Source of the DNA: Pilibacter termitis
GTDB lineage: Bacteria; Bacillota; Bacilli; Lactobacillales; Streptococcaceae
Direction: 5' to 3'
DNA length: 64,000 bases
Assembly: GCF_900167335.1 (NCBI RefSeq)
Contig: NZ_FUXI01000010.1
Coordinates: forward strand, 1 to 64,000
Position numbers and translations under genes: made by a program. Under the pieces are notes generated by a model. It saw only the letters and a program-made list of their open reading frames with translations. It was not told where the DNA came from and made no database searches. Shown piece by piece: positions 1 through 64,000 of the stretch. How positions within the stretch are numbered: the first letter of the stretch is position 1; every line of letters begins with the position of its first letter.

Positions 1-29
1 AGACTTCAAAACGCACCATTTCGCTTTTA
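1..29. repeat. Nested palindrome, partial copy A0 (right half only)
   Basis: The first 29 bases match the right half of the dispersed nested palindrome: second arm AGACTTC, then outer arm GCACCAT, then the conserved end CGCTTTTA. The left half lies outside the window. It abuts copy A with only six bases between, so the copies are tandem here as they are at 16.5-17.15 kb. Confidence 0.8.
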
Positions 30-35
30 TTTTTT

Positions 36-153
36 CTAGCTACATGGTGCTGAAGTCTAGCAACTGCTCACAACAGCACTGGAAACTTACGTTTCCAGCA
101 AGTAAATGCTGTGGTTCACTGTTGCAGACTTCAAAACGCACCATTACGCTTTT
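36..153. repeat. Nested palindrome copy A
   Basis: This copy begins with the conserved CTAGCTAC and ends with CGCTTTTA. Its nested arms are ATGGTGC/GCACCAT, GAAGTCT/AGACTTC, GCAAC/GTTGC, ACAGCA/TGCTGT and tip GGAAAC/GTTTCC. It sits just beyond the 3' end of hsdS. Copy B at 7.9 kb has the same arm set. Confidence 0.9.
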
Positions 154-170
154 ATTTATTTCTTGTTATT

Positions 171-1265
171 TTATACAAACATTTTTTTCAACAACGTTTT
201 TTTGATTTCTTTTAGTGTATTTAGCTTACGCTGATGAAGGGTGGTGAGGTGGTCGATAGCGGCGAAGAATGTGCCGATTTGGGTTTGTTCTCCAATAGTA
301 GGAAATAATATTTTATAATTCGCAAGTTGAGGTGATGTCAACTGTGGCACACCAGTAGATTCAACCAGCACTTTATGATTATTAATCGCATTTTCTAAAA
401 AATCTACATCATTATCTGATTTAATTGCTAGTAAGCGAACAACAGGAGTAAAATTAACTTTTCTTGCTTTTGCATACCCTACATCTCCACGACCAGTAAC
501 TGTTACTGCTGGAGCTTCAATACGAAAATCACTATCATAATATCCGACAATACCATCATTTGTTAATGCGTTTGCTAAAACAGGATATTTTCCAACTTTT
601 TTAAGTTTACTTTTATCAATATCTCCACCTGCAAAGATTACAACAGTATCTCCCAACCTACGCTGTTCCCAAGCGTCAGCATATCCCTCAAACCGAATTT
701 CTGGAACACTTTCCTCTCCTTTCGGGAACATTTGAGAGAGAAATGTTTGTTTTGTTTCATAAAGTAATTCTAGCTTACGCTGATGAAGGGTGATGAGGTG
801 GTCGAGGTGTTTGAAGAAATTGCCGATTTTGATTTGTTCTTCAAAAGTTGGAACTTGGACTTTAACTGCGTTAATAGCTGTTTTCGATAAACTTGGAACT
901 CCTGTTGATTCATCTAATTGTTTCCAATTAATTCTTTGGAAAATATCATTAACAAAATATAAATCATAATCAGTTTTCGGGATTGAAAAGAACAAAGTAT
1001 CTACAGTCCAAAATGGAGCTTTTAATAGATACGGTTTATCAATAGTGCCTTTACGTCCAACTCCGATAGCATCATCTTCATAAGATAATGCTTCATCAAC
1101 ACTAAGCATATAACCACCAGTTCCATAGACAGGAATATTTCCTTTATTTAAATGTTTGTAATCTCTACCAGAGCGAATATCTACAACCTCCCCCAACCTA
1201 CGCTGTTCCCAAGCGTCAGTGAATCCGTCGAACCTTATTTCTGGTATATTTGTTATTTTATCCAT
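171..1265 (-). CDS. hsdS: Type I restriction-modification specificity subunit HsdS
   Basis: This 364-residue protein selects the DNA target of a type I restriction-methylation complex. It has the classic two-half HsdS layout. Each half opens with PEIRF(D/E)G then a DAWEQRRLG stretch, runs through a target recognition domain of about 150 residues, and ends in a helical spacer with TLHQRKL (near residues 160 and 350). The framework is repeated almost exactly in the DNA: 28 identical bases at 652-679 and 1192-1219, and 35 bases with one mismatch at 222-256 and 771-805. Recombination there could swap or delete a recognition domain. It is the last gene of the locus on this strand, and no hsdM is visible. 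The length is normal for the family. Confidence 0.93.
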   Translation of the reverse strand: MDKITNIPEIRFDGFTDAWEQRRLGEVVDIRSGRDYKHLNKGNIPVYGTGGYMLSVDEALSYEDDAIGVGRKGTIDKPYLLKAPFWTVDTLFFSIPKTDYDLYFVNDIFQRINWKQLDESTGVPSLSKTAINAVKVQVPTFEEQIKIGNFFKHLDHLITLHQRKLELLYETKQTFLSQMFPKGEESVPEIRFEGYADAWEQRRLGDTVVIFAGGDIDKSKLKKVGKYPVLANALTNDGIVGYYDSDFRIEAPAVTVTGRGDVGYAKARKVNFTPVVRLLAIKSDNDVDFLENAINNHKVLVESTGVPQLTSPQLANYKILFPTIGEQTQIGTFFAAIDHLTTLHQRKLNTLKEIKKTLLKKMFV

Positions 1266-1440
1266 TTATTTGCTCCTTTATTATACTTTTGAGTGTTTTA
1301 TCAAGTCTGATGTTATTTTTTAACTTACTTTTTTCTGCCTCTTTAGCAATAATTTTCATATCCGTCACTCTTTACTCACTTTTTTAGCTTACTTTATTCA
1401 CGATAAAGTTTCAATAAATAATTATCACAATATATTTTGT

Positions 1441-1468
1441 TTGACATTTCTTTTTTAACTGCTATAAT
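1441..1468 (+). promoter_or_regulatory. Strong sigma-A-type promoter facing the Abi gene
   Basis: TTGACA at 1441-1446 and TATAAT at 1463-1468 are perfect consensus boxes with a 16-bp spacer. No reading frame starts downstream on this strand. The only thing it could transcribe before the terminator at 1521-1539 is a short RNA of about 65 nt. Confidence 0.8.
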
Positions 1469-1474
1469 TTAGCT

Positions 1475-1540
1475 ATCAAATACTATTAAAGTATTAAAAA
1501 GCAAACATTTGTTTCTTTGACCCGCTTATGCGGGTTTTTC
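1475..1540 (+). ncRNA. Predicted small RNA next to the Abi/HEPN gene
   Basis: The unit is bounded by a consensus promoter (1441-1468) and a rho-independent terminator (stem 1521-1525 with 1530-1534, followed by five T). The start at about 1475 is inferred from the promoter. The RNA can fold into a 5' hairpin (AATACT 1479-1484 with AGTATT 1490-1495), a weak AAAC/GTTT hairpin (1503-1514) and the terminator. It runs opposite to the Abi gene and the two ends overlap: the Abi stop codon lies in the terminator loop. It may be an RNA antitoxin or guide partner for the HEPN protein, by analogy with RNA-linked AbiF systems. That role is inference. Confidence 0.6.
1521..1539 (+). terminator. Terminator of the small RNA
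   Basis: CCCGC, loop TTAT, GCGGG, then TTTTTC. The T-run lies only on the plus-strand side, so it terminates plus-strand transcription. The minus-strand Abi gene has its stop codon in the loop. Confidence 0.85.
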
Positions 1541-2251
1541 TTTTTTCATCTTATTAAAACGATTAGCATTTTTTATAATTTCTCCAAGCTCAACATCATT
1601 TGGTAATAGTTTTCTCAAAAGCTGTACCCGTCGCAATTTATTTTGGTGATTCGTTCGCTCATTTGTTGTCAAGTACACATTTAGTGGTGTAAGGTGAAAC
1701 AAATTATTTCTTAAATTTTTCAATTCCTTTATCATTTTGAGATTATAACTTTTCGGACAAATTTTCTCCTGTGTGTCTTTATCCAAAATATCCAACAACT
1801 TCACTACGGTACCAAATGTAGACTTTGTCACATATACCCATGTCTCTTGAAAATCATAGTCTTTTCTTCCATTGCTAATTTCTTTATTCAAGATTCCTTT
1901 TACTTCTTCTTTCAATCCTAGTGTCAATTGTTCATATTCTATCATTTCACTTAGATAATATGCCAATTTAGAATTAATTTCTTTTTCTAGCTCTAAAATT
2001 TTTGAAATAACTTTCTTTGACACTCTTAAATCTAGCTCATAATATTCTTGCCATTCACTAAAGTTTTTTTCTTGATACTCATGTTTCTTTTCCGTAAAAC
2101 TTCTCGCAAACTTCACTTTTCCACAACTTACAACATTGTAATAATTATGCAACAACAAATAATTTTGTGCAGAAGTTGAATCATAAAATAAAATCTTTTT
2201 ATTTTCTTTAAGATACTCAAGTTGTTCTTCTAAACTTTTAAATACTTTCAT
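1526..2251 (-). CDS. Abi_2/AbiF-like abortive-infection protein with HEPN motif
   Basis: This 241-residue, highly charged and mostly helical protein has no signal peptide. The central region (an HEYQEKNF segment, then YYELDLRVSKKV and a run ending IEYE) and the C-terminal R-N-N-L-F-H followed by LTPL fit the Abi_2 (AbiD/AbiF) family. That last motif is RxxxxH (R181, H186), the catalytic signature of HEPN ribonucleases. The gene sits between hsdR and hsdS, where hsdM would often be, so the locus is a small defence island. A predicted 65-nt RNA is transcribed towards its 3' end. The Shine-Dalgarno site before the ATG is weak and distant (AAAGG about 13 bases away). Family membership is judged by eye; the ribonuclease role is inference from the motif. 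Confidence 0.65.
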   Translation of the reverse strand: MKVFKSLEEQLEYLKENKKILFYDSTSAQNYLLLHNYYNVVSCGKVKFARSFTEKKHEYQEKNFSEWQEYYELDLRVSKKVISKILELEKEINSKLAYYLSEMIEYEQLTLGLKEEVKGILNKEISNGRKDYDFQETWVYVTKSTFGTVVKLLDILDKDTQEKICPKSYNLKMIKELKNLRNNLFHLTPLNVYLTTNERTNHQNKLRRVQLLRKLLPNDVELGEIIKNANRFNKMKKEKPA

Positions 2252-2342
2252 CTTATTAAAGGTACCTTTCTTTTTTTCACACTTGAATCATAAAGGATGA
2301 AGTAATACGAAAAAGATATTCCTCCAACCTTTAAAAAGCCAA

Positions 2343-5300
2343 TTATTCCCCTTTTTTTATCTCGTCTGCCATTTCATAAAAAGCCTTACGAAATTGAATA
2401 CGGTAGCGAACCCAGTTTAAGTTTGCCACTTCTGGAGAGGCGATTGACGGATAGTCAGCTTTTGCGTTGTTCATCATATTGGTAAGCTCTCCTTGCTTAT
2501 CCATATCTTCTTCTCCTAAGCGGTGTTTTTTCACAAGCTGTGCCAAGTCTTTTGGCATAATGCTGTTATCCAGCCCCCAAGTCCGAATGAAATGCGTGAT
2601 TTGTTTGATATTGCTATCACTCTGTGCCTGTTCCATTGCTTGATTCATTGACTCAACATCTCTCGGTGCGGGGTAGCGATCAAACACAAATTCTTTTGTG
2701 AAAATCTTGGAAACAAACGTCCGCATTTTTGATTTTTCTTTTTCATTCTCACTTTTCGCAATTTCAATATGAATTTCTTCACGTGTACTGCTCGCTTTCT
2801 CCATTTCACCTGCATGAACTTCATCTGCCATTTTCGCAATCAGCTCAACCAAATAATCATAATTAATCGTTACATCATGAACATGCACCATTGATAAATT
2901 GACTTGAGAAATGTCAATATCCTCACGTTTTGCTCTACGTTCTTTCAACTCTCCTGCGATAACGGTCGTTAAAATGACTTCTTCTTCTTCGGTAATTCCA
3001 ACGCTCTCATAAAAATCTTCAGGATTTTCATACCCAGAATTTTCAGGGTCTTTCTCATTGGTAGTGTATTGTTTTAACTGGCTAATTAAGCGATTATACT
3101 CCTTTAGCATATCAAACAATTTATCTTGGTCTTTTTCACTCCGTGGCAACTGTTGAAATTCATCGGTTAAATTTGATAACTTTTGCACTACATCTTTCAT
3201 CTCCTGCTCAACCGCTTTAAATGGTTTGCTGATGATACCTGCCTCTTGATTTTCTTGTTTCAACACGTCAAGAGACTGCTGTTCTGCGGCAGATTCTCGA
3301 TTGGAATACGTGGCAAATGCTTTGTTCATTTCATATTCATTTTGAGTTGGCCAGCGATAATTCACGACAATCCCAGACGGTTTAGCAATAAAATCGTGCA
3401 TACGATTCGTACGTGAATAAGCTTGAATGAGATTGCCTCCTTTTAACGTGCGGTCAATATAGAGTGTATTCATCTCTGGAGCATCAAACCCAGTCAATAG
3501 TTGGTCAACGACAATCACCAAATCAAGATAATTCCCGTCATCTGCAGTTTTATTCAAACGTCTTGCAAGGTCGTCGGTATAATCTTTTACGCTTGTCATA
3601 TCAAATGCCGTTTTAAACAGAGTATTATAGTGCTTGATTGCACGGTGAAGATTTTCATTCGTTTTCAACTGACGGACACTATTCGACGTATCGGCTGAAA
3701 AACTCACTGCAACTTTCAATCTCTCTTTTTTAGGACGTTTGGCATTTTCTTCTTGGAATTTATCAAAATATTCCATTGCCCGAGGTGTACTCGCCTTATT
3801 CCCACCGACATGAACGGTGAACAGAGCGTTATATTTTTTATCATTTGAACGCTTGTGCCAGTTGTCAAAAATATCTTTTACAACCAACTCGACGTGTTCA
3901 GGGCTAACGTCATACACACTTGCACGAATATTGTCGTCAATATCTTCTTCCGTTACATCTTTTGGCGGTTCAATCGTTTCTTTAAATTCCACATTAAAAC
4001 CGAGAACATTCCTATCAGCAATCGCCTCTTTAATGGTGTACGCATGAAGTAATTCCCCAAAAATTTCTTTTGTCTCAGGAAATTTTGGCGTTCCCGTATA
4101 CCCCACCCAAGCAGCATTTGGAATAGATTTCCGAATACTTTCAAGCATTCCTTCATTTTCAGCATTTCCGTCTCCAGTTGAACGGTGTGCCTCGTCTACG
4201 ATAAAGAGAATATTTTTATTTATCGGCTGAAAACTCTCTCGTGATACATAGCGTGACATTTTTTGAATACTTGTCACAATAATATTTTTATCGCTTTTTT
4301 TCGTTAATTTTCTATGCAAATCAGAAATGTTTGCCGTATCACTTACGACACCCGTTTTTCCCTCAAAACTTGCGACAGGATCATAGGCTTGATACGCATC
4401 AGATGTTTGGTTGGTCAATGCAATTCTGTCAACAAGAAAAACAACTTTTTCCACATTTGAAAGCCGACTTGCAAGCCATGCCGTTTTAAAACTCGTAATC
4501 GTTTTGCCAGAGCCTGTTGTATGCCAAATATATCCTAATTTTCCGTCATCATAACAAAAATCAAATTTCTGCACTTTTTCCAGCACACGTTTTGTCGCAT
4601 ACACTTGATACGGTCGCATGACTTTAATACTCTCTTTATTTTTCGTTCCGTCAAGCACCATAAAGCGAGTCGCTAAATCATGAGCCATTGGGATAGAAAG
4701 CACTTTATCCGTAAACGTTTGCCACGAGCGAATCGGGTGAGCATTTTCTTCTTCTTGCCATTGAAAAGCAAATGCACGGTTAAAACTCTCCCTTGGCGTA
4801 TTTGCCATATAGCGAATATCGTGAGGGGTCATGGCAATTAAAATTTGTAACGTAGAAAAAATACCACTATACTGCTTTTCTGCAATGTATTGCTCCATTT
4901 GATTCAATGATTCTGTCGTACTATGAAGTGCTTTTTTCAGCTCAATCTGAAGAATCGGCAACCCATTAATCAAGAGTGTAACGTCAAATCTTCGGTTTGG
5001 TTTTCCGTCTATAATTTTCGGTCGTTCAATTTGATTCACCACTTGATAAACAGTATTCCCAGCCCCAACTTGTGTTTGGTCAAAAATCATCAAAAACACG
5101 TGTTTCCCATTATCCAAGTCAACTTCTATTTCCGAAACTCCATTCACGCCATATAAAAATTGCCCTGCTTGGTAAGGGGTTTCGAGATTGGAAATGATTT
5201 TTTTCACTTGATTAAATTCCGTACGTGATAACTCTCCTTCAAGTCTCGCACGGTTATTTTGTTCAATAATTCTCTTAAAATTCTCCCACAACTGTTCTGT

Positions 5301-5402
5301 CGTTTTGATTTCTTCTACATATTCCCACTGTTTCACGTCACCAATTCTCGTCAAGTAATCAATGACTTCTCTTTCAAATTGTAATTCTGATTGATTTTTC
5401 AT
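2343..5402 (-). CDS. hsdR: Type I restriction endonuclease subunit HsdR
   Basis: This 1019-residue motor and nuclease subunit translocates DNA and cuts it when the target is unmethylated. The N-terminal nuclease domain has the RFDVTLLINGLPILQIELKK segment, giving the D...(E/Q)xK active site. The helicase part shows Walker A TTGSGKT near residue 300, Walker B/DEAH as VDEAHRS, YTGTP (motif III), and a late LLTGFDAP...RTNR motif. The C-terminal region is helical and probably binds the methylase. The length is typical. Its start is three bases from the end of the preceding S-like gene, so the two are co-transcribed. The frame is intact. Confidence 0.95.
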   Translation of the reverse strand: MKNQSELQFEREVIDYLTRIGDVKQWEYVEEIKTTEQLWENFKRIIEQNNRARLEGELSRTEFNQVKKIISNLETPYQAGQFLYGVNGVSEIEVDLDNGKHVFLMIFDQTQVGAGNTVYQVVNQIERPKIIDGKPNRRFDVTLLINGLPILQIELKKALHSTTESLNQMEQYIAEKQYSGIFSTLQILIAMTPHDIRYMANTPRESFNRAFAFQWQEEENAHPIRSWQTFTDKVLSIPMAHDLATRFMVLDGTKNKESIKVMRPYQVYATKRVLEKVQKFDFCYDDGKLGYIWHTTGSGKTITSFKTAWLASRLSNVEKVVFLVDRIALTNQTSDAYQAYDPVASFEGKTGVVSDTANISDLHRKLTKKSDKNIIVTSIQKMSRYVSRESFQPINKNILFIVDEAHRSTGDGNAENEGMLESIRKSIPNAAWVGYTGTPKFPETKEIFGELLHAYTIKEAIADRNVLGFNVEFKETIEPPKDVTEEDIDDNIRASVYDVSPEHVELVVKDIFDNWHKRSNDKKYNALFTVHVGGNKASTPRAMEYFDKFQEENAKRPKKERLKVAVSFSADTSNSVRQLKTNENLHRAIKHYNTLFKTAFDMTSVKDYTDDLARRLNKTADDGNYLDLVIVVDQLLTGFDAPEMNTLYIDRTLKGGNLIQAYSRTNRMHDFIAKPSGIVVNYRWPTQNEYEMNKAFATYSNRESAAEQQSLDVLKQENQEAGIISKPFKAVEQEMKDVVQKLSNLTDEFQQLPRSEKDQDKLFDMLKEYNRLISQLKQYTTNEKDPENSGYENPEDFYESVGITEEEEVILTTVIAGELKERRAKREDIDISQVNLSMVHVHDVTINYDYLVELIAKMADEVHAGEMEKASSTREEIHIEIAKSENEKEKSKMRTFVSKIFTKEFVFDRYPAPRDVESMNQAMEQAQSDSNIKQITHFIRTWGLDNSIMPKDLAQLVKKHRLGEEDMDKQGELTNMMNNAKADYPSIASPEVANLNWVRYRIQFRKAFYEMADEIKKGE

Positions 5403-5405
5403 GTT

Positions 5406-5990
5406 CTATTCCTCCAAAAAATTCGCCATATTTTCTTCCAAAATTAAACTTGTCATTTGTTCTAAATGTTCTCCGTAATCTTTTAATTTTTTTTGAAGTT
5501 GCACGCTTTGGGCATAGGCTTTTGCAATGACACGTTGAGTTTCAAGTGGAAGAATCGGAATTTCCAGCTCTTCTAAAGATTTAATCGGAATCCTCTGAGA
5601 CGCATTTGTTCCTTGCACTTCCCGCAATTTTTGTCTTTTCACTTCCGAATAAGAATTAAACAAATAAAGAAAATATCCTGAATCAAGAGAGACGTTCGTA
5701 AATCTCACTCGTATAAAATTATTGGTGAATATTTTCCCAACATTTTTTTGACTGACAATTGCCGCCAAATGAGTAGAAACATTAATCACCACATCACCAA
5801 GTTTTAACAAAAACTCTTTATTTTTCTCCTTTTGTTTCTCATTTGCAATAAGTTCTATCATAAAATAATCCTCTTGGAAAGCCTCTATGTCATAATAGTC
5901 GTTCAAAATCGTTGAACAGCGTGCTTCTATTTTTGATTTGCTTATTCCCGCTTCAACAGACACAAAATTTTTTAACTTCGCCTTTTTCAA
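5406..5990 (-). CDS. Single-TRD HsdS-like protein (half specificity subunit)
   Basis: This 194-residue protein resembles one half of an HsdS subunit: an N-terminal recognition-type region (GDVVINVSTHLAAIVS around residues 68-83, then FIRVRF), IPIKSLEELEIPILPLETQR near residue 145, and a closing coiled-coil spacer. That last element is the hallmark end of a type I TRD. It is the first gene of the restriction operon and ends three bases before hsdR. It could dimerise into an alternative specificity subunit or regulate the complex. It does not share the repeated DNA framework of the full hsdS, so it is not a simple fragment of it. No methylase gene accompanies it here. Confidence 0.7.
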   Translation of the reverse strand: MKKAKLKNFVSVEAGISKSKIEARCSTILNDYYDIEAFQEDYFMIELIANEKQKEKNKEFLLKLGDVVINVSTHLAAIVSQKNVGKIFTNNFIRVRFTNVSLDSGYFLYLFNSYSEVKRQKLREVQGTNASQRIPIKSLEELEIPILPLETQRVIAKAYAQSVQLQKKLKDYGEHLEQMTSLILEENMANFLEE

Positions 5991-6070
5991 AATCTCCCTC
6001 CTTATCTTTAGAGATAGGCTTATTTGTATTGAATTATATCAAACGTCCATTTAATAGTCAAATAAAAAAA

Positions 6071-6096
6071 TGGAATATTTGTATATTCCATTTTTT
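6071..6096. terminator. Bidirectional terminator between cydD and the restriction locus
   Basis: TGGAATA (6071-6077) pairs with TATTCCA (6084-6090), with an A-run on the left and a T-run on the right. It lies between cydD (3' end at 6143) and the first restriction gene (start 5990). Confidence 0.75.
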
Positions 6097-6142
6097 TGTT
6101 TTTTGTGATGGGAAAACAAGCCCCAAGCTCGTTCACTCGTTT

Positions 6143-7852
6143 TTATCCTCTCAATTCCCCAATCAATGATCGGTAAACTTCATTTTCGCTCAGTAATTTT
6201 TCATGCGTGCCAAAGCCTGCGACTTTTCCGTTTTTTAGCACTAGAATGGCATCCATTTGTGGCATCCAGTGCAGACGGTGGGTGGCAAGAAAAACAAGGC
6301 GATTTTCAAAAAGCGGTAAAATGGCATTTTTGATTTCCATTTCGGTGGCAATATCTAAATGAGCCGTCGGCTCATCTAGTAATAAAATCCGTCGTTCCTC
6401 GCTTAAAAATGCACGTGCAAGAGCAATTCTTTGTGCCTGCCCGCCACTGACTTCTCTTGCTCCTTGACCAATTTGGGTGTTTAGCCCTTCTGGCAAACTT
6501 TCCAGAAACGAAGTCAAACCACTTAATTTGACCGCATGGACAATATCTTCCTCGCTCGCCTCAGGTGTGTAAAGTGTCAAATTCTCTCTCAACGTGCCAG
6601 AGAAAAGAAAACTCGCTTGAGGAATGAAACTAAGATTTTTCTGCCATGCTTGTTGCTTTAAATGCTGAAGTTTGGTGTCGTTTAGTGAAATTTCACCACT
6701 ATTGGCAGTGAGAAAACCTGCTAACAGCTGAATGAGCGTTGATTTCCCCGCACCACTTGCACCGATAATCCCGATTTTTCCATACCCTTGCCATTGAAAA
6801 TCAACCGTATCTATTGTAGGCAACTCCTCATAAGAGAAATTTAAGTTAGAGATAGACAAACTACTTTCTTCATTCCAACTTGAAAAAAATTCTTCCTCGC
6901 CAAGCAATGTTTCCTCTTGATTTAACACGTTTTGAATTTCCACAAATGCGTTTTTTCCGTTGAGTGTGGCGTGATAGTCTCCTGCAAAATCTCGGAGGGG
7001 CAAGAAATATTCTGGTGCTAAAATCAAACAAGTAAGTGCTGGAAAAAGTGTCAATTCTCCGTTTATTAGACGAATCCCGAGAAACGTTGCCACAATTGCC
7101 ACGGAAAGTGTCGTGAAAAAATCAAGAGCAAAAGTGGAAAGTATCGCAATTCTAAGTGTTGCCATTGTGGACTTTCTAAAGCGTTCGCTCGTTTGATAAA
7201 TAGCATTCGTGTAAGATTTTGACAAACCAAACAGTTTGAGTGTTTTTAAGCCACGAAGTGAGTCGATAAAATGATTGCTTAAAATTTGAAAATTTTTGTA
7301 CTGCGAACTTGCTTTTGCCTGTGCCGCTTTTCCTAAAACAATCATGAAAACAATGATAATCGGAAACACAAGAAGTAAGCTAAGGGCGGACGTTTTATCC
7401 AAATAAAAGACAAAACCTAAAATAATCAGCGGAAAAATTGCCATATTTAACAATTTACTAAAGGTTAGCTGTATGTAGTTTTCCACTTCTGAAATGCCGT
7501 CAAGCACCATGGTTGTCGCATTTCCACTTCCTTGTTGTTGCACGAGAAAAGGATTTTCAAATAACTTTTGAACGAGACGCTCTCGCATGATTTTCGCCTG
7601 CTCATACGCATAAACATCAAGCATTTGCTCACGTACATAAGTGGCGATATGTCGCAATGTATAAAACAATAGAAACAACGCAATATTTTTCACCTGCGAA
7701 GAGAGTTTTTCCCCTTGCCATACGTGCGTAATTGCACTTGCTAAAAACCAACCTTGAAGTGCCACGAAAAACGCCTGCAATACTGCAAGTAAAGACAAAC
7801 GCATGAGAATATTTTTGACATTTGGTAAACGAAACAATGTTTTTTCAATCAT
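6143..7852 (-). CDS. cydD: Thiol-reductant ABC exporter subunit CydD
   Basis: This 569-residue fused half-transporter has six predicted membrane helices in residues 1-300, then an ATPase domain with Walker A GASGAGKST, signature SGGQAQRIALARA, Walker B LLLDEPTA and an H-loop ATHR. The segment DYHATLNGKNA before the ATPase is typical of CydD rather than CydC. CydDC exports cysteine and glutathione and is needed to assemble cytochrome bd. It follows cydA and cydB on the same strand, separated from cydB by a nested palindrome. The partner cydC, normally next, is absent: the restriction locus follows instead. The ATG has a GGAGAA site nine bases upstream. Confidence 0.9.
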   Translation of the reverse strand: MIEKTLFRLPNVKNILMRLSLLAVLQAFFVALQGWFLASAITHVWQGEKLSSQVKNIALFLLFYTLRHIATYVREQMLDVYAYEQAKIMRERLVQKLFENPFLVQQQGSGNATTMVLDGISEVENYIQLTFSKLLNMAIFPLIILGFVFYLDKTSALSLLLVFPIIIVFMIVLGKAAQAKASSQYKNFQILSNHFIDSLRGLKTLKLFGLSKSYTNAIYQTSERFRKSTMATLRIAILSTFALDFFTTLSVAIVATFLGIRLINGELTLFPALTCLILAPEYFLPLRDFAGDYHATLNGKNAFVEIQNVLNQEETLLGEEEFFSSWNEESSLSISNLNFSYEELPTIDTVDFQWQGYGKIGIIGASGAGKSTLIQLLAGFLTANSGEISLNDTKLQHLKQQAWQKNLSFIPQASFLFSGTLRENLTLYTPEASEEDIVHAVKLSGLTSFLESLPEGLNTQIGQGAREVSGGQAQRIALARAFLSEERRILLLDEPTAHLDIATEMEIKNAILPLFENRLVFLATHRLHWMPQMDAILVLKNGKVAGFGTHEKLLSENEVYRSLIGELRG

Positions 7853-7870
7853 GCTTTTCTTCTCCTTTTT

Positions 7871-7989
7871 CTAGCTACATGGTGCTGAAGTCTGGCAACT
7901 GCTCACAACAGCACTGGAAACTACGTTTCCAGCAAGTAAATGCTGTGGCTCACTGTTGCAGACTTCAAAACGCACCATTACGCTTTTAT
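7871..7989. repeat. Nested palindrome copy B, inside the cyd gene cluster
   Basis: It has the same arms as copy A: ATGGTGC/GCACCAT, GAAGTCT/AGACTTC, GCAAC/GTTGC, ACAGCA/TGCTGT, GGAAAC/GTTTCC. It occupies almost all the space between cydB and cydD, so any cydABD message would contain the whole hairpin. Confidence 0.92.
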
Positions 7990-8042
7990 ATATTGAGCGA
8001 GCTGACAATTTGCCAGCTCGCTTTCTTATTCTTTATTACTAC

Positions 8043-9053
8043 TTAATGCCCGATTCTTTCAGCGGTCACTCGTTTTCTGAAAATGTAGTATGTCCACACT
8101 GTATAAGCAAGAACAAATGGCAAGATTGTCACGCTAACAATCGTCATCATTTTCAACGTGTATTCTGAGCTTGAGGCATTTTGAATTAAAATGTCAAATT
8201 GCGAGTCTTTGGCAATCATAACACGTGGGAAAAGTCCTGCGAATAGCAAGGATACTAAGGCTACGAACGTCAAACCACTTGCCACAAAAGCTGCCGCCTC
8301 TTTTTCTTTTAACACACTCATATGTGCAACAACGCTCAAAATCACAATAACTGCAAGCAATCCTAACGTTGAAATCGGGTGTTTTTCTAAAAAGTCGGTA
8401 AAGATGATGAGCAAGACGGCAAACGCTACTTCTCCTGCGTAAAGAAGAAAATAGAGTTTTTTCGCAAATTCTTTTGCACGCTGACGAAGACTACCTTCTG
8501 TGCGAAGTGCCAAATAGTTCAATCCGTGCAAGTAGCAAAGCAAGGTTACCGCAACACCGCCAACGATTGAAAGCAAGTTGACATAATCAGTAAAACTTGC
8601 CGTGATGTCGCCTTTTTTATCCATTGGCATTCCTTGAATAACGCTTGTGAATACCATACCAAGCACAAATGGCACGATAAAACTTCCAAGGCTACACAAT
8701 TTCCCCCAAAGCACTTTGTGCTTGTTGTCTGGATGAACCGCACGAAACTCAAAGCTCACGCCACGAATAATTAAACCTGCTAAAATCAGGAACATCAAAA
8801 GATAGTAGCCACTAAAAAGTGAAGCATACCAATAAGGCATACTGGCAAACATTGCCCCACCTGCCGTTAAAAGCCAAACTTCATTTCCGTCCCAGACAGG
8901 ACCGATTGTTGCGATTGCTTGGTCGACTTCGTCCTCATCTTTTGCAAGTGTAGTCAAACTCATTCCCACACCAAAGTCAAATCCCTCGAGGAAGAAGAAA
9001 CCACTAAATAAAACTGCAATTAAAATAAACCATAATAATTGTAAACTACTCAT
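8043..9053 (-). CDS. cydB: Cytochrome bd ubiquinol/menaquinol oxidase subunit II
   Basis: This integral membrane protein has about 336 residues and eight or nine predicted helices. It pairs with CydA in the bd-type quinol oxidase, which reduces oxygen to water. Diagnostic features are the N-terminal FEGFDFGVG stretch, the PVWDGNEVWLL motif and the GVSFEFR motif. A longer frame starts at 9146, but those extra residues are hydrophilic and overlap cydA. The ATG at 9053 gives the family's usual MSSLQLLWFI start and overlaps the cydA stop by eight bases, indicating translational coupling. Confidence 0.96.
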   Translation of the reverse strand: MSSLQLLWFILIAVLFSGFFFLEGFDFGVGMSLTTLAKDEDEVDQAIATIGPVWDGNEVWLLTAGGAMFASMPYWYASLFSGYYLLMFLILAGLIIRGVSFEFRAVHPDNKHKVLWGKLCSLGSFIVPFVLGMVFTSVIQGMPMDKKGDITASFTDYVNLLSIVGGVAVTLLCYLHGLNYLALRTEGSLRQRAKEFAKKLYFLLYAGEVAFAVLLIIFTDFLEKHPISTLGLLAVIVILSVVAHMSVLKEKEAAAFVASGLTFVALVSLLFAGLFPRVMIAKDSQFDILIQNASSSEYTLKMMTIVSVTILPFVLAYTVWTYYIFRKRVTAERIGH

Positions 9054-10521
9054 GAGAAAATGCCTCCTTTTCAAATGGATCGACAGACGTTTCCTCTTTT
9101 TTCTCAAACAAAGCACTTGGACCTTGGTGCAATACTTTGCGAACAAGCTGAATCATGATGCCACCAAGCGTTGCAAAAAGTAAGAAATAAACGACGTTAC
9201 TAATCAAGAGACTTGCCGATGAAACGTTTGGCGAAATCGCATCTCTCGTTTTAATCAATCCATAAACCGCCCAAGGTTGACGACCAAGTTCTGTAATGAG
9301 CCAACCTGCTGTATTGGCGATAAACGGCACAAAGAGTGTCAAGCCTGTCACGTATAGCCAGAATTTTTTCTCAAACATAAAGGTGAATTTCTTCCCTGTT
9401 CCCAAAATGCCAAGCACGCCTACAAGTAAGAATAACATTCCTGCTGCTGCCATAATTCTAAAATTCCAGAACAACGCCGTTACCATTGGATAGTAATTGT
9501 CCTCACCATATTTTTCAACTAATTTTTTATTGACCGTATTCATTCCTTGCACGGCACCTGTCGGTTTGTGATAACTTAAAACAGAAAGCACGTAAGGAAT
9601 TTCAATTCCCCACACTTTTTTATGCTCTTTTTCGTTGAAAAATCCGATTGCCGTCCATTGTGCATTGTCTTTTGAGTTTTCATAGTCGCTAAATTTTTCA
9701 CCATTATTTAACGGTTGCCCTACGTCCTCGTAATCGCCCTCCATTGCGGCGAATTTCATTGGTTGGTCATCGTCATTCATCAATGCACGCATTTGCAAGT
9801 CTCCTGAGCCTAGGCTGAGAAGAGTACCGATTGTGAGAATGATAAATCCGATACGCATAGATTTTTTGAAAAAATCGACTTCATTTTTGCGTAAAAGTTG
9901 CCACGCACTCATTCCCGCAAGGAGCATTCCGCCCATGATAATAGCTGCTGCAATGACGTGTGCGTACTCGTACCACGCTTGTGTATTGGCAATCAATGCA
10001 CCAAAACTTTTCAATTGCGGATGTCCGTCTACCATTTTGTAGATAACCCCTTCTTTTGCGGGGTGTTGCATAAAGGCATTGGCAATCAAAATCCAAAGAG
10101 CTGAGAGCATTGAACCTACGGTTACTAGGCAAATAAAGAGCCAATGCACTCCTTTAGACATTTTGTCCCACGTAAACATCCAAAGTCCGAGGAAAGTGGA
10201 CTCCATAAAGAATGCGAGCAAAGCCTCAACTGCAAGTGGTGCTCCGAAAATATCCCCTACAAACCGAGAATAATCGCTCCAGTTCATCCCAAATTGAAAT
10301 TCTTGAATAATACCTGTAACCACTCCAACCGCAAAACTCAAAAGCATAATCTTGCCCCAGAATTTCGCTTGAAGTTTCCATTTCTCATCTCCAGTTTTGA
10401 CATAACAACCTTCTAAAATTGCCACAACTAAACTCATTCCAATCGAAAACGGAACGAAAAAGAAGTGGAAAACAGTTGTCATCGCAAATTGGAAACGTGC
10501 GAGTGTTTCGATGTCGAACAT
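9046..10521 (-). CDS. cydA: Cytochrome bd oxidase subunit I
   Basis: This 491-residue membrane protein is the haem-bearing subunit of the bd oxidase. It begins MFDIETLARFQFAMTTVFHFFFVP, typical of CydA, with the haem-ligand His near residue 18. The quinol-binding Q-loop follows the central helices (the GDLQMRALM and PMKFAAMEG segments). AGMSAW and GRQPW segments are also typical. The Shine-Dalgarno site is AGGAGGTAGAACA before ATG. It is first in the cydAB-cydD cluster, with a good promoter upstream. Quinol could come from the menaquinone pathway, represented here by the MenA-like gene at 57-58 kb. Confidence 0.97.
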   Translation of the reverse strand: MFDIETLARFQFAMTTVFHFFFVPFSIGMSLVVAILEGCYVKTGDEKWKLQAKFWGKIMLLSFAVGVVTGIIQEFQFGMNWSDYSRFVGDIFGAPLAVEALLAFFMESTFLGLWMFTWDKMSKGVHWLFICLVTVGSMLSALWILIANAFMQHPAKEGVIYKMVDGHPQLKSFGALIANTQAWYEYAHVIAAAIIMGGMLLAGMSAWQLLRKNEVDFFKKSMRIGFIILTIGTLLSLGSGDLQMRALMNDDDQPMKFAAMEGDYEDVGQPLNNGEKFSDYENSKDNAQWTAIGFFNEKEHKKVWGIEIPYVLSVLSYHKPTGAVQGMNTVNKKLVEKYGEDNYYPMVTALFWNFRIMAAAGMLFLLVGVLGILGTGKKFTFMFEKKFWLYVTGLTLFVPFIANTAGWLITELGRQPWAVYGLIKTRDAISPNVSSASLLISNVVYFLLFATLGGIMIQLVRKVLHQGPSALFEKKEETSVDPFEKEAFSHE

Positions 10522-10571
10522 TGTTCTACCTCCTAATATTTTTTGTGTTTCCGCATAAAACCTTACCTCTT

Positions 10572-10600
10572 ATTATAACGTTTCATGTTAGTAGTTGTAA
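10572..10600 (-). promoter_or_regulatory. cydA promoter
   Basis: On the minus strand TTACAA (10600-10595) and TATAAT (10577-10572) are separated by exactly 17 bp, about 50 bp upstream of the cydA start. No obvious Rex palindrome was recognised around it. Confidence 0.75.
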
Positions 10601-10696
10601 AAAAAATGAATTAAAAATTTTTACCGCTTTATTTTTTTTGGAAAATTCTTTACAATGTAAGTAAGGTTTATAAACTATTTTGCTGATGTAACGGAT

Positions 10697-10734
10697 AAAA
10701 CACGTGTATGCCTAGTCATATTCTTACGTGTTTT
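10697..10734. promoter_or_regulatory. Inverted repeat in the citrate synthase leader
   Basis: AAAACACGT (10697-10705) and ACGTGTTTT (10726-10734) are perfect 9-bp inverted arms 20 bp apart, ending about 20 bases before the gltA ATG. They are flanked by two TGTAACG repeats. It may be an operator or an mRNA hairpin just before the ribosome site. No regulator was identified. Confidence 0.55.
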
Positions 10735-10753
10735 GTAACGAAGGGAGGATTAC

Positions 10754-12115
10754 ATGAAAAAATCACCATTTAAAATTCAAGAGAATGTGCAACGTTTGAG
10801 CGAGGTTTGTTTGAAAAATAGCAAGATTGATAACGTGCATTATTCCGAGTATGATGTAAAAAAAGGACTTCGTGACCTTGACGGTCGTGGAGTGCTGGCA
10901 GGTTTGACCAATATTTCGATGATTCAAAGTCAGAAAATGATTGACGGAAAATTGACTGCCTGCGAAGGTGTTTTGCAGTATCGTGGGATTGATATTAAAG
11001 AATTAGTTGCAGGTTTCCAAAAAGGGCAGTATTTTGGTTTTGAAGAAATCACCTATCTATTGCTTTTTGGCGAGCTACCAACAAAAGTACAATTAAAAGA
11101 ATTTCGCCAATTACTTGCTGACAAACGCACCTTGCCGAAAAACTACGTGCGAGACGTTATCATGAAATCTCCTAGCAAGGACATCATGAATCAATTGAGT
11201 CGTAGCGTTTTAACGCTCGCAAGTTATGACCCAAACGTCAGTGATTTGTCGATTGAAAACGTGCTAAATCAATCTTTGTTGTTGATTAGTGTCTTTCCGC
11301 TTTTAGCTGTCTATTCTTATCAGGCGTATGCACATTCAAAATTAAGGAAAAGTCTCTACATTCACAACCCAGACCCAAAACTTTCTACGGCGGAAAATAT
11401 TTTGCGTCTGTTACGTCCAGATAAGAAATTTACTGAAATTGAAGCACAAATTTTAGACTTGGCTCTTGTTTTGCATATGGAGCATGGTGGGGGGAATAAC
11501 TCGACATTTACCAATCACGTAGTAACGAGTAGTGGCACGGACACTTATGCGACTGTTGCGGCATCTCTTTCCAGCCTAAAAGGTTCTAAGCATGGTGGAG
11601 CGAATATCAAAGTGACCGAGATGATGCGTGACATCAAAGAAAATGTTGAGGATATTTGCGATGAACAACAACTTTCGGAATACCTTGCCAAAATTCTTCG
11701 CAAAGAAGCTTTTGACAAAAAAGGGTTGATTTACGGAATGGGGCATGCTGTTTATTCGATTAGCGACCCACGTGCCGATTTATTCCGCACATTTGTAGGG
11801 AAATTAGCTGATGACAAGGGATTGCATGACGAATTTGAGTTTTACGCCAAAATCGAGCGACTTGCTCCGAAAGTGATTGCCAGCGAGCGAAATATTTACA
11901 AAGGTGTAAGTGCCAATGTCGATTTTTACTCTGGCTTTGTCTATCATATGCTCGGGCTACCTGACGAACTTTATACGCCAATTTTTGCGATTGCTCGTAT
12001 CGTCGGCTGGAGTGCTCACCGCATAGAAGAATTAATCAACATGAACAAAATTATCCGCCCTGCTTATGAAAGCGTCTTGGGTGATAGAAATTACGTTGAA
12101 ATTGAGGAACGCTAG
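10754..12115 (+). CDS. gltA: Citrate synthase (citrate/2-methylcitrate synthase family)
   Basis: This 453-residue enzyme condenses acetyl-CoA with oxaloacetate to citrate. The two active-site histidine segments are visible as LHMEHGGGNNST and KGSKHGGAN, and the third as GMGHAVYSISDPRA. The last has Ala where many GltA proteins have Arg (GHRVY); the longer, about 450-residue Firmicutes branch often shows this. A 2-methylcitrate activity cannot be excluded. The ribosome site GGGAGG lies six bases before ATG. The gene is alone: neither aconitase nor isocitrate dehydrogenase is nearby, so it may serve glutamate supply or a partial pathway. Confidence 0.9.
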   Translation: MKKSPFKIQENVQRLSEVCLKNSKIDNVHYSEYDVKKGLRDLDGRGVLAGLTNISMIQSQKMIDGKLTACEGVLQYRGIDIKELVAGFQKGQYFGFEEITYLLLFGELPTKVQLKEFRQLLADKRTLPKNYVRDVIMKSPSKDIMNQLSRSVLTLASYDPNVSDLSIENVLNQSLLLISVFPLLAVYSYQAYAHSKLRKSLYIHNPDPKLSTAENILRLLRPDKKFTEIEAQILDLALVLHMEHGGGNNSTFTNHVVTSSGTDTYATVAASLSSLKGSKHGGANIKVTEMMRDIKENVEDICDEQQLSEYLAKILRKEAFDKKGLIYGMGHAVYSISDPRADLFRTFVGKLADDKGLHDEFEFYAKIERLAPKVIASERNIYKGVSANVDFYSGFVYHMLGLPDELYTPIFAIARIVGWSAHRIEELINMNKIIRPAYESVLGDRNYVEIEER

Positions 12116-12135
12116 TGTCGTCGTTTTTCAAAAAA

Positions 12136-12176
12136 AACTCGCATAATATTCGTTTCACACGAGTATTATGCGAGTT
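12136..12176 (-). terminator. Strong hairpin between gltA and the deacetylase gene
   Basis: AACTCGCATAATA (12136-12148) pairs perfectly with TATTATGCGAGTT (12164-12176). The T-run is on the minus-strand side, so it terminates the deacetylase transcript. It probably also helps stop gltA. Confidence 0.8.
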
Positions 12177-12178
12177 AA

Positions 12179-12249
12179 GGGTGCCTATAAAAACTCACGC
12201 TTATCCAAAACTGCTAATTTGGGCTTAATCGGAGTTTTTATAGGCACCC
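12179..12249. mobile_element. Short MITE-like element 1 (71 bp)
   Basis: The terminal inverted repeats are GGGTGCCTATAAAAACTC on the left and the complement ending GGCACCC on the right. The inside is largely palindromic. It is flanked by TTAA on the left and TTAT on the right, an imperfect 4-bp duplication. Its inner sequence matches the ends of the 278-bp elements at 44.8 and 46.7 kb, as if their middle had been deleted. Confidence 0.75.
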
Positions 12250-12266
12250 TTATTTTTCTCTAAAAA

Positions 12267-13391
12267 TCACTTTTCCCCAATCATCGCCAAGAATGTTTCT
12301 TTACTTGCTCCCGGGGAAACACGGACACGTGTCAACTCAAGCAAACCGTCTGAGCTTGCACCAAATCCGTATGTTGTCGTAACTGCCATTTTGTAGCCAA
12401 CTTTTTTGGCAATTTCAACCGTTGTCTCATCATAATGTCCCGCAGGATAACAAAGAGTCGTAACGGGTCTATGAATTTCCTCTGTCAACAGTTTTTTCGA
12501 CTCACTCATTTGTCGCTCTTGTTCGGCAGGCTCCAATGCGTTTAAGTCAATATGATTGAGCGTGTGGTCTTCTAGCTGAACAAAACCTGAATTGACCAAT
12601 TCTGCACGTTGCTCTTTCGTTACTTTGTTGTCAGGATATTCTGGCTGAGTAATAATGTTCATCGTTGCTTGCAATCCTAATTTTTTCAACGTAGGAAATG
12701 CGTTTGTGTAGACATCTGTATAGCCGTCATCAAGTGTCACCCAAATAATCTTCTTGCTCGGCACTTTATTGGTCGTCAAGACCAAATACGCCTCCTCTGG
12801 TGTTAGCGTGTAGTAGCCTTTTTCTTTCAACCCTTGCATATGTGCATCAAATTCTTCTTTTGGCACATAAAGAGAATCCTCGCCTTGGCTAATGTGATGA
12901 TACATCAAAATCGGGAATAGAGCTGGCTCGCTCAATTTTTCCCAAGTTTTCGTCAAATCATCCGTCAAACTTTCTTCTTCCACCCAACCAATTTCTTGGT
13001 TTTCTAGTGAAGCAAGATAATATTTTTTGTTATTTAATGTAGCTTGTTTCGTTAGATTTACTTCGTAGCCATAATAGGCAGATGTTGTGTAATTTTTTGC
13101 ACTTGTCAAATCTTCGTCATAAATTGCCACATCACGCTTGCCAATCGTTTTGTTCGTTGGCTGAAAAGGCTGTTCTGCTGGTTTTTCATCATTGTTCTTC
13201 ACCGCAGGCTTTTGTTCGCTCGTCTTTGGAATGGTGTTCTCTTTCGTGTCAAAAAACGATGTTTTCGCCCAATATCCCCCGCCTAGTGCCAATGCCAGCA
13301 CGATAAGCGTCAGAAAAATAGAACCTAAATGTTTCTTTTTCGACTCTTTTTTTCTTCTTTCTCTTCTAGTACCTCGCCGTTGTTCGTTCAT
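12267..13391 (-). CDS. Membrane-anchored polysaccharide deacetylase with SH3/GW-like module
   Basis: This 374-residue protein has a very basic N-terminus, one membrane helix (about residues 25-45), a charged linker, an SH3/GW-like module (about 85-150, with YYLASL...IGWVEEESL) and a NodB-type deacetylase domain. The catalytic motifs are TLDDGYTD (metal Asp), DHTLNHID (two metal His) and CYPAGHYDE. Such enzymes remove acetyl groups from N-acetylhexosamines in peptidoglycan or surface polysaccharide, which can give lysozyme resistance. The domain order and the LPILMYHHIS segment resemble the IcaB/PgdA branch. The substrate is inferred. The ATG is preceded by AAAGGAGG. Confidence 0.88.
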   Translation of the reverse strand: MNEQRRGTRRERRKKESKKKHLGSIFLTLIVLALALGGGYWAKTSFFDTKENTIPKTSEQKPAVKNNDEKPAEQPFQPTNKTIGKRDVAIYDEDLTSAKNYTTSAYYGYEVNLTKQATLNNKKYYLASLENQEIGWVEEESLTDDLTKTWEKLSEPALFPILMYHHISQGEDSLYVPKEEFDAHMQGLKEKGYYTLTPEEAYLVLTTNKVPSKKIIWVTLDDGYTDVYTNAFPTLKKLGLQATMNIITQPEYPDNKVTKEQRAELVNSGFVQLEDHTLNHIDLNALEPAEQERQMSESKKLLTEEIHRPVTTLCYPAGHYDETTVEIAKKVGYKMAVTTTYGFGASSDGLLELTRVRVSPGASKETFLAMIGEK

Positions 13392-13489
13392 TTTAGCCTC
13401 CTTTTACGGTAATCTTTCTTTATGAGCAATATACCACAAAAGTAAGAGTATTCTCAACTAATTTTTAAACTTTTTTGGAAAAAAACGCA

Positions 13490-14719
13490 TTATTCCTGCA
13501 CATCATTTGCGACTAAATGAACAATCTCTACTAACACATTTTTCGCTTTTTCCATAGCTTCTATGCTAATAAATTCATATTGTCCGTGGAAATTTTCTCC
13601 GCCTGTAAAAATGTTCGGTGTAGGCAAACCTTTGTATGAAATTTTTGAACCGTCCGTTCCGCCACGAAATGCTTCTACAATCGGTGTAATGCCAAGATTT
13701 TTCATCGCATTCAGTGCAAAATCAACACACGCTGGATTTTTTTCAATAATCTCTTTCATATTGTAATATTGGTCAGTCATCGTTACATTCACTCGTTTTC
13801 GGTCAAATTCTTGATTGACTTGTTCCACTAATGCAGTGAGAAAATGTTTCCGTTCTTGGAATTTTTCCTTGTCATGATCACGAATGATATACCGTAACTC
13901 CGCAAAATCAATACTGCCTTGAAGTTGCGTAAGCAAGTAAAATCCCTCTTTGCCTCTCGTTTTCTCTGGCACTTCTTCTTGTGGCAAAAGCGTGTCGTAA
14001 TAAACGGCAACTTTGAGTGCATTGACCATTTTTCCATACGCCGTCCCCGGATGTACGCTCGTGCCGTCAATGGTAATCACTGCCTCTGCTGCGTTAAAAG
14101 TCTCATACTCAAAATGCCCTACTCGTCCGCTGTCAACAGTATAGGCAAACGCAACTGGAAATTTTTCCACTTTGAACAAATCTGCCCCACGCCCGATTTC
14201 TTCATCAGGGCCAAAGGCAATCCAAACATCTCCACGAGCGTGTGCAGGCTCTTTTTGCAATGCCAAAATCATCTCGATAATTTCCGCAATCCCCGCCTTG
14301 TCATCTGCCCCAAGCAACGTCTCGCCATTAGTTGTAATCAGCGTTTCCCCACGATAATCCGCCAAATTGGGAAATTCTGATACACGCAAAACAATGTTTT
14401 TCTCCTCATTTAACACAATATCCTTGCCGTCATAGTTTTCATGCACTTGCGGTTGAATATTCACAGCATTAAAATCTGCCGTATCCAAATGTGCAATAAA
14501 TCCAATCGCCGTCTTTTCTGGATTTCCTTTTAAAACCGCCGTCAAAAATCCATTTTCTTCGTCATAAAAAATTTCTTCTAAACCAATTTCTTCTAATTCT
14601 TTTTTCAAAACATGAGCAAATTCAACTTGACCAATCGTTGTCGGTGTCGTCATGCTCATTGCATCACTTCTTGTATTCAATTTTGCATATCGAATAAATC
14701 TTTTCGCTATTGGGTTCAT
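13490..14719 (-). CDS. pepT: Peptidase T (tripeptide aminopeptidase)
   Basis: This 409-residue cytosolic zinc peptidase of family M20B releases N-terminal residues from tripeptides. Metal and catalytic motifs are present: AHLDTAD near residue 80, GADDKAG near 140, GPDEEIGRGAD near 175, and the late FRGGTDGS plus NIFTGGENFHG. The length matches the family. It lies downstream of the oligopeptide-binding lipoprotein on the same strand, which fits peptide nutrition, but a MITE-like element separates the two. Confidence 0.95.
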   Translation of the reverse strand: MNPIAKRFIRYAKLNTRSDAMSMTTPTTIGQVEFAHVLKKELEEIGLEEIFYDEENGFLTAVLKGNPEKTAIGFIAHLDTADFNAVNIQPQVHENYDGKDIVLNEEKNIVLRVSEFPNLADYRGETLITTNGETLLGADDKAGIAEIIEMILALQKEPAHARGDVWIAFGPDEEIGRGADLFKVEKFPVAFAYTVDSGRVGHFEYETFNAAEAVITIDGTSVHPGTAYGKMVNALKVAVYYDTLLPQEEVPEKTRGKEGFYLLTQLQGSIDFAELRYIIRDHDKEKFQERKHFLTALVEQVNQEFDRKRVNVTMTDQYYNMKEIIEKNPACVDFALNAMKNLGITPIVEAFRGGTDGSKISYKGLPTPNIFTGGENFHGQYEFISIEAMEKAKNVLVEIVHLVANDVQE

Positions 14720-14821
14720 ATTTTTCTCACTTTCTTTTTAGATAAATACAGTATAATCTCTATTTTTTCGTCAAGCAAGAGGCACCTCAAAAAACATTTG
14801 AGATGCCTGTGTGCTATTTAA

Positions 14822-14892
14822 GGATATCTCTAAAAACTCACACTTCCCCACAATTGCTAGTTTTAACTTAATCGGAGTTTTTAGAGTCCCCC
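14822..14892. mobile_element. Short MITE-like element 2 (71 bp), overlapping a coding end
   Basis: The left end GGATATCTCTAAAAA and right end TTTTTAGAGTCCCCC are degenerate versions of the family repeat. The element is flanked by a perfect TTAA duplication (14818-14821 and 14893-14896). Its right end overlaps the last seven codons of the peptide-binding lipoprotein gene. Confidence 0.75.
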
Positions 14893-16520
14893 TTAACATA
14901 AGCCGTTCTGAAATTGTAATAATCCCCATATAAATGGAAAACTACATTTTTCACTTCTGGGCGAATGAGGTAGTTTGAGGCACTTTGATATAGTGGCACT
15001 ACTGCGGTATCTTGTGCGAGCAAGATTTCTTCTGCCTCTTTATATTCCTCAAATACTTTATTTATATCATTGGCGTCCTTTACTCTGGCATCTTCGGTTA
15101 ATTGCGTGTACTTGGCACTTGCATAACCACCATAATTGTATGCCGAACCTGTTTTATAGAGGTTAAAGTAAGAGTCTAAATCGCTACTTCCTGCAATCCA
15201 ACCTGAAATGGAAAGCTCATATTTCTTCTCTTTTCTTGCTTGAAGTGCATTATTTTTCGGCTGTGCTTGAATTTCAATTTTCAATCCTTCTAGGTTTTCT
15301 TGTAATTGAGCTTGCACAAATTCCCCTACTTTTTTAGCATTTTCATCATCATAAACCAATAGTGAAAGAGCAGGCACATTGCCCAATTCTTTTTGTGCCG
15401 TCTTCCATTCCTTTTGTGCCTCCTCTAAATCATATTTCATGTACTCGCCACTATATTTTCTAAAATCCTCTTTTGTTTCTGGATTTTGATACAAATATTG
15501 CGGAATGAAACCATTCAGAGCTTTTGAGCCGTCATTTAAAATCGTTGTTTCTAGTGTTGTTTTATTAATCGCTAGAGCAATCGCTTTTCTCAAATGTACG
15601 TTCGCAAGAGGGGTTCCTTCTTTTTTATTGAAATCAATGAAAACATCTGAAACATCTTGCTGAGAAGTGAAACCGTCCGTTAACTTGTATTGCTCCACAT
15701 ATTGCCCACTTACTTTAGCTAAATCCAATTTTTTCGTCGTAAATAAATCAATGCCTGTATGTTCATCTTTGATTGTATTCCATTTGATTTCTTTCAATTT
15801 TACTGCATTTTTGTCATAATAATGTTCATTTTTGACCAAAGTCCACGTGTCAGAATCTTGTGTCCAATCTTTTAGCGTAAACGGTCCTGAGTAAAGAATG
15901 TTTTCGCTACTTTTTGCGTATTCTTTTCCAAGTTTTGTGACATATTCTTCTTTTTGCGGAGCAAGCCAACCAATTGAAATCACTGAGAGAAATGACGGTT
16001 GTGCCTGATTGAGATGAACGATAAATGTCGTATCATTTGGCGTTTCAAGTCCTATTTTGTCAATAGACAACTTCCCTTGACGAATTTCCAAGCTGTTTTT
16101 CACACTATCCAAAAGATAAGCATTCGGCCCTTGTGTCTCAGGATTTACCAATCGTTTCCATGCAAAAGCAAAATCTTTTGAAGTAATCACACTTCCGTCA
16201 CTCCACTGAATATCTTTACGCAAAGTAAAAGTATAGTCTTTCCCGTCCTTGCTCACCTCTAATTTCTCCGCAAGTGCAGGAATTGGTTGACTTTCGTCAT
16301 CAAAACGGTACAATCCTTCAAATAAATGTTGAACAATTGTGAATGTATTTTTATCCATTGTCTGCGTTGTATCCAAAGTCGATAGCGGTGTTGGAGAGCT
16401 TACGGTGATTTTTTGTTCTACCTCTGTTTGTTTCTCTGATTTCTTCTCTGCCTTGCCACACCCTACTAAAATCAATGTCGCAAGTGTGAACACTCCTAAT
16501 AATTTGCCTATTTTTTTCAT
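14868..16520 (-). CDS. Oligopeptide-binding lipoprotein (OppA family, SBP_bac_5)
   Basis: This roughly 550-residue extracellular receptor delivers peptides to an ABC importer. It has a lipoprotein signal peptide with lipobox LVGC (Cys about 21). The family core follows: LSTLDTTQTMDKNTF, YRFDDESQPIPALAEKLEVS and KDYTFTLRKDIQWSDGS. A longer frame begins at 16577, but that stretch lies in a repeat. The ATG at 16520 has AAAGGAGAAAATTC upstream and starts the signal peptide. No permease or ATPase gene is adjacent, so it is an orphan receptor. Its last seven residues (GDSKNSD) are encoded by the end of a MITE-like element, so the C-terminus has been replaced or extended. Confidence 0.92.
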   Translation of the reverse strand: MKKIGKLLGVFTLATLILVGCGKAEKKSEKQTEVEQKITVSSPTPLSTLDTTQTMDKNTFTIVQHLFEGLYRFDDESQPIPALAEKLEVSKDGKDYTFTLRKDIQWSDGSVITSKDFAFAWKRLVNPETQGPNAYLLDSVKNSLEIRQGKLSIDKIGLETPNDTTFIVHLNQAQPSFLSVISIGWLAPQKEEYVTKLGKEYAKSSENILYSGPFTLKDWTQDSDTWTLVKNEHYYDKNAVKLKEIKWNTIKDEHTGIDLFTTKKLDLAKVSGQYVEQYKLTDGFTSQQDVSDVFIDFNKKEGTPLANVHLRKAIALAINKTTLETTILNDGSKALNGFIPQYLYQNPETKEDFRKYSGEYMKYDLEEAQKEWKTAQKELGNVPALSLLVYDDENAKKVGEFVQAQLQENLEGLKIEIQAQPKNNALQARKEKKYELSISGWIAGSSDLDSYFNLYKTGSAYNYGGYASAKYTQLTEDARVKDANDINKVFEEYKEAEEILLAQDTAVVPLYQSASNYLIRPEVKNVVFHLYGDYYNFRTAYVKGDSKNSD

Positions 16521-16536
16521 GAATTTTCTCCTTTGT

Positions 16537-16655
16537 CTAGCTACGAAGTGCAGGAGTTGGGCAACTGTTCGCAACAACGCTCAAAACTTACGTTTTGAGT
16601 AAATAAACGTTGTGGCTCACTGTTGCAAACTCCTTAACGCACTTCTCCGCTTTTC
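16537..16655. repeat. Nested palindrome copy C (tandem array unit 1)
   Basis: The arms are GAAGTGC/GCACTTC, AGGAGTT/AACTCCT, GCAAC/GTTGC, ACAACG/CGTTGT and tip CTCAAAAC/GTTTTGAG. It is the first of five tandem units filling the space between the lipoprotein gene and the M20 hydrolase gene. Confidence 0.92.
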
Positions 16656-16662
16656 TTTTTGT

Positions 16663-16781
16663 CTAGCTGCGAAGTGCTGAAGTTTGGTCGCTGTTCGCAA
16701 CAGCACTGGAAACTAAAGTTTCCAGCAAGTAAATGCTGTGGCTCTCTGCGACAAACTTCAAAACGCACTTCTTCGCTTTTC
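16663..16781. repeat. Nested palindrome copy D (tandem array unit 2)
   Basis: The arms are GAAGTGC/GCACTTC, TGAAGTTTG/CAAACTTCA, GTCGC/GCGAC, ACAGCA/TGCTGT and tip CTGGAAACT/AGTTTCCAG. The third arm is GTCGC/GCGAC where most copies have GCAAC/GTTGC; both sides have changed together. Confidence 0.92.
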
Positions 16782-16786
16782 TTTGT

Positions 16787-16904
16787 CTAGCTGCGAAGTG
16801 CAGGAGTTTGGTAACTGTTCACAATGTCGCTCACAACTTCGTTGTGAGTATATAAACGACAGTGTTCACTGTTGCAAACTCCTTATCGCCCCTCTTCGCT
16901 TTTC
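16787..16904. repeat. Nested palindrome copy E (tandem array unit 3, mismatched outer arm)
   Basis: The left outer arm is GAAGTGC but the right outer arm is GCCCCTC, which belongs with GAGGGGC. The inner arms are AGGAGTTTG/CAAACTCCT, ATGTCG with CGACAGT, and CTCACAAC/GTTGTGAG. It looks like a chimera of the neighbouring GAAGTGC-type and GAGGGGC-type units. Confidence 0.88.
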
Positions 16905-16909
16905 TTTGT

Positions 16910-17027
16910 CTAGCTACGAGGGGCAGGAGTTGGGTAACTGTTCACAATGTCGCTCACAACTTCGTTGTGAGTATATAAACGACAGTGTTCACTGTTGCAA
17001 ACTCCTGATCGCCCCTCTTCGCTTTTC
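16910..17027. repeat. Nested palindrome copy F (tandem array unit 4)
   Basis: The arms are GAGGGGC/GCCCCTC, AGGAGTT/AACTCCT, GTCG/CGAC and tip CTCACAAC/GTTGTGAG. It is nearly identical to copy G, offset by 123 bp. Confidence 0.92.
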
Positions 17028-17032
17028 TTTGT

Positions 17033-17150
17033 CTAGCTACGAGGGGCAGGAGTTGGGTAACTGTTCACAATGTCGCTCACAACTTCGTTGTGAGTATATA
17101 AACGACAGTGTTCACTGTTGCAAACTCCTGAACGCCCCTCTTCACTTTTC
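17033..17150. repeat. Nested palindrome copy G (tandem array unit 5)
   Basis: It matches copy F except for a few bases. It ends one base before the stop codon of the M20 hydrolase gene. The five units C-G fill 16537-17150, and nothing else is seen in this 630-base gap. Confidence 0.92.
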
Positions 17151-17151
17151 T

Positions 17152-18369
17152 TTAATTCCCTCTTGCTACATTAATTTTGTGTTCTTCTTTTATCGCATTA
17201 AGTGTTTCCTCGTTTTCCAGTAGTTCAAGTGCGGTGCGGGCTAAGAGTTCTGCTGCAATGGCAATTGAATGTAACCCTTTTTCACTTTTCGCCGCTGCTT
17301 TAAATTCTTCTGTGTGAGGAACAATATACTCATCAGAAATGGATACTGTCGGCTGAATCGTTGGAATCACTTGACTCACATTTCCAACATCTGATGAACC
17401 AATACTACTCATAGGCTCTAATCGTTCGATTTCTTCCTCTGGAATAGCCAATTCCTCAAGATGACGGAAAAATACCTCGTCAAATTTTGGAACTAAAATC
17501 GTATCGTCCACGGCATTTTGGAACAAACCATATTCATAACTCGCCCCTGTCATAAGAGAGGCACCATGCACAACATTTTCAACTTTTTTATAAACTTCAT
17601 TTAGCGTTGTGCGATTTTTTGCACGCAAGAAAAATCTTCCTGAGGCGAAATCTGGCACTACATTTGCCGCTCTACCACCGTCTGTGATAATGCCGTGAAT
17701 ATTGACATCACTTGGCAAATGAAGTCTTAGTCCATTAATGCCATTGAACACTTGAATTAACGCCTCTAGTGCATTGATTGCTTTTTCAGGAGCTGAGGCT
17801 GCGTGGCTTGATATGCCATGAAATTTTATATCTACTGGATCATTGGCAAGTGTGTGCGTTGTCTTGGTGTAGCGATAGTTTGGATGAACACAAAGTGCCG
17901 CATCTACATCCTCAAAATAACCTTCTCGCACAAAACTTCCTTTTGCTGAACCATTTTCTCCGCCCTCCTCACCGGGAGTGCCATACACACGAATTTCACC
18001 GCCTACTTCATCAATCACCTGTTTTAACGCACTTGCTGCTAAAACAGAATACGTGCCAAAAAGATTATGCCCACACGCATGCCCAATTCCTTCCAAAGCG
18101 TCATACTCTGCAAGAAATACAAGCGTTGCCCCCTCTTTTTCTGCCTTATATCGTGCATCAAATCCTGTCCGATGTCCTGCTACATCTTTCTCAACAGAAA
18201 ACCCTTCTTTTTTCAACTGCTGAATCAAAAGGTCGGAAGAGTAAAATTCATAATTGCTCACTTCAGGATTGGCATGAATTTCAAGGGCAAGTGCTTGATA
18301 CTCTGGCAAACGTTGTTGAATAAACTCTTTGAAAATAGTGTGTGCTGTTTGTTTTATTGTTGTACTCAT
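17152..18369 (-). CDS. M20 family amidohydrolase (AbgB/N-acyl amino acid hydrolase-like)
   Basis: This roughly 405-residue metal-dependent hydrolase is of the M20D type. The motif GIGHACGHNLFG near residue 95 carries a metal ligand Cys-Gly-His, and GTPGEEGGENGSAKG carries the catalytic Glu pair. The region from about 190 to 310 is the lid/dimerisation domain. Relatives cleave aminobenzoyl-glutamate, N-acyl amino acids or indole-acyl conjugates; the substrate is not set by sequence. The ATG at 18369 (AGGAGA upstream) is preferred to a start at 18429, which would add a non-homologous hydrophobic stretch. The stop abuts palindrome copy G. Confidence 0.88.
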   Translation of the reverse strand: MSTTIKQTAHTIFKEFIQQRLPEYQALALEIHANPEVSNYEFYSSDLLIQQLKKEGFSVEKDVAGHRTGFDARYKAEKEGATLVFLAEYDALEGIGHACGHNLFGTYSVLAASALKQVIDEVGGEIRVYGTPGEEGGENGSAKGSFVREGYFEDVDAALCVHPNYRYTKTTHTLANDPVDIKFHGISSHAASAPEKAINALEALIQVFNGINGLRLHLPSDVNIHGIITDGGRAANVVPDFASGRFFLRAKNRTTLNEVYKKVENVVHGASLMTGASYEYGLFQNAVDDTILVPKFDEVFFRHLEELAIPEEEIERLEPMSSIGSSDVGNVSQVIPTIQPTVSISDEYIVPHTEEFKAAAKSEKGLHSIAIAAELLARTALELLENEETLNAIKEEHKINVARGN

Positions 18370-18601
18370 TGACTGTTCTCCTTCTATTTTTTTAGTTGTC
18401 GCGTAGATATAGAAAAAGACTCTTACCATTCATCACTGACAAAAGGATAATTGAAAGGGGTTACTACCTTTTGTTTGGGAAATTTATCTTTTCTTTATCA
18501 TATGGAAAGTATTTATCTAGCGTTTTCTTAAATTTTAGTTTACACACCAAAAGTTTCAAAGTCAACGGGTGATGAGATAGATTTTTTCTATCGTCATACG
18601 C

Positions 18602-18643
18602 AAAAAAGTACCACTTAGTTCTCACTAAATCGTACTTTTTTTG
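18602..18643. terminator. Terminator after ybaB (bidirectional)
   Basis: An A-run, AGTAC, inner TTAGT/ACTAA, GTACT and a T-run form a compound hairpin about 20 bases beyond the ybaB stop. Confidence 0.75.
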
Positions 18644-18663
18644 TCTTAATGATACCATTCAAT

Positions 18664-18972
18664 TTAGAAAGGCAAACCTTTCGTGTATTTCCCTACGCTC
18701 GCCTCTTGTGCTTTAGTAATTTGTGTAAGACCATCATTTACTGCCATAACAATCATATCGCTCAACAAATCAACATCTTCTGGGTCGACAATTTCGCTTT
18801 TAATCTCAAGATTTTTCAACGTTTTATCCCCTGTAAAACTTGCCGTTACATACTCTTGTGGCGATTTCCCTACAAATTCTTGCTTGCTCAAATTTTCCTG
18901 AGCCTCAACCATTTGCTTTTGTAGCTTTTGTGCTTGTTTCATCATTTGTTGCATATTGCCCATATTCATCAT
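18664..18972 (-). CDS. ybaB: YbaB/EbfC family nucleoid-associated protein
   Basis: This small DNA-binding protein of about 102 residues forms dimers. The family pattern is clear: a Met- and Gln-rich N-terminal helix (MQQMMKQAQKLQKQM), then a central sheet (VTASFTGDKTLKNLEI) and a conserved C-terminal helix (VDLLSDMIVMAVNDGL). In most Firmicutes it sits between dnaX and recR. Here it is alone between a DeoR-type regulator and an M20 hydrolase, so the usual context has been broken. Translation may start at the second Met. Confidence 0.93.
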   Translation of the reverse strand: MMNMGNMQQMMKQAQKLQKQMVEAQENLSKQEFVGKSPQEYVTASFTGDKTLKNLEIKSEIVDPEDVDLLSDMIVMAVNDGLTQITKAQEASVGKYTKGLPF

Positions 18973-19055
18973 TTTGTAATCAATCCTTTTCTAATTTTGT
19001 CTTTTGTTTCGTTTTTATTTTATCATAATTTTTCAATTAGAGAACTCTTTAAACT

Positions 19056-19799
19056 CTACGCCTTATACACCAAAATCCCTCTGTTTTGTAAAAAGTATTC
19101 CGTTTCTTCTTTGATCATGTTGTCTGTGAAAACTTCACTTACTCTTTCAAATGGAACTGCTGAAATCATGCTTCTGGCATCAAACTTGGTTGAATCGGTC
19201 AAGACGATGATGTGCTTTGCTCCTTCTGCCATATCTTTTACAGCGGAAACACGGGAAATATCACTTCCTGTAAAGCCATTTTCCTCGTCAAATCCGTCAA
19301 TTCCGATGAAAAACTTCTCAACAAAGAAATTTTTCATTACTTCCTTGACAAGTGGGCCAACATTTACTTGTGAATCTTTTTGATAATCTCCACCAAGCAA
19401 AACGATTTTCACCCCTTCATATTTACGAATGTAATTAGCAATGAAACAAGAATTGGTCAAAATGGTAATATCTCGTTTTGTTTTCGCTAATTCTTCCGCC
19501 AGCAACGCACACGTTGAACCACTTTCTATCAAAATTGTCTCTCCGCTACGAATTGTTTTCGCTGCCATACGAGCAATTCGCAATTTGCGGTCATAGTTGG
19601 TACTCATGCGAAAAGTCAAATCATTTTGATTTGGCACTTCTGCATAGCCGTGTTGACGTATAATAATGCCACGCTCAACCAATTTATCTAAATCCTTACG
19701 GATAGTCACTCTGGAAACTTCTAACATCTCTGCTAATTCATTGACTTCAACTTTTTTTCTTTCATTTACAATCGTAATAATTTCATCTTCTCTTTTCAT
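19056..19799 (-). CDS. DeoR family transcriptional regulator
   Basis: This 247-residue repressor has an N-terminal winged helix (residues 1-55, with VNELAEMLEVSRVTIRKDLD) and a C-terminal sugar-phosphate sensor domain (the GSTCALLAEEL loop near 95 and GIDGFDEENGFTG near 165). It is divergent from a glycyl-radical activase gene, and an inverted repeat brackets the -10 box of that gene. Control of the activase is inferred from this arrangement. The ligand is unknown. The start has AGGAGC eight bases upstream. Confidence 0.9.
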   Translation of the reverse strand: MKREDEIITIVNERKKVEVNELAEMLEVSRVTIRKDLDKLVERGIIIRQHGYAEVPNQNDLTFRMSTNYDRKLRIARMAAKTIRSGETILIESGSTCALLAEELAKTKRDITILTNSCFIANYIRKYEGVKIVLLGGDYQKDSQVNVGPLVKEVMKNFFVEKFFIGIDGFDEENGFTGSDISRVSAVKDMAEGAKHIIVLTDSTKFDARSMISAVPFERVSEVFTDNMIKEETEYFLQNRGILVYKA

Positions 19800-19905
19800 A
19801 GTGCTTGCTCCTTATTTTATGTATCGTTAACGGATATCTCTAATTATTGTACCACAGAGCGAAAAATATTCAATATCTTCGTTTTTTCTTACGAAACTTA
19901 TTTTG

Positions 19906-19948
19906 GTTTTATATGAAATAATTTTGTGTTATAATGGTTTCATAAAAC
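19906..19948 (+). promoter_or_regulatory. Extended -10 promoter with flanking inverted repeat (candidate DeoR operator)
   Basis: An extended -10 (TGTTATAAT, with TATAAT at 19930-19935) precedes the activase gene. It is bracketed by inverted arms GTTTTATatGAAA (19906-19918) and TTTCATAAAAC (19938-19948), complementary apart from a two-base bulge. The divergent gene encodes a DeoR-type repressor. Confidence 0.6.
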
Positions 19949-20018
19949 GACAAGACTTCAAGTAGGCAAATAAAAGATTTTGTCGACACCGTTGACAGAC
20001 ACGAAGGAGAAAGTAAAA

Positions 20019-20792
20019 ATGAGTGAACTTACAGCGACAATTTTCAACATTCAAAAATTCAGCCTGCATGATGGCCCCGGTATTCGCTCGGTCGTCTTTT
20101 TCAAAGGCTGTCCACTTCGTTGCTTTTGGTGTGCCAATCCAGAAAGCCAAAACCGTATGCCTGAGATGATGTGGGATAATCAATTAAAAAAAGAAACTAT
20201 CGTTGGGGAGAAAAAAACAGTTGCCGAAGTGTTACAAGAAGTGCGAAAAGACCAAGTATTTTATGAAGAAAGCGGTGGAGGCGTGACACTTTCTGGCGGT
20301 GAAGTGCTTCTTCACGCTCAATTTGCCACAGAACTATTGAAACAACTAAAACAATGCGACATTCATACAGCGATCGAAACGACTGGTTTTGCAGATGAAA
20401 AAGCGTTTCAACAAGTGACAAATTATGTTGATTTGTGCTATTTTGACATCAAACATCACAACGAGGAAGAACATAAAAAAGGTGTTGCAGCTTCGCTTGC
20501 TCCTATCCTAAAAAATTTGACTTATGCACTTCAAACAAACATGGAAGTCATTGTTCGCATACCGATTATTCCGCAATTTAACGATACACTGGAAGATGCC
20601 AAGCAATTTGCTCAACTTTTCAGCTCGCTTGGTGTGAAAAATGTCGAGTTACTGCCTTTTCATCAATTTGGTGAAAAAAAATACGAATACCTCAACCGTG
20701 AATACAAAATGAAAGATATTCCTCAACTTCACGCCGAAGACTTATTGGAACATCGTAAGATTTTTGAGGAAATTGGGTGTGTGGTAAAATAA
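20019..20792 (+). CDS. Glycyl-radical enzyme activating protein (PflA-like radical SAM)
   Basis: This 257-residue protein installs the glycyl radical on a partner enzyme using SAM and a 4Fe-4S cluster. The cluster motif is visible as GCPLRCFWCANPESQ (CxxxCxxC), after the family segment FSLHDGPGIRSVVFFKGC. It goes directly from the radical SAM motif to VFYEESGGGVTLSGGE, without the extra ferredoxin-like Cys insert of many activases, which makes it PflA-like. The partner enzyme is not in the window. The ATG at 20019 (AAGGAGAAAG upstream) is preferred to a TTG at 19980. It is probably repressed by the divergent DeoR-type protein. Confidence 0.88.
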   Translation: MSELTATIFNIQKFSLHDGPGIRSVVFFKGCPLRCFWCANPESQNRMPEMMWDNQLKKETIVGEKKTVAEVLQEVRKDQVFYEESGGGVTLSGGEVLLHAQFATELLKQLKQCDIHTAIETTGFADEKAFQQVTNYVDLCYFDIKHHNEEEHKKGVAASLAPILKNLTYALQTNMEVIVRIPIIPQFNDTLEDAKQFAQLFSSLGVKNVELLPFHQFGEKKYEYLNREYKMKDIPQLHAEDLLEHRKIFEEIGCVVK

Positions 20793-20936
20793 AGATACTT
20801 CTAAAAGAATGATACTTTTTTATGAAAGCGTTGTTCTTTTTTAATATACGGAGAAATTATAGGAAAAGAAAAGTTTCATTTGAACATTCGAGTTTTTTCG
20901 TTTGGAAAATAAAAAGATACCGCTTTTTTTTGAATA

Positions 20937-20945
20937 ATGTTATAA
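20937..20945 (+). promoter_or_regulatory. Extended -10 promoter of the Mga-type regulator
   Basis: TGTTATAAT lies about 45 bases upstream of the preferred start at 20990. The -35 box is not convincing. Confidence 0.5.
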
Positions 20946-20989
20946 TAAGCACGATGAATAGACATATTATTTTACAAAAGGGGGAAACT

Positions 20990-22579
20990 ATGATTCTTTT
21001 GGAGCTGCTAGATAAAAAAGACAAAAATAAATTGCTCATGCTATATCTTTTACAAAATGAGTGTGTCGAAACCGCTAATAGCAAGTGGTTCAAGGAGGCT
21101 CTTGAAAAACATCCCTCATTAGCGTTAAGCGAAAAATCTTTACGCAGTTTTGACCGCTATATCGAAGAAATTGCAACAGATATTCAAAATTACGACTTGT
21201 ATGACAAAATTTCTATCAAATTGTCTGGAAAATGCCTTGTCATCAATCGAGAAATTCCTTTCCAGCCTTCGTTTCTTTTGGAAAAATATTTGCACCATTC
21301 TGTAAAATTTTTACTTCTTTTTCAAGGTGCAAAACGACATCATCTGTCCGCTAGTAACGTTTTGGAATGGATCAATAGTTGCCTACCGTATGGAAATATC
21401 AGTTTAAGCACACTTTACAACAAAGTAAAGGAGTTAAACGAAGTTTTATCATCAAACAATTTGTCATTAAATAGCGATTTCCTCTTGAGCGGGGAAGAGG
21501 GGAATTTGCGAATTTATTTATACAAGATTTTTTACAATGTTTCACTCGACTTCTTGCTTTCGCTCGAATCAAGCGAAGACGCGATGTTTTCCTGTGCTAT
21601 GCGAATTTTTTCTAAACGCATGATTGACGGGTTAAGACCTGTATTTACCACTCTATCAAGTGGCGAAGAAAAAGCCTTGGAATTATTTGCAACGATTTGT
21701 TTTTATCGCATACGCAATCATTGTCATTTAAACAAAAATCGGTTGTACGCCTATTTAAAGGAAGAAAAAGATTTTTCTCCAAGCATGAATTTTTTCTATG
21801 AAAAGATTGCTGCAGCAATAAAAGCCAATAATATAAAAGAAGATATTGAACTTGAGGCGAGATTTGCAATGAATTTTTGTTATATTTTTCACTTTTCTGT
21901 TAAACAAGAAGAACTATGGTTCAATTCCAGTTTTTTATGTACGTTGGAAGAATTGTGGAAAAAACAATTAGATGAATTTCTCGTGGCAGAGCAAGAAACT
22001 CCTGCTTGGCAAATGTTAAAAGAGGATGTTTACAAAATATATGCACGTTTTTTACAATTTGGACCGCAACATAAAATAGAAAATTATATGATGGAAGAAT
22101 TGGAAGGGGAAGAATATTTTCTCTATCATTATCCTGTTGCCAATCAGTTTCTTTCCTCTTTTCTCACAAAACTTTCTTCTGTAAAAGAGGAGGAAGAAAA
22201 AGAAATGCCCTTTGCATTAAACCAGCAACTTTTCTATCCAATGGTCTATCTGTTTTATCATAATATGAAAGGAAAAGAAATTCTCGCTTTTAAGCAGTCG
22301 CCTGTGGTGAAAGTTTGCGTAGATATGCCAAACACGCCACACAAAAAGGAATTTATTCAGTCTTTCCTAGAAAACCGCTACAATCTCAATATTTCTTGGC
22401 AAGACGTGACGGATAAATCGACAGATTTCTTGATTACAAACACGCCACAAACAGCAGGAGAAAGGACAATCATCTGCGAATGGAGCTATCACATATCCGA
22501 GGAAATGTATAACTGCTTAGCAAATGCGATTCGCTTGTTACAAAACAAACGAATCAAAGATTGTTTAGAGAAATTATAA
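20990..22579 (+). CDS. Mga/EbpR-type helix-turn-helix regulator
   Basis: This 529-residue protein has the Mga layout: N-terminal winged helices (about residues 1-160, including KSLRSFDRYIEEIATDI), a long helical middle like a PTS regulation domain, and a C-terminal EIIB-like fold (VVKVCVDMPNTPHKKEFIQS near residue 440). Proteins of this family, such as EbpR of Enterococcus faecalis, activate neighbouring pilus operons. This gene converges on the pilus operon, so the same role is inferred. A frame open from 20822 adds a poorly conserved, very basic stretch; the ATG at 20990 has a strong GGGGG site and is preferred. Confidence 0.78.
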   Translation: MILLELLDKKDKNKLLMLYLLQNECVETANSKWFKEALEKHPSLALSEKSLRSFDRYIEEIATDIQNYDLYDKISIKLSGKCLVINREIPFQPSFLLEKYLHHSVKFLLLFQGAKRHHLSASNVLEWINSCLPYGNISLSTLYNKVKELNEVLSSNNLSLNSDFLLSGEEGNLRIYLYKIFYNVSLDFLLSLESSEDAMFSCAMRIFSKRMIDGLRPVFTTLSSGEEKALELFATICFYRIRNHCHLNKNRLYAYLKEEKDFSPSMNFFYEKIAAAIKANNIKEDIELEARFAMNFCYIFHFSVKQEELWFNSSFLCTLEELWKKQLDEFLVAEQETPAWQMLKEDVYKIYARFLQFGPQHKIENYMMEELEGEEYFLYHYPVANQFLSSFLTKLSSVKEEEEKEMPFALNQQLFYPMVYLFYHNMKGKEILAFKQSPVVKVCVDMPNTPHKKEFIQSFLENRYNLNISWQDVTDKSTDFLITNTPQTAGERTIICEWSYHISEEMYNCLANAIRLLQNKRIKDCLEKL

Positions 22580-22580
22580 A

Positions 22581-22614
22581 AAACCGATAGTTGATAAAGA
22601 GCTATCGGTTTTTA
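22581..22614. terminator. Bidirectional terminator between regulator and pilus operon
   Basis: AAAACCGATAGTT and AGCTATCGGTTTTT form a stem with A- and T-runs on either side, between two convergent 3' ends. Confidence 0.85.
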
Positions 22615-22630
22615 TGGATTCCTAAGAATT

Positions 22631-23695
22631 TTATTTTCCTTTTCGCCTCACCAAGAAAAACACCCCCACAAGAACCGTCCCCACCAAACACCAACCAGCC
22701 CTCATAATTTCATTCGTGCTTGGCAAAAGATTTCGTGAAACTTTTTGCTCCACACCGTTTGTATTTGGGAGATTGCCTCGTTGTTTGTTGTAGTAAATGG
22801 CTTTTTCCTGTGAAACATTTTCTTCTTCTCCATTTTTATTTGGCAAATGGAGCATGATTTCTTTTGTAACATCAAGTGGAATTTCTGCTACGATTTCGCT
22901 TGAGACTTCAAGCATATACCCGCTCGGTGGTTCTATTTCCTTAAATTTATACGTCCCAGCTGGCAATTTATAATCTCCAGTCGACACTCGACCGTTGTTG
23001 TCGCTGACAAAAAAAGCTAAGGAAGAATGAAAATTTTCTCTATCCCCTATGCAAGCTGAAAAATCGAGCGATTCTTTTTGAAATCCCTCCGCTCTAAATT
23101 CGCTCGTCCATTCCAATGCTCCTGTTTCTGATTTCATCAAATAAACTTCTTCACTTTCTTGTTTGCTCAATACAAAAACAGCACCACTCAATGCACCCAA
23201 ATCTTGATTGCTCTCCATTGACAAGCCGTGCTTGTGGAAAAAGAGCGGAAATGACAATGGATAATGTTTTGGGTAAAGGTCAAATATTGTCAAAAACTGA
23301 CCTTTTTCATCGAGAATAGGCAAATTCAAGAGAATCGGCTGAATGATTTCATGTTGATTTTTGTTGTCTGTTGCTAAAAATAAATAACTCGTGTTCTTGT
23401 TGTTTTTTCTATTCGCAAGCTCAATTTTCGCAAGTCCTTCTTTGTCTGTTGTCAAAGTCGAAAACGGCGGAATACTGCGGACAATCCCTGCGATTTCTTC
23501 TGCTTTTTTCCCTTGTCGCACATATTCGGTCACCTCGTAAACACCAATATTCGTGCCAGCTCTTGCCTCTTCTGCCTGTGAAGTGCGATCATGTAACACG
23601 ATTGTCGTTGTTCCACTGTTCGCATACACCACACTCGTGCAGAAAAAAACTAGATATAACAAAAGAAATGATAGGCTTTTTTGTAATTTGTTCAT
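22631..23695 (-). CDS. Minor pilin, cell-wall-anchored (SpaA/Cna_B type)
   Basis: This roughly 354-residue surface protein has a signal peptide (FLLLYLVFFCTSVVYA). It has two Cna_B-like regions and an E-box FKEIEPPSGY near residue 270. Near the C-terminus is the sorting motif LPSTNE, then a membrane helix and an RRKGK tail. A sortase-like motif LPNTNG also occurs about 20 residues earlier. The position as last gene of the operon and the anchoring signal suggest the basal pilin that fixes the shaft to the wall. The sorting motif ends in Asn-Glu rather than Gly. The ATG at 23695 has AGGAGGATAAAG upstream; the frame is open to 23785 without a ribosome site. Confidence 0.85.
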   Translation of the reverse strand: MNKLQKSLSFLLLYLVFFCTSVVYANSGTTTIVLHDRTSQAEEARAGTNIGVYEVTEYVRQGKKAEEIAGIVRSIPPFSTLTTDKEGLAKIELANRKNNKNTSYLFLATDNKNQHEIIQPILLNLPILDEKGQFLTIFDLYPKHYPLSFPLFFHKHGLSMESNQDLGALSGAVFVLSKQESEEVYLMKSETGALEWTSEFRAEGFQKESLDFSACIGDRENFHSSLAFFVSDNNGRVSTGDYKLPAGTYKFKEIEPPSGYMLEVSSEIVAEIPLDVTKEIMLHLPNKNGEEENVSQEKAIYYNKQRGNLPNTNGVEQKVSRNLLPSTNEIMRAGWCLVGTVLVGVFFLVRRKGK

Positions 23696-23724
23696 CTTTA
23701 TCCTCCTCATGAAATTTATCCTCT

Positions 23725-23810
23725 GATAAATCTGCGTATTTTTCAGTGAAAAAAGGAGAATGTGGGGTAGAAAGAAATTTCTCACTAAAAAATACGCATA
23801 TTTATCAGGA
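23725..23810. repeat. Structured repeat P1 between minor pilin and sortase
   Basis: A long imperfect palindrome has outer arms CTGATAAAT/ATTTATCAG, middle arms TGCGTATTTTT/AAAAATACGCA and inner AGTGA/TCACT around AATGTGGGGTA. A sister copy lies at 23930-24002 with AGCGA/TCGCT as its inner arm. Confidence 0.7.
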
Positions 23811-23819
23811 ATAATTCAA

Positions 23820-23884
23820 GACTCCCTCTAAAAACTCACGTTTTTTATTGAAAAAGAACTCAAACGGAGTTTTTAGAGAACCTT
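23820..23884. mobile_element. Short MITE-like element 3 (65 bp)
   Basis: The left end GACTCCCTCTAAAAA and right end TTTTTAGAGAACCTT are degenerate family ends. The element is flanked by a perfect TCAA duplication (23816-23819 and 23885-23888) and lies between the two structured repeats P1 and P2. Confidence 0.7.
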
Positions 23885-23909
23885 TCAAAAACTTAGTAGA
23901 GCAGTGTTC

Positions 23910-24035
23910 TATCAAGAATATTCTTGATAGGTCTACGCATTTTTAGCGAAAAACTAGAATGTGGGGTAAGAAATTTCTCGCTAAAAATACGCACACCTAT
24001 CCAGAGCATATAGAGCATGAGCGGAATGCTCTGAA
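23910..24035. repeat. Structured repeat P2 and adjoining palindromes
   Basis: A perfect palindrome CTATCAAGAA/TTCTTGATAG (23910-23931) runs into repeat P2 (23930-24002: GATAGGT...ACCTATC, ACGCATTTTTAGCGA paired with TCGCTAAAAATACG). Another hairpin, AGAGCAT/ATGCTCT, follows at 24003-24032. With P1 and MITE 3 these fill the 380-base gap between the minor pilin and sortase genes; no coding region is seen there. Confidence 0.7.
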
Positions 24036-24077
24036 CTTAGTTCCTTATCTTATCAAAACATTCTTTGATAGAGTTCG

Positions 24078-24923
24078 TTATGTTTTACACCTTTTTTTAC
24101 GTTTGAAGTGCATAAACAGCAAGAAACAAAACAGTAGCACAAATAGAATAGCGAGAGCAATCAAAACGAGTCTGTTGTTTTTTTCTTTCGTTTCTTTTAT
24201 CTGCTCTATTTCTTTCATCATGCTCGGGGTGAAGTCTACTCTTTCTCCTGTTACCAATAAACGATGAGAATTTACACCGATTGGCACACACGTGACTAGT
24301 GTAGTCAAATCTTTGTTGTTGTCACGTGTGACCGTTCGGGTGTTTTCTGGCGTTACTTTTTGGAGAGAGGTAACTTTGTAGGCGAGATATTCTCCTGAGA
24401 TTTTGTAAACAATCAAATCCTCTTGTTTGAGATTTGGCACATCATTGAACAATTTTGCGTGCGGAATCCCAGAATGACCTGCTACAACGGAATGTTTGCC
24501 AACTCCACCTGTCAATTCACTACTATTGGCAAGCCAAGCGGCTCCACGTTGTAAAAATTGGTCGCTTGAGTTATCAAAAATCGGAAGTACTTGCCGAATA
24601 GCAGGCAGATAAATTTCTCCTAGCAAATGTTTCGCATAAATCGGAACGGTAATCGGGTCATATTCTAATTCATGCAAACTTTCTTGAGAATACGGGTCGC
24701 TCAACGCTTTTTGCTTGAGACTCTCTTGCCGATTTTTCATTTGCTCCTCAAGCATTTTTTTGTCTTTTTGCTGAGCAGTTGTCTCCTCCAAAATAGTTTG
24801 TGTCAAATAGTCATTGGCAATATCCAAAATCCTCGGCAAACACAATGCTCCAACACCTACCAACAAGCTAACACTCATCAAAAACGAGAGGAGAAACTGA
24901 GTGATTTTGTAGCGATTATTCAT
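24078..24923 (-). CDS. srtC: Class C sortase (pilus polymerase), second copy
   Basis: This 281-residue membrane transpeptidase polymerises pilins by joining a sorting motif to a pilin lysine. It has an N-terminal membrane helix (residues 10-35), a His segment VAGHSGIP near 150, and the catalytic TLVTCVPIGVNSHRLLVTG near 210, which holds Cys and Arg. A second helix near the C-terminus is typical of class C. The lid region before the core is present. It is about half identical by eye to the sortase at 26.7-27.5 kb, with runs such as HAKLFNDVPNLKQEDL exactly shared. The start has AAGGAGGGG. Confidence 0.93.
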   Translation of the reverse strand: MNNRYKITQFLLSFLMSVSLLVGVGALCLPRILDIANDYLTQTILEETTAQQKDKKMLEEQMKNRQESLKQKALSDPYSQESLHELEYDPITVPIYAKHLLGEIYLPAIRQVLPIFDNSSDQFLQRGAAWLANSSELTGGVGKHSVVAGHSGIPHAKLFNDVPNLKQEDLIVYKISGEYLAYKVTSLQKVTPENTRTVTRDNNKDLTTLVTCVPIGVNSHRLLVTGERVDFTPSMMKEIEQIKETKEKNNRLVLIALAILFVLLFCFLLFMHFKRKKRCKT

Positions 24924-24956
24924 TTTCCCCTCCTTTTTTAGCTCTTCAATGCACTT

Positions 24957-26612
24957 CTACGCTTTTCTTTTCATTCTTTGTTTCATAAACATAAACACTC
25001 CCGCACTCGATAGTCCAATCACTGCAACGGTTAAATACATTTTCATACCTGTTCCACCTGTTGAAGGGAGAAGAGTGTCTGGTGTGTTGTAGATGTTGTG
25101 GTAGCCGTCTGTTTGGTTGTTTCCTTTTGGCAAATCGGTTGCCACATCAAATGTGCCACAAGTTTGATTTTTATCATGGGCAGTTGGTGAAAAGTCAATT
25201 GGTGTCAAGGACAAGCGATAACCTGTTGGTGCAACAACTTCGACTAATGTGTACGTCACATCACTATCCAAACCAAGCAATGTCAACGTTCCGTCATTGG
25301 CAACTTCTAGTTCTGTTACAATTCCTGTTGCTCCTGAAGTGGCTACTTTGTAAACACCGTCAGAAACTTTCACAAAATCTACAAGAGCATTTGAAATGCT
25401 CACCGTGAATTTTGCTCCTGCAAGAGCAGCACCAGTGATACTATCGTTCTTTTGGAACACGTATTTGTGCGTTAAACTTTCGATTTCATCTTCTGCTGGC
25501 ACCACTTCGTAGCCGTTTGTTTCAGATACTTTGTAGTTGGCTTTGTTGGCAATACTTGTGTCAACCGTTGCCTCATCATTGACTTCACAAATGACTTCCA
25601 CTTGCACCACTTTCCCTGCAAGGTTCGCCCATTTCGCATTTGCTTGGTATTGGTTGCTTTTCGGTGCAATGCTCAAAATCGCTTTTTTCACACCGTCTCC
25701 TGCAAATGGAGCATTTGGTGTCGCTGTTGCTGTAACATCATAATCTTTTTCAAAATCTGCAAGAGATTGTTCCACACCTGAAGATACCGTTATTTTTGAG
25801 AACGATTGAAAAGTCAACCCTTTGCCGGGAATATCGTTTACCGCAAAACTTGCAAACTTGAATTTTCCAGCGTTTGCTCCTGTTTTCAACTCTGTCGCCA
25901 AGTCATTTGGTAGGTTTAATGTAATAGTGTATTCCACTTTTTGCCCTCTTTGAACATGCTCATCTTTTTTCTCGATTGTTTTAGTCAATGCTCCGACTTC
26001 ATTTTTAGGATAGACTTTAATCGTTGACAATTCTTTACCTGCTTGGTCAAACATTGGCAAGGCAACAATTGTTGGAATCGCACCGATAACCGTTGTCGCT
26101 ACTTCACTCCCTGTATTTGCTTGATGACCTGCTGGCGGGCGTGTCGTTTCTAGCACCACATAAATCGCATCTTTTCCGTTGCTTGTGGTAGGCAATTGGG
26201 CAACACTTGTGAAGCCGTTCACGTCTGTCGCATTGGTTTCACTTCCTACTTGCACCCCGCGAGCCATGACTTCTGCGTTGCTTTCATGCTGAATGATTCT
26301 TACATATTCTGCATAAATATCCTTTGGATTGGTCGTAGAAGTAGCTTTGCTTGGGTAAAATACATCATAATAATTACTTGTCACATCAATAATCGTAAAC
26401 TTCGCCCCAGACATTGCTTGTGCATTAGCGAGTGCCGCTGGTTTGTCGTAACCGTTGTTTTCATAGTTGGGAAGACTTGCGTCTGTCACCTTATAAATTT
26501 CCAAACCAATATCTGTTGCTGCATTTGCAATCTTCGGCAAGAAAAACAGCCCAATCATCGCCACCAACGAGCAGACACTTACTGCCCAAAGTTTCATTTT
26601 CTTTGTATTCAT
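24957..26612 (-). CDS. Major (backbone) pilin, LPSTG-anchored
   Basis: This 551-residue shaft subunit has a signal peptide ending near residue 31 (...NAA), then the pilin motif at 198-204 (IKVYPKN, with the polymerising lysine at 203). Cna_B-type domains have isopeptide-forming segments, and there is an E-box near residue 460 (LVEVVAPTGY). The C-terminus is LPSTGG, a hydrophobic helix and QRMKRKA. This is the standard plan of SpaA/FimA-type backbone pilins assembled by class C sortase. It sits between two sortase genes, in the same order as other two-sortase pilus islands. The ribosome site is AAGGAGGG. Confidence 0.93.
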   Translation of the reverse strand: MNTKKMKLWAVSVCSLVAMIGLFFLPKIANAATDIGLEIYKVTDASLPNYENNGYDKPAALANAQAMSGAKFTIIDVTSNYYDVFYPSKATSTTNPKDIYAEYVRIIQHESNAEVMARGVQVGSETNATDVNGFTSVAQLPTTSNGKDAIYVVLETTRPPAGHQANTGSEVATTVIGAIPTIVALPMFDQAGKELSTIKVYPKNEVGALTKTIEKKDEHVQRGQKVEYTITLNLPNDLATELKTGANAGKFKFASFAVNDIPGKGLTFQSFSKITVSSGVEQSLADFEKDYDVTATATPNAPFAGDGVKKAILSIAPKSNQYQANAKWANLAGKVVQVEVICEVNDEATVDTSIANKANYKVSETNGYEVVPAEDEIESLTHKYVFQKNDSITGAALAGAKFTVSISNALVDFVKVSDGVYKVATSGATGIVTELEVANDGTLTLLGLDSDVTYTLVEVVAPTGYRLSLTPIDFSPTAHDKNQTCGTFDVATDLPKGNNQTDGYHNIYNTPDTLLPSTGGTGMKMYLTVAVIGLSSAGVFMFMKQRMKRKA

Positions 26613-26681
26613 TTGAATACCCTCCTTAAAATTTTCATTTATTAAATCTATTGTGTGATAAGAGCCACATATCGCATGCTC

Positions 26682-27536
26682 TTACGAACCACCTTTTTTC
26701 TTTTTTTTGAACCCAACAACCCCTATGCTCACAAGGAGCATAGAAATGCAAAGAGTCGCACCAAGCGTGGCGAACAAGAAAAGAGAATGTTGTTTTTTCT
26801 TTTCTTTTATTTTTTCTACCTCACGCATCATGCTTGGCGTGAAATCTACACGTTTTCCTGTTACCAGCAAGCGTTGGGTGTTCACACCGATTGGGACACA
26901 CGTTACAAGGGTGGTTAAATCCAAGTCTTTTTTCGGCTCTCCTGCCTGTAAATCACTCGGGGAAACTTCTTTTATTTCAAAGATTTTGTACGCATAGTAC
27001 ACACCTGAAATTTTGTAAACAATCAAATCTTCTTGTTTGAGATTTGGCACATCATTGAACAATTTTGCGTGCGGAATCCCTGAATGTCCTGCAACGACGG
27101 AATGATTGTTAACTCCTCCTGTGAGTTTGCCACTTTTGGCAAGCCAGACAGCTCCAGCTTGTAAAAATTCTTCACATTCGTTGTCGAAAATCGGAAGTGA
27201 TTGTTCAATAGTAGGCAAATAAATTTCGCCAATCGTATGCTCTACATACATCGAGAGCGTCCGCTCATTAACATTCAACTTCTTCAAACTTTCTGCAGAA
27301 TATGGGTCTTCTAACGCCTCAAGCCTTGCTTCTTCTTGACGTTTGTCCATTTGTTGCTCTAGTGCTTGCTGATTCTTTTGTGTCGCATTTCTTTCTTCCA
27401 TGATGTTTTCCGCCATGATTTCATTGATAGAATGAAGCAACACTGGAAGAGCGAGAGAGCCAACGCCAACCAACAAACTCACTACAACTCCAATCGTGAG
27501 AAGAAATTCACGTGTTCGCCTTTTTTGTTCATCCAT
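26682..27536 (-). CDS. srtC: Class C sortase (pilus polymerase), first copy
   Basis: This 284-residue paralogue of the other sortase has an N-terminal helix, VAGHSGIP, and the catalytic TLVTCVPIGVNTQRLLVTG, followed by VDFTPSMM and a C-terminal helix. It overlaps the 3' end of the tip adhesin gene by eight bases, so translation is coupled. Two polymerases in one operon usually divide the work of shaft polymerisation and of adding the tip or base pilin; which does which cannot be told here. The ATG has AAAGGAGC upstream. Confidence 0.93.
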   Translation of the reverse strand: MDEQKRRTREFLLTIGVVVSLLVGVGSLALPVLLHSINEIMAENIMEERNATQKNQQALEQQMDKRQEEARLEALEDPYSAESLKKLNVNERTLSMYVEHTIGEIYLPTIEQSLPIFDNECEEFLQAGAVWLAKSGKLTGGVNNHSVVAGHSGIPHAKLFNDVPNLKQEDLIVYKISGVYYAYKIFEIKEVSPSDLQAGEPKKDLDLTTLVTCVPIGVNTQRLLVTGKRVDFTPSMMREVEKIKEKKKQHSLFLFATLGATLCISMLLVSIGVVGFKKKKKGGS

Positions 27537-30315
27537 GCTTGCTCCTTTGGTGAAAATACAGGAAGAAAGCTACGCTTAAAAAACCACTGAGTGCAACAAG
27601 TAACGGCAGTTTCAATCCTCCACCACCTGTTTGTGGAAGTAAAATTCCTTGTACTCGATACGTGTTTGTTATAATCGTCACAATTGGATTTGTATCGTCA
27701 TACGCCACTTGATAAGCAACAGGCAAGTTTACCTCTTGCACCGTGTAAACAATCGCCGTTTTGCCGTCTGAACGGTATTTCTCAAGTTTATCCCACGTAC
27801 ATTCCCAATGATTGCCTTCATTAAGCGTCCTTTCACTATTTGGCACTTCTGCATTATCGGCAAATAATTTCACTTTGATTGCCGTTGGTCTCTGCCCTGC
27901 TTGGTCGTTGTTGTCAAGCCAGATTTTTCGGGCGGTGTGGGTGGTGGTTGGCGGAACATACGTGTTGGTAATGATTGTAATAACTGTTTTCGTATTGTCA
28001 TAAGAAACAATGTAATCGCTCGGTGTATTTACCTCTTTCACGGTATAGTTAATTTCAACTAAGCTATTGCTTTGATATTGGGGCAAATCACTCCAGTGAT
28101 ACGACCAGTTATTGCCAGCATTTAAAACGACTTCGCTATTTGGCACTTCCACATCATCTGCAAAAAGTTTTACACTAATTTCACTTGGACGTTTTCCTAC
28201 TTGATTATTATTATCGTCCCATATTTTTTTCACCTCATGCGTAGTCTTTGGCGGAACATAAGTGTTTGTGATTATCGTAATTTCAGTTTTCCTATCGTCA
28301 TAGGAAACATCATAATCGCTTGGTATACTACTCTCTTTCGCAGAATAGTGTATTTCTGTTGTTCCGTCATGTTGATATTGCAAAAGATTTTTCCATTGAT
28401 ACGACCAACCATTACTTGCATTTAAGGTAACCTCACTACCTGCAACCTCCACATCATCTGCGTATAACTTCACCTTAATCTCGCTCGGTCTTTTGGCAAA
28501 TTGATTGTTGTTATCATTCCAAACCTTTTTTACTTCGTGAATAGTCGTGGGTGGAACGTAAGTATTCGTAATAGTTGTAATTTCTGTTTTCGTCTCATCG
28601 TAAAAATCGGTATAATTCGTTGGAACACTGACTTCCTTAACGGTGTATTGAATTTCAGTTGAATTGTTACTCTGATATTTTGGCAAATCCTTCCATTTGT
28701 GCGACCAATTATTGTTGTTATTTAACGTAATTTCACTATTTACCACTTCTCGATTGTCAGCGTACAATCTTACTTTGATTTCATTCGGACGCTTAGAAAA
28801 CCGGTTATTGTTATCGTTCCAAACTTTTATGACTTCATGCGTAGTAGTAGGCGAGACATACGTGTTTGTGATTGTGGTAATTTCTGTTTTCTTATCGTCA
28901 TAAGAAACCGTGTAGTCAGCTGGTGTATTGACTTCCCTTGCCGTATAACGAATTTCCGTTGTGCCGTTGCTTTGATATTTGGCAAGATTTGCCCAAATAT
29001 GCGACCAGTTATTTCCTGCGTTTAGAGTTACTTCGCTACTAGGAACTTCAACACCGTCAGCATACAAGCTCACCTTGATTTCATTTGGACGCTTGTTTGC
29101 TTGATTGTTATTGTCGCTCCATTTTTTCTCCACTTCGTGAGAAGTAACTTCTTCTCGGTAAACACTGATATAACGAGTCGTATCCCCAGTGTTTACTAAA
29201 CGTGCCATATACTGAGAATTTTCTTCTTTCGGAATAATATAACGTAGCTCATAATTCGGACAAGATAAACGGATAATGCCACCGCTTGTATCACCTTTCA
29301 CTATCATGACATTTCCTTGTACCGTAATATCCAACCCTGCATTTTCAAGAACTTTTATCGTGTTTGCTTTCCACTCTTGTGCTAAAACATTGTTCGTATC
29401 TAACAAATCCACCTTGTACTCACTAGCATTTCCAGTCGGTTGCATTTTGTATTTCTTTTCTTCTGCCTTTTGAATTGTTTCCCAAGTAAACGAAGGAAAT
29501 AGCTTGTATTCGTTAGGAATTTCCTTTGCCTTGTAGGCAATTACTGCATCTGTCACTAATTTCCTTGCCATTTTCCCGATTTCACCCGATTGAGCAAATG
29601 CAGTTCCTTGAAGAGAGTTTGCTGCGTTTTCTGGATAGCAGTAAATATCTAAAATGCTTGGCGTGTCTGTTGGATACTTATTCCCACTTTTATACACATT
29701 TTCCGCAACAATCCAAACCGCAATTTGTGTCGCATAGCCAAATTTGGCGTTTTGTAACGCCTCTTCATCTGAATAACCATAACTACTCGCTGCATCTTTA
29801 TGCACATACATTCTTGCACCATTGGCAAGAACATGAGAAAGCAATGCTTTTTGCTCGGCTGAAAAATTTTGTTTTGGGCTTGTTTGCTCTGTAAATTCCC
29901 AGCCTAGCACCGCATTTTTTACATCCGTACAATAATAAGCTTCACCAAAATCACGAGATCTTTCATGGTAAAATACCGCTTCTTTTGCCCCTTTGAAATT
30001 TTTTGGTAAATTTCTCACTTCAAGATTGTAATTCCCTATTACATTCTCATATCCGCCATGCCCTGATGACATATGGAAACTACTTGGCAAGTCTGCCCTA
30101 GGTGTTATCGCTCTTGGAAAAATTGTTCCTAGCTGATTGGAAAGGTAAGGAGGCGTTTGAGTAGCGGGAGAACTATTCAAATACTCCTCAAGTTGATTCG
30201 GCACGCTTAACGTATCAGCTAAAGTAGAGGAAACTTGCACCAACATCAAACATATCACCATAAAACAAAACCATTTAGCTTTAGATAAGGAGTGGTTTAT
30301 TAAAGTCTTTTTCAT
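27529..30315 (-). CDS. Pilus tip adhesin with thioester domain and five Cna_B repeats
   Basis: This 928-residue surface protein has a signal peptide (to about residue 34), then a thioester domain (about 80-280). The bond-forming residues are visible as Cys129 in YYCTD and Gln197 in ATQIAVW. A linker domain follows. Five tandem Cna_B repeats of about 88 residues each open with a variant of T-H-E-V-x-K-x-W-x-D-N-N-N and close with ITNTYV. The end is LLPQTGG, a helix and HQRSKHG. Such tips bind host surfaces covalently through the thioester. It is first in the five-gene operon. The first four repeats are much more alike than the fifth, which suggests recent duplication. The start has GAGGAGGTGATGAAGAA. 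Confidence 0.9.
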   Translation of the reverse strand: MKKTLINHSLSKAKWFCFMVICLMLVQVSSTLADTLSVPNQLEEYLNSSPATQTPPYLSNQLGTIFPRAITPRADLPSSFHMSSGHGGYENVIGNYNLEVRNLPKNFKGAKEAVFYHERSRDFGEAYYCTDVKNAVLGWEFTEQTSPKQNFSAEQKALLSHVLANGARMYVHKDAASSYGYSDEEALQNAKFGYATQIAVWIVAENVYKSGNKYPTDTPSILDIYCYPENAANSLQGTAFAQSGEIGKMARKLVTDAVIAYKAKEIPNEYKLFPSFTWETIQKAEEKKYKMQPTGNASEYKVDLLDTNNVLAQEWKANTIKVLENAGLDITVQGNVMIVKGDTSGGIIRLSCPNYELRYIIPKEENSQYMARLVNTGDTTRYISVYREEVTSHEVEKKWSDNNNQANKRPNEIKVSLYADGVEVPSSEVTLNAGNNWSHIWANLAKYQSNGTTEIRYTAREVNTPADYTVSYDDKKTEITTITNTYVSPTTTHEVIKVWNDNNNRFSKRPNEIKVRLYADNREVVNSEITLNNNNNWSHKWKDLPKYQSNNSTEIQYTVKEVSVPTNYTDFYDETKTEITTITNTYVPPTTIHEVKKVWNDNNNQFAKRPSEIKVKLYADDVEVAGSEVTLNASNGWSYQWKNLLQYQHDGTTEIHYSAKESSIPSDYDVSYDDRKTEITIITNTYVPPKTTHEVKKIWDDNNNQVGKRPSEISVKLFADDVEVPNSEVVLNAGNNWSYHWSDLPQYQSNSLVEINYTVKEVNTPSDYIVSYDNTKTVITIITNTYVPPTTTHTARKIWLDNNDQAGQRPTAIKVKLFADNAEVPNSERTLNEGNHWECTWDKLEKYRSDGKTAIVYTVQEVNLPVAYQVAYDDTNPIVTIITNTYRVQGILLPQTGGGGLKLPLLVALSGFLSVAFFLYFHQRSKHG

Positions 30316-30940
30316 TTCTTCATCACCTCCTCGTTGTCAAAAACACCACATATTTTCTTGAACTTCACAAAATAAACAGTTATTGTTCACAAATTCTTCA
30401 CTTCTTTTTTACTTTACGACATTTTTCTTCTCTCTGCAAATTCTCGCACCTTTCTTTTTTCAATAAATGAGAACATGAGGTTGTTTTAATTTCTGTTTTT
30501 GATAAATTATTTTTACATTTTTAACACCTTGTCTTTTTCAATATATATATTTTCGTTTTATGACTAAAAATTAAAATCATAAAATAACATTTCTTGTTTT
30601 CTTTTTGATTTTTTCTCCCCTTCACATTTTTCCTTTTTTTAGAAATCATTGACATTGCAAATTTGACCACATCATTTTATCATTTTTAGAAGTCTGAATG
30701 ATACGAGAAATAATGACAATTTCTTTATTCCCCTTTTCGTTATAAGATTTCTTTGTTATTGTCTTTTAAAAATACTCCCAAAAAAATGCTCACTAAAATA
30801 AGCAAGCAATTTCAAAAAAATACTACGGAGAATGCTTTTATAAATTAAAAAACGCCTCTCCTTTTCTACACCTATTTCTGAAAACTTCAAATACAATTCC
30901 TTTTTTATTGTTTTTTGAACATTTTATTTTGACATTACCT
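30316..30940. other. AT-rich intergenic leader of the pilus operon
   Basis: About 625 bases, strongly pyrimidine-rich on the plus strand, hold no supported reading frame. I see no convincing sigma-A promoter pair for the pilus operon and no copy of the dispersed repeats. Long untranslated leaders of this kind are plausible targets for an Mga-type activator, which would be inference here. Confidence 0.4.
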
Positions 30941-30942
30941 CA

Positions 30943-30968
30943 AAAAACACCGAAGTCTCCTCCGATGT
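30943..30968 (-). terminator. Terminator of the duplicated secreted protein gene
   Basis: On the minus strand ACATCGGAG, loop GAGA and CTTCGGTGT form a stem with wobble pairs, followed by a T-run. It lies about 20 bases beyond the stop codon. Confidence 0.75.
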
Positions 30969-30986
30969 TCTCACCCTCTAAGATAT

Positions 30987-31838
30987 TTATTCCGCAAGCA
31001 TTTCCTTTATCTCCTGAAATGTCGCTACATTCAAATCCGTGAACGTATCATAGTATTCTGTTACAACATTTCCTTCCATTTTGGCAATTGCAAGACGTTC
31101 TTCTGCTTGGATAATAACAAATGCACCTTTATCTGTGAAAAGCACTCTATCGTCCGCTTTCCCTGCTCGTTTCTTCGTGTTTTTCAGCCAAAACGCACTG
31201 CCGTTCTCAACTCCATTCTCACTCACCTCACGTTCCACTTCTTCCAGTGCAGAAAATGGAGCTTTCACAAGCTGTGCAGACGGAGAAATCATAAGATTTG
31301 GATACAAACGTTTTAAATTTTCAATATCTGATAACTGTTCATTAAAACTCACTTTTTCTTGCATTTGACCGCCACCAAGCGAGCGAATTTTCGCACGAAT
31401 TTCGCCCACGGTCGTTGCGTTCGGATCTGTTTTGGCATCATAGAACTCAATTACTTTATTGTTCTCATCACTAATTACACTTACACCGTCACCACCAACG
31501 AAGTAACCGCCAGCCTTATCACGAAGAACCCAATCTTTATCGTCCAAAATACGTTCTTCTTCGTCAAACCATTCTTTGTTGCCACCTTCCTTATCTTGCC
31601 GCCAATTTTCGATGATTAAATCCAACGTAGCAGTCGTTGCACGCAGACATTTTGCAGAAGAAAAGTCATAATTTGGATAGTCTTTTTTTATCCTCTCCAT
31701 ATCTGGCTGTTGTTCTCTTGAGAAAGAAACGCTCTCGTCATTTGCATTGACCATTGCCTTTTCACCGCTCAACGCAATCACTGTTCCAATTCCAACACCT
31801 AACAAAATTGCTGGAATAATCAATAATGATTTTTTCAT
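30987..31838 (-). CDS. Secreted or membrane-anchored protein of unknown function, internally duplicated
   Basis: This roughly 283-residue protein has an N-terminal hydrophobic segment (SLLIIPAILLGVGIGTVIAL) that is a signal or anchor. The rest is two related halves. Each starts FxxEQxxD(M/I)E, has a Y-P-N segment, then a beta-rich part with a (V/T)EYYD or IEFYD motif followed by a T-(V/F)-x-E-I helix. I do not recognise the family. The gene is divergent from a LytTR response regulator, and two pairs of LytTR-like sites lie between them. It is therefore the best candidate target of that system. The ATG at 31838 has GAGGA nine bases upstream; the frame opens at 31871. Confidence 0.7.
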   Translation of the reverse strand: MKKSLLIIPAILLGVGIGTVIALSGEKAMVNANDESVSFSREQQPDMERIKKDYPNYDFSSAKCLRATTATLDLIIENWRQDKEGGNKEWFDEEERILDDKDWVLRDKAGGYFVGGDGVSVISDENNKVIEFYDAKTDPNATTVGEIRAKIRSLGGGQMQEKVSFNEQLSDIENLKRLYPNLMISPSAQLVKAPFSALEEVEREVSENGVENGSAFWLKNTKKRAGKADDRVLFTDKGAFVIIQAEERLAIAKMEGNVVTEYYDTFTDLNVATFQEIKEMLAE

Positions 31839-31915
31839 TTCTAAATCCTCGCTTTCTATTTTTTGTCTCAAAGGACAAACTTAGTCTACATCTTTTCACG
31901 GGTGAAATATCTGTC

Positions 31916-31944
31916 ATGTAACGATTAACTGGTTTTATGTAATG
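31916..31944 (+). promoter_or_regulatory. LytTR-type operator pair 1
   Basis: ATGTAACG (31916-31923) and ATGTAATG (31937-31944) are direct repeats 21 bp apart start to start, the spacing expected for two LytTR domains on one DNA face. They read on the plus strand. Confidence 0.65.
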
Positions 31945-31962
31945 TTTTGCGGGGAAGTATAT

Positions 31963-32220
31963 AGGTACCTCTAAAAAAATTTTTCAGTTATTCATTACAT
32001 CAAAAACGTCATTCGTTACATGATTGTCTTTTCTTTATCAAAATAAGTTAGACTAACTTTGTTAGCAAAAAAATATGGGTACCTATAAAAAAGACTAAGA
32101 CAAAAATTTTGCACCTATCCTATTCAACTACGGATATTTTATAAAAACAAGCAGAATATTTGTCTCAGCTTTATTGTTCAAGAGTTTCTTTTTTGATAAA
32201 ATAAAGGGCACCTCTAAAAA
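31963..32220 (+). repeat. Three solitary copies of the MITE end motif upstream of the response regulator
   Basis: AGGTACCTCTAAAAA (from 31963), GGGTACCTATAAAAA (from 32077) and GGGCACCTCTAAAAA (from 32206) are all in the same direction. No matching right ends were found nearby. The stretch 32093-32169 also holds a separate imperfect inverted repeat (GACTAAGACAAA with TTTGTCTCAGC). No open frame that could encode a peptide pheromone was found in 32022-32246. Confidence 0.6.
31993..32021 (-). promoter_or_regulatory. LytTR-type operator pair 2 (mirror of pair 1)
   Basis: CATTACAT (31993-32000) and CGTTACAT (32014-32021) are the same octamers on the minus strand, again exactly 21 bp apart. The outer octamers form a perfect 10-bp inverted repeat with pair 1 (CATGTAACGA with TCGTTACATG). 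Confidence 0.65.
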
Positions 32221-32246
32221 TAAATTTTACAATTGGAGTAGTTAGC

Positions 32247-32957
32247 ATGAAAATAAAGATAGCAGTCTGTGATGATTCTATTGAGATTACCAATCAAATA
32301 GAACAATTATTGTCAGAGTTTCACTCTTCATTATTTGATATAGATGTTTTCCAAAGTCCTGAACGATTACTTGAGTTAATCAAAGAAACACACTACGATT
32401 TTTTTATTTTAGATATTGAAATGCCTGAATATACAGGAATTGAAATAGCAAAATATATTCGACAAGATACACTTTATACTCCAATTTTGTTTTTAACCAG
32501 TTTCAAAGAATACATGGAAGATATTTTCAAGTTACAAGCGTTTGATTATATACTCAAACCTCTTACAAAAGAAAGATTTTTCCCTGTACTTGAAAAAGTT
32601 CTTTTATATTTGCAATATGAGGAAGACTTTTTTACTACAACGTTTAAAAAAAAGACTTACTCTATTCCATACAAGGAAATTATTTATTTTGAAAAACAAA
32701 AACGAAATGTCTTAATTTATACTCTAAAACATCAATATGAAACAGTTCTTTCTACAAACGATTTACTTGATAAGCTCAATGATACTTTCATTCAAGTCCA
32801 TACATCTTTTATTGTTAATAGTAGATACATTCGTGAACTTCAAAATAATAGCTTATTTCTTTCTTGCGGTACAAAAGAGATAGAAATACCAATCAGTAGA
32901 AAGTATGGAAAGCAAGCAAAAAAACAAATTCTAATAAAATTGAAAGGAGTTATGTGA
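32247..32957 (+). CDS. LytTR-type response regulator (AgrA/ComE class)
   Basis: This 236-residue transcription factor has a receiver domain (residues 1-120) with acidic pocket CDD at 8-10, phosphoacceptor Asp56 in FFILDIEMP and Lys104-type signals near FDYILKPL. It is followed by a LytTR DNA-binding domain (about 130-235, with YKEIIYFEKQKRNVLIYT and the FIQVHTSFIVNSRYIREL segment). It pairs with the next gene, which it overlaps. LytTR-like double sites lie 230-330 bases upstream. The start has GGAG eight bases before ATG. Confidence 0.93.
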   Translation: MKIKIAVCDDSIEITNQIEQLLSEFHSSLFDIDVFQSPERLLELIKETHYDFFILDIEMPEYTGIEIAKYIRQDTLYTPILFLTSFKEYMEDIFKLQAFDYILKPLTKERFFPVLEKVLLYLQYEEDFFTTTFKKKTYSIPYKEIIYFEKQKRNVLIYTLKHQYETVLSTNDLLDKLNDTFIQVHTSFIVNSRYIRELQNNSLFLSCGTKEIEIPISRKYGKQAKKQILIKLKGVM

Positions 32958-34408
32958 TGAATGTATTTTCACCCCCTCTAGCAACAGCACACCCTCAAGG
33001 GAATGTATTTGAGATTTTAAGTGCTTGTTTAGACTACTTATCAACTAATTTTAGTGATTTATTCACTAATGACATTTTGCCATACACTATTGAAATAATA
33101 CTAACAGTCTATCTTTTTCATACAAAAAAAAGAAACGGAAAATTATCCTCACACTATATACTCTCTCTTTTAGGATTAGTTTTAGGCTATACCTTAATGT
33201 TGTGTTTAATATGTATATATCCGCTATTGTCTAAAGGAGATTCAATAAATTTACGACTCATTAATATCGTTGTTTATACTCTGGCAACTATTTTATCCGT
33301 CTGGTACATTGGGAATAAAGAAAAAATGAATTTTAGAATAACTGTAATTTATATTCCTATATTACTTTGGTTATTCCTAGTGCTTAAAGATTTAACTTTT
33401 TTTGTAATCAATCAAATTCAAGTTCGTTTTTTATTCAATACATCCGAAGAACCAGCTCATATTTTTAATAATAACTTATTTGCATATTTTGTTACTAATT
33501 TATTTTTTCTTATATGTAGTGCGTTTGCCATTTGGTGTCTAAAGAAAAAGTTACCTTTTTCTCCTAAAGATACAGAAATGAATACACCATTGCTATTAGC
33601 GTTTCTCTCTGTTCCAATATTTTCTTTGTTGCTCTACTTATTTTTCATCCAAGGAAATATTTTAGACAGTTCTGGTATGAATATTTCAAAACGTGGACTT
33701 CTAGCTATCCTTGCAATATTTTTCTTAAATTTTTGTGTCCTATTTCTCTATAAAACTATGAGAAATTACTACAACGATCTAATTACTACTACTATTCAAA
33801 ATAAAGACTTTAATGCCGAACTCAAGCATTATCAACAAATGGAAAAGACACAAAATCATTTACGGCGTACCAAACATGATTTGAAAAATCAATACATTTT
33901 ACTTTCTGCCTTGCTTGAGAAAGGGGAGATTACTGAGGCTCAGGAAATACTTCAGCACTCTTTAAGTGATGTCGAAAAAACGGATAATTTTTATACGAAT
34001 AACTTTGCAATGAATTACTTGCTTAATGAAAAAAATAAAATAGCAATAGCTAACAATATAAAACTAAATATTAAGGTATTACTTCCCGAAAAGCTCAAAA
34101 TTTCAAATGAATATCTCGCAATCGTTATCGGGAATCTTCTTGACAACTCAATCGCAGCTGTAAAACGTAATAAACAAGGGAAAAATCGAGAGATAACTTT
34201 TACAATTAAAGCATTTAACCACAATGTCTTGATTGAAACGAGCAATACTTTTGATACAAGTGAACTTGAAACAAGAAAACAACGAAAATATGAAGGGGTC
34301 GGTATCAAAAGTATTCAAAAAGTTATTAAAGAAAGAAACGGTCTCTACGAACAATGGATCTACGACGACGTCTACGCAACAAGTATCGCTTTTTTAAATG
34401 TGTATTGA
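32957..34408 (+). CDS. Sensor histidine kinase of the AgrC/ComD (HPK10) class
   Basis: This roughly 483-residue membrane kinase has six or seven predicted helices between residues 40 and 265, and a cytoplasmic linker. The histidine box RRTKHDLKNQ has the phospho-His near 307, and a GHKL ATPase domain has N-box NLLDNSIAA and a GVGIKSI glycine box. HPK10 kinases often sense peptide pheromones, but no precursor or processing gene was found beside it. A short extracellular N-terminus precedes the helices. The start ATG overlaps the regulator's stop (TGATG). Confidence 0.9.
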   Translation: MNVFSPPLATAHPQGNVFEILSACLDYLSTNFSDLFTNDILPYTIEIILTVYLFHTKKRNGKLSSHYILSLLGLVLGYTLMLCLICIYPLLSKGDSINLRLINIVVYTLATILSVWYIGNKEKMNFRITVIYIPILLWLFLVLKDLTFFVINQIQVRFLFNTSEEPAHIFNNNLFAYFVTNLFFLICSAFAIWCLKKKLPFSPKDTEMNTPLLLAFLSVPIFSLLLYLFFIQGNILDSSGMNISKRGLLAILAIFFLNFCVLFLYKTMRNYYNDLITTTIQNKDFNAELKHYQQMEKTQNHLRRTKHDLKNQYILLSALLEKGEITEAQEILQHSLSDVEKTDNFYTNNFAMNYLLNEKNKIAIANNIKLNIKVLLPEKLKISNEYLAIVIGNLLDNSIAAVKRNKQGKNREITFTIKAFNHNVLIETSNTFDTSELETRKQRKYEGVGIKSIQKVIKERNGLYEQWIYDDVYATSIAFLNVY

Positions 34409-34413
34409 GAAAA

Positions 34414-34445
34414 AACAGACATGAGGAAGATTTCATGTCTGTTTG
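34414..34445 (+). terminator. Terminator of the two-component operon
   Basis: AACAGACATGA (34414-34424) pairs with TCATGTCTGTT (34433-34443), followed by a T-rich stretch, a few bases after the kinase stop. Confidence 0.8.
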
Positions 34446-34452
34446 CTTTTGT

Positions 34453-34561
34453 CAGCTGTGAGGGGCTGGCAACTGTTCGCAACAGCACTGGAAACTGCGT
34501 TTCCAGCACGTAAATGCTGTGGCTCACTGTTGCAGACTTCAAAACGCCCCGCTCGCTTTTC
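34453..34561. repeat. Nested palindrome copy H (left second arm deleted)
   Basis: The outer arms are GAGGGGC and GCCCCGC, the third GCAAC/GTTGC, the fourth ACAGCA/TGCTGT, tip CTGGAAAC/GTTTCCAG. The left copy of the second arm is missing (the sequence goes straight from GAGGGGCTG to GCAAC), while the right copy (AGACTTC) remains, leaving it unpaired. Confidence 0.85.
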
Positions 34562-34566
34562 TTTGT

Positions 34567-34684
34567 CTGGCTACGAGGGGCAGGGGCTTGGTCGCTGTTC
34601 GCAATGCCACCTGAAGCTCTGCTTCAGGCAAGTAAATGGCATGGCTCACTGCGACAATCCCCTGAACGCCCCTCTTCGCTTTTC
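34567..34684. repeat. Nested palindrome copy I
   Basis: The arms are GAGGGGC/GCCCCTC, AGGGGcTTG/CAATCCCCT (one mismatch), GTCGC/GCGAC, ATGCCA/TGGCAT and tip CCTGAAGC/GCTTCAGG. It is tandem with copy H, between the convergent kinase and permease genes. Confidence 0.9.
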
Positions 34685-34687
34685 TGT

Positions 34688-35644
34688 TTACTTCGATTTT
34701 ATATAGTTTCTTCCGTTTGCTTTTGGTCCTGTTGCTTTTCCTAGGAAAATAACTAGGATGAGAATGGTTAGGACGTATGGTGCGATTTGCAGGTAGACTG
34801 CTGGTACATTTTTTATAACAGGAAGTTGACCACCTACGATTGCTAGAGATTGTGCTAAACCGAAGAATAGCGAGCTTGCCATAGCACCGATTGGGTTCCA
34901 TTTTCCGAAAATCATTGCTGCCATACTCATGAACCCTTGTCCTGCAATAGTTGTTGCGGAAAAGTTGACCGAAATGCTCTGAGCAAATGCGGCTCCGCCA
35001 ATTCCGCCGAGAAGTCCTGAGATAAGTACACCTGAATATTTCAAAGCATAAACGTTAATCCCAAGTGTATCAGCTGCTTGTGGGTGTTCGCCGACAGAAC
35101 GCAAACGAAGTCCAAAGCGTGTTTTGAAAATGATAAACCAACTTGCTACACTTACAAAAATTGCCACATAAGCTAAAGGAGAAGTTTTCATGAAGAAAAT
35201 TTCGCCGATAACTGGAATTTTGCTCAAAACGGGAATATCCGTATAGCTAAATTGCTGACTAATGTTGTCCGTTTGTCCTTTTCCGTAAAATACTTTTACC
35301 AAAAAGACTGCTAGAGCGGGTGCCATAAGGTTGACTACCGTACCACTTATGATATGGTCTGCACGAAAATTAATCGTTGCGACTGCGTGAAGAACGCTAA
35401 AAATTGTTCCGACTATCCCTCCAATGAGTAAACCAATCCAAGGCGTTGCCGCACCAAAGGTGTCGCTCATTTGCAAGTTGAACACAACGGAGCTAAATGC
35501 CCCCATGACCATAATCCCCTCAAGACCAACGTTGACAACTCCGCTACGCTCTGAAAATGTTCCCCCAAGAGAAGTGAAAATCAAAGGTGTGGAGTAAATC
35601 AACATACTTGACACAACAAGAGCTAAAATTTCAACTAAACTCAT
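34688..35644 (-). CDS. nupC: Nucleoside ABC transporter permease NupC
   Basis: This 318-residue permease has about nine membrane helices and belongs to the branched-chain/BMP permease superfamily. The N-terminal TPLIFTSLGGTFSERSGVVNVGLEGIM segment is diagnostic of the second BMP-type permease (YufQ/NupQ, NupC of Lactococcus). It is last in the order bmpA-nupA-nupB-nupC, and its ATG overlaps the nupB stop by four bases. With the salvage genes next door, the system should import nucleosides. Its stop lies beside palindrome copy I. Confidence 0.92.
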   Translation of the reverse strand: MSLVEILALVVSSMLIYSTPLIFTSLGGTFSERSGVVNVGLEGIMVMGAFSSVVFNLQMSDTFGAATPWIGLLIGGIVGTIFSVLHAVATINFRADHIISGTVVNLMAPALAVFLVKVFYGKGQTDNISQQFSYTDIPVLSKIPVIGEIFFMKTSPLAYVAIFVSVASWFIIFKTRFGLRLRSVGEHPQAADTLGINVYALKYSGVLISGLLGGIGGAAFAQSISVNFSATTIAGQGFMSMAAMIFGKWNPIGAMASSLFFGLAQSLAIVGGQLPVIKNVPAVYLQIAPYVLTILILVIFLGKATGPKANGRNYIKSK

Positions 35645-36795
35645 GATGCCTCACCTCCATTTCCCTTATCTTTCGATTTCTCCTCGCTCGCATTTATGCT
35701 GGCACCTGCCACTTCAAGAGCGACTTTTTCTTTGTCTTTTGTCAATTTATCAAGCAACAAACGTACAAGATAGTTTGCTCCTACAAAGAAAATAATACTT
35801 GCTGCAACGATTTGAGCGATTTCTGCTGGGATATTCATTGCTTGCATTCCTGCTGAACCGCCACGCAAAATGGCAAACAAAATAGCAGATAAGAAAATAC
35901 CAATAGAAGAACCATTTCCTAAAAGACTAACTGCCATTCCGTCAAATCCAATTGAAAGACTCGTTGCTTGGTTGGAATAATTTTGGAAATAACCAAGACC
36001 TTGCACGACACCTCCAAGACCTGCTAAAGCTCCAGAGATAAGCATGGAAGTAATAATCGTCCGTTTACTTGAAATCCCTGCATATTCTGAGGCAAATGGA
36101 TTGAGACCTACGGCACGAATTTCAAAACCTGTGGTTGTTTTCTTCATCAAAAACCAAACGAGTATAAGGAATAAAATTGCCAAAATAAATCCGTTGTTTA
36201 AAGATGAACCACCTGTAATGCCTTGCATAAATTTGCTCGTAAGACTTGCATTTTCAGAAATAACGTTAGTCGAATCTGTATTTGCAAGATAGCTTTTTGG
36301 CCAGACATTGTGCAAAATGTTTCCTGCAAGGTAAAGATAGACATAGTTGAGCATAATTGTCGTAATCACTTCACTTGTACCAAAATACGCACGCAATGCT
36401 CCCGGAATCCCTGCTGCAATAGCTCCTGCAAGCATTCCAATAATAATTGCCAATGGCAAAAGGATTGGCTTGGGTAAGGTCGGATTGGCTAATGCCACCC
36501 AAACACTTGCTACCCAGCCACAAAGTGCTTGACCGCTTAAACCGATATTGAAAAATCCCGCTGAATTGGCAACTGCAAAACCAAGTGCAGTGAAAATCAA
36601 AGGCGTTGCGTTACTCAAGGTTTCACCAGTGAAAAATGGATTTTGCAAAGCTGATTGAATCATTGCTTGGTAGCCTTCGATTGGATTGTAGCCAAAAATC
36701 AGCATGATAACAGCACCTAGCATGAAACCGAACACGACAGCGATAAGTGGAATTAGAAGTGCTTTTATATCCAGCCTTTCTTTCAAATTAGACAT
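35641..36795 (-). CDS. nupB: Nucleoside ABC transporter permease NupB
   Basis: This roughly 384-residue permease has about nine helices. The ATPLIFTALGFAVANSAGFFNIG stretch near residue 65 and the EVITTIMLNYV segment mark the first BMP-type permease (YufP/NupP). The hydrophilic C-terminal tail is rich in Glu and Lys. A GTG at 36801 is possible, but the ATG at 36795 has GGAGG nine bases upstream and matches the family start. It overlaps the ATPase gene by eight bases. Confidence 0.92.
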   Translation of the reverse strand: MSNLKERLDIKALLIPLIAVVFGFMLGAVIMLIFGYNPIEGYQAMIQSALQNPFFTGETLSNATPLIFTALGFAVANSAGFFNIGLSGQALCGWVASVWVALANPTLPKPILLPLAIIIGMLAGAIAAGIPGALRAYFGTSEVITTIMLNYVYLYLAGNILHNVWPKSYLANTDSTNVISENASLTSKFMQGITGGSSLNNGFILAILFLILVWFLMKKTTTGFEIRAVGLNPFASEYAGISSKRTIITSMLISGALAGLGGVVQGLGYFQNYSNQATSLSIGFDGMAVSLLGNGSSIGIFLSAILFAILRGGSAGMQAMNIPAEIAQIVAASIIFFVGANYLVRLLLDKLTKDKEKVALEVAGASINASEEKSKDKGNGGEAS

Positions 36796-38365
36796 CCTCA
36801 CGCACCTCCTCGTTTATTTTTTGACCAAACGCTTCAAGATGTGCTTCTTCTCTACTTGCTCCAGCCATTAGAAGTCCGAGTTCTCGCTCGTTGGTTTCTT
36901 TAGGATTGACAATGCCTGCGATTTTTCCTTCGTGAATAACGGCAATTCTATCCGATACATTCATAATTTCATCCAGTTCAAAACTGACAACTAGCACCGC
37001 TTTGCCATTGGTTCTTTGTTCAATCAAACGTTTGTGAATATATTCGATTGCTCCAACATCCAGTCCACGAGTTGGTTGAGAAACGATGAGTAACTCTGGA
37101 TTTCTGTCTACTTCACGTGCGATGATTGCTTTTTGCTGATTTCCACCAGAAAGAGCTTTAGCTGGAACCAATTCATTGACCGTTCTCACGTCAAATTCTT
37201 CGATTTTTTCACGTGCAAAAGCATTGATTTTGTTGTAATTTAACACTCCATGTTTACTAAGTGGTGCTTTGTAATAGGTTTGCAAACCGATATTTTCAGC
37301 CAAACTCATCTCTAGCACTAAGCCGTCACGGTGACGGTCTTCTGGCACGTGACCTACTCCTCGCTCGGTAATACTGCGTGGCTTGTGATTGGTAATGTCC
37401 TTGCCAAGTAGAGTTACACTGCCACTTTCCACTTTGCGAAGTCCAGTAATTGCTTGAATAAGCTCACTTTGACCGTTGCCGTCAATTCCTGCAATACCAA
37501 CGACTTCCCCCGCATGAACGTCAAGAGATAAACCTTTCACAGCATCTAGCCCCCGACCTTCTTTTACCACTAAATCACGTATAGAAAGCACTGCCTCTTT
37601 TGGTGTTGCTGGCACTTTTTGAGTTTTAAACGAAACTGCACGTCCCACCATAGCATCTGCCAATTCTTGAGAAGAAACACCTTTTACATCAAACGTATCA
37701 ATAGATTTTCCACGGCGAATAACCGTTACTCTATCTGCCGATTTTCTTATTTCATCAAGTTTGTGCGTAATCAAAATAATTGACTTGCCTTCTTTGACTA
37801 GCTCTTTCATGATTTGAATTAATTCTTCGATTTCAGCAGGAGTTAACACTGCTGTTGGTTCGTCAAAAATCAAAATATCCGCTCCACGATAGAGTGTTTT
37901 TAAGATTTCTGCACGTTGCTGCATACCAACTGAAATATCACGCACGAGCGATTTTGGCTGAACGCTAAGCCCGTAACGTTTGGAAATTTCTTCGATTTCT
38001 TTGACTGCCTTTTTCTCATCTAGTAACGCTCCATTTTTTACAGGCTCACTGCCTAATACAATATTTTCTGCTACTGTAAAGGCATCTACTAGCATAAAAT
38101 GCTGATGTACCATACCAATTCCGAGTTTTGTTGCAACCGTTGGGCTAGAAATTTTTACAGGTTCTCCGTTTAACAAAATTTCTCCACTCGTCGGCTCTAA
38201 AAGTCCAGAGAGCATATTCATCAAAGTTGATTTTCCTGCACCATTTTCTCCTAAAAGTGCATGGATTTCACCTTTTCTTACATTCAAGTTAATATTATCA
38301 TTCGCCTTAAATGTACCGAATTGCTTCGTGATGTTTTTCATCTGAATAACATATTCACTTGCCAC
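36788..38365 (-). CDS. nupA: Nucleoside ABC transporter ATPase NupA (two fused ATPase domains)
   Basis: This roughly 525-residue protein has two ABC domains. The first has Walker A GENGAGKST (near 45), signature VGMQQRAEIL and Walker B LIFDEPTA. The second has a degenerate Walker A (GIDGNGQSE), signature LSGGNQQK and Walker B LIVSQPTRGLD. This is the sugar/nucleoside (MglA, YufO) type. The start is unclear: TTG at 38374 has the ribosome site too close, while GTG at 38365 has AAGGGA nine bases upstream and is preferred. A long-looped inverted repeat before the gene may lower its expression relative to bmpA. Confidence 0.92.
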   Translation of the reverse strand: MASEYVIQMKNITKQFGTFKANDNINLNVRKGEIHALLGENGAGKSTLMNMLSGLLEPTSGEILLNGEPVKISSPTVATKLGIGMVHQHFMLVDAFTVAENIVLGSEPVKNGALLDEKKAVKEIEEISKRYGLSVQPKSLVRDISVGMQQRAEILKTLYRGADILIFDEPTAVLTPAEIEELIQIMKELVKEGKSIILITHKLDEIRKSADRVTVIRRGKSIDTFDVKGVSSQELADAMVGRAVSFKTQKVPATPKEAVLSIRDLVVKEGRGLDAVKGLSLDVHAGEVVGIAGIDGNGQSELIQAITGLRKVESGSVTLLGKDITNHKPRSITERGVGHVPEDRHRDGLVLEMSLAENIGLQTYYKAPLSKHGVLNYNKINAFAREKIEEFDVRTVNELVPAKALSGGNQQKAIIAREVDRNPELLIVSQPTRGLDVGAIEYIHKRLIEQRTNGKAVLVVSFELDEIMNVSDRIAVIHEGKIAGIVNPKETNERELGLLMAGASREEAHLEAFGQKINEEVREDV

Positions 38366-38408
38366 ATCAAACAATCCCTTCGTTTAATTTCATAGATATA
38401 CTATGTAG

Positions 38409-38494
38409 AAAACCTGCCTGTACGCTCATAAGAAGGATTGCTCTAAATGTTTCAAGCGTTCCTTTAAGTTATCTTTGAGAATACAGACAGGCTC
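38409..38494 (-). other. Long-looped inverted repeat between bmpA and nupA
   Basis: On the minus strand CCTGTCTGTA and TACAGGCAGG can pair across a loop of about 65 bases, followed by TTTTC. It may be a partial terminator or RNA-processing site that keeps the receptor message above the permease message, a common arrangement for ABC importers. Confidence 0.45.
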
Positions 38495-38513
38495 GTTTTT
38501 CGTTATGTGTTAA

Positions 38514-39596
38514 TTATGCTTTGGTTTTTGTCGGTTTTTCAGGTACTTCAATTTTTCCGTCAATAATTTTTTGGTTTGCTTCTTCAACAGCTTTCATTAC
38601 GTCTTCTGTTGCGTTGTCATTGACAAGTTTCACACCGCCATTTTTCAAACCATACACTTGATGTTCTCCGCCCGGGAATTTTCCATCTGCTGTTTCTTTA
38701 TTAATGGCAATAACTGCTGCACCTACACCTTTTACAGTTGAAACAAGGGTACAATTAGAAGATTTTCCATCTTTGTCTTTGTATTCTCCTTCTTTCTTCT
38801 GGTCACGGTCAACCCCAATAATCCACACTTTTTTCGGATCGTCTGCTTTCATTGTTTGGTTGGTTTGGATTGCTTCTGAGAACACACCTGCACCAACACC
38901 ACCTGCTGCTTGATAAATAACGTCAACGCCGTCAGCAATCATTGCTTTCGTCAACGTTTTTCCTTTTGCAGACTCAGAAAAACTTCCTGCGTATTGAACG
39001 TTCACTTTTGCTTTAGGATTCGTATCTAACACGCCTTTTGTAAATCCTGCCTCAAAGCGATCAATTACTTCGCCTTCCATTCCACCGATAAAGCCGATTT
39101 TGCCAGATTTAGACGATTTTGCTGCTGCAACACCTGCAAGGTAGCCACCTTCTTGATCAGCAAATGTCGCACTTGCAACGTTCTTTTGACCTTCAATCAC
39201 ATCATCAATAATGACAAAGTTTGTGTTAGGGTTAGCTTTTGCCGCATCTGTCAACGCATTTTTCAAAGCAAATCCGATCCCGTAAACTAATTGATATTTT
39301 TGAGCAACGGCTTGGTTTAAGTTGGTTTTGTAGTCATTTTCAGAACCAGATTGGAAATAGTTGTACCCGCCAGTTCCTTTTGTCAAACCTTCTTCTTTCC
39401 CCCAACTTTGCAATCCTTCCCAAGCTGATTGGTTGAAACTCTTGTCATCTACACCACCTGTATCAGTGATAAGGGCAACAGATAATTTTCCTTCATCATT
39501 TTTGCCAGTATCTTTCTTATTTCCACCACAAGCTGCTAGTGAAAATACTGCTGTTAATGCTAACGCAGATAGACCTAATGTTTTCCATGCTTTCAT
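38514..39596 (-). CDS. bmpA: BMP-family nucleoside-binding lipoprotein
   Basis: This roughly 360-residue lipoprotein has signal peptide and lipobox LAAC, then the BMP (PnrA-like) core: VALITDTGGVDDKSFNQSAWEGLQ, the FVIIDDV and VASATFADQEGGYLAG segments, and KIGFIGGMEGEVIDRFEAGF. It captures nucleosides for NupABC. The ATG at 39596 (AGGAGG eight bases upstream) starts the signal peptide; an upstream extension to 39626 lacks one. It heads the transporter operon and lies downstream of cdd, deoC and pdp, so one salvage transcript is possible. Confidence 0.95.
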   Translation of the reverse strand: MKAWKTLGLSALALTAVFSLAACGGNKKDTGKNDEGKLSVALITDTGGVDDKSFNQSAWEGLQSWGKEEGLTKGTGGYNYFQSGSENDYKTNLNQAVAQKYQLVYGIGFALKNALTDAAKANPNTNFVIIDDVIEGQKNVASATFADQEGGYLAGVAAAKSSKSGKIGFIGGMEGEVIDRFEAGFTKGVLDTNPKAKVNVQYAGSFSESAKGKTLTKAMIADGVDVIYQAAGGVGAGVFSEAIQTNQTMKADDPKKVWIIGVDRDQKKEGEYKDKDGKSSNCTLVSTVKGVGAAVIAINKETADGKFPGGEHQVYGLKNGGVKLVNDNATEDVMKAVEEANQKIIDGKIEVPEKPTKTKA

Positions 39597-39660
39597 TGTA
39601 ATAAATCCTCCTGTGGCTTTCGCCATTTATTTTTCATCAGCTATGCTGTTGATGACGTTG

Positions 39661-40050
39661 TTATAAATCTTTTGATGTGAACATATAAGGCAATAATTCG
39701 CCAACTGTCGTTTCTTTTGTTACGTTATTTTTCCCGACAAGCACAACCGGCATTTCAGGCGAGCAAAACTCTGCGATTACTTGCCTACAAGCTCCACAAG
39801 GGCTAATCGGCTCAGGTGTTTCTCCTGAAATGACCAGATGAATAAACGTTCGCTCGCCAGAGCTTATCGCTTTAAAAATTGCTGTTCTCTCCGCACAATT
39901 TGTCAAACCATACGAGGCATTTTCAATATTGCACCCTGTGAAAATCGTGCCATTTTCCGCCACCAAACACGCACCTACTGGAAAATGAGAATATGGCACG
40001 TACGCATTTTCTTGAGCGTGTTTTGCTTGTGCAATCCAATTTTCTTTCAT
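39661..40050 (-). CDS. cdd: Cytidine deaminase
   Basis: This roughly 129-residue zinc enzyme deaminates cytidine and deoxycytidine to uridine forms. The active-site motifs are CNIENASYGLTNCAERTA, with the catalytic Glu after Cys-Ala, and PCGACRQV, whose two Cys bind zinc. Two starts are possible: ATG at 40065, inside deoC, and ATG at 40050, two bases after the deoC stop. The latter gives the usual N-terminus. It is translationally close-coupled to deoC. Confidence 0.95.
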   Translation of the reverse strand: MKENWIAQAKHAQENAYVPYSHFPVGACLVAENGTIFTGCNIENASYGLTNCAERTAIFKAISSGERTFIHLVISGETPEPISPCGACRQVIAEFCSPEMPVVLVGKNNVTKETTVGELLPYMFTSKDL

Positions 40051-40051
40051 A

Positions 40052-40717
40052 TTAATAGCCGCCATTTGCTTTCGTGTTCGTCATAATCGCCACACCTGCA
40101 CTTGTCCCAATTCTTGTTGCTCCAGCGTCAATCATCGCCTGTGCATCTTCTTTCGTGTAAATACCACCGCTTGCTTTTACTCCAACGTTTTCGCCTACGG
40201 TTTTACGCATTAGTGCAATATCCTCTACTGTCGCTCCTCCCGTTGAAAAACCTGTGGACGTTTTGACAAAATCAGCTCCTGCAGCAACTGCAATTTCGCA
40301 CGCTTTAACTTTTTCTTCATCTGTCAAAAGAGAGGTTTCGATAATTACCTTTGTCAGAGCTTTTCCACTCGCAGCTTGAACCACTGCTTGAATATCTTTT
40401 GAAACTGCATTGTAATGCTGTGATTTTAATGCTCCGATATTTAGCACCATATCCACTTCGTCCGCACCATTATTGATAGCGTCTGTCGTTTCATAGGCTT
40501 TTACTTCTGCTGTGTTGGCTCCAAGCGGAAAACCAATCACCGTACAAACTTTGACATTTGTGTCTTTCAGTTGTTCTTTTGCAAAAGCAACCCATGTAGG
40601 ATTGATACAAACACTGGCAAAGTCATATTTTTTCGCCTCATCAATAATTTTTTGTACACCGTCTTGCGTAGTGTCAGCCTTTAATACCGTGTGGTCAATG
40701 TATTTATTTAATTCCAT
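40052..40717 (-). CDS. deoC: Deoxyribose-phosphate aldolase
   Basis: This 221-residue class I aldolase splits deoxyribose-5-phosphate into glyceraldehyde-3-phosphate and acetaldehyde. Diagnostic segments are IDHTVLKAD at the start, [35 protein letters not shown] (Schiff-base lysine region) and [14 protein letters not shown]. It lies between pdp and cdd in the deoxynucleoside salvage cluster. The acetaldehyde it makes could feed the alcohol and aldehyde dehydrogenases found at the right edge, which is only a speculation. Confidence 0.96.
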
Positions 40718-40744
40718 GTTCTAAACCTCTCATAAATGTATTTT

Positions 40745-42046
40745 TTACACTCCTGTAATTATACCATGAATCAACTGTGGAGCTGTCGCATTTTCACCAA
40801 TAAAAATATTTTTCCGTAGAATTTCTTCCACTTCATGAGTGTTTTCGTTATTTGCGTGAATGGTCAATAGGCTTTCGCCAACTTCTACATAGTCGCCTAC
40901 TTTTTTATGCAAGAGAATCCCTACTGCAAAATCAATGTCGTCTTCTTTTTTCTCACGACCTGCACCAAGTTTCATTGCGGCAACACCAATTTTATCTGCC
41001 ACCATGCGTGTGATGTAGCCACTTTTTTCTGCGAACAATTCTTTTTTCACGCTTGCCGTCAAAAGTTTTTCTGGCTCATCAACAATCGAAACATCGCCAC
41101 CTTGATTTGCCACCATTTCACGAAATTTCTCAAGTGCCTCACCGTTTTCAATTTTTTCCACAAGCATTTTTTTCGCCTGCTCAAAGTCATCGGTAACTTC
41201 TGCTAACATCAGCATTTGAGCGGCAAGCGTATAGACAAGTTCCATTAAATCCGCAGGTCCCTCGCCACGCAAAGCATGAATCGCCTCTACCACTTCGAGC
41301 GAGTTGCCAATTGCAAACCCGAGTGGTTCACTCATATCTGAAATAACCGCCATTGTTTTTCTACCCGCAAGCTCACCAATCCTAACCATTGTCTGTGCTA
41401 AACGTGTAGCTTCTTCAGTTGTTTTCATAAATGCACCGTCACCAACGGTCACATCAAGCACGATTGCATCTGCTCCAGCGGCAATTTTTTTACTCATAAT
41501 GCTTGAGGCGATCATTGGCACACTCTCAACGGTTGCGGTCACATCACGCAAAGCGTATAAACGTTTATCCGCAGGTGCCAAATCACCACTTTGCCCAATC
41601 ACTGCAACTTTTAGCTGATTCACCGACTGAATAAATTTTTCTTCGCTCATTTCAATAGAAAAATGAGGAATCGCCTCGAATTTATCCAACGTGCCACCCG
41701 TATGCCCAAGCCCTCGCCCGCTCATTTTGGCAACAGGCACGCCAAGAGTTGCAACAAGGGGTGCAAGAACAAGTGTCGTTGTATCTCCTACGCCACCTGT
41801 TGAATGTTTATCCACTTTAATCCCCTCAAGAGCTGACAAATCAATCACATCGCCACTATTTGCCATAGCAAGCGTTAAATGCGTAATTTCTTCATCTGTC
41901 ATATCTTGAAAATAAACTGCCATTGCAAAAGCACTCATTTGGTAATCTGGGATTTCCCCGCTCGTGTACTCTGCAATCATAAAATCTATTTCTTCTTTAC
42001 TGAGAAACTCGCCATTTCGCTTTTTCTCAATTAAATCCACCATTCT
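40745..42046 (-). CDS. pdp: Pyrimidine-nucleoside phosphorylase
   Basis: This 433-residue enzyme phosphorolyses uridine and thymidine to base plus (deoxy)ribose-1-phosphate. The motifs are [13 protein letters not shown] (phosphate site, near residue 80), [16 protein letters not shown] and the C-terminal [12 protein letters not shown]. The frame is open from 42073, but the family start [10 protein letters not shown] matches a TTG codon at 42046, which has AAGGAAG eight bases upstream. I therefore call the TTG start. It is the first gene of the salvage run, with a candidate operator upstream. Confidence 0.93.
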
Positions 42047-42165
42047 CAACGGCTTCACTTCCTTTATTAACACTTGTGATTTCTCTTCGTTATAGAAAGC
42101 GATTTCCTTTCATTCCTCTCCAAGCATATCACCAAGATTATTTTATAATATTTTCTAGCAAATTA

Positions 42166-42209
42166 CGAACATTTTCCATAAAAAAACATCGTTTTTTCCA
42201 GAATGTTCG
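42166..42209. promoter_or_regulatory. Inverted repeat between divergent pdp and add
   Basis: CGAACATT (42166-42173) and AATGTTCG (42202-42209) are perfect 8-bp arms about 28 bases apart in the shared upstream region. They could be a nucleoside-responsive operator. No regulator gene for it is in the window. Confidence 0.5.
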
Positions 42210-42256
42210 TTTTGTTCTTTTTCACATAGAAAAAAAGCTATATTGCCACAGACTTC

Positions 42257-42285
42257 TTGCACTTTCTAACTAAAAGAATTAAAAT
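42257..42285 (+). promoter_or_regulatory. add promoter
   Basis: TTGCAC (42257-42262) and TAAAAT (42280-42285) are separated by 17 bp, about 28 bases upstream of the adenosine deaminase start. Confidence 0.6.
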
Positions 42286-42313
42286 ATAAAAAAACGAAAC
42301 GGAGATTTTTTAC

Positions 42314-43345
42314 ATGACTATTTCAAAGCAAATCATTGCTCAAATGCCAAAAATTGAGTTGCATTGTCATTTGGACGGCTCTATCAGCCTTGAGACCATT
42401 CACAAATTGGCAAAAATGGAAAACATTCCCCTTCCTGCAACACTTGAGGAACAACAAGCATTGTTTATCGCTCCAGAAGAAACAAAAGATTTGAATGAGT
42501 ATCTTGAAAAATTTCACTTTATTGGTCGTCTCTTGCAAACTACTGCCGCTCTTGAGCTTGCAGCATTTGACGTTGTCAAACAAGCCTCTTATGATAATGT
42601 AAAATATATCGAAGTCAGATTTGCTCCCACACTGCATACGATGAAAGGGCTAACTTTACAAGAAATCGTAAGTGCCGTTGTAAAAGGATTGAAACGTGGG
42701 GAAGTGGAGTTTGGCGTTCTCTCTAACGCACTGCTTTGCGGTATGCGACACGAGCCTGTGGAAAATGCAATCGAAGTGGCAAAAGTTGCAAAAAGTCAAT
42801 TAACCCATGGCGTAGTAGGTTTTGACCTTGCTGGAAACGAAGTCGATTTTCCTCCCTATGCTTTTGAGGAGGCAATCAAAGTTGCAAAAGATTTGGACAT
42901 TCCGCTCACACTTCATGCAGGAGAATGTCATTGCGGAAAAAACGTCTACGACGCGGTCGTTTTAGGGGCAAATCGTATCGGGCATGGCATTGCATTGAAA
43001 GATACACCAGAGTATATTGAGTACATCAAAGAAAACGAAATCGTCCTTGAATTAGCACCGACAAGCAATTTTCAAACAAAAACAGTCACAAGTTGGGAAG
43101 AATATCCATTTAAGAAATTTTTAGACTTAGGTTTAAAAGTAACCATTAATACCGATAACAGAACCGTCAGCAATACAACCTTAAACAAAGAGTACGCAAA
43201 ACTTGCAGAAGTGTATGATTTAACTCTAAAGGACTTTTATAAAGTGAGTTGCAATGGAGTGTTTGGTGCATTTGTTGATGACGAAGTAAAAAAAGAATTG
43301 GGTGAAATTGTAAACGAGGAATTTGAGAAATTGAATGGTCATTAG
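42314..43345 (+). CDS. add: Adenosine deaminase
   Basis: This 343-residue zinc hydrolase converts adenosine to inosine. The metal motif HCHLDGS is at residues 17-23. GMRHEP lies near residue 134, the catalytic segment LHAGECHCG near 200, the HGIAL His near 230, and the late TINTDNRTVSNTTL holds the two Asp-region ligands. It is divergent from the pyrimidine salvage genes and completes purine nucleoside salvage beside the nucleoside importer. It is preceded by CGGAG. Confidence 0.95.
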   Translation: MTISKQIIAQMPKIELHCHLDGSISLETIHKLAKMENIPLPATLEEQQALFIAPEETKDLNEYLEKFHFIGRLLQTTAALELAAFDVVKQASYDNVKYIEVRFAPTLHTMKGLTLQEIVSAVVKGLKRGEVEFGVLSNALLCGMRHEPVENAIEVAKVAKSQLTHGVVGFDLAGNEVDFPPYAFEEAIKVAKDLDIPLTLHAGECHCGKNVYDAVVLGANRIGHGIALKDTPEYIEYIKENEIVLELAPTSNFQTKTVTSWEEYPFKKFLDLGLKVTINTDNRTVSNTTLNKEYAKLAEVYDLTLKDFYKVSCNGVFGAFVDDEVKKELGEIVNEEFEKLNGH

Positions 43346-43397
43346 GATAATTTCTAAATCCGATAATTAAGTATTTTCACTGCAAATAATGAAATAA

Positions 43398-43446
43398 AAC
43401 ACGAAATATAATCACAGTTTTTCGATTATATTTCGTGTTCTTTTTT
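43398..43446 (+). terminator. add terminator
   Basis: AACACGAAATATAATC (43398-43413) pairs perfectly with GATTATATTTCGTGTT (43424-43439), followed by CTTTTTT. Confidence 0.92.
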
Positions 43447-43481
43447 CTATTCTAACGATCAATAAAAAGGTTAAAATCTCC

Positions 43482-44084
43482 TCATTCTCTCACCGATTTC
43501 AAAATAAAGTATCCTTTTTCTTTCGTGATGACCTCGACATTGCCAAACGTTTCTTCCATTTTTTTCATGGCACTTTTAGCCCCTTGTTTTTTCTGGATAA
43601 CGATAAATAATGCTCCGTTTTGTTGCAAATAATCATAAGATTTCTCTAAAATCTCATGAACAACAACTTTTCCTGCACGAATTGGTGGATTGGATAAAAT
43701 CGCTGAAAAATCATGTTTTTCCACGTTTTCATACAGATTTGAGACGTGAATATTGACCCGTTCAATCCCATTTTTCTTCGCATTTTCTTTTGCCAGCTCA
43801 ATGGCTCGCTCGTTTATATCCACCATTTCAACGGCTCGTTTTGTCGCAAGAGAAAGAGATAAACCAATCGGACCATAGCCACAGCCGACATCAAGCAAAT
43901 CCCCCTCTGGCAGATTTTCCTCGCTAAAGGCTTCAATTAAAACACGACTACCAAAGTCTATTGTTTTTTTAGAAAAAACATTGCTATCTGTTAAAAAATG
44001 CAAATTGTTCCCACGCAAAGTAAAATCAAATGTTTCATATTGATGAGTGGTCACTGGTTGATTGGTAAAATATTGATTGCTCAT
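43482..44084 (-). CDS. Class I SAM-dependent methyltransferase (RsmC-like)
   Basis: This roughly 200-residue methyltransferase has SAM motif I LLDVGCGYGPIGLSL (near residue 62), a VDINERA acidic loop and the catalytic NPPIRAG. The NPP(I/F)xxG tetrad and the N-terminal FTLRGNNLHFLTDSNVFSKKTIDFGS are typical of RsmC, the 16S rRNA guanine N2 methylase. The short single-domain form is usual in Firmicutes. The ATG at 44084 overlaps the stop of the upstream hydrolase (TGATG); a GTG one codon earlier is less likely. Confidence 0.85.
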   Translation of the reverse strand: MSNQYFTNQPVTTHQYETFDFTLRGNNLHFLTDSNVFSKKTIDFGSRVLIEAFSEENLPEGDLLDVGCGYGPIGLSLSLATKRAVEMVDINERAIELAKENAKKNGIERVNIHVSNLYENVEKHDFSAILSNPPIRAGKVVVHEILEKSYDYLQQNGALFIVIQKKQGAKSAMKKMEETFGNVEVITKEKGYFILKSVRE

Positions 44085-44680
44085 CACACCTTGCTCCGTT
44101 TCATTTTTTTCAATACTCTTTCTCGTACTTTTGCCGCAATCATTCCTGCTAACAAATCGTACCCTTCCTCGCTAAAATGCAATCCGTCATCTTGTAAAAA
44201 CTCTTCTGGTGCAGAATAATTTGTCATTTGTTTATACAAATCAATCACTTCACTCTCTGCTTGCTGAGCGGCTAAAAATGTACGAATCCTGTATTTTTCC
44301 ACTCGCTCATTGCTCCGTTTTTCATCTCCTGCCACTTCGTCATAGTACGGTGGCGTGAGGAAAATGGTTTTCTCATTTCCTAGCTTTAATGCCATTTCAA
44401 GCAATGTATCTTGGAAAATTTCCTCTGAAACATTTCGGTGTTTGCTCGCATCATTTGCTCCGAAAAAGACAAAAATCAAATCCGCATGACTTTTCTCCAC
44501 CTCATCAATTCGTTTCATTCCAAGCAAACAATCATCTCCCGGAACACCGAAAAGTGAAACTTGCACCTTTTTCAAATTCATTTTTTCCAGCTGTTTGACC
44601 AATTTTTCTTTCAAAACAAAACTCACACGATTCTCCACCCAGCCGGCTGTAATGCTATCGCCAAAAATTGCTATTTTCAT
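44084..44680 (-). CDS. SGNH/GDSL-family hydrolase
   Basis: This roughly 198-residue esterase or lipase-fold protein has block I IFGDSITAGW with nucleophile Ser near residue 9, block II Gly in VPGDD, block III GANDASKHR and block V DGLHFSEEGYD with the Asp and His. It has no signal peptide, so it is probably cytosolic. Substrates in this family vary (acyl esters, acetylated sugars). The ATG at 44680 has GGAGGG six bases upstream and starts just before the catalytic block; the frame opens at 44713. It is coupled to the methyltransferase. Confidence 0.88.
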   Translation of the reverse strand: MKIAIFGDSITAGWVENRVSFVLKEKLVKQLEKMNLKKVQVSLFGVPGDDCLLGMKRIDEVEKSHADLIFVFFGANDASKHRNVSEEIFQDTLLEMALKLGNEKTIFLTPPYYDEVAGDEKRSNERVEKYRIRTFLAAQQAESEVIDLYKQMTNYSAPEEFLQDDGLHFSEEGYDLLAGMIAAKVRERVLKKMKRSKV

Positions 44681-44767
44681 CTTTTCCCTCCATTTTTCCT
44701 TTTCCCCTATCATACCAAAAAATAGCCAAAATGACCTAAAACTATACCACTTTCCTTAAAAATCTTC

Positions 44768-44795
44768 TTAGACGGGATTCTCTTTATGGTATAAT
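44768..44795 (+). promoter_or_regulatory. Promoter upstream of the ABC operon, with an element inserted at its start site
   Basis: TTAGAC (44768-44773), 16-bp spacer, TATAAT (44790-44795). The expected transcription start (about 44801) coincides with the left edge of the 278-bp element at 44804, so the message would start with that element. Confidence 0.6.
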
Positions 44796-44803
44796 ATTTA
44801 TAT

Positions 44804-45081
44804 GGGCACCTCTAAAAACTCCGCTTAATACCAAATTAGATAGTTTTCCGTTTTTCGAGGAAATCGACGAAAGCTATGTGGTTCATAGAAAAGCGAAGAA
44901 GTGCGTTAAGGAGTTTGCAACAGTGAGCCGTGTCGTTTATTTACTCGAAACTTTAGTTTCGAGCGACACTGCGAACAGTTGCCAAACTCCTGCACTTCGG
45001 AGCTAGACAAGGTTGAGGAGATTGACGAAGAAAAACGGAAAACTAGCAATTTGGGATAAGTGTGAGTTTTTAGAGGTGCCC
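44804..45081. mobile_element. Long MITE-like element 4 (278 bp) carrying a nested palindrome
   Basis: The terminal inverted repeats are GGGCACCTCTAAAAACTC and its near-complement. A perfect ATAT duplication (44800-44803 and 45082-45085) flanks it. The inverted repeat similarity continues inwards for about 60 bases on each side (a CAAATTAG region, then GTTTTCCGTTTTTCG). Palindrome copy J lies in the centre. It has no coding capacity. It occupies the leader of the downstream ABC operon. Confidence 0.85.
44889..45006. repeat. Nested palindrome copy J (inside element 4)
   Basis: The arms are GAAGTGC/GCACTTC, AGGAGTTTG/CAAACTCCT, CAAC/GTTG, GTGTCG/CGACAC and tip CTCGAAACT/AGTTTCGAG. Its orientation is opposite to copies A-I. 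Confidence 0.92.
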
Positions 45082-45108
45082 ATATGCTAAACAGAAAGGG
45101 GAACAATT

Positions 45109-45987
45109 ATGATTACAATCAAAGGCTTAACTTTTGCTTATCATAAAAAAACAAGCCTAAAAATGGATGCTGAAAAATTCCAGATGAATAAAGTGTATGC
45201 CGTTCTTGGAAAAAATGGTGCTGGAAAAACTACATTTTTCAAACTCCTCACCAATATGTTGACGAATTATTCTGGCGACATTTTCATTGACAACAAAAAT
45301 ATAATACAAGAAACAGAAATTTTACATGAAGTGTCGATTATTTTAGATGACCTTGAAGTTTACAAAGACCGCACTGGCTTTTTCAATTTGGAATATTTTT
45401 CCAGACTAAGTGGCACTTACGACAAAGCAAAAGCAATCGCTCTTGCTGAACAACTTGGAATTGCTGACGTTTTGGGGAATAAAGTCAAAAGCTATTCTCT
45501 TGGTATGAGAAGAAAATTGATTTTGATGATTGCTCTGTTAAAAGACACGAAAATTTACATCTTTGACGAACCTTTTCGAGGTTTAGATACCGAAACAGTC
45601 CGCTGGATGAAAGAGGCAATTCGTGAGCTGAAAAACTCTGGAAAATGTATCTTCATTTCTAGTCACGTCAAAGAAGATGTGGAAGATTTGGTGGACGAGG
45701 CGATTATTCTTGAAAATGGCGAAGTAAAACGCAGGGTTTCCATGGAAGAATTGAACGAAAGCAATCGTATCATTACCGTCAACAATCCAGAAAAATTCAG
45801 CAACTTCTTAGAAAACGAAAATATTCCTTATGAAACCGAGGGAGGGCATTTTATTCTTAGTATTTCGGCAAAAGATTTGCAAGCAATGTTTGTACAACTA
45901 AGCGAAGAAGAAATATTTATCGAAGAAATCAAGAAAATTTCCGCTCTGGAATTATTGGAGGGAGGCAAAAAGCATGAAAGCAAGTGA
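45109..45987 (+). CDS. ABC transporter ATP-binding protein
   Basis: This 292-residue ATPase has Walker A GKNGAGKTT (near residue 35), signature YSLGMRRKLILM and Walker B IYIFDEPFRGLD. A C-terminal region of about 80 residues follows. The layout resembles exporters for bacteriocin, bacitracin or other drug resistance. It overlaps the permease gene by 14 bases. It begins 28 bases after a 278-bp MITE-like element that fills its leader. The ribosome site is AAAGGGG. The substrate is unknown. Confidence 0.9.
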   Translation: MITIKGLTFAYHKKTSLKMDAEKFQMNKVYAVLGKNGAGKTTFFKLLTNMLTNYSGDIFIDNKNIIQETEILHEVSIILDDLEVYKDRTGFFNLEYFSRLSGTYDKAKAIALAEQLGIADVLGNKVKSYSLGMRRKLILMIALLKDTKIYIFDEPFRGLDTETVRWMKEAIRELKNSGKCIFISSHVKEDVEDLVDEAIILENGEVKRRVSMEELNESNRIITVNNPEKFSNFLENENIPYETEGGHFILSISAKDLQAMFVQLSEEEIFIEEIKKISALELLEGGKKHESK

Positions 45988-46729
45988 AATTTTCAAAATG
46001 GAAATTTGGAAAAATTGTCGTGACGTGCCTTATTTGACTTTGGCAGCTGTGATTGGAGGAATTGGCTGGCTGTTGTCAATTGTCAATCTCATCCTTTCGA
46101 AAGCAAGCGAGAATTCTCACACCCCTGCGATTTCTCAAGGAATTGTGATTGTAACAATTTTAGGCGTACTCACATTTTTAGGATATTTAGTGGTCGCATT
46201 TTTGTACCCACTTCATCTGCTTTCCACCGATTATCGCAATCGTGTGTTGAATTTAATGGTCGCAAGCGGGGTCAAACGCATTCACCTCTACTTCGCAAAA
46301 ATTGGGGCAACTATTTTATCGACAGTCGTGATCATGTTTGTCATGGCCAGCGTTCCTGTGGCAACTTTTTTACTTGGAAAAACAGGGATTATCTACTACT
46401 TATTCAAAGAATTTAACATGGATAGCGAGACGATTCTTTACTTGCTGATGTTTGTCTTTATGTACCTTGCAACACTCGTTACTCTTTGTTTTTCTGTTAT
46501 TTTATTAAAGGGAAATTATTTGAGCATTTTGGTTACGTGGGCTATTCAGCAAGTATGCGGAATCGTTGCTGCACCGATTTTCATGCTCGTAATGCAAAGT
46601 GCAGACGCAAGTCAAAACCCTAACGCTTCCGCAAATGCTATGGTACTTATCTCAATTGTGCTATATATTGTAGAAATCCTTATTTTTGGTTGTTTGAGTG
46701 CGTATTTGATGAATCGGCAGAATTTGTAA
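45974..46729 (+). CDS. ABC-2-type transporter permease
   Basis: This 251-residue membrane protein has six predicted helices (near residues 20, 55, 110, 150, 180 and 225) in the pattern of lantibiotic-immunity or ABC-2 permeases. It partners the preceding ATPase, which it overlaps. Its TAA stop codon lies inside the TAAA target duplication of the next MITE-like element, so insertion occurred exactly at the stop without changing the protein. Confidence 0.85.
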   Translation: MKASEIFKMEIWKNCRDVPYLTLAAVIGGIGWLLSIVNLILSKASENSHTPAISQGIVIVTILGVLTFLGYLVVAFLYPLHLLSTDYRNRVLNLMVASGVKRIHLYFAKIGATILSTVVIMFVMASVPVATFLLGKTGIIYYLFKEFNMDSETILYLLMFVFMYLATLVTLCFSVILLKGNYLSILVTWAIQQVCGIVAAPIFMLVMQSADASQNPNASANAMVLISIVLYIVEILIFGCLSAYLMNRQNL

Positions 46730-46730
46730 A

Positions 46731-47007
46731 GGGCACCTCTAAAAACTCCGCTTAAGACTAAATTAGCTACTTTTTCGATTTTCGAGGAAATCGACGAAAG
46801 CTATGTGGTTCATAGAAAAGCTAAGAGGGGTGTTCAGGAGTTTGTCGTAGTGAGCCATGCTATTTACTTGCTTGAAACGAAGTTTCAAGTAGCATTGCGA
46901 ACAACGACCAAACTCCTGCCCCTCCTAGCTAGACAAGGTTGAGGAGACTGACGAAGAAAATCGGAAAACTAGCAATTTAGGATAAGTGCGAGTTTTTAGA
47001 GGTGCCC
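46731..47007. mobile_element. Long MITE-like element 5 (277 bp) carrying a nested palindrome
   Basis: The terminal repeats are GGGCACCTCTAAAAACTC and its near-complement, flanked by a perfect TAAA duplication (46727-46730 and 47008-47011). It lies in the same orientation as element 4 and is closely similar outside the central palindrome. With element 4 it brackets the two-gene ABC operon. Confidence 0.87.
46816..46932. repeat. Nested palindrome copy J2 (inside element 5)
   Basis: The arms are GAGGGGt/GCCCCTC (one wobble), AGGAGTTTG/CAAACTCCT, GTCG/CGAC, ATGCTA/TAGCAT and tip CTTGAAAC/GTTTCAAG. Its arms differ from those of copy J although the surrounding element is nearly the same. Confidence 0.9.
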
Positions 47008-47014
47008 TAAATAT

Positions 47015-47048
47015 AAAAACCGCAAAACTAAAAATTTGCGGTTTTCTT
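47015..47048. terminator. Bidirectional terminator after helD
   Basis: AAAACCGCAAA and TTTGCGGTTTT form a perfect stem around an A-rich loop, between the ABC operon (with element 5) and the convergent HelD gene. Confidence 0.85.
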
Positions 47049-47050
47049 TG

Positions 47051-49252
47051 TTATCTCAAAAACTCCGTCACTTCACCATTGACTAGCACCGTTACGCTTT
47101 TCATTGCTCGGCTCACCATTGTGTAAAGCAAATGACGGTCACGTTTGGTGACAAAGCGTTTGGCGGATGCGTTGTGGATAATTACGTGGTCGAGTTCTAA
47201 ACCTTTTGCAAGCGAAATCGGTAAAATACTAATCGCTTGATTGTTCGGAACCGCTTGGGTTTTCGATTGAAAAAGCTGAAGGTTCACTTTGTCTTTTAAC
47301 TTGGCAAATAATTCTCTCGCCTCAAGAGAGTCTTTCGTTAGAATGGCAATACTTTCTCTGCCGTTCCATTTGGCAATCTCCTGTTCTAACTTTGTGAAAT
47401 ATTCTTCATTACCCTCTGAAATGACCATTTCCACAGGTTCGCCTTCCTCTCGAATAGCGACAATATCTAGCTTTGTTTGCCTATCTGCAAGTTTGCTGAA
47501 AAGATGTGTAATCGCCCCTGCCGAGCGATAGCTTGTCAATAAATCTCGCTGTAAAATAGTTTTCCCTAGCTGTTCAAATATTTGTGCCAACTCCTCAAAC
47601 GAGCTATGCGTATTGAAAATCGCTTGATTCTCGTCTCCTAAAAGCGTAAATTTCGCACGTGGAAAAAGACGTGCCAGCAAGAAAATTTGTGCTGGTGAAT
47701 AATCTTGCACTTCATCAATTAACACATATTTCACTTGACGATTTACTTGACTTTCCAAATAAAGTTGCTCCAATAAAATCAAGGGAATTGCTTGTGAAAC
47801 GCTGATTTCTTGCGAATTTATTCGCAATTTCTTTCCACTATAACGCAAAAAGCTGTACTCGAGCAATCCTGTCAAATCAAACCAGCGAATCGCTCGAATT
47901 GCCCGAAGTGGCTTTTTATATTGCTTTCGCAGAAAAATTTTGGCAAGTCGTGTAACATTTTTCTTTGATGTATCCTCAATCAAAGCACCAAAATATTTTT
48001 CTTGTTGCTCTTCTGTCAACGATAAAATGCGATTGTGAAGGTCTTCTGTGGAGGCTTTTTCATCTAATCGCTTTTTCAGCAACTTCTCAGCATGAAGTGC
48101 CGTTGCCTGCAATCTCGCTCTCACCGTTGAAGTGTGAGGTGTTTTCATATACCAATGAAACAGCTGTTTTTTAGAAATCAATGTTCTCTCTCTAAACAAC
48201 ACATCTTTAAAAAGATGTTCCTCGAGCATATCCTCTTCGCTTTCCTTGAGCAAAAACTCCAGAAATTCCTTTGATTGCAAGGTTTTCTCTTGTTCGCTTA
48301 ATTTTGCGGTCATGTTTTTTTCCGTTGCAATTTCTTCCATTTCTAAAGAATATTGCTTGTTGAGATGTTGACGGCAAAATGTGTAAAGCGTGGTGATTGT
48401 TGGATTTTTTTCCCCCAAGTTTGGCAATACTTGTGAAATGTATTGCATAAATACTGGGTTTGGCGAAAATAACACGACATCTTCTGCTCGCAAATTCACA
48501 CGTTCTTGGTACAAGAGATATGCAATTCTTTGAAGTACAGCACTTGTTTTCCCACTACCAGCGATACCATTTACCAATAAAACTTGGGCGTTTAACTCAC
48601 GAATAATCTCGTTTTGCTCCTTTTGAATCGTCGCTGTAATATCTTGCATATACTCCGAGCTATCCGCTTCAAGTGCCGAAAGCAACAAAGCGTCCTCAAT
48701 TGCAACAGTCGAGTCAAAATAATTTTTCAGCACACGTCCTTCTAACTGAAATTGACGGCGAAGTTTCAAATCAACTGGGATTTCTCGTCCATTCGCTGTG
48801 TAACTCGTTTTCCCTAGCTCTTGATTGTAATACAACTCCGCCACGGGCGACCGCCAATCATAAATTCGATAGTGTTGTTCGTCATTGACAAAAGAATGTA
48901 CGCCCAAATACAATTGCTCACGTTCTGCTTCGTCCATAAAATCAACGTCAACCCTTGCAAAATAAGGACGTTTCAACAAGCGTTTCACTTGCTCCAATCG
49001 CAAAGAAAGCGAGTCATGCTTAAAATTGAGCTGATCAATTTCTTGATTGCGAATTTCCATTTCGGCTAATTTGTCGTATCTGTTCGTGAGATCACTCAAA
49101 TCACGAGGCAATTCCTTATCCATTTCCCTCATGCGACTAATCCCCTCCTCGTGATGTACGTGGAGTTCTTCCGTCAAATTTTCCTCTGCCTGCTCTAACT
49201 CATCATAAATTTCTATCAAATGCGTTTGCTCATATTCCCAATCTTTTTTCAT
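47051..49252 (-). CDS. helD: HelD-like UvrD-family ATPase (RNA polymerase recycling)
   Basis: This 733-residue protein has an N-terminal coiled-coil arm (about residues 1-100, highly charged), then a UvrD-type motor. Walker A is NGIAGSGKTSAVLQRIAYLL near 230, DEVQDY marks Walker B near 515, GDENQAIF follows, and motifs TSYRS and KGLELDHVI come later. The N-terminal arm with a YIGR-like YFARVDV segment is the HelD pattern: such proteins release stalled RNA polymerase from DNA. HelD of Bacillus is of similar length. The start has GGTGAGCAG before ATG. Confidence 0.88.
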   Translation of the reverse strand: MKKDWEYEQTHLIEIYDELEQAEENLTEELHVHHEEGISRMREMDKELPRDLSDLTNRYDKLAEMEIRNQEIDQLNFKHDSLSLRLEQVKRLLKRPYFARVDVDFMDEAEREQLYLGVHSFVNDEQHYRIYDWRSPVAELYYNQELGKTSYTANGREIPVDLKLRRQFQLEGRVLKNYFDSTVAIEDALLLSALEADSSEYMQDITATIQKEQNEIIRELNAQVLLVNGIAGSGKTSAVLQRIAYLLYQERVNLRAEDVVLFSPNPVFMQYISQVLPNLGEKNPTITTLYTFCRQHLNKQYSLEMEEIATEKNMTAKLSEQEKTLQSKEFLEFLLKESEEDMLEEHLFKDVLFRERTLISKKQLFHWYMKTPHTSTVRARLQATALHAEKLLKKRLDEKASTEDLHNRILSLTEEQQEKYFGALIEDTSKKNVTRLAKIFLRKQYKKPLRAIRAIRWFDLTGLLEYSFLRYSGKKLRINSQEISVSQAIPLILLEQLYLESQVNRQVKYVLIDEVQDYSPAQIFLLARLFPRAKFTLLGDENQAIFNTHSSFEELAQIFEQLGKTILQRDLLTSYRSAGAITHLFSKLADRQTKLDIVAIREEGEPVEMVISEGNEEYFTKLEQEIAKWNGRESIAILTKDSLEARELFAKLKDKVNLQLFQSKTQAVPNNQAISILPISLAKGLELDHVIIHNASAKRFVTKRDRHLLYTMVSRAMKSVTVLVNGEVTEFLR

Positions 49253-49354
49253 CTGCTCACCTAATTCCTATTTCTTCCCTTTTCATATGGCTACCCATAA
49301 TATCAGCTTACTATTATACTGGATAAATTGGGATATGGGAATTAAAATGGATAG

Positions 49355-49531
49355 AAAAGCGGAGAGGGGCGTTCTGAAGTTTGCAACAGTGAGCCGTGCC
49401 GTTTACTTGCTACTACACTTCGTTTCGCATACAGTCTTTCTAAGAATCAAAGATTCTTGAAAGACTAGCATTGAAACGAAGTTTCAAGCGGCACTGCGAA
49501 CAGTTGCCAAACTTCAGCCCCTCGCTGCTAG
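49355..49531. repeat. Nested palindrome copy K (with extra 60-bp hairpin module)
   Basis: The arms are GAGGGGC/GCCCCTC, TGAAGTTTG/CAAACTTCA, CAAC/GTTG and GTGCCG/CGGCAC. The tip carries an extra block (about 49412-49475) with its own hairpin AGTCTTTC...GAAAGACT around AAGAATC/GATTCTT. Copy M at 62.7 kb carries the same block at the same place. Confidence 0.9.
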
Positions 49532-49537
49532 ACAAAG

Positions 49538-49654
49538 AAAAGCGAAGAAGTGCGTTTAGGAGTTTGTCGCAGTGAGCCACAGCATTTACTTGCTGGAAAC
49601 ACAGTTTCAAGTAGCGTTGCGAACAGTTGCCAAACTTCAGCCCCTCATAGCTAG
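49538..49654. repeat. Nested palindrome copy L (chimeric, arms do not match)
   Basis: The left half has GAAGTGC, AGGAGTTTG, GTCGC and CAGCAT; the right half has GCCCCTC, CAAACTTCA, GTTG and GCGTTG. The halves come from different arm types, so only the framework and the tip region can pair. It is tandem with copy K. K and L take up most of the 450-base gap upstream of helD; nothing else is seen there. Confidence 0.88.
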
Positions 49655-49662
49655 ACAAAGAA

Positions 49663-49693
49663 AAAAATCGAGACAACCTCTCTCGATTTTTTT
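49663..49693 (-). terminator. Terminator of the bacteriocin operon
   Basis: ATCGAGA and TCTCGAT form a stem with A- and T-runs on either side, 12 bases beyond the stop of the last bacteriocin-locus gene. Confidence 0.75.
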
Positions 49694-49704
49694 CCAAACG
49701 CACA

Positions 49705-50331
49705 CTACTTCTTAAATTTCAACTCAAACTCCAAACCAGCAGATTTTACAGCCAATAATTTCCCTGCTGGCAATTCAATCGTTGCTGTTGAATTTTGATT
49801 GTTGAGCGAATAACTTTCAGATTCGGCGAAATCATTTGGTTTATACACTAAGAGCTGTATCACTCCATTGACTTCTTTTCCGTCTTTTCTTATCATTTTT
49901 GCTAGTTCTTTTTCCAAAGAAACCCTGTATTTCCCTGCTGAAAATTGTGTGCCGATAAGGTAACTTCCTGCATCTTTTAAGGTAAATATCGCATCTTCCT
50001 CTGCTAATTTTTCAAATTTTGCTGGCTGAAATTCCACTTCTTCACCTGCCTGCAACGCTACTTTTTCACCTTCTTCAAAGTATTGCCCAAATGTGGTTTC
50101 ATTCATTTTTGGCACTCGCCCAAGCAAATTCGGGCTACTTGATTTAAGTGTCGTCACATCATAATACCCCTCTTTTTTGATATTGAACGTTTTTACCTCT
50201 CCTGATGTATTGCTAAGAAGTTGTTTTTCACCTACTTGGTCAAGAACGTTCGGGGTGGTGAAATGCTTGTAAGCGAAAAATCCACCGACTGCTAAAACTA
50301 CTACACCTACTGCGATAATTATTTTTTTCAT
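49705..50331 (-). CDS. Bacteriocin-locus accessory protein, membrane-anchored, unknown function
   Basis: This 208-residue protein has an N-terminal hydrophobic anchor (residues 4-21) and an extracellular part that appears to hold two beta-rich units. Each has a glycine-tyrosine strand (EGYYDVTTL; GSYLIGTQFSAGKYRVSL) and ends with a hydrophobic turn. It is the third gene of the transporter operon and overlaps the ATPase by four bases (ATGA). Position suggests an immunity or export-accessory role for the lactococcin-972-type bacteriocins; the sequence does not prove that. Confidence 0.7.
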   Translation of the reverse strand: MKKIIIAVGVVVLAVGGFFAYKHFTTPNVLDQVGEKQLLSNTSGEVKTFNIKKEGYYDVTTLKSSSPNLLGRVPKMNETTFGQYFEEGEKVALQAGEEVEFQPAKFEKLAEEDAIFTLKDAGSYLIGTQFSAGKYRVSLEKELAKMIRKDGKEVNGVIQLLVYKPNDFAESESYSLNNQNSTATIELPAGKLLAVKSAGLEFELKFKK

Positions 50332-50939
50332 TTTAAATCCTCCACATAAATTGTTTTATCCATTTCTTTTGCCAAAGTCAAATCATGCGTAGCAATGATT
50401 AAAACCGTATCTTCTTTGACAAGCGAGCGAAGTAATTCGCCTACTTGTTCACTTGTTTGCCCGTCTAATGCTCCTGTTGGTTCATCTGCTAAAATGACTT
50501 TTGGTTTTTTCAAAAGCATTCGAGCAATCGCCACTCTCTGTGATTGACCGCCAGAGAGTTCGTAGACTTTCGAGTGCAAATATTCCTCCCCTAAACCTAC
50601 TTTTTCCAACACTTCGATTTGTTGCGTCAGATTGTTGCTGACAATTTTCAAATTTTGAGCAACCGTCTTGTCGTCAATCAACGCATAGCTTTGAAAAATA
50701 TATCCTAGGTAATTTTTAAAATACTTTTGTTCTTTCATTTTCCAAATGTCTTCTTCGTTGTACTTGATACTCCCGCTCGTTGGTTTTTCAAGACGTGCGA
50801 TAGCGTTTAAAAGTGTCGTTTTCCCACTTCCAGAAACTCCCACAAGAGCGTAAGATTTTCCTAGTTCAAATGTTAAATTGACATCTTTATAAACTTCCTT
50901 TTTCCCAAAGGATTTACTTAAATTTTCTAATGTGATCAT
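50328..50939 (-). CDS. Lactococcin-972-type bacteriocin ABC transporter ATPase
   Basis: This 203-residue ATPase is short. It has Walker A GVSGSGKTT (near residue 35), Q-loop YIFQSYALIDDKTV, signature LSGGQSQRVAIAR, Walker B VILADEPTGALD and H-loop ATHD. The length and the FQSYALIDDKTV segment match the ATPases beside lactococcin 972 genes. It overlaps both neighbours by four bases (ATGA each time), so all three are translated together. It probably energises the large membrane protein upstream. Confidence 0.92.
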   Translation of the reverse strand: MITLENLSKSFGKKEVYKDVNLTFELGKSYALVGVSGSGKTTLLNAIARLEKPTSGSIKYNEEDIWKMKEQKYFKNYLGYIFQSYALIDDKTVAQNLKIVSNNLTQQIEVLEKVGLGEEYLHSKVYELSGGQSQRVAIARMLLKKPKVILADEPTGALDGQTSEQVGELLRSLVKEDTVLIIATHDLTLAKEMDKTIYVEDLK

Positions 50940-52969
50940 ATAATATCCGTCGCTCCTTTTAAAATTCCGTGTTTATTTTTGCGTAATCCTCTAAATGCTA
51001 AAAGATAAATCAAAGCAATTGCCCCGAGATATAAGGCGATAAATAGCAAGGCAAGTGAAAAAGTCTGAGTGAAAAATAGGCTAAACATTTCCACTAAAAC
51101 CAATAAAATCGGTAAAATCATTTGAAAACGCAAAATCGTCCAATGGAAATTTTTTCCAATAATCGTGCGAATAATGATTTGTTTACTGTAAAACTGCAAC
51201 TGCATTTTCAGAAAATCATAAATTACCAAAAGTTGAAACACAAACATTACCACAAGCAAGGCAATTCCTGAAATAAATTGTCTGTTTAAGTATTCGCTCA
51301 TTTCGTCTAGGTAACTTTTTACATTTACAAAATGATGTACATTATCTAGCACATTATGTTTTTTCGCTTTTTCTTGTAGTCCTTTTGCATAATAAAGTGC
51401 ATCAAATGTGAAGTTTTCAATCACAAAATTTGTATGATCATTTTGTGGCAATTTACTCCAATCAAAACTAACTAAAATACTGTCTGTTTTATCGCTATCA
51501 GGTAACGAAATCAGATTTTCATTTCCCATCATGAATAAGAAAAACGTTTGGTTGTTCGGGATAAACTGAACTGCTATATCTTTTTTATCTACCATATAAT
51601 CCAAACTATCTTGCACAATCAAATCTATTTCTTCTGTCCTATCACGATATTTTTCTGGAATTAAAATATTCACTATCTTTTCCTTATCAAATTGATATTG
51701 ATTGTTAGGATAGATTTTTTTATTTAACTCTAATACTTTTGGATTAATCGTATAAATTACTTGTGCCAATTTTTTATCAACAGAGACAAGTTTTGCTTCT
51801 TCCGTCTCTGGATTCCACACTGAAACCTCACCAAAATTACTTGCATGATCATGTGTTATTTTTGAGATAATGACCTCGTCAATGGAAAAACTTTTAGCAA
51901 AGTTCATTTGAGAGGACAGATTCGCTTTTTGTTCTTCAGGTGTTCCACTATTCTCCCCTAAGTCTCCCCACATGACACAACTATAATCTTTTGCCATTTC
52001 CCATTCCTTTGTCAAATGCTTTTGTGCAAGATATTTAGGATAATTTTTAGCAATCGTTGCCGTTTCAAGCGTTACAATAAACGTACTAATTGCAATAATC
52101 GCTAACCAAACAATTTGAATCGATTTCCCGCTTATTTTATTCTTTTGCACATCTGCAATTTTAGAGAACATCACTTGTAAGCCGAAAATAAAATGTGCCA
52201 ATGCTAAAATCAAAAGTAAAAGTATCGCAAACATCAAAATCGTTATCGCATAAGCAGTAATTTTGACACTGCCAAAATAGCCGAAGAAATAAGAGAAAAT
52301 AAAGCCAAAAATCGAAAGGCTACTTAATGTTACCGCCAAAGTTTTCAAAAAACGGGTGAAATTTTTCTTATGAAAAATCCCAAAACTTCGCTCAATAATC
52401 GTCTCTTTCATGCGACCAACTAAAAGAGCATACGCTACTACAAAAAACATCAAAAGCATTACGAAAAATGAAAGTGAATAAATACTTTCTCCCGTCAAGA
52501 AACTTGCCGCCACCATCCATGCAGGGGTTTCAAAGATTGCCACCTCTACATTTAATCGCTCAATCTCTTTTAATGCTTTCTCGCTTACATTTCCATTTAT
52601 ATAATAACTTCCTTGTGAAGTCGTTGTTTTCAATAGAATTTTATCCCTTGTATAAATCTCAGGACTGCTAAACGCTTGTTTTTCTTCACCAAATACATAC
52701 CCTAAATTTCGTCCTTTATCATCAATTACATTTTTAATAATATTGATTTTTTCGTTTTTTGCTATTTCTTCCATTTTCTTATAGAAAACTTCTGGATTGT
52801 CGAGTTTTTTATCATTCGTTTTTACTAGCCAAATTTGATTGGTCGGATACGGTGAAAACCCCATTTCTTCATTTAATAACTGCATTCCTCCAACTGCTAG
52901 TACACAAAACAGGAATGAAAAGATAATGAGTACAATTCTTTCTCTTAAAAAATTAATTACTTTTTTCAT
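50936..52969 (-). CDS. Bacteriocin-associated integral membrane protein (DUF1430-like, FtsX-type)
   Basis: This roughly 677-residue membrane protein has one N-terminal helix, a large extracellular region, three or four helices near residues 165-290, a second extracellular domain (about 320-570) and a closing group of helices. This is the plan of the putative immunity/export permease found in lactococcin 972 loci. It sits between the precursor genes and the ATPase. A frame opens at 53008; the ATG at 52969 with AAAGGGATAGT upstream is preferred. It may protect the producer or export the peptide. Confidence 0.87.
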   Translation of the reverse strand: MKKVINFLRERIVLIIFSFLFCVLAVGGMQLLNEEMGFSPYPTNQIWLVKTNDKKLDNPEVFYKKMEEIAKNEKINIIKNVIDDKGRNLGYVFGEEKQAFSSPEIYTRDKILLKTTTSQGSYYINGNVSEKALKEIERLNVEVAIFETPAWMVAASFLTGESIYSLSFFVMLLMFFVVAYALLVGRMKETIIERSFGIFHKKNFTRFLKTLAVTLSSLSIFGFIFSYFFGYFGSVKITAYAITILMFAILLLLILALAHFIFGLQVMFSKIADVQKNKISGKSIQIVWLAIIAISTFIVTLETATIAKNYPKYLAQKHLTKEWEMAKDYSCVMWGDLGENSGTPEEQKANLSSQMNFAKSFSIDEVIISKITHDHASNFGEVSVWNPETEEAKLVSVDKKLAQVIYTINPKVLELNKKIYPNNQYQFDKEKIVNILIPEKYRDRTEEIDLIVQDSLDYMVDKKDIAVQFIPNNQTFFLFMMGNENLISLPDSDKTDSILVSFDWSKLPQNDHTNFVIENFTFDALYYAKGLQEKAKKHNVLDNVHHFVNVKSYLDEMSEYLNRQFISGIALLVVMFVFQLLVIYDFLKMQLQFYSKQIIIRTIIGKNFHWTILRFQMILPILLVLVEMFSLFFTQTFSLALLFIALYLGAIALIYLLAFRGLRKNKHGILKGATDII

Positions 52970-53004
52970 ACTATCCCTTTCTTTCTTAATATTTTTTTGC
53001 AAGA

Positions 53005-53045
53005 ACATTTAGAATGGAGAGTTTTATCGACTCCACTCTAAATGT
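53005..53045 (-). terminator. Hairpin between bacteriocin precursor 2 and transporter genes
   Basis: ACATTTAGA with TGGAG pairs with CTCCA and CTCTAAATGT. On the minus strand an A/T stretch follows. It is a likely attenuator that keeps transporter expression below that of the precursors. Confidence 0.65.
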
Positions 53046-53063
53046 TTAGAAAACACTATTCTA

Positions 53064-53408
53064 TTAAAAAGAATATGTCCCCCAGTCTGGATAGATTTTT
53101 GTTCCCATATCCCAACCGTCCTGTCTATGTTCTGCTTTAGCTACACCATAATCCGACTTAGCGGATTTTCTGCCTACTCCATAACCATTGGTGCAATAAG
53201 CACGAGAACCATATCGTCTAGTATCTTTAACATAATAATGTGAATAGCAATAAGTAGCTCCATTTTTTGAGCTATGATTCCACTCATCAATCAACCAAGG
53301 GTGCGGGTTACTAACCGCAGCTGAAGCCGTTTGAGCTAGGGCAACTCCAAAAGTTGCGACTGCTACTGTTGTCAAAATAGATTTTTTCGTTAATTTTAGT
53401 GATTTTAT
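53064..53408 (-). CDS. Lactococcin-972-family bacteriocin precursor 2 (ATA at the start position)
   Basis: This secreted precursor has 114 residues if started at 53408. The signal peptide (LTTVAVATFGVALAQTASA) and mature part (HPWLIDEW, YCYSHYYVKDTRRYGSRAYC, KAEHRQDGWDM) parallel precursor 1 and the lactococcin 972 family, which blocks septum formation through lipid II. Aligned to precursor 1, the start codon is ATA, not ATG. The ribosome site AAAGGA is kept, seven bases upstream. The only standard start in frame is a TTG at 53375, which removes the positively charged beginning of the signal peptide and lacks a ribosome site. The gene may use a rare AUA start, be poorly expressed, or be silenced. 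The rest is intact. Confidence 0.75.
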   Translation of the reverse strand: MKSLKLTKKSILTTVAVATFGVALAQTASAAVSNPHPWLIDEWNHSSKNGATYCYSHYYVKDTRRYGSRAYCTNGYGVGRKSAKSDYGVAKAEHRQDGWDMGTKIYPDWGTYSF

Positions 53409-53446
53409 AAATAATTCCTTTTTCTTTTTTATTAAAGATATTAGAG

Positions 53447-53473
53447 GGAAGTGTAATCTCCCACTCTAATATC
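53447..53473 (-). terminator. Hairpin between the two bacteriocin precursors
   Basis: GATATTAGAG (53447-53456) pairs perfectly with CTCTAATATC (53464-53473). On the minus strand it is followed by an A/T-rich stretch. Both precursor genes are followed by similar hairpins, as expected after a tandem duplication. Confidence 0.65.
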
Positions 53474-53491
53474 AAAACGCTATACCTTTAT

Positions 53492-53836
53492 TTAAAATCC
53501 ATACACATTCCAACCGGGATAGATTTTACTTGCCATATCCCAACCGTCTTTTTTATGTGAAGTATAGGCTTTACCATAATCTTTTTTCTCGTATTTTCGT
53601 GTTACACCAAGACCATTGATACAGTAAGCAATAGAACCATATCGTCTACTATCCTTTACATAGTAGTTAGAATAAGCATTCGTAGAACCACTTGTTGAGC
53701 TATGATCCCATTCATCAATTAGCCAAGGGTGTGGATTGCTAATAGTGGCAGACGCCGTTTGAGATAAGGCAACTCCAAAAGTTGCAACTGCTACTGTTGT
53801 CAAGATAGATTTTTTCGTTAATTTTTGTACGTTCAT
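53492..53836 (-). CDS. Lactococcin-972-family bacteriocin precursor 1
   Basis: This 114-residue Sec-exported precursor has a signal peptide (KKSILTTVAVATFGVAL...SATIS, cleavage near residue 30). The mature part of about 84 residues is rich in Tyr, Ser and Gly with only one Cys. The segments YSNYYVKDSRRYGSIAYC, a K-rich middle and GWDMASKIYPGWNVYGF match the lactococcin 972 pattern. Such peptides are unmodified and bind lipid II. The ribosome site is AAGGAG. It is followed by its paralogue, then the permease-ATPase-accessory operon. An Rgg-type regulator gene nearby is a candidate controller. Confidence 0.85.
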   Translation of the reverse strand: MNVQKLTKKSILTTVAVATFGVALSQTASATISNPHPWLIDEWDHSSTSGSTNAYSNYYVKDSRRYGSIAYCINGLGVTRKYEKKDYGKAYTSHKKDGWDMASKIYPGWNVYGF

Positions 53837-54004
53837 GTTAAATTCTCCTTTAAATTCTTGTTATTTTTGTTTTCTTATTTTTCTATAAGTTTTTTAATGC
53901 CTTTGTAATTCGGTAAAATTTAACAACTTTTCTTAATATACCAAATTACATCATAAATTTCCATAAATATCTGTGGAAAATATGCGTTTCTACATTTTCT
54001 TTCC

Positions 54005-54277
54005 CTACATCACCCCTTTCAAGCAAGAGCTCTCTTTTGACTCTTTCTTTTTTCCTCCAAGCTCTACCACACCTAACTCTTTTGGAACTCCTTTGGGCAG
54101 ATGAAGTTTTTTCGTTTGATTCTCTTTTAAAGAAAAGACAATTCCTGTCTTGCCATTTTCGACTGTTTTAAACAATCGTTTTTTCTGTTGAAGATTGGAA
54201 ACCACCAGTCGTATATCTATTCCATTTTCTTCAATTTGTGTTTTTGTATCTGGTGGCTTGAAAACTTTGTTATCCAT
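54005..54277 (-). CDS. Hypothetical small charged protein
   Basis: I do not recognise this 90-residue protein. It has no signal peptide and is rich in Lys and Glu, with a possible beta-rich centre (IDIRLVVSNLQQKKRLFK; KTGIVFSL) and a Lys/Ser-rich tail. It has a very good ribosome site (AGGAGGTAAGAA before ATG), which argues that it is real. It lies between the bacteriocin precursors and the divergent Rgg-type regulator, so it may belong to the bacteriocin locus. Confidence 0.6.
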   Translation of the reverse strand: MDNKVFKPPDTKTQIEENGIDIRLVVSNLQQKKRLFKTVENGKTGIVFSLKENQTKKLHLPKGVPKELGVVELGGKKKESKESSCLKGVM

Positions 54278-54475
54278 TTCTTACCTCCTCATTTTTTAAT
54301 TACTCTTCCCACCACGGAAAAGATTTCAATAGATTTGAAAAAAAATCAAAGCAAAACATTCTATCCCTCCATTCGACTAAGTTCTAGCTTTTTATAAGTT
54401 CTTTTGTTTTACAAGACATATTATGCCAAGAAACCAAAAACCTCACCACCCCATGCAAGGGCTTGACATTTTCGC

Positions 54476-54504
54476 TTGATTATGATTCAGGGTTCTGATA
54501 CAAT
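54476..54504 (+). promoter_or_regulatory. Promoter of the Rgg-type regulator
   Basis: TTGATT (54476-54481), 17-bp spacer and TACAAT (54499-54504), about 32 bases before the start codon. Confidence 0.6.
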
Positions 54505-54536
54505 AAATATAAGGTTATTACAAAGGCGGTGAACAA

Positions 54537-55454
54537 ATGAATTTAGGGAATATTGGAGAAAAAATTCGATTGTTACGTGAGAAAAAAGGGATTTCCAGAG
54601 AAACGGTATGCGAGGACGAAAGAGATTTAACGTACAAACAGCTTGGCAGAATTGAACGAGGCGAGTCAAGACCGACACTTGAAACACTCGCTTTTATCGC
54701 TCAACAACTAGATGTAGATATTGCAGACCTCCTCTCTGAGAAAAAAGAATTGCCAAAAAGATATTTGGAATTAAAAAACTTATTGTTTCGTGGGATCAAA
54801 GTCTATCAAAACGAAGAAAGGGCTGAAACCGTAGACGAACAATTTGATGAAATTTACAACAACTATTTTGAAGATTTACCACGATACGAACAGGATACAA
54901 TCGAATTAAAACAAATTTTGCATGATATGACGTTGACGAAAACGGCAGGTTCTGCAGAAGAAATAATAGCGGAATCTTTTGATCGTGTTTACAAAAAAGA
55001 CGACCTTGACTTGAATGATTTTCTTATAATTAAACTCTACTTTAACTTATCGATTTTAAAAAATGAAGTGGATACAGAGGAAGTGAAAACTTTATCTCAA
55101 AAAGTGATTGAAAAAATCGAAAGTGCTATCGACCTTGAACTTCTCGTTATCGGCTCTATTCTCACATCTATTGCTATCATTTTAATAGAGAAAAAAAACT
55201 ATGAGGAATTGCTGAAAATTATAGAGATTGGTGAAAAATTACGAAAAAAGACACTGGACTTTCGTTCAAAACCTGTTTTTTGTATGCTAAAAGGAAAATG
55301 CATCTTATTCCACCAAAAAGACCCCGAGTTAGCCAAACAACACTACCAAGAGGCTATCACCTCAGCAGAAATGCTGGAAGATAGTTTCCTTTCAGAGAAA
55401 ATAAAAGAAGAATTGCGTAATGATTTGATTGAATATAACGCTTTATTTAGCTAA
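54537..55454 (+). CDS. Rgg/PlcR-type transcriptional regulator (HTH plus TPR-like repeats)
   Basis: This 305-residue protein has an N-terminal XRE helix-turn-helix (residues 5-62, with IRLLREKKGISRETVCED and YKQLGRIERGESRPTLETLAFIAQQL) and then helical hairpin repeats to the end. This fold (Rgg, PrgX, PlcR) senses short intracellular peptides. No cognate peptide gene was recognised close by. It stands between the bacteriocin locus and an MFS exporter and could regulate either. The start has GGCGGTGAACAA before ATG. Confidence 0.85.
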   Translation: MNLGNIGEKIRLLREKKGISRETVCEDERDLTYKQLGRIERGESRPTLETLAFIAQQLDVDIADLLSEKKELPKRYLELKNLLFRGIKVYQNEERAETVDEQFDEIYNNYFEDLPRYEQDTIELKQILHDMTLTKTAGSAEEIIAESFDRVYKKDDLDLNDFLIIKLYFNLSILKNEVDTEEVKTLSQKVIEKIESAIDLELLVIGSILTSIAIILIEKKNYEELLKIIEIGEKLRKKTLDFRSKPVFCMLKGKCILFHQKDPELAKQHYQEAITSAEMLEDSFLSEKIKEELRNDLIEYNALFS

Positions 55455-55490
55455 GAACTCCTAAACAAAATTTTTAGGAGTTCTTAAAGT
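55454..55490. terminator. Bidirectional terminator between regulator and MFS genes
   Basis: AAGAACTCCTAAA and TTTAGGAGTTCTT form a strong perfect stem between convergent 3' ends. Confidence 0.9.
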
Positions 55491-55491
55491 T

Positions 55492-56682
55492 TTATTCACT
55501 ACCACTCTTTCTAAGAGGGCTTAAAAATGCAAAAACACCTGCGAAAAATCGAATGGTTCCTGCAAAAAGAATAATGAGATAAATTGAATAATTTAGACTG
55601 ATTAGTTTACCACCTAAAAACGCTCCTACTGGGATTGCTAGATAAGAAATCATGCGTGTCACACTTACTACTCTACCTAAAATATTTTGTGGAACAATTC
55701 TTTGCCGCAATGAAAAGTAAGAGATAACATTAATATTCCCGCATAAGTTACTTAACCCCATAACAACACCGATATAAATATAATTTGTGGCATTAAATAA
55801 CAACAGCGTAAACACTCCTGCACACATGGTGCTAACAGAAATAACAAAACCTGCCTTAAATTTCTCGTTTAATTTCGGTGCTAAAAATGCACCTAATATC
55901 GCACCAATTCCTGATATAGATAAAATCAAACCATACTGAAACGAGCTGTATTGTAAAATATCCGTGATAAAATAGACTAAATTCGATTGAAACATATTGA
56001 TTCCTAAATTGGTAAACAAAAAGAGAACTGCACCAGATAAAATAACTTTATTTTCCATTACATACGCTATGCCGTCTTTTACATCATTGAGTGCAGATGA
56101 TTTTTTATCGGTTGATTGAATAACATCATCTTCGTTAATAAATAAGACAAATATTCCTGCCAGCAGATAACCTGCTGCATTCACCCACAATGAGTTTTCA
56201 GGAGTAAAATAAAGCAATAAAACACCACTAATCATTGGTCCAATTAAATTTAGCGTGTTATCCACTAACTGAATGCCCGCATTCGCTTTCGCCAAGTTCT
56301 TTTTCTCAACCGTTAACGGTAACAAACTTTGAAAGGAAGGGTGTATCAATGGCTCCGTTGAAGAAAGTAAAAAAGTCAAGAAATAGATAACGACAATTTC
56401 TATCTTTGAGCTTTGTAATGAAATAATCAGCAATGTTAAGAAAAATAACGAGATAAAGTGACCATATGAAATAATTCTACTTTTCTTTATTTTATCTGCT
56501 AAAACTCCACCCAAGATTGAAAACAGTATCCACGGAATAAACGTGATACCGTAAAGTGTCGCCATGTGATACGCAGACCCCGTTTTTTGAAAAACCAAAA
56601 TCGGCAAAGCAATTTTTCTAAGCCAATCCCCCACATTAGAAATACAAAAACTCCCCCATAATAATTTGTATGATTTGGTCAT
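55492..56682 (-). CDS. MFS efflux transporter (MefA/MacAB-partner-like branch)
   Basis: This 396-residue membrane protein has about twelve helices and major facilitator signatures: GDWLRKIALPILVFQKTGSA at the start, GGVLADKIKKSRII as motif A near residue 60, and SGIGAILGAFLAPKL as the second-half counterpart. The branch is that of macrolide and small-drug exporters; the substrate is unknown. Its promoter overlaps a perfect palindrome, so it is probably controlled by a repressor. It may export or protect against the bacteriocin or another drug. Ribosome site AAGGAG. Confidence 0.87.
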   Translation of the reverse strand: MTKSYKLLWGSFCISNVGDWLRKIALPILVFQKTGSAYHMATLYGITFIPWILFSILGGVLADKIKKSRIISYGHFISLFFLTLLIISLQSSKIEIVVIYFLTFLLSSTEPLIHPSFQSLLPLTVEKKNLAKANAGIQLVDNTLNLIGPMISGVLLLYFTPENSLWVNAAGYLLAGIFVLFINEDDVIQSTDKKSSALNDVKDGIAYVMENKVILSGAVLFLFTNLGINMFQSNLVYFITDILQYSSFQYGLILSISGIGAILGAFLAPKLNEKFKAGFVISVSTMCAGVFTLLLFNATNYIYIGVVMGLSNLCGNINVISYFSLRQRIVPQNILGRVVSVTRMISYLAIPVGAFLGGKLISLNYSIYLIILFAGTIRFFAGVFAFLSPLRKSGSE

Positions 56683-56853
56683 TTATTTCTCCTTATGATG
56701 TCCGCAAACTTTACAATGTTCATCTTAGGACGCACATTTAAAATATCCATATAATGCTGTTTCGGCAACGCTAGAATTTGATAGCAGTTTTTGTCAACAT
56801 ATGCAATTCTCCTTCCTATAGGTGATATTCAAGTGAGATTTTTGTTTTACTTG

Positions 56854-56888
56854 AATATAATATTAGCAAATATTATATTTTCTGTCAA
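56854..56888 (-). promoter_or_regulatory. MFS promoter with overlapping palindromic operator
   Basis: On the minus strand TTGACA (56888-56883), 17-bp spacer, TAATAT (56865-56860). A perfect inverted repeat AATATAATATT/AATATTATATT (56854-56864 and 56869-56879, loop AGCA) covers the spacer and -10. This is a classic repressor arrangement. The rest of the 565-base gap (56683-57247) is AT-rich and holds nothing else I can support. Confidence 0.7.
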
Positions 56889-57247
56889 AATAAACAATTG
56901 TTAAAATACAATAAGAACTGATGAGTTAGAAAGCCAAGAATAAATTATTTTTAATTACATTCGATAAGAAAGTATTAAAAATAAAGAATAGCAACCAATT
57001 AGTAAGAGAACCCCCATTATATAACATCTTTCATTTATTTTATAAAATAAGAACCAAGTACATGAAAAGGTTTGCGAAATTTGGTAGAATTTGCGGTATT
57101 CCATAGATATAAGTGAAATACTTCAAAAAAAAAGAATTATCTTTATTTCCACCAACACCCCAAAATTTCCAAGCAAATTCCTTGAACATTATCAAAGAAA
57201 ATCATACCTTTAAAGTAGATGAATCTGAAAAAGGAATGGTATTGAAT

Positions 57248-58147
57248 ATGACGAAAAAACAATTTGTTGAACTTACCGAAATTTACAATTTGCCGATTAA
57301 TTTTTTTCTATTTATCATTGGTATGAGTTATTCACTGGCGAATTTTCACGTGTTTTTTAATTGGCGGGTAGTGCTTTTTGCTTGTGTGTTGTCGTTGATT
57401 TATATTGCGACAAATATTCACAACAATTACCACGATTTTCAAAATGCAAAATTGGTGAGTTATAAGGAGAAGAGCAATATTATTGGACGAGAAAATTTGA
57501 ATTTGTCGCTTGTGCGACAATATATGACGTTCTTTTTCGCTCTTGCGTTTATTCTTGGGGCAATTCTTGTTTATTTTACCGATTTTCCAACACTTCTCCT
57601 CGGCTCTTTTGGTTTTTTTGTTGCGTGGAAATACTCTGCGGGGAAATTTTCCATTCATAGCACACCACTTGCTGAGACGTTACCAGCTTTTATGAGTGGC
57701 GTAAGTATTCCAATGATTACAGCTCATATGGCAAGTTTCAACGTGAAAAATACTCCGTTTTTCGAGTGGAGAATGTTCCTTGTCTTTTTGCCTGCGATGC
57801 TTTGTGTACTAATTGGGCTTTTGTGCAATAATACGTGTGATTTAGAAGAAGATATTGAAAACGGTCGAAAAACGCTAGTTTATTATATAGGAAAGAAAGT
57901 TGCAGTTTTCTTGTTAAACATACTTTATCTTGTTATTTTTTGCTTGATGATTGTAAATGTGTTGTTAGGATTTTTACCCTTCCTTGCTATTTTTGCTCTA
58001 CTTCTTGCTATTTTACCAACACTTCGTGCGTTGAAAATTTATCAATCACTACAAAGCAAAAAAGAAACCTATCCGCTCATCATGAAAAGCATTTCCATTT
58101 TCCTCATGAGCTATGCTCTATTTTATTTTCTGGGGGTTGTTTTTTAG
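57248..58147 (+). CDS. menA: UbiA-family prenyltransferase (MenA-like)
   Basis: This roughly 299-residue membrane enzyme has eight or nine helices. The first Asp-rich motif is NIHNNYHDFQNA (N-x-x-x-x-x-D type) and the second NNTCDLEEDIENGRKT, the pattern of MenA, which joins the polyprenyl chain to dihydroxynaphthoate in menaquinone synthesis. Other demethylmenaquinone-type quinones are possible. The frame is open from a GTG at 57113, but those residues (polar, Pro-rich) do not look like the family; the ATG at 57248 does. It could supply quinone for the cytochrome bd oxidase. No other men gene is nearby. Confidence 0.82.
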   Translation: MTKKQFVELTEIYNLPINFFLFIIGMSYSLANFHVFFNWRVVLFACVLSLIYIATNIHNNYHDFQNAKLVSYKEKSNIIGRENLNLSLVRQYMTFFFALAFILGAILVYFTDFPTLLLGSFGFFVAWKYSAGKFSIHSTPLAETLPAFMSGVSIPMITAHMASFNVKNTPFFEWRMFLVFLPAMLCVLIGLLCNNTCDLEEDIENGRKTLVYYIGKKVAVFLLNILYLVIFCLMIVNVLLGFLPFLAIFALLLAILPTLRALKIYQSLQSKKETYPLIMKSISIFLMSYALFYFLGVVF

Positions 58148-58190
58148 TTTTAAACGAAGTGGTGAACAGTGTTCAATCCCCAACACTCAA

Positions 58191-58240
58191 GAACAACAGA
58201 GCCCTAAGGACTAAAAATCCCTTAGAGCTTTGTTGTTTTA
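58191..58240. terminator. Bidirectional terminator after menA
   Basis: AACAACAGAGC and CTAAGG pair with CCTTAG and GCTTTGTTGTT, giving a long stem between convergent genes. Confidence 0.8.
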
Positions 58241-58247
58241 TAAGGCT

Positions 58248-58778
58248 TTAGCTTTTGATGTCCATCTTTCTCAAAAGTTTCACGAAAATAGGTGTTAAAA
58301 TGAAGTAAAACGCTCCATTTCCCAAAGCATGAAGTGTATCAAAACTCAAGCCTTGGAAATAGTACACCCAAAAGTTTGTAAAACCAAACATTTTCATACT
58401 GATAAGTGAAATAATAAAACCGTAAAGAAAGCCTGAAAACACGCTGACGACAATTTGCAAAGCGAAAAATCTGCGATACCATGCAAACTGAGCAAGCACG
58501 CCGACAAAACAAATAACCACCGTATAACTAACGATTTGTGAAATCGTCCACACACCCATTCCCAAATAAAGATTGGTCGTTATCACGGATAAAATGCAAA
58601 CGATGATTCCTCTTATTACCCCGAGTTTCAGGGTGAGAATGAGAAAAATTGCCGTCATAGGCTGAATATTTGGCAAAAATTGGAAAAATATCCGTCCTAC
58701 TGTCGCCGCTGCAATCATCAACGATAAATAGGCGATTTCTTTTACCGAAAAAAAGCTGACAGCACTAGATTTTGGCAT
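58248..58778 (-). CDS. ECF transporter S component, predicted cobalamin-specific
   Basis: This roughly 176-residue membrane protein has five or six helices: AYLSLMIAAATVGRIFF near the start, and LPNIQPMTAIFLILTLKLGVIRGI, an S-component hallmark. It captures a vitamin and docks on the shared EcfAAT energising module, which is not in the window. A cobalamin riboswitch upstream of the operon and the co-transcribed DUF4430 lipoprotein point to cobalamin (CbrT-like). The ATG at 58778 overlaps the lipoprotein gene by 14 bases; a start at 58802 is less likely. Confidence 0.82.
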   Translation of the reverse strand: MPKSSAVSFFSVKEIAYLSLMIAAATVGRIFFQFLPNIQPMTAIFLILTLKLGVIRGIIVCILSVITTNLYLGMGVWTISQIVSYTVVICFVGVLAQFAWYRRFFALQIVVSVFSGFLYGFIISLISMKMFGFTNFWVYYFQGLSFDTLHALGNGAFYFILTPIFVKLLRKMDIKS

Positions 58779-59157
58779 AGGTAAACACGACCTTATCACC
58801 ATTTTTCAAAATCGTCTCTCCTGCACCTAATTCTGCCATTTTGTCATTGATTTTATACATCCAATAACATCCTTTTTCAGCATCTTGCTTGACACCAGCA
58901 ATCTCTGTAATCATGCCTTTGTCATCTGCCACCTCAAAGTTTGCCTTTAGCACTTCTAGCAAATTTTCATCTTCTTTAAAAGTTACTTCTTTGCTTGCAA
59001 TCTCTTTTTCTTCTTGAATAAGAGTAATCGTTGCTTTCAGCTCTGATTTTTCAGCTGTTTTGGTCTCCTCAGTGCTTGTTTGCGTTTTACTTGTCGCACA
59101 ACCTGTCACTACAAATAAACTTACGGCAAGCATTGTTCCTACAAAAAATTTCCTCAT
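58765..59157 (-). CDS. DUF4430 (transcobalamin-like) lipoprotein
   Basis: This 130-residue lipoprotein has signal peptide and lipobox VTGC, a Thr/Lys/Glu-rich linker, then a DUF4430 domain (about 50-130) with LLEVLKANF, GCYWMYKINDKMAELGAGE and DKVVFTYAKI at the end. This fold is related to the C-terminal domain of animal transcobalamin. It may catch cobalamin outside the cell and pass it to the S component. The ATG at 59157 has GGAGGG upstream; the frame opens at 59199. A B12 riboswitch and terminator lie just upstream. Confidence 0.87.
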   Translation of the reverse strand: MRKFFVGTMLAVSLFVVTGCATSKTQTSTEETKTAEKSELKATITLIQEEKEIASKEVTFKEDENLLEVLKANFEVADDKGMITEIAGVKQDAEKGCYWMYKINDKMAELGAGETILKNGDKVVFTYAKI

Positions 59158-59249
59158 TGGTAAAATCCCTCCGTTTTTCGTTTTTTTCGGATCACTCAAA
59201 AATTTCGTTTGGTTATTTTGGAGTGTTCCTTATCTATTCAAACAAAAAA

Positions 59250-59275
59250 CTAGAGTACCTCAAAAGATACTCTAG
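59250..59275 (-). terminator. Riboswitch-controlled terminator
   Basis: CTAGAGTA (59250-59257) pairs with TACTCTAG (59268-59275), followed on the minus strand by TTTTTT. It lies just downstream of the B12 aptamer and before the DUF4430 gene, as for an OFF switch. Confidence 0.88.
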
Positions 59276-59398
59276 CCCTTTGCTAGAAAACACCTTTTTC
59301 CCTGATACAGTGTGTTTCAGCTAGAACCGAGGGTCTGACTTCGTTTGCACGTCACAGTAGAAAAGGGGCTGTAAAGGATTTTCACCTTATTCCTCTTG
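59276..59398 (-). promoter_or_regulatory. Cobalamin (B12) riboswitch aptamer
   Basis: Reading the minus strand, the leader contains GGTGAAAATCC, then ACAGCCCC, CTACTGTGACG and AACGAAGTCAGACC, in the order of the cobalamin aptamer. CTACTGTGA replaces the commoner GCCACTGTGA, and GTCAGA replaces the usual GCCAGG. A terminator follows. It starts immediately after the acetate kinase stop codon, so transcription may come from its own promoter or read through from ackA. It controls the DUF4430 and ECF genes. Confidence 0.85.
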
Positions 59399-59400
59399 GT

Positions 59401-60585
59401 TCATAGATGAGCGGAAACCTCTCTTGCAATCATTAATTCCTCGTTTGTTGGAATTACAAGAACATAAGGTTTTCCGTTATTTTTTTGAATAAAACATTCA
59501 TTTTTTTGATTTTTTTCTTGGTCTAATTCGATAGAAAGACATTCGAGTCCCTCGCAAGACTTTTGACGAATAATGCTTGAGTTTTCACCTATTCCTGCGG
59601 TAAATATCAACACATCAAACCCACCAAGTTCCCCCGCATATCCTGCAATCGTTTGTCTAACGCGACTGGTAAAAATATCAAGGGCTAATTTTGCTTGGTG
59701 AACTCCCTCGCTTGCTTGACGCACTAAATCACGTGAGTCATTGCTAAGTTCTGAAACACCTAAAAGACCTGATTCTTCATTTATGATAACGTTTATTTGT
59801 TTTGTTGTCAAATGAAGTTTTTCTTGTAAATATGGAAGAATCGACGGGTCAATATCCCCGCAACGTGTCCCCATCATTAACCCTGCTAGTGGCGTGAAAC
59901 CCATTGACGTAATGACGGATTTTCCGTCTTTGATCCCACAAATGCTCGCACCATTTCCTAGATGACAAGAAATGATTTTCAACTCCTCAAACGGCACACC
60001 GATTTTTTCTGCCGCCTGCATTGCAACATATTGATGGCTTGTCCCATGAAAACCGTATTTTCTTATGTGATAATCACGATAATATTTCATTGGGAGTGGG
60101 TAAATATACTCTTTTTCCGCCATTGTTTGATGAAAAGCGGTGTCAAAAACCGCTACTTGCAAGCAATTCGGCAATACCGTTTGGAACGCTCTTATCCCAA
60201 TAAGATTTACTGGATTGTGGAGTGGAGCGAGTATGGATAATTCCTCGATTTTTGCGATTTCTTCCGCATGAATCGGAGTGGCTTGTGAAAAATATTCTCC
60301 ACCATGGGCTACCCGATGTCCGACACCGCTCAATTCCTCGAGTGAAGATAAAAATTTCTTTTCTAGTAAAAAATGGAGCAAATAGTCTACTGCTTTTTCA
60401 TGTGAAGAATGAGGTAACGTATGCTCCGCTTTTTCATCGCTCGTTTGATAGGAAAACGTCATTTCTTTTGCTAAACCAATTCGCTCAAACAATCCTTTTA
60501 CTAAAAGTTTTTCCTCTGGCATTGAAAATAGCTGAAATTTCAAAGATGAACTGCCAGAGTTAATCGCCATAATTTTTTTGCTCAA
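59401..60585 (-). CDS. ackA: Acetate/propionate kinase
   Basis: This 394-residue enzyme interconverts acyl phosphate and ADP with acetate (or propionate) and ATP. Family signatures are IMAINSGSSSLKFQLF at the start, VGHRVAHGG near residue 86, VFDTAFH near 147, and RKYGFHGTSHQYV near 175. The start is TTG at 60585 with GGAGGAAAAGAC before it. As the last enzyme gene of the pdu/eut-like run it may act as PduW, harvesting ATP from propionyl phosphate. Sequence alone does not separate AckA from PduW. Confidence 0.92.
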   Translation of the reverse strand: MSKKIMAINSGSSSLKFQLFSMPEEKLLVKGLFERIGLAKEMTFSYQTSDEKAEHTLPHSSHEKAVDYLLHFLLEKKFLSSLEELSGVGHRVAHGGEYFSQATPIHAEEIAKIEELSILAPLHNPVNLIGIRAFQTVLPNCLQVAVFDTAFHQTMAEKEYIYPLPMKYYRDYHIRKYGFHGTSHQYVAMQAAEKIGVPFEELKIISCHLGNGASICGIKDGKSVITSMGFTPLAGLMMGTRCGDIDPSILPYLQEKLHLTTKQINVIINEESGLLGVSELSNDSRDLVRQASEGVHQAKLALDIFTSRVRQTIAGYAGELGGFDVLIFTAGIGENSSIIRQKSCEGLECLSIELDQEKNQKNECFIQKNNGKPYVLVIPTNEELMIAREVSAHL

Positions 60586-60600
60586 GTCTTTTCCTCCGCC

Positions 60601-61314
60601 TTAAAATAAATTGACAATCGTTACAGCCACAATTGCTCCAATGATTGGGCCAACGATTGGAATCCACGCATACCCCCAGTTACTGTCGCCTTTGTTGGCA
60701 ATCGGCAAAACGGTGTATGCCAAGCGTGGAGCAAAATCCCTTGCAGGATTGATTGCATAACCTGTCGTTGAGCCAAACGAAAATGAAATCCCCACCAATA
60801 AAAATGCCAAAACTAACGGTTTTAATGACGGAGCAAAATCAGCAGGGAGCAATAATAATGTGAAAACAAATGCAAATGTCGCAATGATTTCACTGATCAA
60901 ATTGAAAAATGTGTTAGGTATCGCTGGACCTGTCGCAAATATACCGACACTATTTCCTTCGTCACTCTTCGTTTGTGCAAAATGTGGTAAATAGTGAATC
61001 GTTGCCACCGTTGCCCCAAGAAATGCTCCTCCTAATTGAGCGAGGATAAAAGTCAAAACTTGACTCCAGTCTGTTATGCCACCTATTGCAAATGAAAGGG
61101 TGACTGCTGGATTAAGATGTGCGGGAGCATTGAAATAAATGGCTGTATATACCCCTAACATTACCGCAATCCCCCAACCAAATGCCACTAAAACCCAATT
61201 TGCACCGACAGCTTTGGCTAACGTTTTGTTTAGATTAATGGAACAGCCTACTCCTGTACCAAAAAAAATCAATACAAATGTTCCAATAAATTCTCCTAAT
61301 ACTGCATTATTCAT
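60601..61314 (-). CDS. Aquaglyceroporin (GlpF/PduF-like)
   Basis: This roughly 237-residue channel has six helices and two half-helices. The two NPA motifs are HLNPAVTLS and GYAINPARDFAPRL; the D after NPAR is typical of glycerol-type channels. In the context of pduP/pduQ-like genes it may be the propanediol diffusion facilitator. The ATG at 61314 has AAGGAGTTCACAAG upstream; the frame opens at 61341. Confidence 0.88.
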   Translation of the reverse strand: MNNAVLGEFIGTFVLIFFGTGVGCSINLNKTLAKAVGANWVLVAFGWGIAVMLGVYTAIYFNAPAHLNPAVTLSFAIGGITDWSQVLTFILAQLGGAFLGATVATIHYLPHFAQTKSDEGNSVGIFATGPAIPNTFFNLISEIIATFAFVFTLLLLPADFAPSLKPLVLAFLLVGISFSFGSTTGYAINPARDFAPRLAYTVLPIANKGDSNWGYAWIPIVGPIIGAIVAVTIVNLF

Positions 61315-61326
61315 CTTGTGAACTCC

Positions 61327-61446
61327 TTTCTGTGATTTCACTTCGTAAAACCGCAGAAACTTGACCTCCGCTTAGCTCCGTCCAAGCAGGGTCACGAGCG
61401 AGCTTTGCCCGCTCGAAGTCTTTTCTGTGATTTCACTTTGTAAATG
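61327..61446. repeat. Pair of 23-bp direct repeats around a hairpin
   Basis: TTTCTGTGATTTCACTT(C/T)GTAAA occurs near 61327-61349 and again near 61424-61446. Between them is a hairpin GAGCG/CGCTC (about 61395-61415). It lies upstream of the aquaglyceroporin gene. It may be a duplication that carried part of the leader. No function is assigned. Confidence 0.5.
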
Positions 61447-61458
61447 CTCAAAGTCTCC

Positions 61459-61487
61459 TCTATAAGTATAACGGAGACTATTTTATT
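61459..61487 (-). terminator. Hairpin after the alcohol dehydrogenase gene
   Basis: AGTCTCC pairs with GGAGACT, overlapping the stop codon region of the dehydrogenase. The minus-strand T-run is weak. Confidence 0.5.
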
Positions 61488-62596
61488 ATCTTTCTATACA
61501 CTCGCTCTAGTTCTATTTCGCTAAAGTGAATAGGGTTACTTGGATAGGTTGCGTCGTTTTTTGCATTGCGTGAAATTTCCACTGCCCGCTCACTTGCTAT
61601 TTTTTCCTTTATACCAAATTCCTTTAGCGTTAATGGGCAATGAAGTTGCTTAGAAAGTTGGGTGATTTCCTTTTTTAACTTGGAAATTGCAAGTGTATCT
61701 GGTAAATTTTCTCGTGCAAAACCTAGATTTCTTGAAAGTTGTGCATATTTTTTCATTGCACATTCTTCTTGAGCGTTTGCTTCTATCACATGAGGAAGTA
61801 GCATGAGATTGGCTAAACCATGTGGCACTTTGAAATTCGCTCCTACTTGGTGAGCGATCGAATGGCATATCCCCAATCCCGCCAAATCAAAGGCAATCCC
61901 TGCTAAACAAGATGCTTCGTGCATTTTACTGCGTGCGAAAAGATTGTCTCCCTCAGCGTAGCACGTTTTTAGATTTTCAAAAACGAGACGGATTACTTTT
62001 TCAGCTAGAGCATCTGTATAAGTAGTCGATTTCGTTGCCACCATTGCCTCCATTGCGTGCGTAAGTGCATCCATTCCACTATATGCGGTGATATTTGGAG
62101 GGCAAGAAGTAACGAATGTTGCCTCAAGCAGTGCCTCATCTGGAATTAAATCTGGGTGAAAAATTGGATATTTGATTTTTTTCTTTGTATCTGTAATCAC
62201 CGTAACACTTGTCACTTCACTTCCTGTGCCACTTGTCGTTGGAATTGCAATGAATTTTTTGATTTCATTTGTCGTTGTTTTTTGATAAACCATTAACATC
62301 GCTTTTGCAGTATCAATCGCTGAACCCCCTCCTATTGCAATCACAATCGTTGGAGACATTTCACACATTTTCTCCACACCTAATGCAACCGTCTCAATCG
62401 GCGGATCTGGGATAATCTCTGAAAAAATTTCTATTTGCACACTCTTAGCAAACTGTTGCATTACTCTATCAAAATTTTCTGTCCCAATAAAATAAGGGTC
62501 ACATACTAAACAAATTTTTTCTTGCTCAAATTGTTCCAAACGACTTAAACAATTTTCTCCTGTGTAAATAGCTGGTTTTAAAGACCATTTGTCCAT
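61478..62596 (-). CDS. Iron-containing alcohol dehydrogenase (PduQ/EutG-like)
   Basis: This 372-residue group III dehydrogenase reduces an aldehyde to the alcohol with NADH. The nucleotide loop is IAIGGGSAIDTAKAM near residue 90. TSGTGSEVTSV and GMDALTHAMEA follow. The metal ligands lie in SCLAGIAFD and GICHSIAHQVGANFKVPHGLAN. It follows the aldehyde dehydrogenase gene, as PduQ follows PduP, and the two would recycle NAD. A nested palindrome sits between them. The ribosome site is AAGAGGTGAAAAA. Confidence 0.9.
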   Translation of the reverse strand: MDKWSLKPAIYTGENCLSRLEQFEQEKICLVCDPYFIGTENFDRVMQQFAKSVQIEIFSEIIPDPPIETVALGVEKMCEMSPTIVIAIGGGSAIDTAKAMLMVYQKTTTNEIKKFIAIPTTSGTGSEVTSVTVITDTKKKIKYPIFHPDLIPDEALLEATFVTSCPPNITAYSGMDALTHAMEAMVATKSTTYTDALAEKVIRLVFENLKTCYAEGDNLFARSKMHEASCLAGIAFDLAGLGICHSIAHQVGANFKVPHGLANLMLLPHVIEANAQEECAMKKYAQLSRNLGFARENLPDTLAISKLKKEITQLSKQLHCPLTLKEFGIKEKIASERAVEISRNAKNDATYPSNPIHFSEIELERVYRKIIK

Positions 62597-62623
62597 TTTT
62601 TCACCTCTTTTGCTTTTCTTTGT

Positions 62624-62801
62624 CTAGCTGTGAGGGGCTGAAGTTTGGCAACTGTTCACAATGTCGCTTGAAGCTTCGCTTCAATGCTAGTCTTTCAAGA
62701 ATCTTTGATTCTTAGAAAGACTGTATGCGAAACGAAGTGTAGTAGTAAATAAACGACATGGTTCACTGTTGCAAACACCTAAACGCCCCTCGTAGCTTTT
62801 C
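62624..62801. repeat. Nested palindrome copy M (with extra 60-bp module)
   Basis: The arms are GAGGGGC/GCCCCTC, GTTTG/CAAAC, GCAAC/GTTGC and GTCG/CGAC, with GAAGC/GCTTC at the tip. The added block (about 62686-62745) carries AGTCTTTC/GAAAGACT and is the reverse complement of the block in copy K, 13 kb away. It lies inside the pduP-pduQ-like gene pair. Confidence 0.9.
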
Positions 62802-64000
62802 TTATCTAATCGAAAAGCCGTCTGTTAGTACGCATCTGCGTTTTCTTGCGAAGTTTCTTGCTGTTGTTGTGCATTCTCCTGTTGGGGTGGCGATTGTGAA
62901 TGTGGTTGCTCCTTCTCCACCAAAGCCAAGTCCTGCAAAAGAGGGGCCATTTTTAACAAAAATAGATGTTTGGAATTTTCGTCCTGCTAGGTTCAGTCGT
63001 CCAATATTTTGCGAGTGCATAGTTGCTGTGTGGTGTAATTTTTGCTCAATTCTCAGTGCAACATTTAGTGCCTCATCAAAATTTTGAACGGCAACAATCG
63101 GTAAAATTGGCATGAGCATTTCTTTCATAACAAAAGAGTGGGTTTCTTTCGTTTTCATGATAATCAAACGAACGTCAAAATCAACATTCACTCCAGCTTC
63201 TTGCAAGATGAAATTCGCATTCTTGCCGATAAATTTTCGACTTGGTTCACCATTTGGTGTAATCGTCAACTGCTCAAGTTTTTGAATGACTTTCTCATCC
63301 TTAATCAAGTAAGCACCTGCTTTTTCCATTTGAAGAATTAAATAATCGGCAATATCTTCTACTGCTACGACACTTTTTTCAGCAATACATAAAATATTAT
63401 TGTCAAAACTTGCACCAGCAACAATATCTCTCCCCGCTTTTTCAATATTTGCTGTTTCATCTACAATTGACGGCGGGTTGCCTGCTCCTGCTGCGATTAC
63501 TTTTTTTCCCGATTGCATTGCTTGGCGAACAACCGCAGGACCTCCTGTAATCACGAGCAAATCAATCCCCTCATGCGTCATCATTTCTTGAGCTGCTTGA
63601 ATGGAGGGCTCTTTTATCGTAACAATCAAATTTTGAATACCGCAGGTTTTATAAACTATTTCGTTTAGTTTAGCTACTGTCCAACGAGAAATTTTTTTCG
63701 CCCCCGGGTGAACACTGAAATAAACAGCATTCCCTGCTGCGAGCATTCCGATTGCGTTACAAATCAATGTTTCTGCGGGGTTTGTACTCGGTGTAACAGC
63801 TCCAATGACACCATAAGCGGATAACTCGTAAAGTGTCATGCCATTGTCGCCCGTTTCCGCCTCGGTGAGCAAGTCTTCTACACCCGGTGTTTTATCTAAA
63901 ACAAGTTGTATCTTTAATTTTTTATCTTCCACTCTCCCCATACCTGTTTCTTCAAATGTACGCTCAGCTATCTCTGAGATGAAACAAGACATTTCTTTTT
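62802..64000 (-). CDS. CoA-acylating aldehyde dehydrogenase (PduP/EutE-like), 5' end beyond window
   Basis: At least 396 residues are visible and the frame is open to the window edge, so the N-terminus (and any microcompartment-targeting helix) is missing. It converts propionaldehyde or acetaldehyde to the acyl-CoA. Family signs are LYELSAYGVIGAVTPSTNPAET-type text near visible residue 55, VHPGAKK near 95 and the catalytic Cys near 202 in FDNNILCIAEK. The C-terminal GEGATTFTIATPTGECTTTARNF is typical of PduP/EutE. A following iron alcohol dehydrogenase, channel and kinase support a pdu/eut operon. Confidence 0.9.
   Translation of the reverse strand, partial: KEMSCFISEIAERTFEETGMGRVEDKKLKIQLVLDKTPGVEDLLTEAETGDNGMTLYELSAYGVIGAVTPSTNPAETLICNAIGMLAAGNAVYFSVHPGAKKISRWTVAKLNEIVYKTCGIQNLIVTIKEPSIQAAQEMMTHEGIDLLVITGGPAVVRQAMQSGKKVIAAGAGNPPSIVDETANIEKAGRDIVAGASFDNNILCIAEKSVVAVEDIADYLILQMEKAGAYLIKDEKVIQKLEQLTITPNGEPSRKFIGKNANFILQEAGVNVDFDVRLIIMKTKETHSFVMKEMLMPILPIVAVQNFDEALNVALRIEQKLHHTATMHSQNIGRLNLAGRKFQTSIFVKNGPSFAGLGFGGEGATTFTIATPTGECTTTARNFARKRRCVLTDGFSIR

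Follow-up and report, generated by a model that had tools for sequence, protein, structure and literature searches.

The five hairpins lying head to tail at 16535-17152 of the window (i.e., the whole 64,000-nt stretch of DNA analysed, contig 32 of the 59 that make up the 2.79-Mb source genome) are best read, at slightly better than even odds (a probability of roughly 0.55), as copies of a mobile, gene-less hairpin element which acts through its folded sense strand, is probably transcribed, and is kin in kind to the BOX, EFAR, and bcr repeats. We demonstrated that the fold of this element is conserved through compensated changes, and we established how the element is inserted, oriented, bounded, and distributed.

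The initial annotation of the window had described a nested palindrome array of five tandem units at 16537-17150, with at least 14 copies in the window as a whole. Both descriptions agree with the sequence and with our covariance model R1: the five units are present as described, and the copies of the window total 14, including two that carry an extra tip hairpin of ~59 nt and one that lacks part of arm 2 (Table 1). CTAGCTAC occurs five times, against 0.39 occurrences expected from shuffles, and the first copy of the array has a folding energy of −50.4 kcal/mol (z = −6.1). The array occupies the entire gap between the stop codon of an M20 peptidase gene and the Shine-Dalgarno sequence (SD) of a gene encoding a solute-binding protein. 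The best relatives of the M20 peptidase belong to Enterococcus, Vagococcus, and Tetragenococcus (71-77% identity), which places the source organism in the Enterococcaceae. Several M20 orthologues present an intrinsic terminator after their stop codon, in place of the array. The deletion of a target terminator at this locus was considered and dropped, as the orthologues are too distantly related and are followed by different genes. Elsewhere in the window (27832-29128), five repeats with a 300-nt spacing lie within a large ORF (27529-30315) and likely correspond to repeated protein domains.

Table 1. Positions of the element copies and of associated features (window coordinates unless a locus is named; for element copies of the window, the strand is the inferred sense, i.e., RNA, strand GAAAAGC...GCTAGAC)
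Feature	Position	Strand	Evidence or remark
Element copy near contig start	34..156	-	R1 132.1 bits
Lone element copy	7869..7990	-	R1 128.3 bits
Solute-binding protein family 5 gene, begins at array 3′ boundary	14868..16520	-	Pfam PF00496, 249.6 bits
Shine-Dalgarno AAAGGAG, right at array 3′ boundary	16528..16534	-	Sequence
Element copy 1 of array	16535..16657	-	R1 140.9 bits
Element copy 2 of array	16661..16783	-	R1 136.4 bits
Element copy 3 of array	16785..16906	-	R1 122.8 bits
Element copy 4 of array	16908..17029	-	R1 129.7 bits
Element copy 5 of array	17031..17152	-	R1 129.3 bits; sense 5′ end adjoins M20 peptidase stop codon, offset -2
M20 peptidase (amidohydrolase) family gene, stops at array 5′ boundary	17152..18429	-	Pfam PF01546/PF07687
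Element copy, deletion in one side of arm 2	34451..34563	-	R1 88.2 bits
Element copy	34565..34686	-	R1 136 bits
Host inverted repeat GGGCACCTCTAAAAACTC...GAGTTTTTAGAGGTGCCC bearing element	44800..45085	.	Six element-free copies give empty site
Element copy inside another inverted repeat	44886..45008	+	R1 144 bits; filled/empty comparison
Element copy, equivalent position in second copy of that inverted repeat	46813..46934	+	R1 135.4 bits; filled/empty comparison
Composite element copy, ~59-nt extra tip hairpin	49352..49533	+	
Element copy, several arms mismatched	49535..49656	+	R1 95.9 bits
Composite element copy, ~59-nt extra tip hairpin	62622..62803	-	
Second (host) repeat family	44800-45085, 46731-47010; also L013, L027, L074, L077, L078, L092		
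rRNA-operon elements	L048 1501-1622; L188 1501-1621; L142 291-409	sense	

The unit is ~123 nt long, and the better supported reading strand, hereafter the sense strand, is the reverse of the one first read, i.e., GAAAAGC...GCTAGAC. From its 5′ end, this strand presents AAAAGC, a symmetric 3-nt loop, arm 1 (7 bp), a 4-nt 5′ bulge (GTTN), and arms 2 and 3; then an A·A mismatch, 2 bp, a tandem G·A/G·A mismatch, and another 2 bp; and, distally, arm 4 (6 bp), an 8-nt 5′ bulge (TTTATTTA), arm 5 (8 bp), and a tip loop of 3-4 nt. Read on the opposite strand, the G·A/G·A mismatch becomes an unusual tandem U·C/C·U. Beyond the five arms, the fold includes an AGC/GCT helix on its outer side and an outermost G-C/T-A pair that covaries. 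It also has a short helix separating arm 3 from arm 4, as well as internal loops that are conserved. The extra tip hairpin (AGTCTTTCAAGAATC...GATTCTTAGAAAGACT) is nearly invariant and is carried by 18 copies, the two of the window and 16 more; in this subfamily, the surrounding arms still vary in matched pairs despite the near-invariance of the tip hairpin.

BLAST found 108 element matches in the source genome and the covariance model at least 150 full matches, while the stretches around matches contain 343 matches, 242 of them full length, grouped in 115 arrays of one to nine matches; drawn from such stretches, these counts are lower bounds. The assembly is broken by the repeats, with contig ends inside arrays (G000 C9, C12, C23, C32, and C52) and runs of N tied to arrays at L026, L028, and L085. 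Since contigs start, stop, or are gapped inside arrays, copy numbers are underestimated. The arm alleles first reported in the window are real and recur genome-wide: the 242 full copies show 10, 15, 9, 14, and 15 distinct perfectly paired alleles at arms 1 to 5, respectively. As for the free combination of arms, the picture is divided. These copies display 169 distinct five-arm combinations, but arm 4 is strongly associated with arm 5 (MI z = 17) and moderately with arm 3 (z = 9), and the five arms can no longer be called fully independent.

That it is the fold, and not the sequence, which is conserved had been proposed from these paired changes, with a lack of covariation named as the finding that would speak against it; the covariation tests run here gave significant covariation under a tree-based null. 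In the source genome, matched-pair changes are observed at every arm level, and the pairs with the strongest unsupervised scores lie in the fold. Because the copies of this genome recombine and share ancestry, relatives were used for the covariation test. A MAFFT alignment of seven copies from other genera and 10 own copies, built without fitting to the structure, unlike alignments A4 and A6, displays double changes at 37 of the 39 pairs. With 42 copies from relatives, 38 of the 39 pairs show double changes, and the score reaches 0.823 against 0.225 for shuffled and at most 0.150 for slid alignments; with 83 distinct copies aligned class-wide, all 39 pairs do so (0.803 against 0.206 shuffled and at most 0.123 in slid registers). 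The tree-based null, written for this analysis in the manner of R-scape, is conservative. Under this null, the 19 significant pairs of the Lactobacillales set all lie in the structure, and the class-wide set (83 copies) gives 28 significant structure pairs and a single pair outside the structure, located in the register next to that of a structure pair. The own-genome set taken alone gives only five significant pairs; there, ~94-95% of the cells are Watson-Crick and one-sided states are very few.

The element is not restricted to its source genome. Model R1 has matches in 7 of 149 Enterococcaceae genomes, the source genome included, and model R2 in 10 of 337 genomes of the family and, in a sample of the order, in members of three other Lactobacillales families. 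A repeat with the same ends was expected to occur in Bacillales. A pattern search for these ends found it in 4 of 151 Bacillales genomes, and R2 aligned one of them at E = 1e-8, which relates the Bacillus-type repeat to our element. Model R3 then has matches in 47 of 349 sampled Bacilli genomes, belonging to 26 of 135 genera. When used on 249 Bacillota genomes, a search that doubles as a specificity control, R3 gave matches in Bacilli alone and none in about 240 non-Bacilli Bacillota. The tandem spacing of ~124 nt is seen again across families. Copy numbers, which are lower bounds in each of the relatives, are very different from one relative to another, and no copy was detected in most of the sampled genomes. 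Four elements used as queries had no match in plasmid and phage collections.

Insertion can be read at one nested site. A second, MITE-like repeat family, with ends GGGCACCTCTAAAAACTC...GAGTTTTTAGAGGTGCCC and a length of ~165 nt without insert, hosts the element at one fixed internal position (Table 1); an 84-nt inverted repeat present in two copies (window 12169-12252 and 14812-14895) resembles a shortened GGGCACC host repeat. In the six element-free copies, TTCAT is directly followed by AGGTTGAGG, whereas in the filled ones the element (AGAAAAGC...GCTAGACA) stands between TTCAT and AGGTTGAGG. At this site the insertion is clean, i.e., without any duplication above 2 bp. Different element types are found there on differing host-repeat backgrounds, which points either to repeated insertion at the same point or to exchange between copies.

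The two boundaries of the arrays are not equivalent. The last copy is truncated on its 3′ side in 21 of 48 arrays in relatives and in 12 of 79 own arrays, with 12 to 64 nt of the 5′ part left, whereas the mirror case, a 5′ truncation, is nearly absent (0 of 47 in relatives and 1 of 102 in the source genome; random-position control, 0 of 148). Hence, arrays start at a fixed point and have ragged 3′ ends. Inside arrays, adjacent copies are less alike than in order shuffles (0.746 versus 0.768, with one shuffle in 400 as low) and next-but-one copies are more alike (0.818 versus 0.779, with none in 400). Own arrays thus tend to alternate (ABA, ABAB) and not to form runs of identical neighbours; duplication in pairs, or the loss of identical neighbours, would explain this alternation. 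The REP-type (Y1) system that the initial annotation had suggested looking for was not recovered: PF01797 has no match in the genome, which is 98.7% complete, and controls matched in 5 of 14. A search for Y2 transposases gave no match and is uninformative, since its control also matched nowhere. In the stretches around matches, we found neither an autonomous form, carrying an ORF in its tip, nor element halves flanking an ORF, as in a parent insertion sequence.

The mismatched pairs point to one of the two strands. On the sense strand, G·U pairs outnumber A·C pairs in the source genome (175 versus 80), in the Lactobacillales relatives (76 versus 17), and class-wide (153 versus 51). This excess argues against a cruciform and against strand-blind template correction, both of which predict equality. 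The asymmetry marks a strand and not strictly an RNA, G·T being better tolerated than A·C in single-stranded DNA too, and strand-biased C-to-T mutation (deamination) could be part of its source.

The genomic context is also oriented. In the source genome, the neighbours of 112 distinct arrays are sense on both sides in 67 cases and antisense on both sides in six, an excess that holds against an assumed gene-strand bias of 80% (p = 0.008). The loci of other Bacilli show no such imbalance, with both neighbours sense in 11 cases and both antisense in 11. Thus, the orientation bias is lineage-dependent, and the anchoring to stop codons is the more general property. Of 89 sense upstream genes, 47 have their stop codon within 15 nt of the 5′ end, whereas at the opposite end this holds for only 1 of 22 antisense genes located downstream (p = 2e-5), gene calls being longest-ORF heuristics. 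In relatives, the 20 stop codons that qualify are all positioned between −6 and +2 with respect to the element, whose own TAG or T|AA often supplies the stop. At the same 5′ boundary, a simple scan detected a TATAAT-like box just before 15 of 99 array starts. At the 3′ boundary, an SD and a start codon occur no more than 15 nt away in 37 of the 59 arrays that are not nested, compared with 7% of random positions. In three lineages, the element is found in sense at rRNA operons, twice in the 16S-23S spacer and once ~70 nt upstream of the 16S gene (Table 1), where an influence on pre-rRNA processing is possible. In the purS-purQ gap of two other genera (L043 and L051), an antisense element occupies the same place with different compensated arms, apparently between the SD and the start codon of purQ.

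The initial annotation had left the choice among an RNA hairpin, a DNA cruciform, and an enzyme substrate. Wobble pairs, gene orientation, promoter and SD adjacency, and the rRNA copies favour RNA and disfavour a strand-symmetric cruciform, and the context suggests that the element is probably transcribed as RNA. We propose that these non-coding mobile elements of Bacilli depend on a sense strand that must form one long hairpin with fixed bulges. Their insertions are clean and lie between genes, most often at a stop codon or right after a promoter and along the direction of transcription, and the elements would be carried in mRNA, sometimes in pre-rRNA, as untranslated hairpins. Arrays would grow from a fixed 5′ boundary towards a 3′ boundary that varies, as though copying of the sense strand began at a defined point, went through one or more rounds, and broke off randomly. 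The folded sense strand, as RNA or as single-stranded DNA, would be recognised by a putative trans-acting enzyme and, on the host side, the hairpins may mainly alter the stability or the processing of the mRNAs that carry them. A more tentative proposal, to which we give well under even odds, is that this represents a new kind of mobile element, whose hairpin sense strand (RNA or single-stranded DNA) would be copied from a 5′ start at stop codons up to a ragged 3′ end, with a putative Bacilli-wide enzyme.

Other readings have to be weighed against this one. The arrays could be mRNA elements beneficial to the host, kept as hairpins for stability, processing (e.g., by RNase III), or insulation, their mobility being historical. 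The sense orientation, the position behind −10 boxes or in the gap from a stop codon to an SD, the rRNA-operon copies, and a stem conserved across Bacilli all fit with this idea, which we nevertheless consider somewhat doubtful: no tie to particular genes is seen, copy number differs hugely between relatives while most sampled genomes have no detected copy, and clean insertions are found in another repeat. Rather doubtful too is an element acting as DNA only, the folded single strand being the substrate of a recombinase or of an HUH-type nuclease (attC- or IS91-like), with no role for RNA. Fixed 5′ and ragged 3′ ends indeed resemble a one-ended rolling-circle transfer, and clean insertion with a duplication not above 2 bp goes in the same direction, as do the conserved bulges and mismatches; however, the abutment on stop codons and SDs and the sense bias of the source genome follow transcription units, and the genome has no Y1 transposase.

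It is also unlikely that the element serves as a one-way terminator, in which the hairpin read in antisense and followed by TTTTCTTT would stop antisense or convergent transcription, wrong-way upstream insertions being purged. The strand first read does have a T-rich tail, and the sense bias would follow, but a simple terminator scan found none in the array, and the strand-specific wobble tolerance and the ragged 3′ ends would be left unexplained. Finally, it is highly improbable that the palindrome merely corrects itself, replication template switching copying mutations from arm to arm and producing paired changes without selection, as the very few one-sided states of the source genome could suggest, because this predicts perfect pairs and no strand preference, while in relatives G·U exceeds A·C about three- to fourfold, and unpaired bulges and mismatches remain conserved.

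We keep to the reading of a mobile hairpin that works through its sense strand and compare it with known repeats. The initial annotation had named a match to a described family with the same properties as the other finding that would speak against it, and no such match was found: the elements of the window, of relatives, and of Bacillales have no relevant match in Rfam 15 at gathering or relaxed thresholds, and no description of the element was found in the open-access literature, using sequence strings and keywords, EFAR and bcr1 being compared by description. The EFAR repeats of Enterococcus faecalis, said to have been described by Venditti et al. in 2007, are reportedly mostly 170 bp long and made of two separate stem-loops, and are said to insert at stem-loop (terminator-like) targets and to vary in length by modules. 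EFAR repeats are likewise palindromic, mobile, and intergenic and, coming from the same bacterial family, are the most serious candidate for a known member. An EFAR-like targeting of terminators would recall the terminator found at the array site in several M20 orthologues and some arrays of other Bacilli, which end right before a terminator. In contrast, our element is a single nested hairpin of ~120 nt and not a pair of stem-loops. EFAR has been placed among bacterial MITEs (PMC3733652), and the similar Efa-1 family, 163 nt long with 65 copies, is also a pair of adjacent stem-loops (PMC2267715).

The BOX elements of Streptococcus pneumoniae are interspersed, transcribed, and structured, and form a composite of boxA, variable boxB, and boxC (PMC3049150). 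Our element is likewise an interspersed structured repeat with tandem copies, but in BOX only the internal module is tandem, whereas here the whole unit is, as one fold covarying throughout, with no boxA-(boxB)n-boxC composite. The bcr1-bcr18 repeats of the Bacillus cereus group are also interspersed and intergenic in Bacilli; some are MITE-like, some have a conserved RNA structure, and about half are expressed (PMC3446304). Compared by description, they belong to that group, whereas our element spans many Bacilli families. REP/BIME sequences, associated with RAYT (Y1) transposases, are palindromes that measure 20-40 bp and are tagged by GTAG or CGTC (PMC3733652). They share with our element a high copy number and a palindromic, extragenic nature, but the latter has a unit of ~123 nt with GAAAAGC/GCTAGAC ends, no 20-40-nt palindrome bearing such a 5′ tag, and no Y1 transposase. 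As in MITEs of the DDE-transposase type, terminal inverted repeats are present (AGC/GCT and arm 1, imperfect), but without a target site duplication above 2 bp at the one nested site, and the reverse transcriptase expected of a retroelement (PF00078) has no match in the genome. The attC sites of integrons are imperfect palindromes too: their arms vary, but the fold of the single strand and the extrahelical bases are preserved. Our element shares the variable arms and the kept fold, but its ends (GTCTAGC/GCTTTTC) do not contain RYYYAAC/GTTRRRY core sites, it is not associated with gene cassettes, and its conserved features extend along the whole hairpin.

With regard to the open-access literature, the class-wide unity, the complete compensation, the anchoring to stop codons, and the ragged 3′ ends thus appear to be new. 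The anchoring, the sense orientation, and arrays with a fixed start and a ragged end offer handles on the movement of gene-less repeats, a long-open question, and the large natural set of arm variants would allow one to separate experimentally RNA-level from DNA-level recognition. The covariance model would also annotate many so far unexplained intergenic regions. Small interspersed repeats are usually described one species at a time, whereas here one architecture joins many families of Bacilli.
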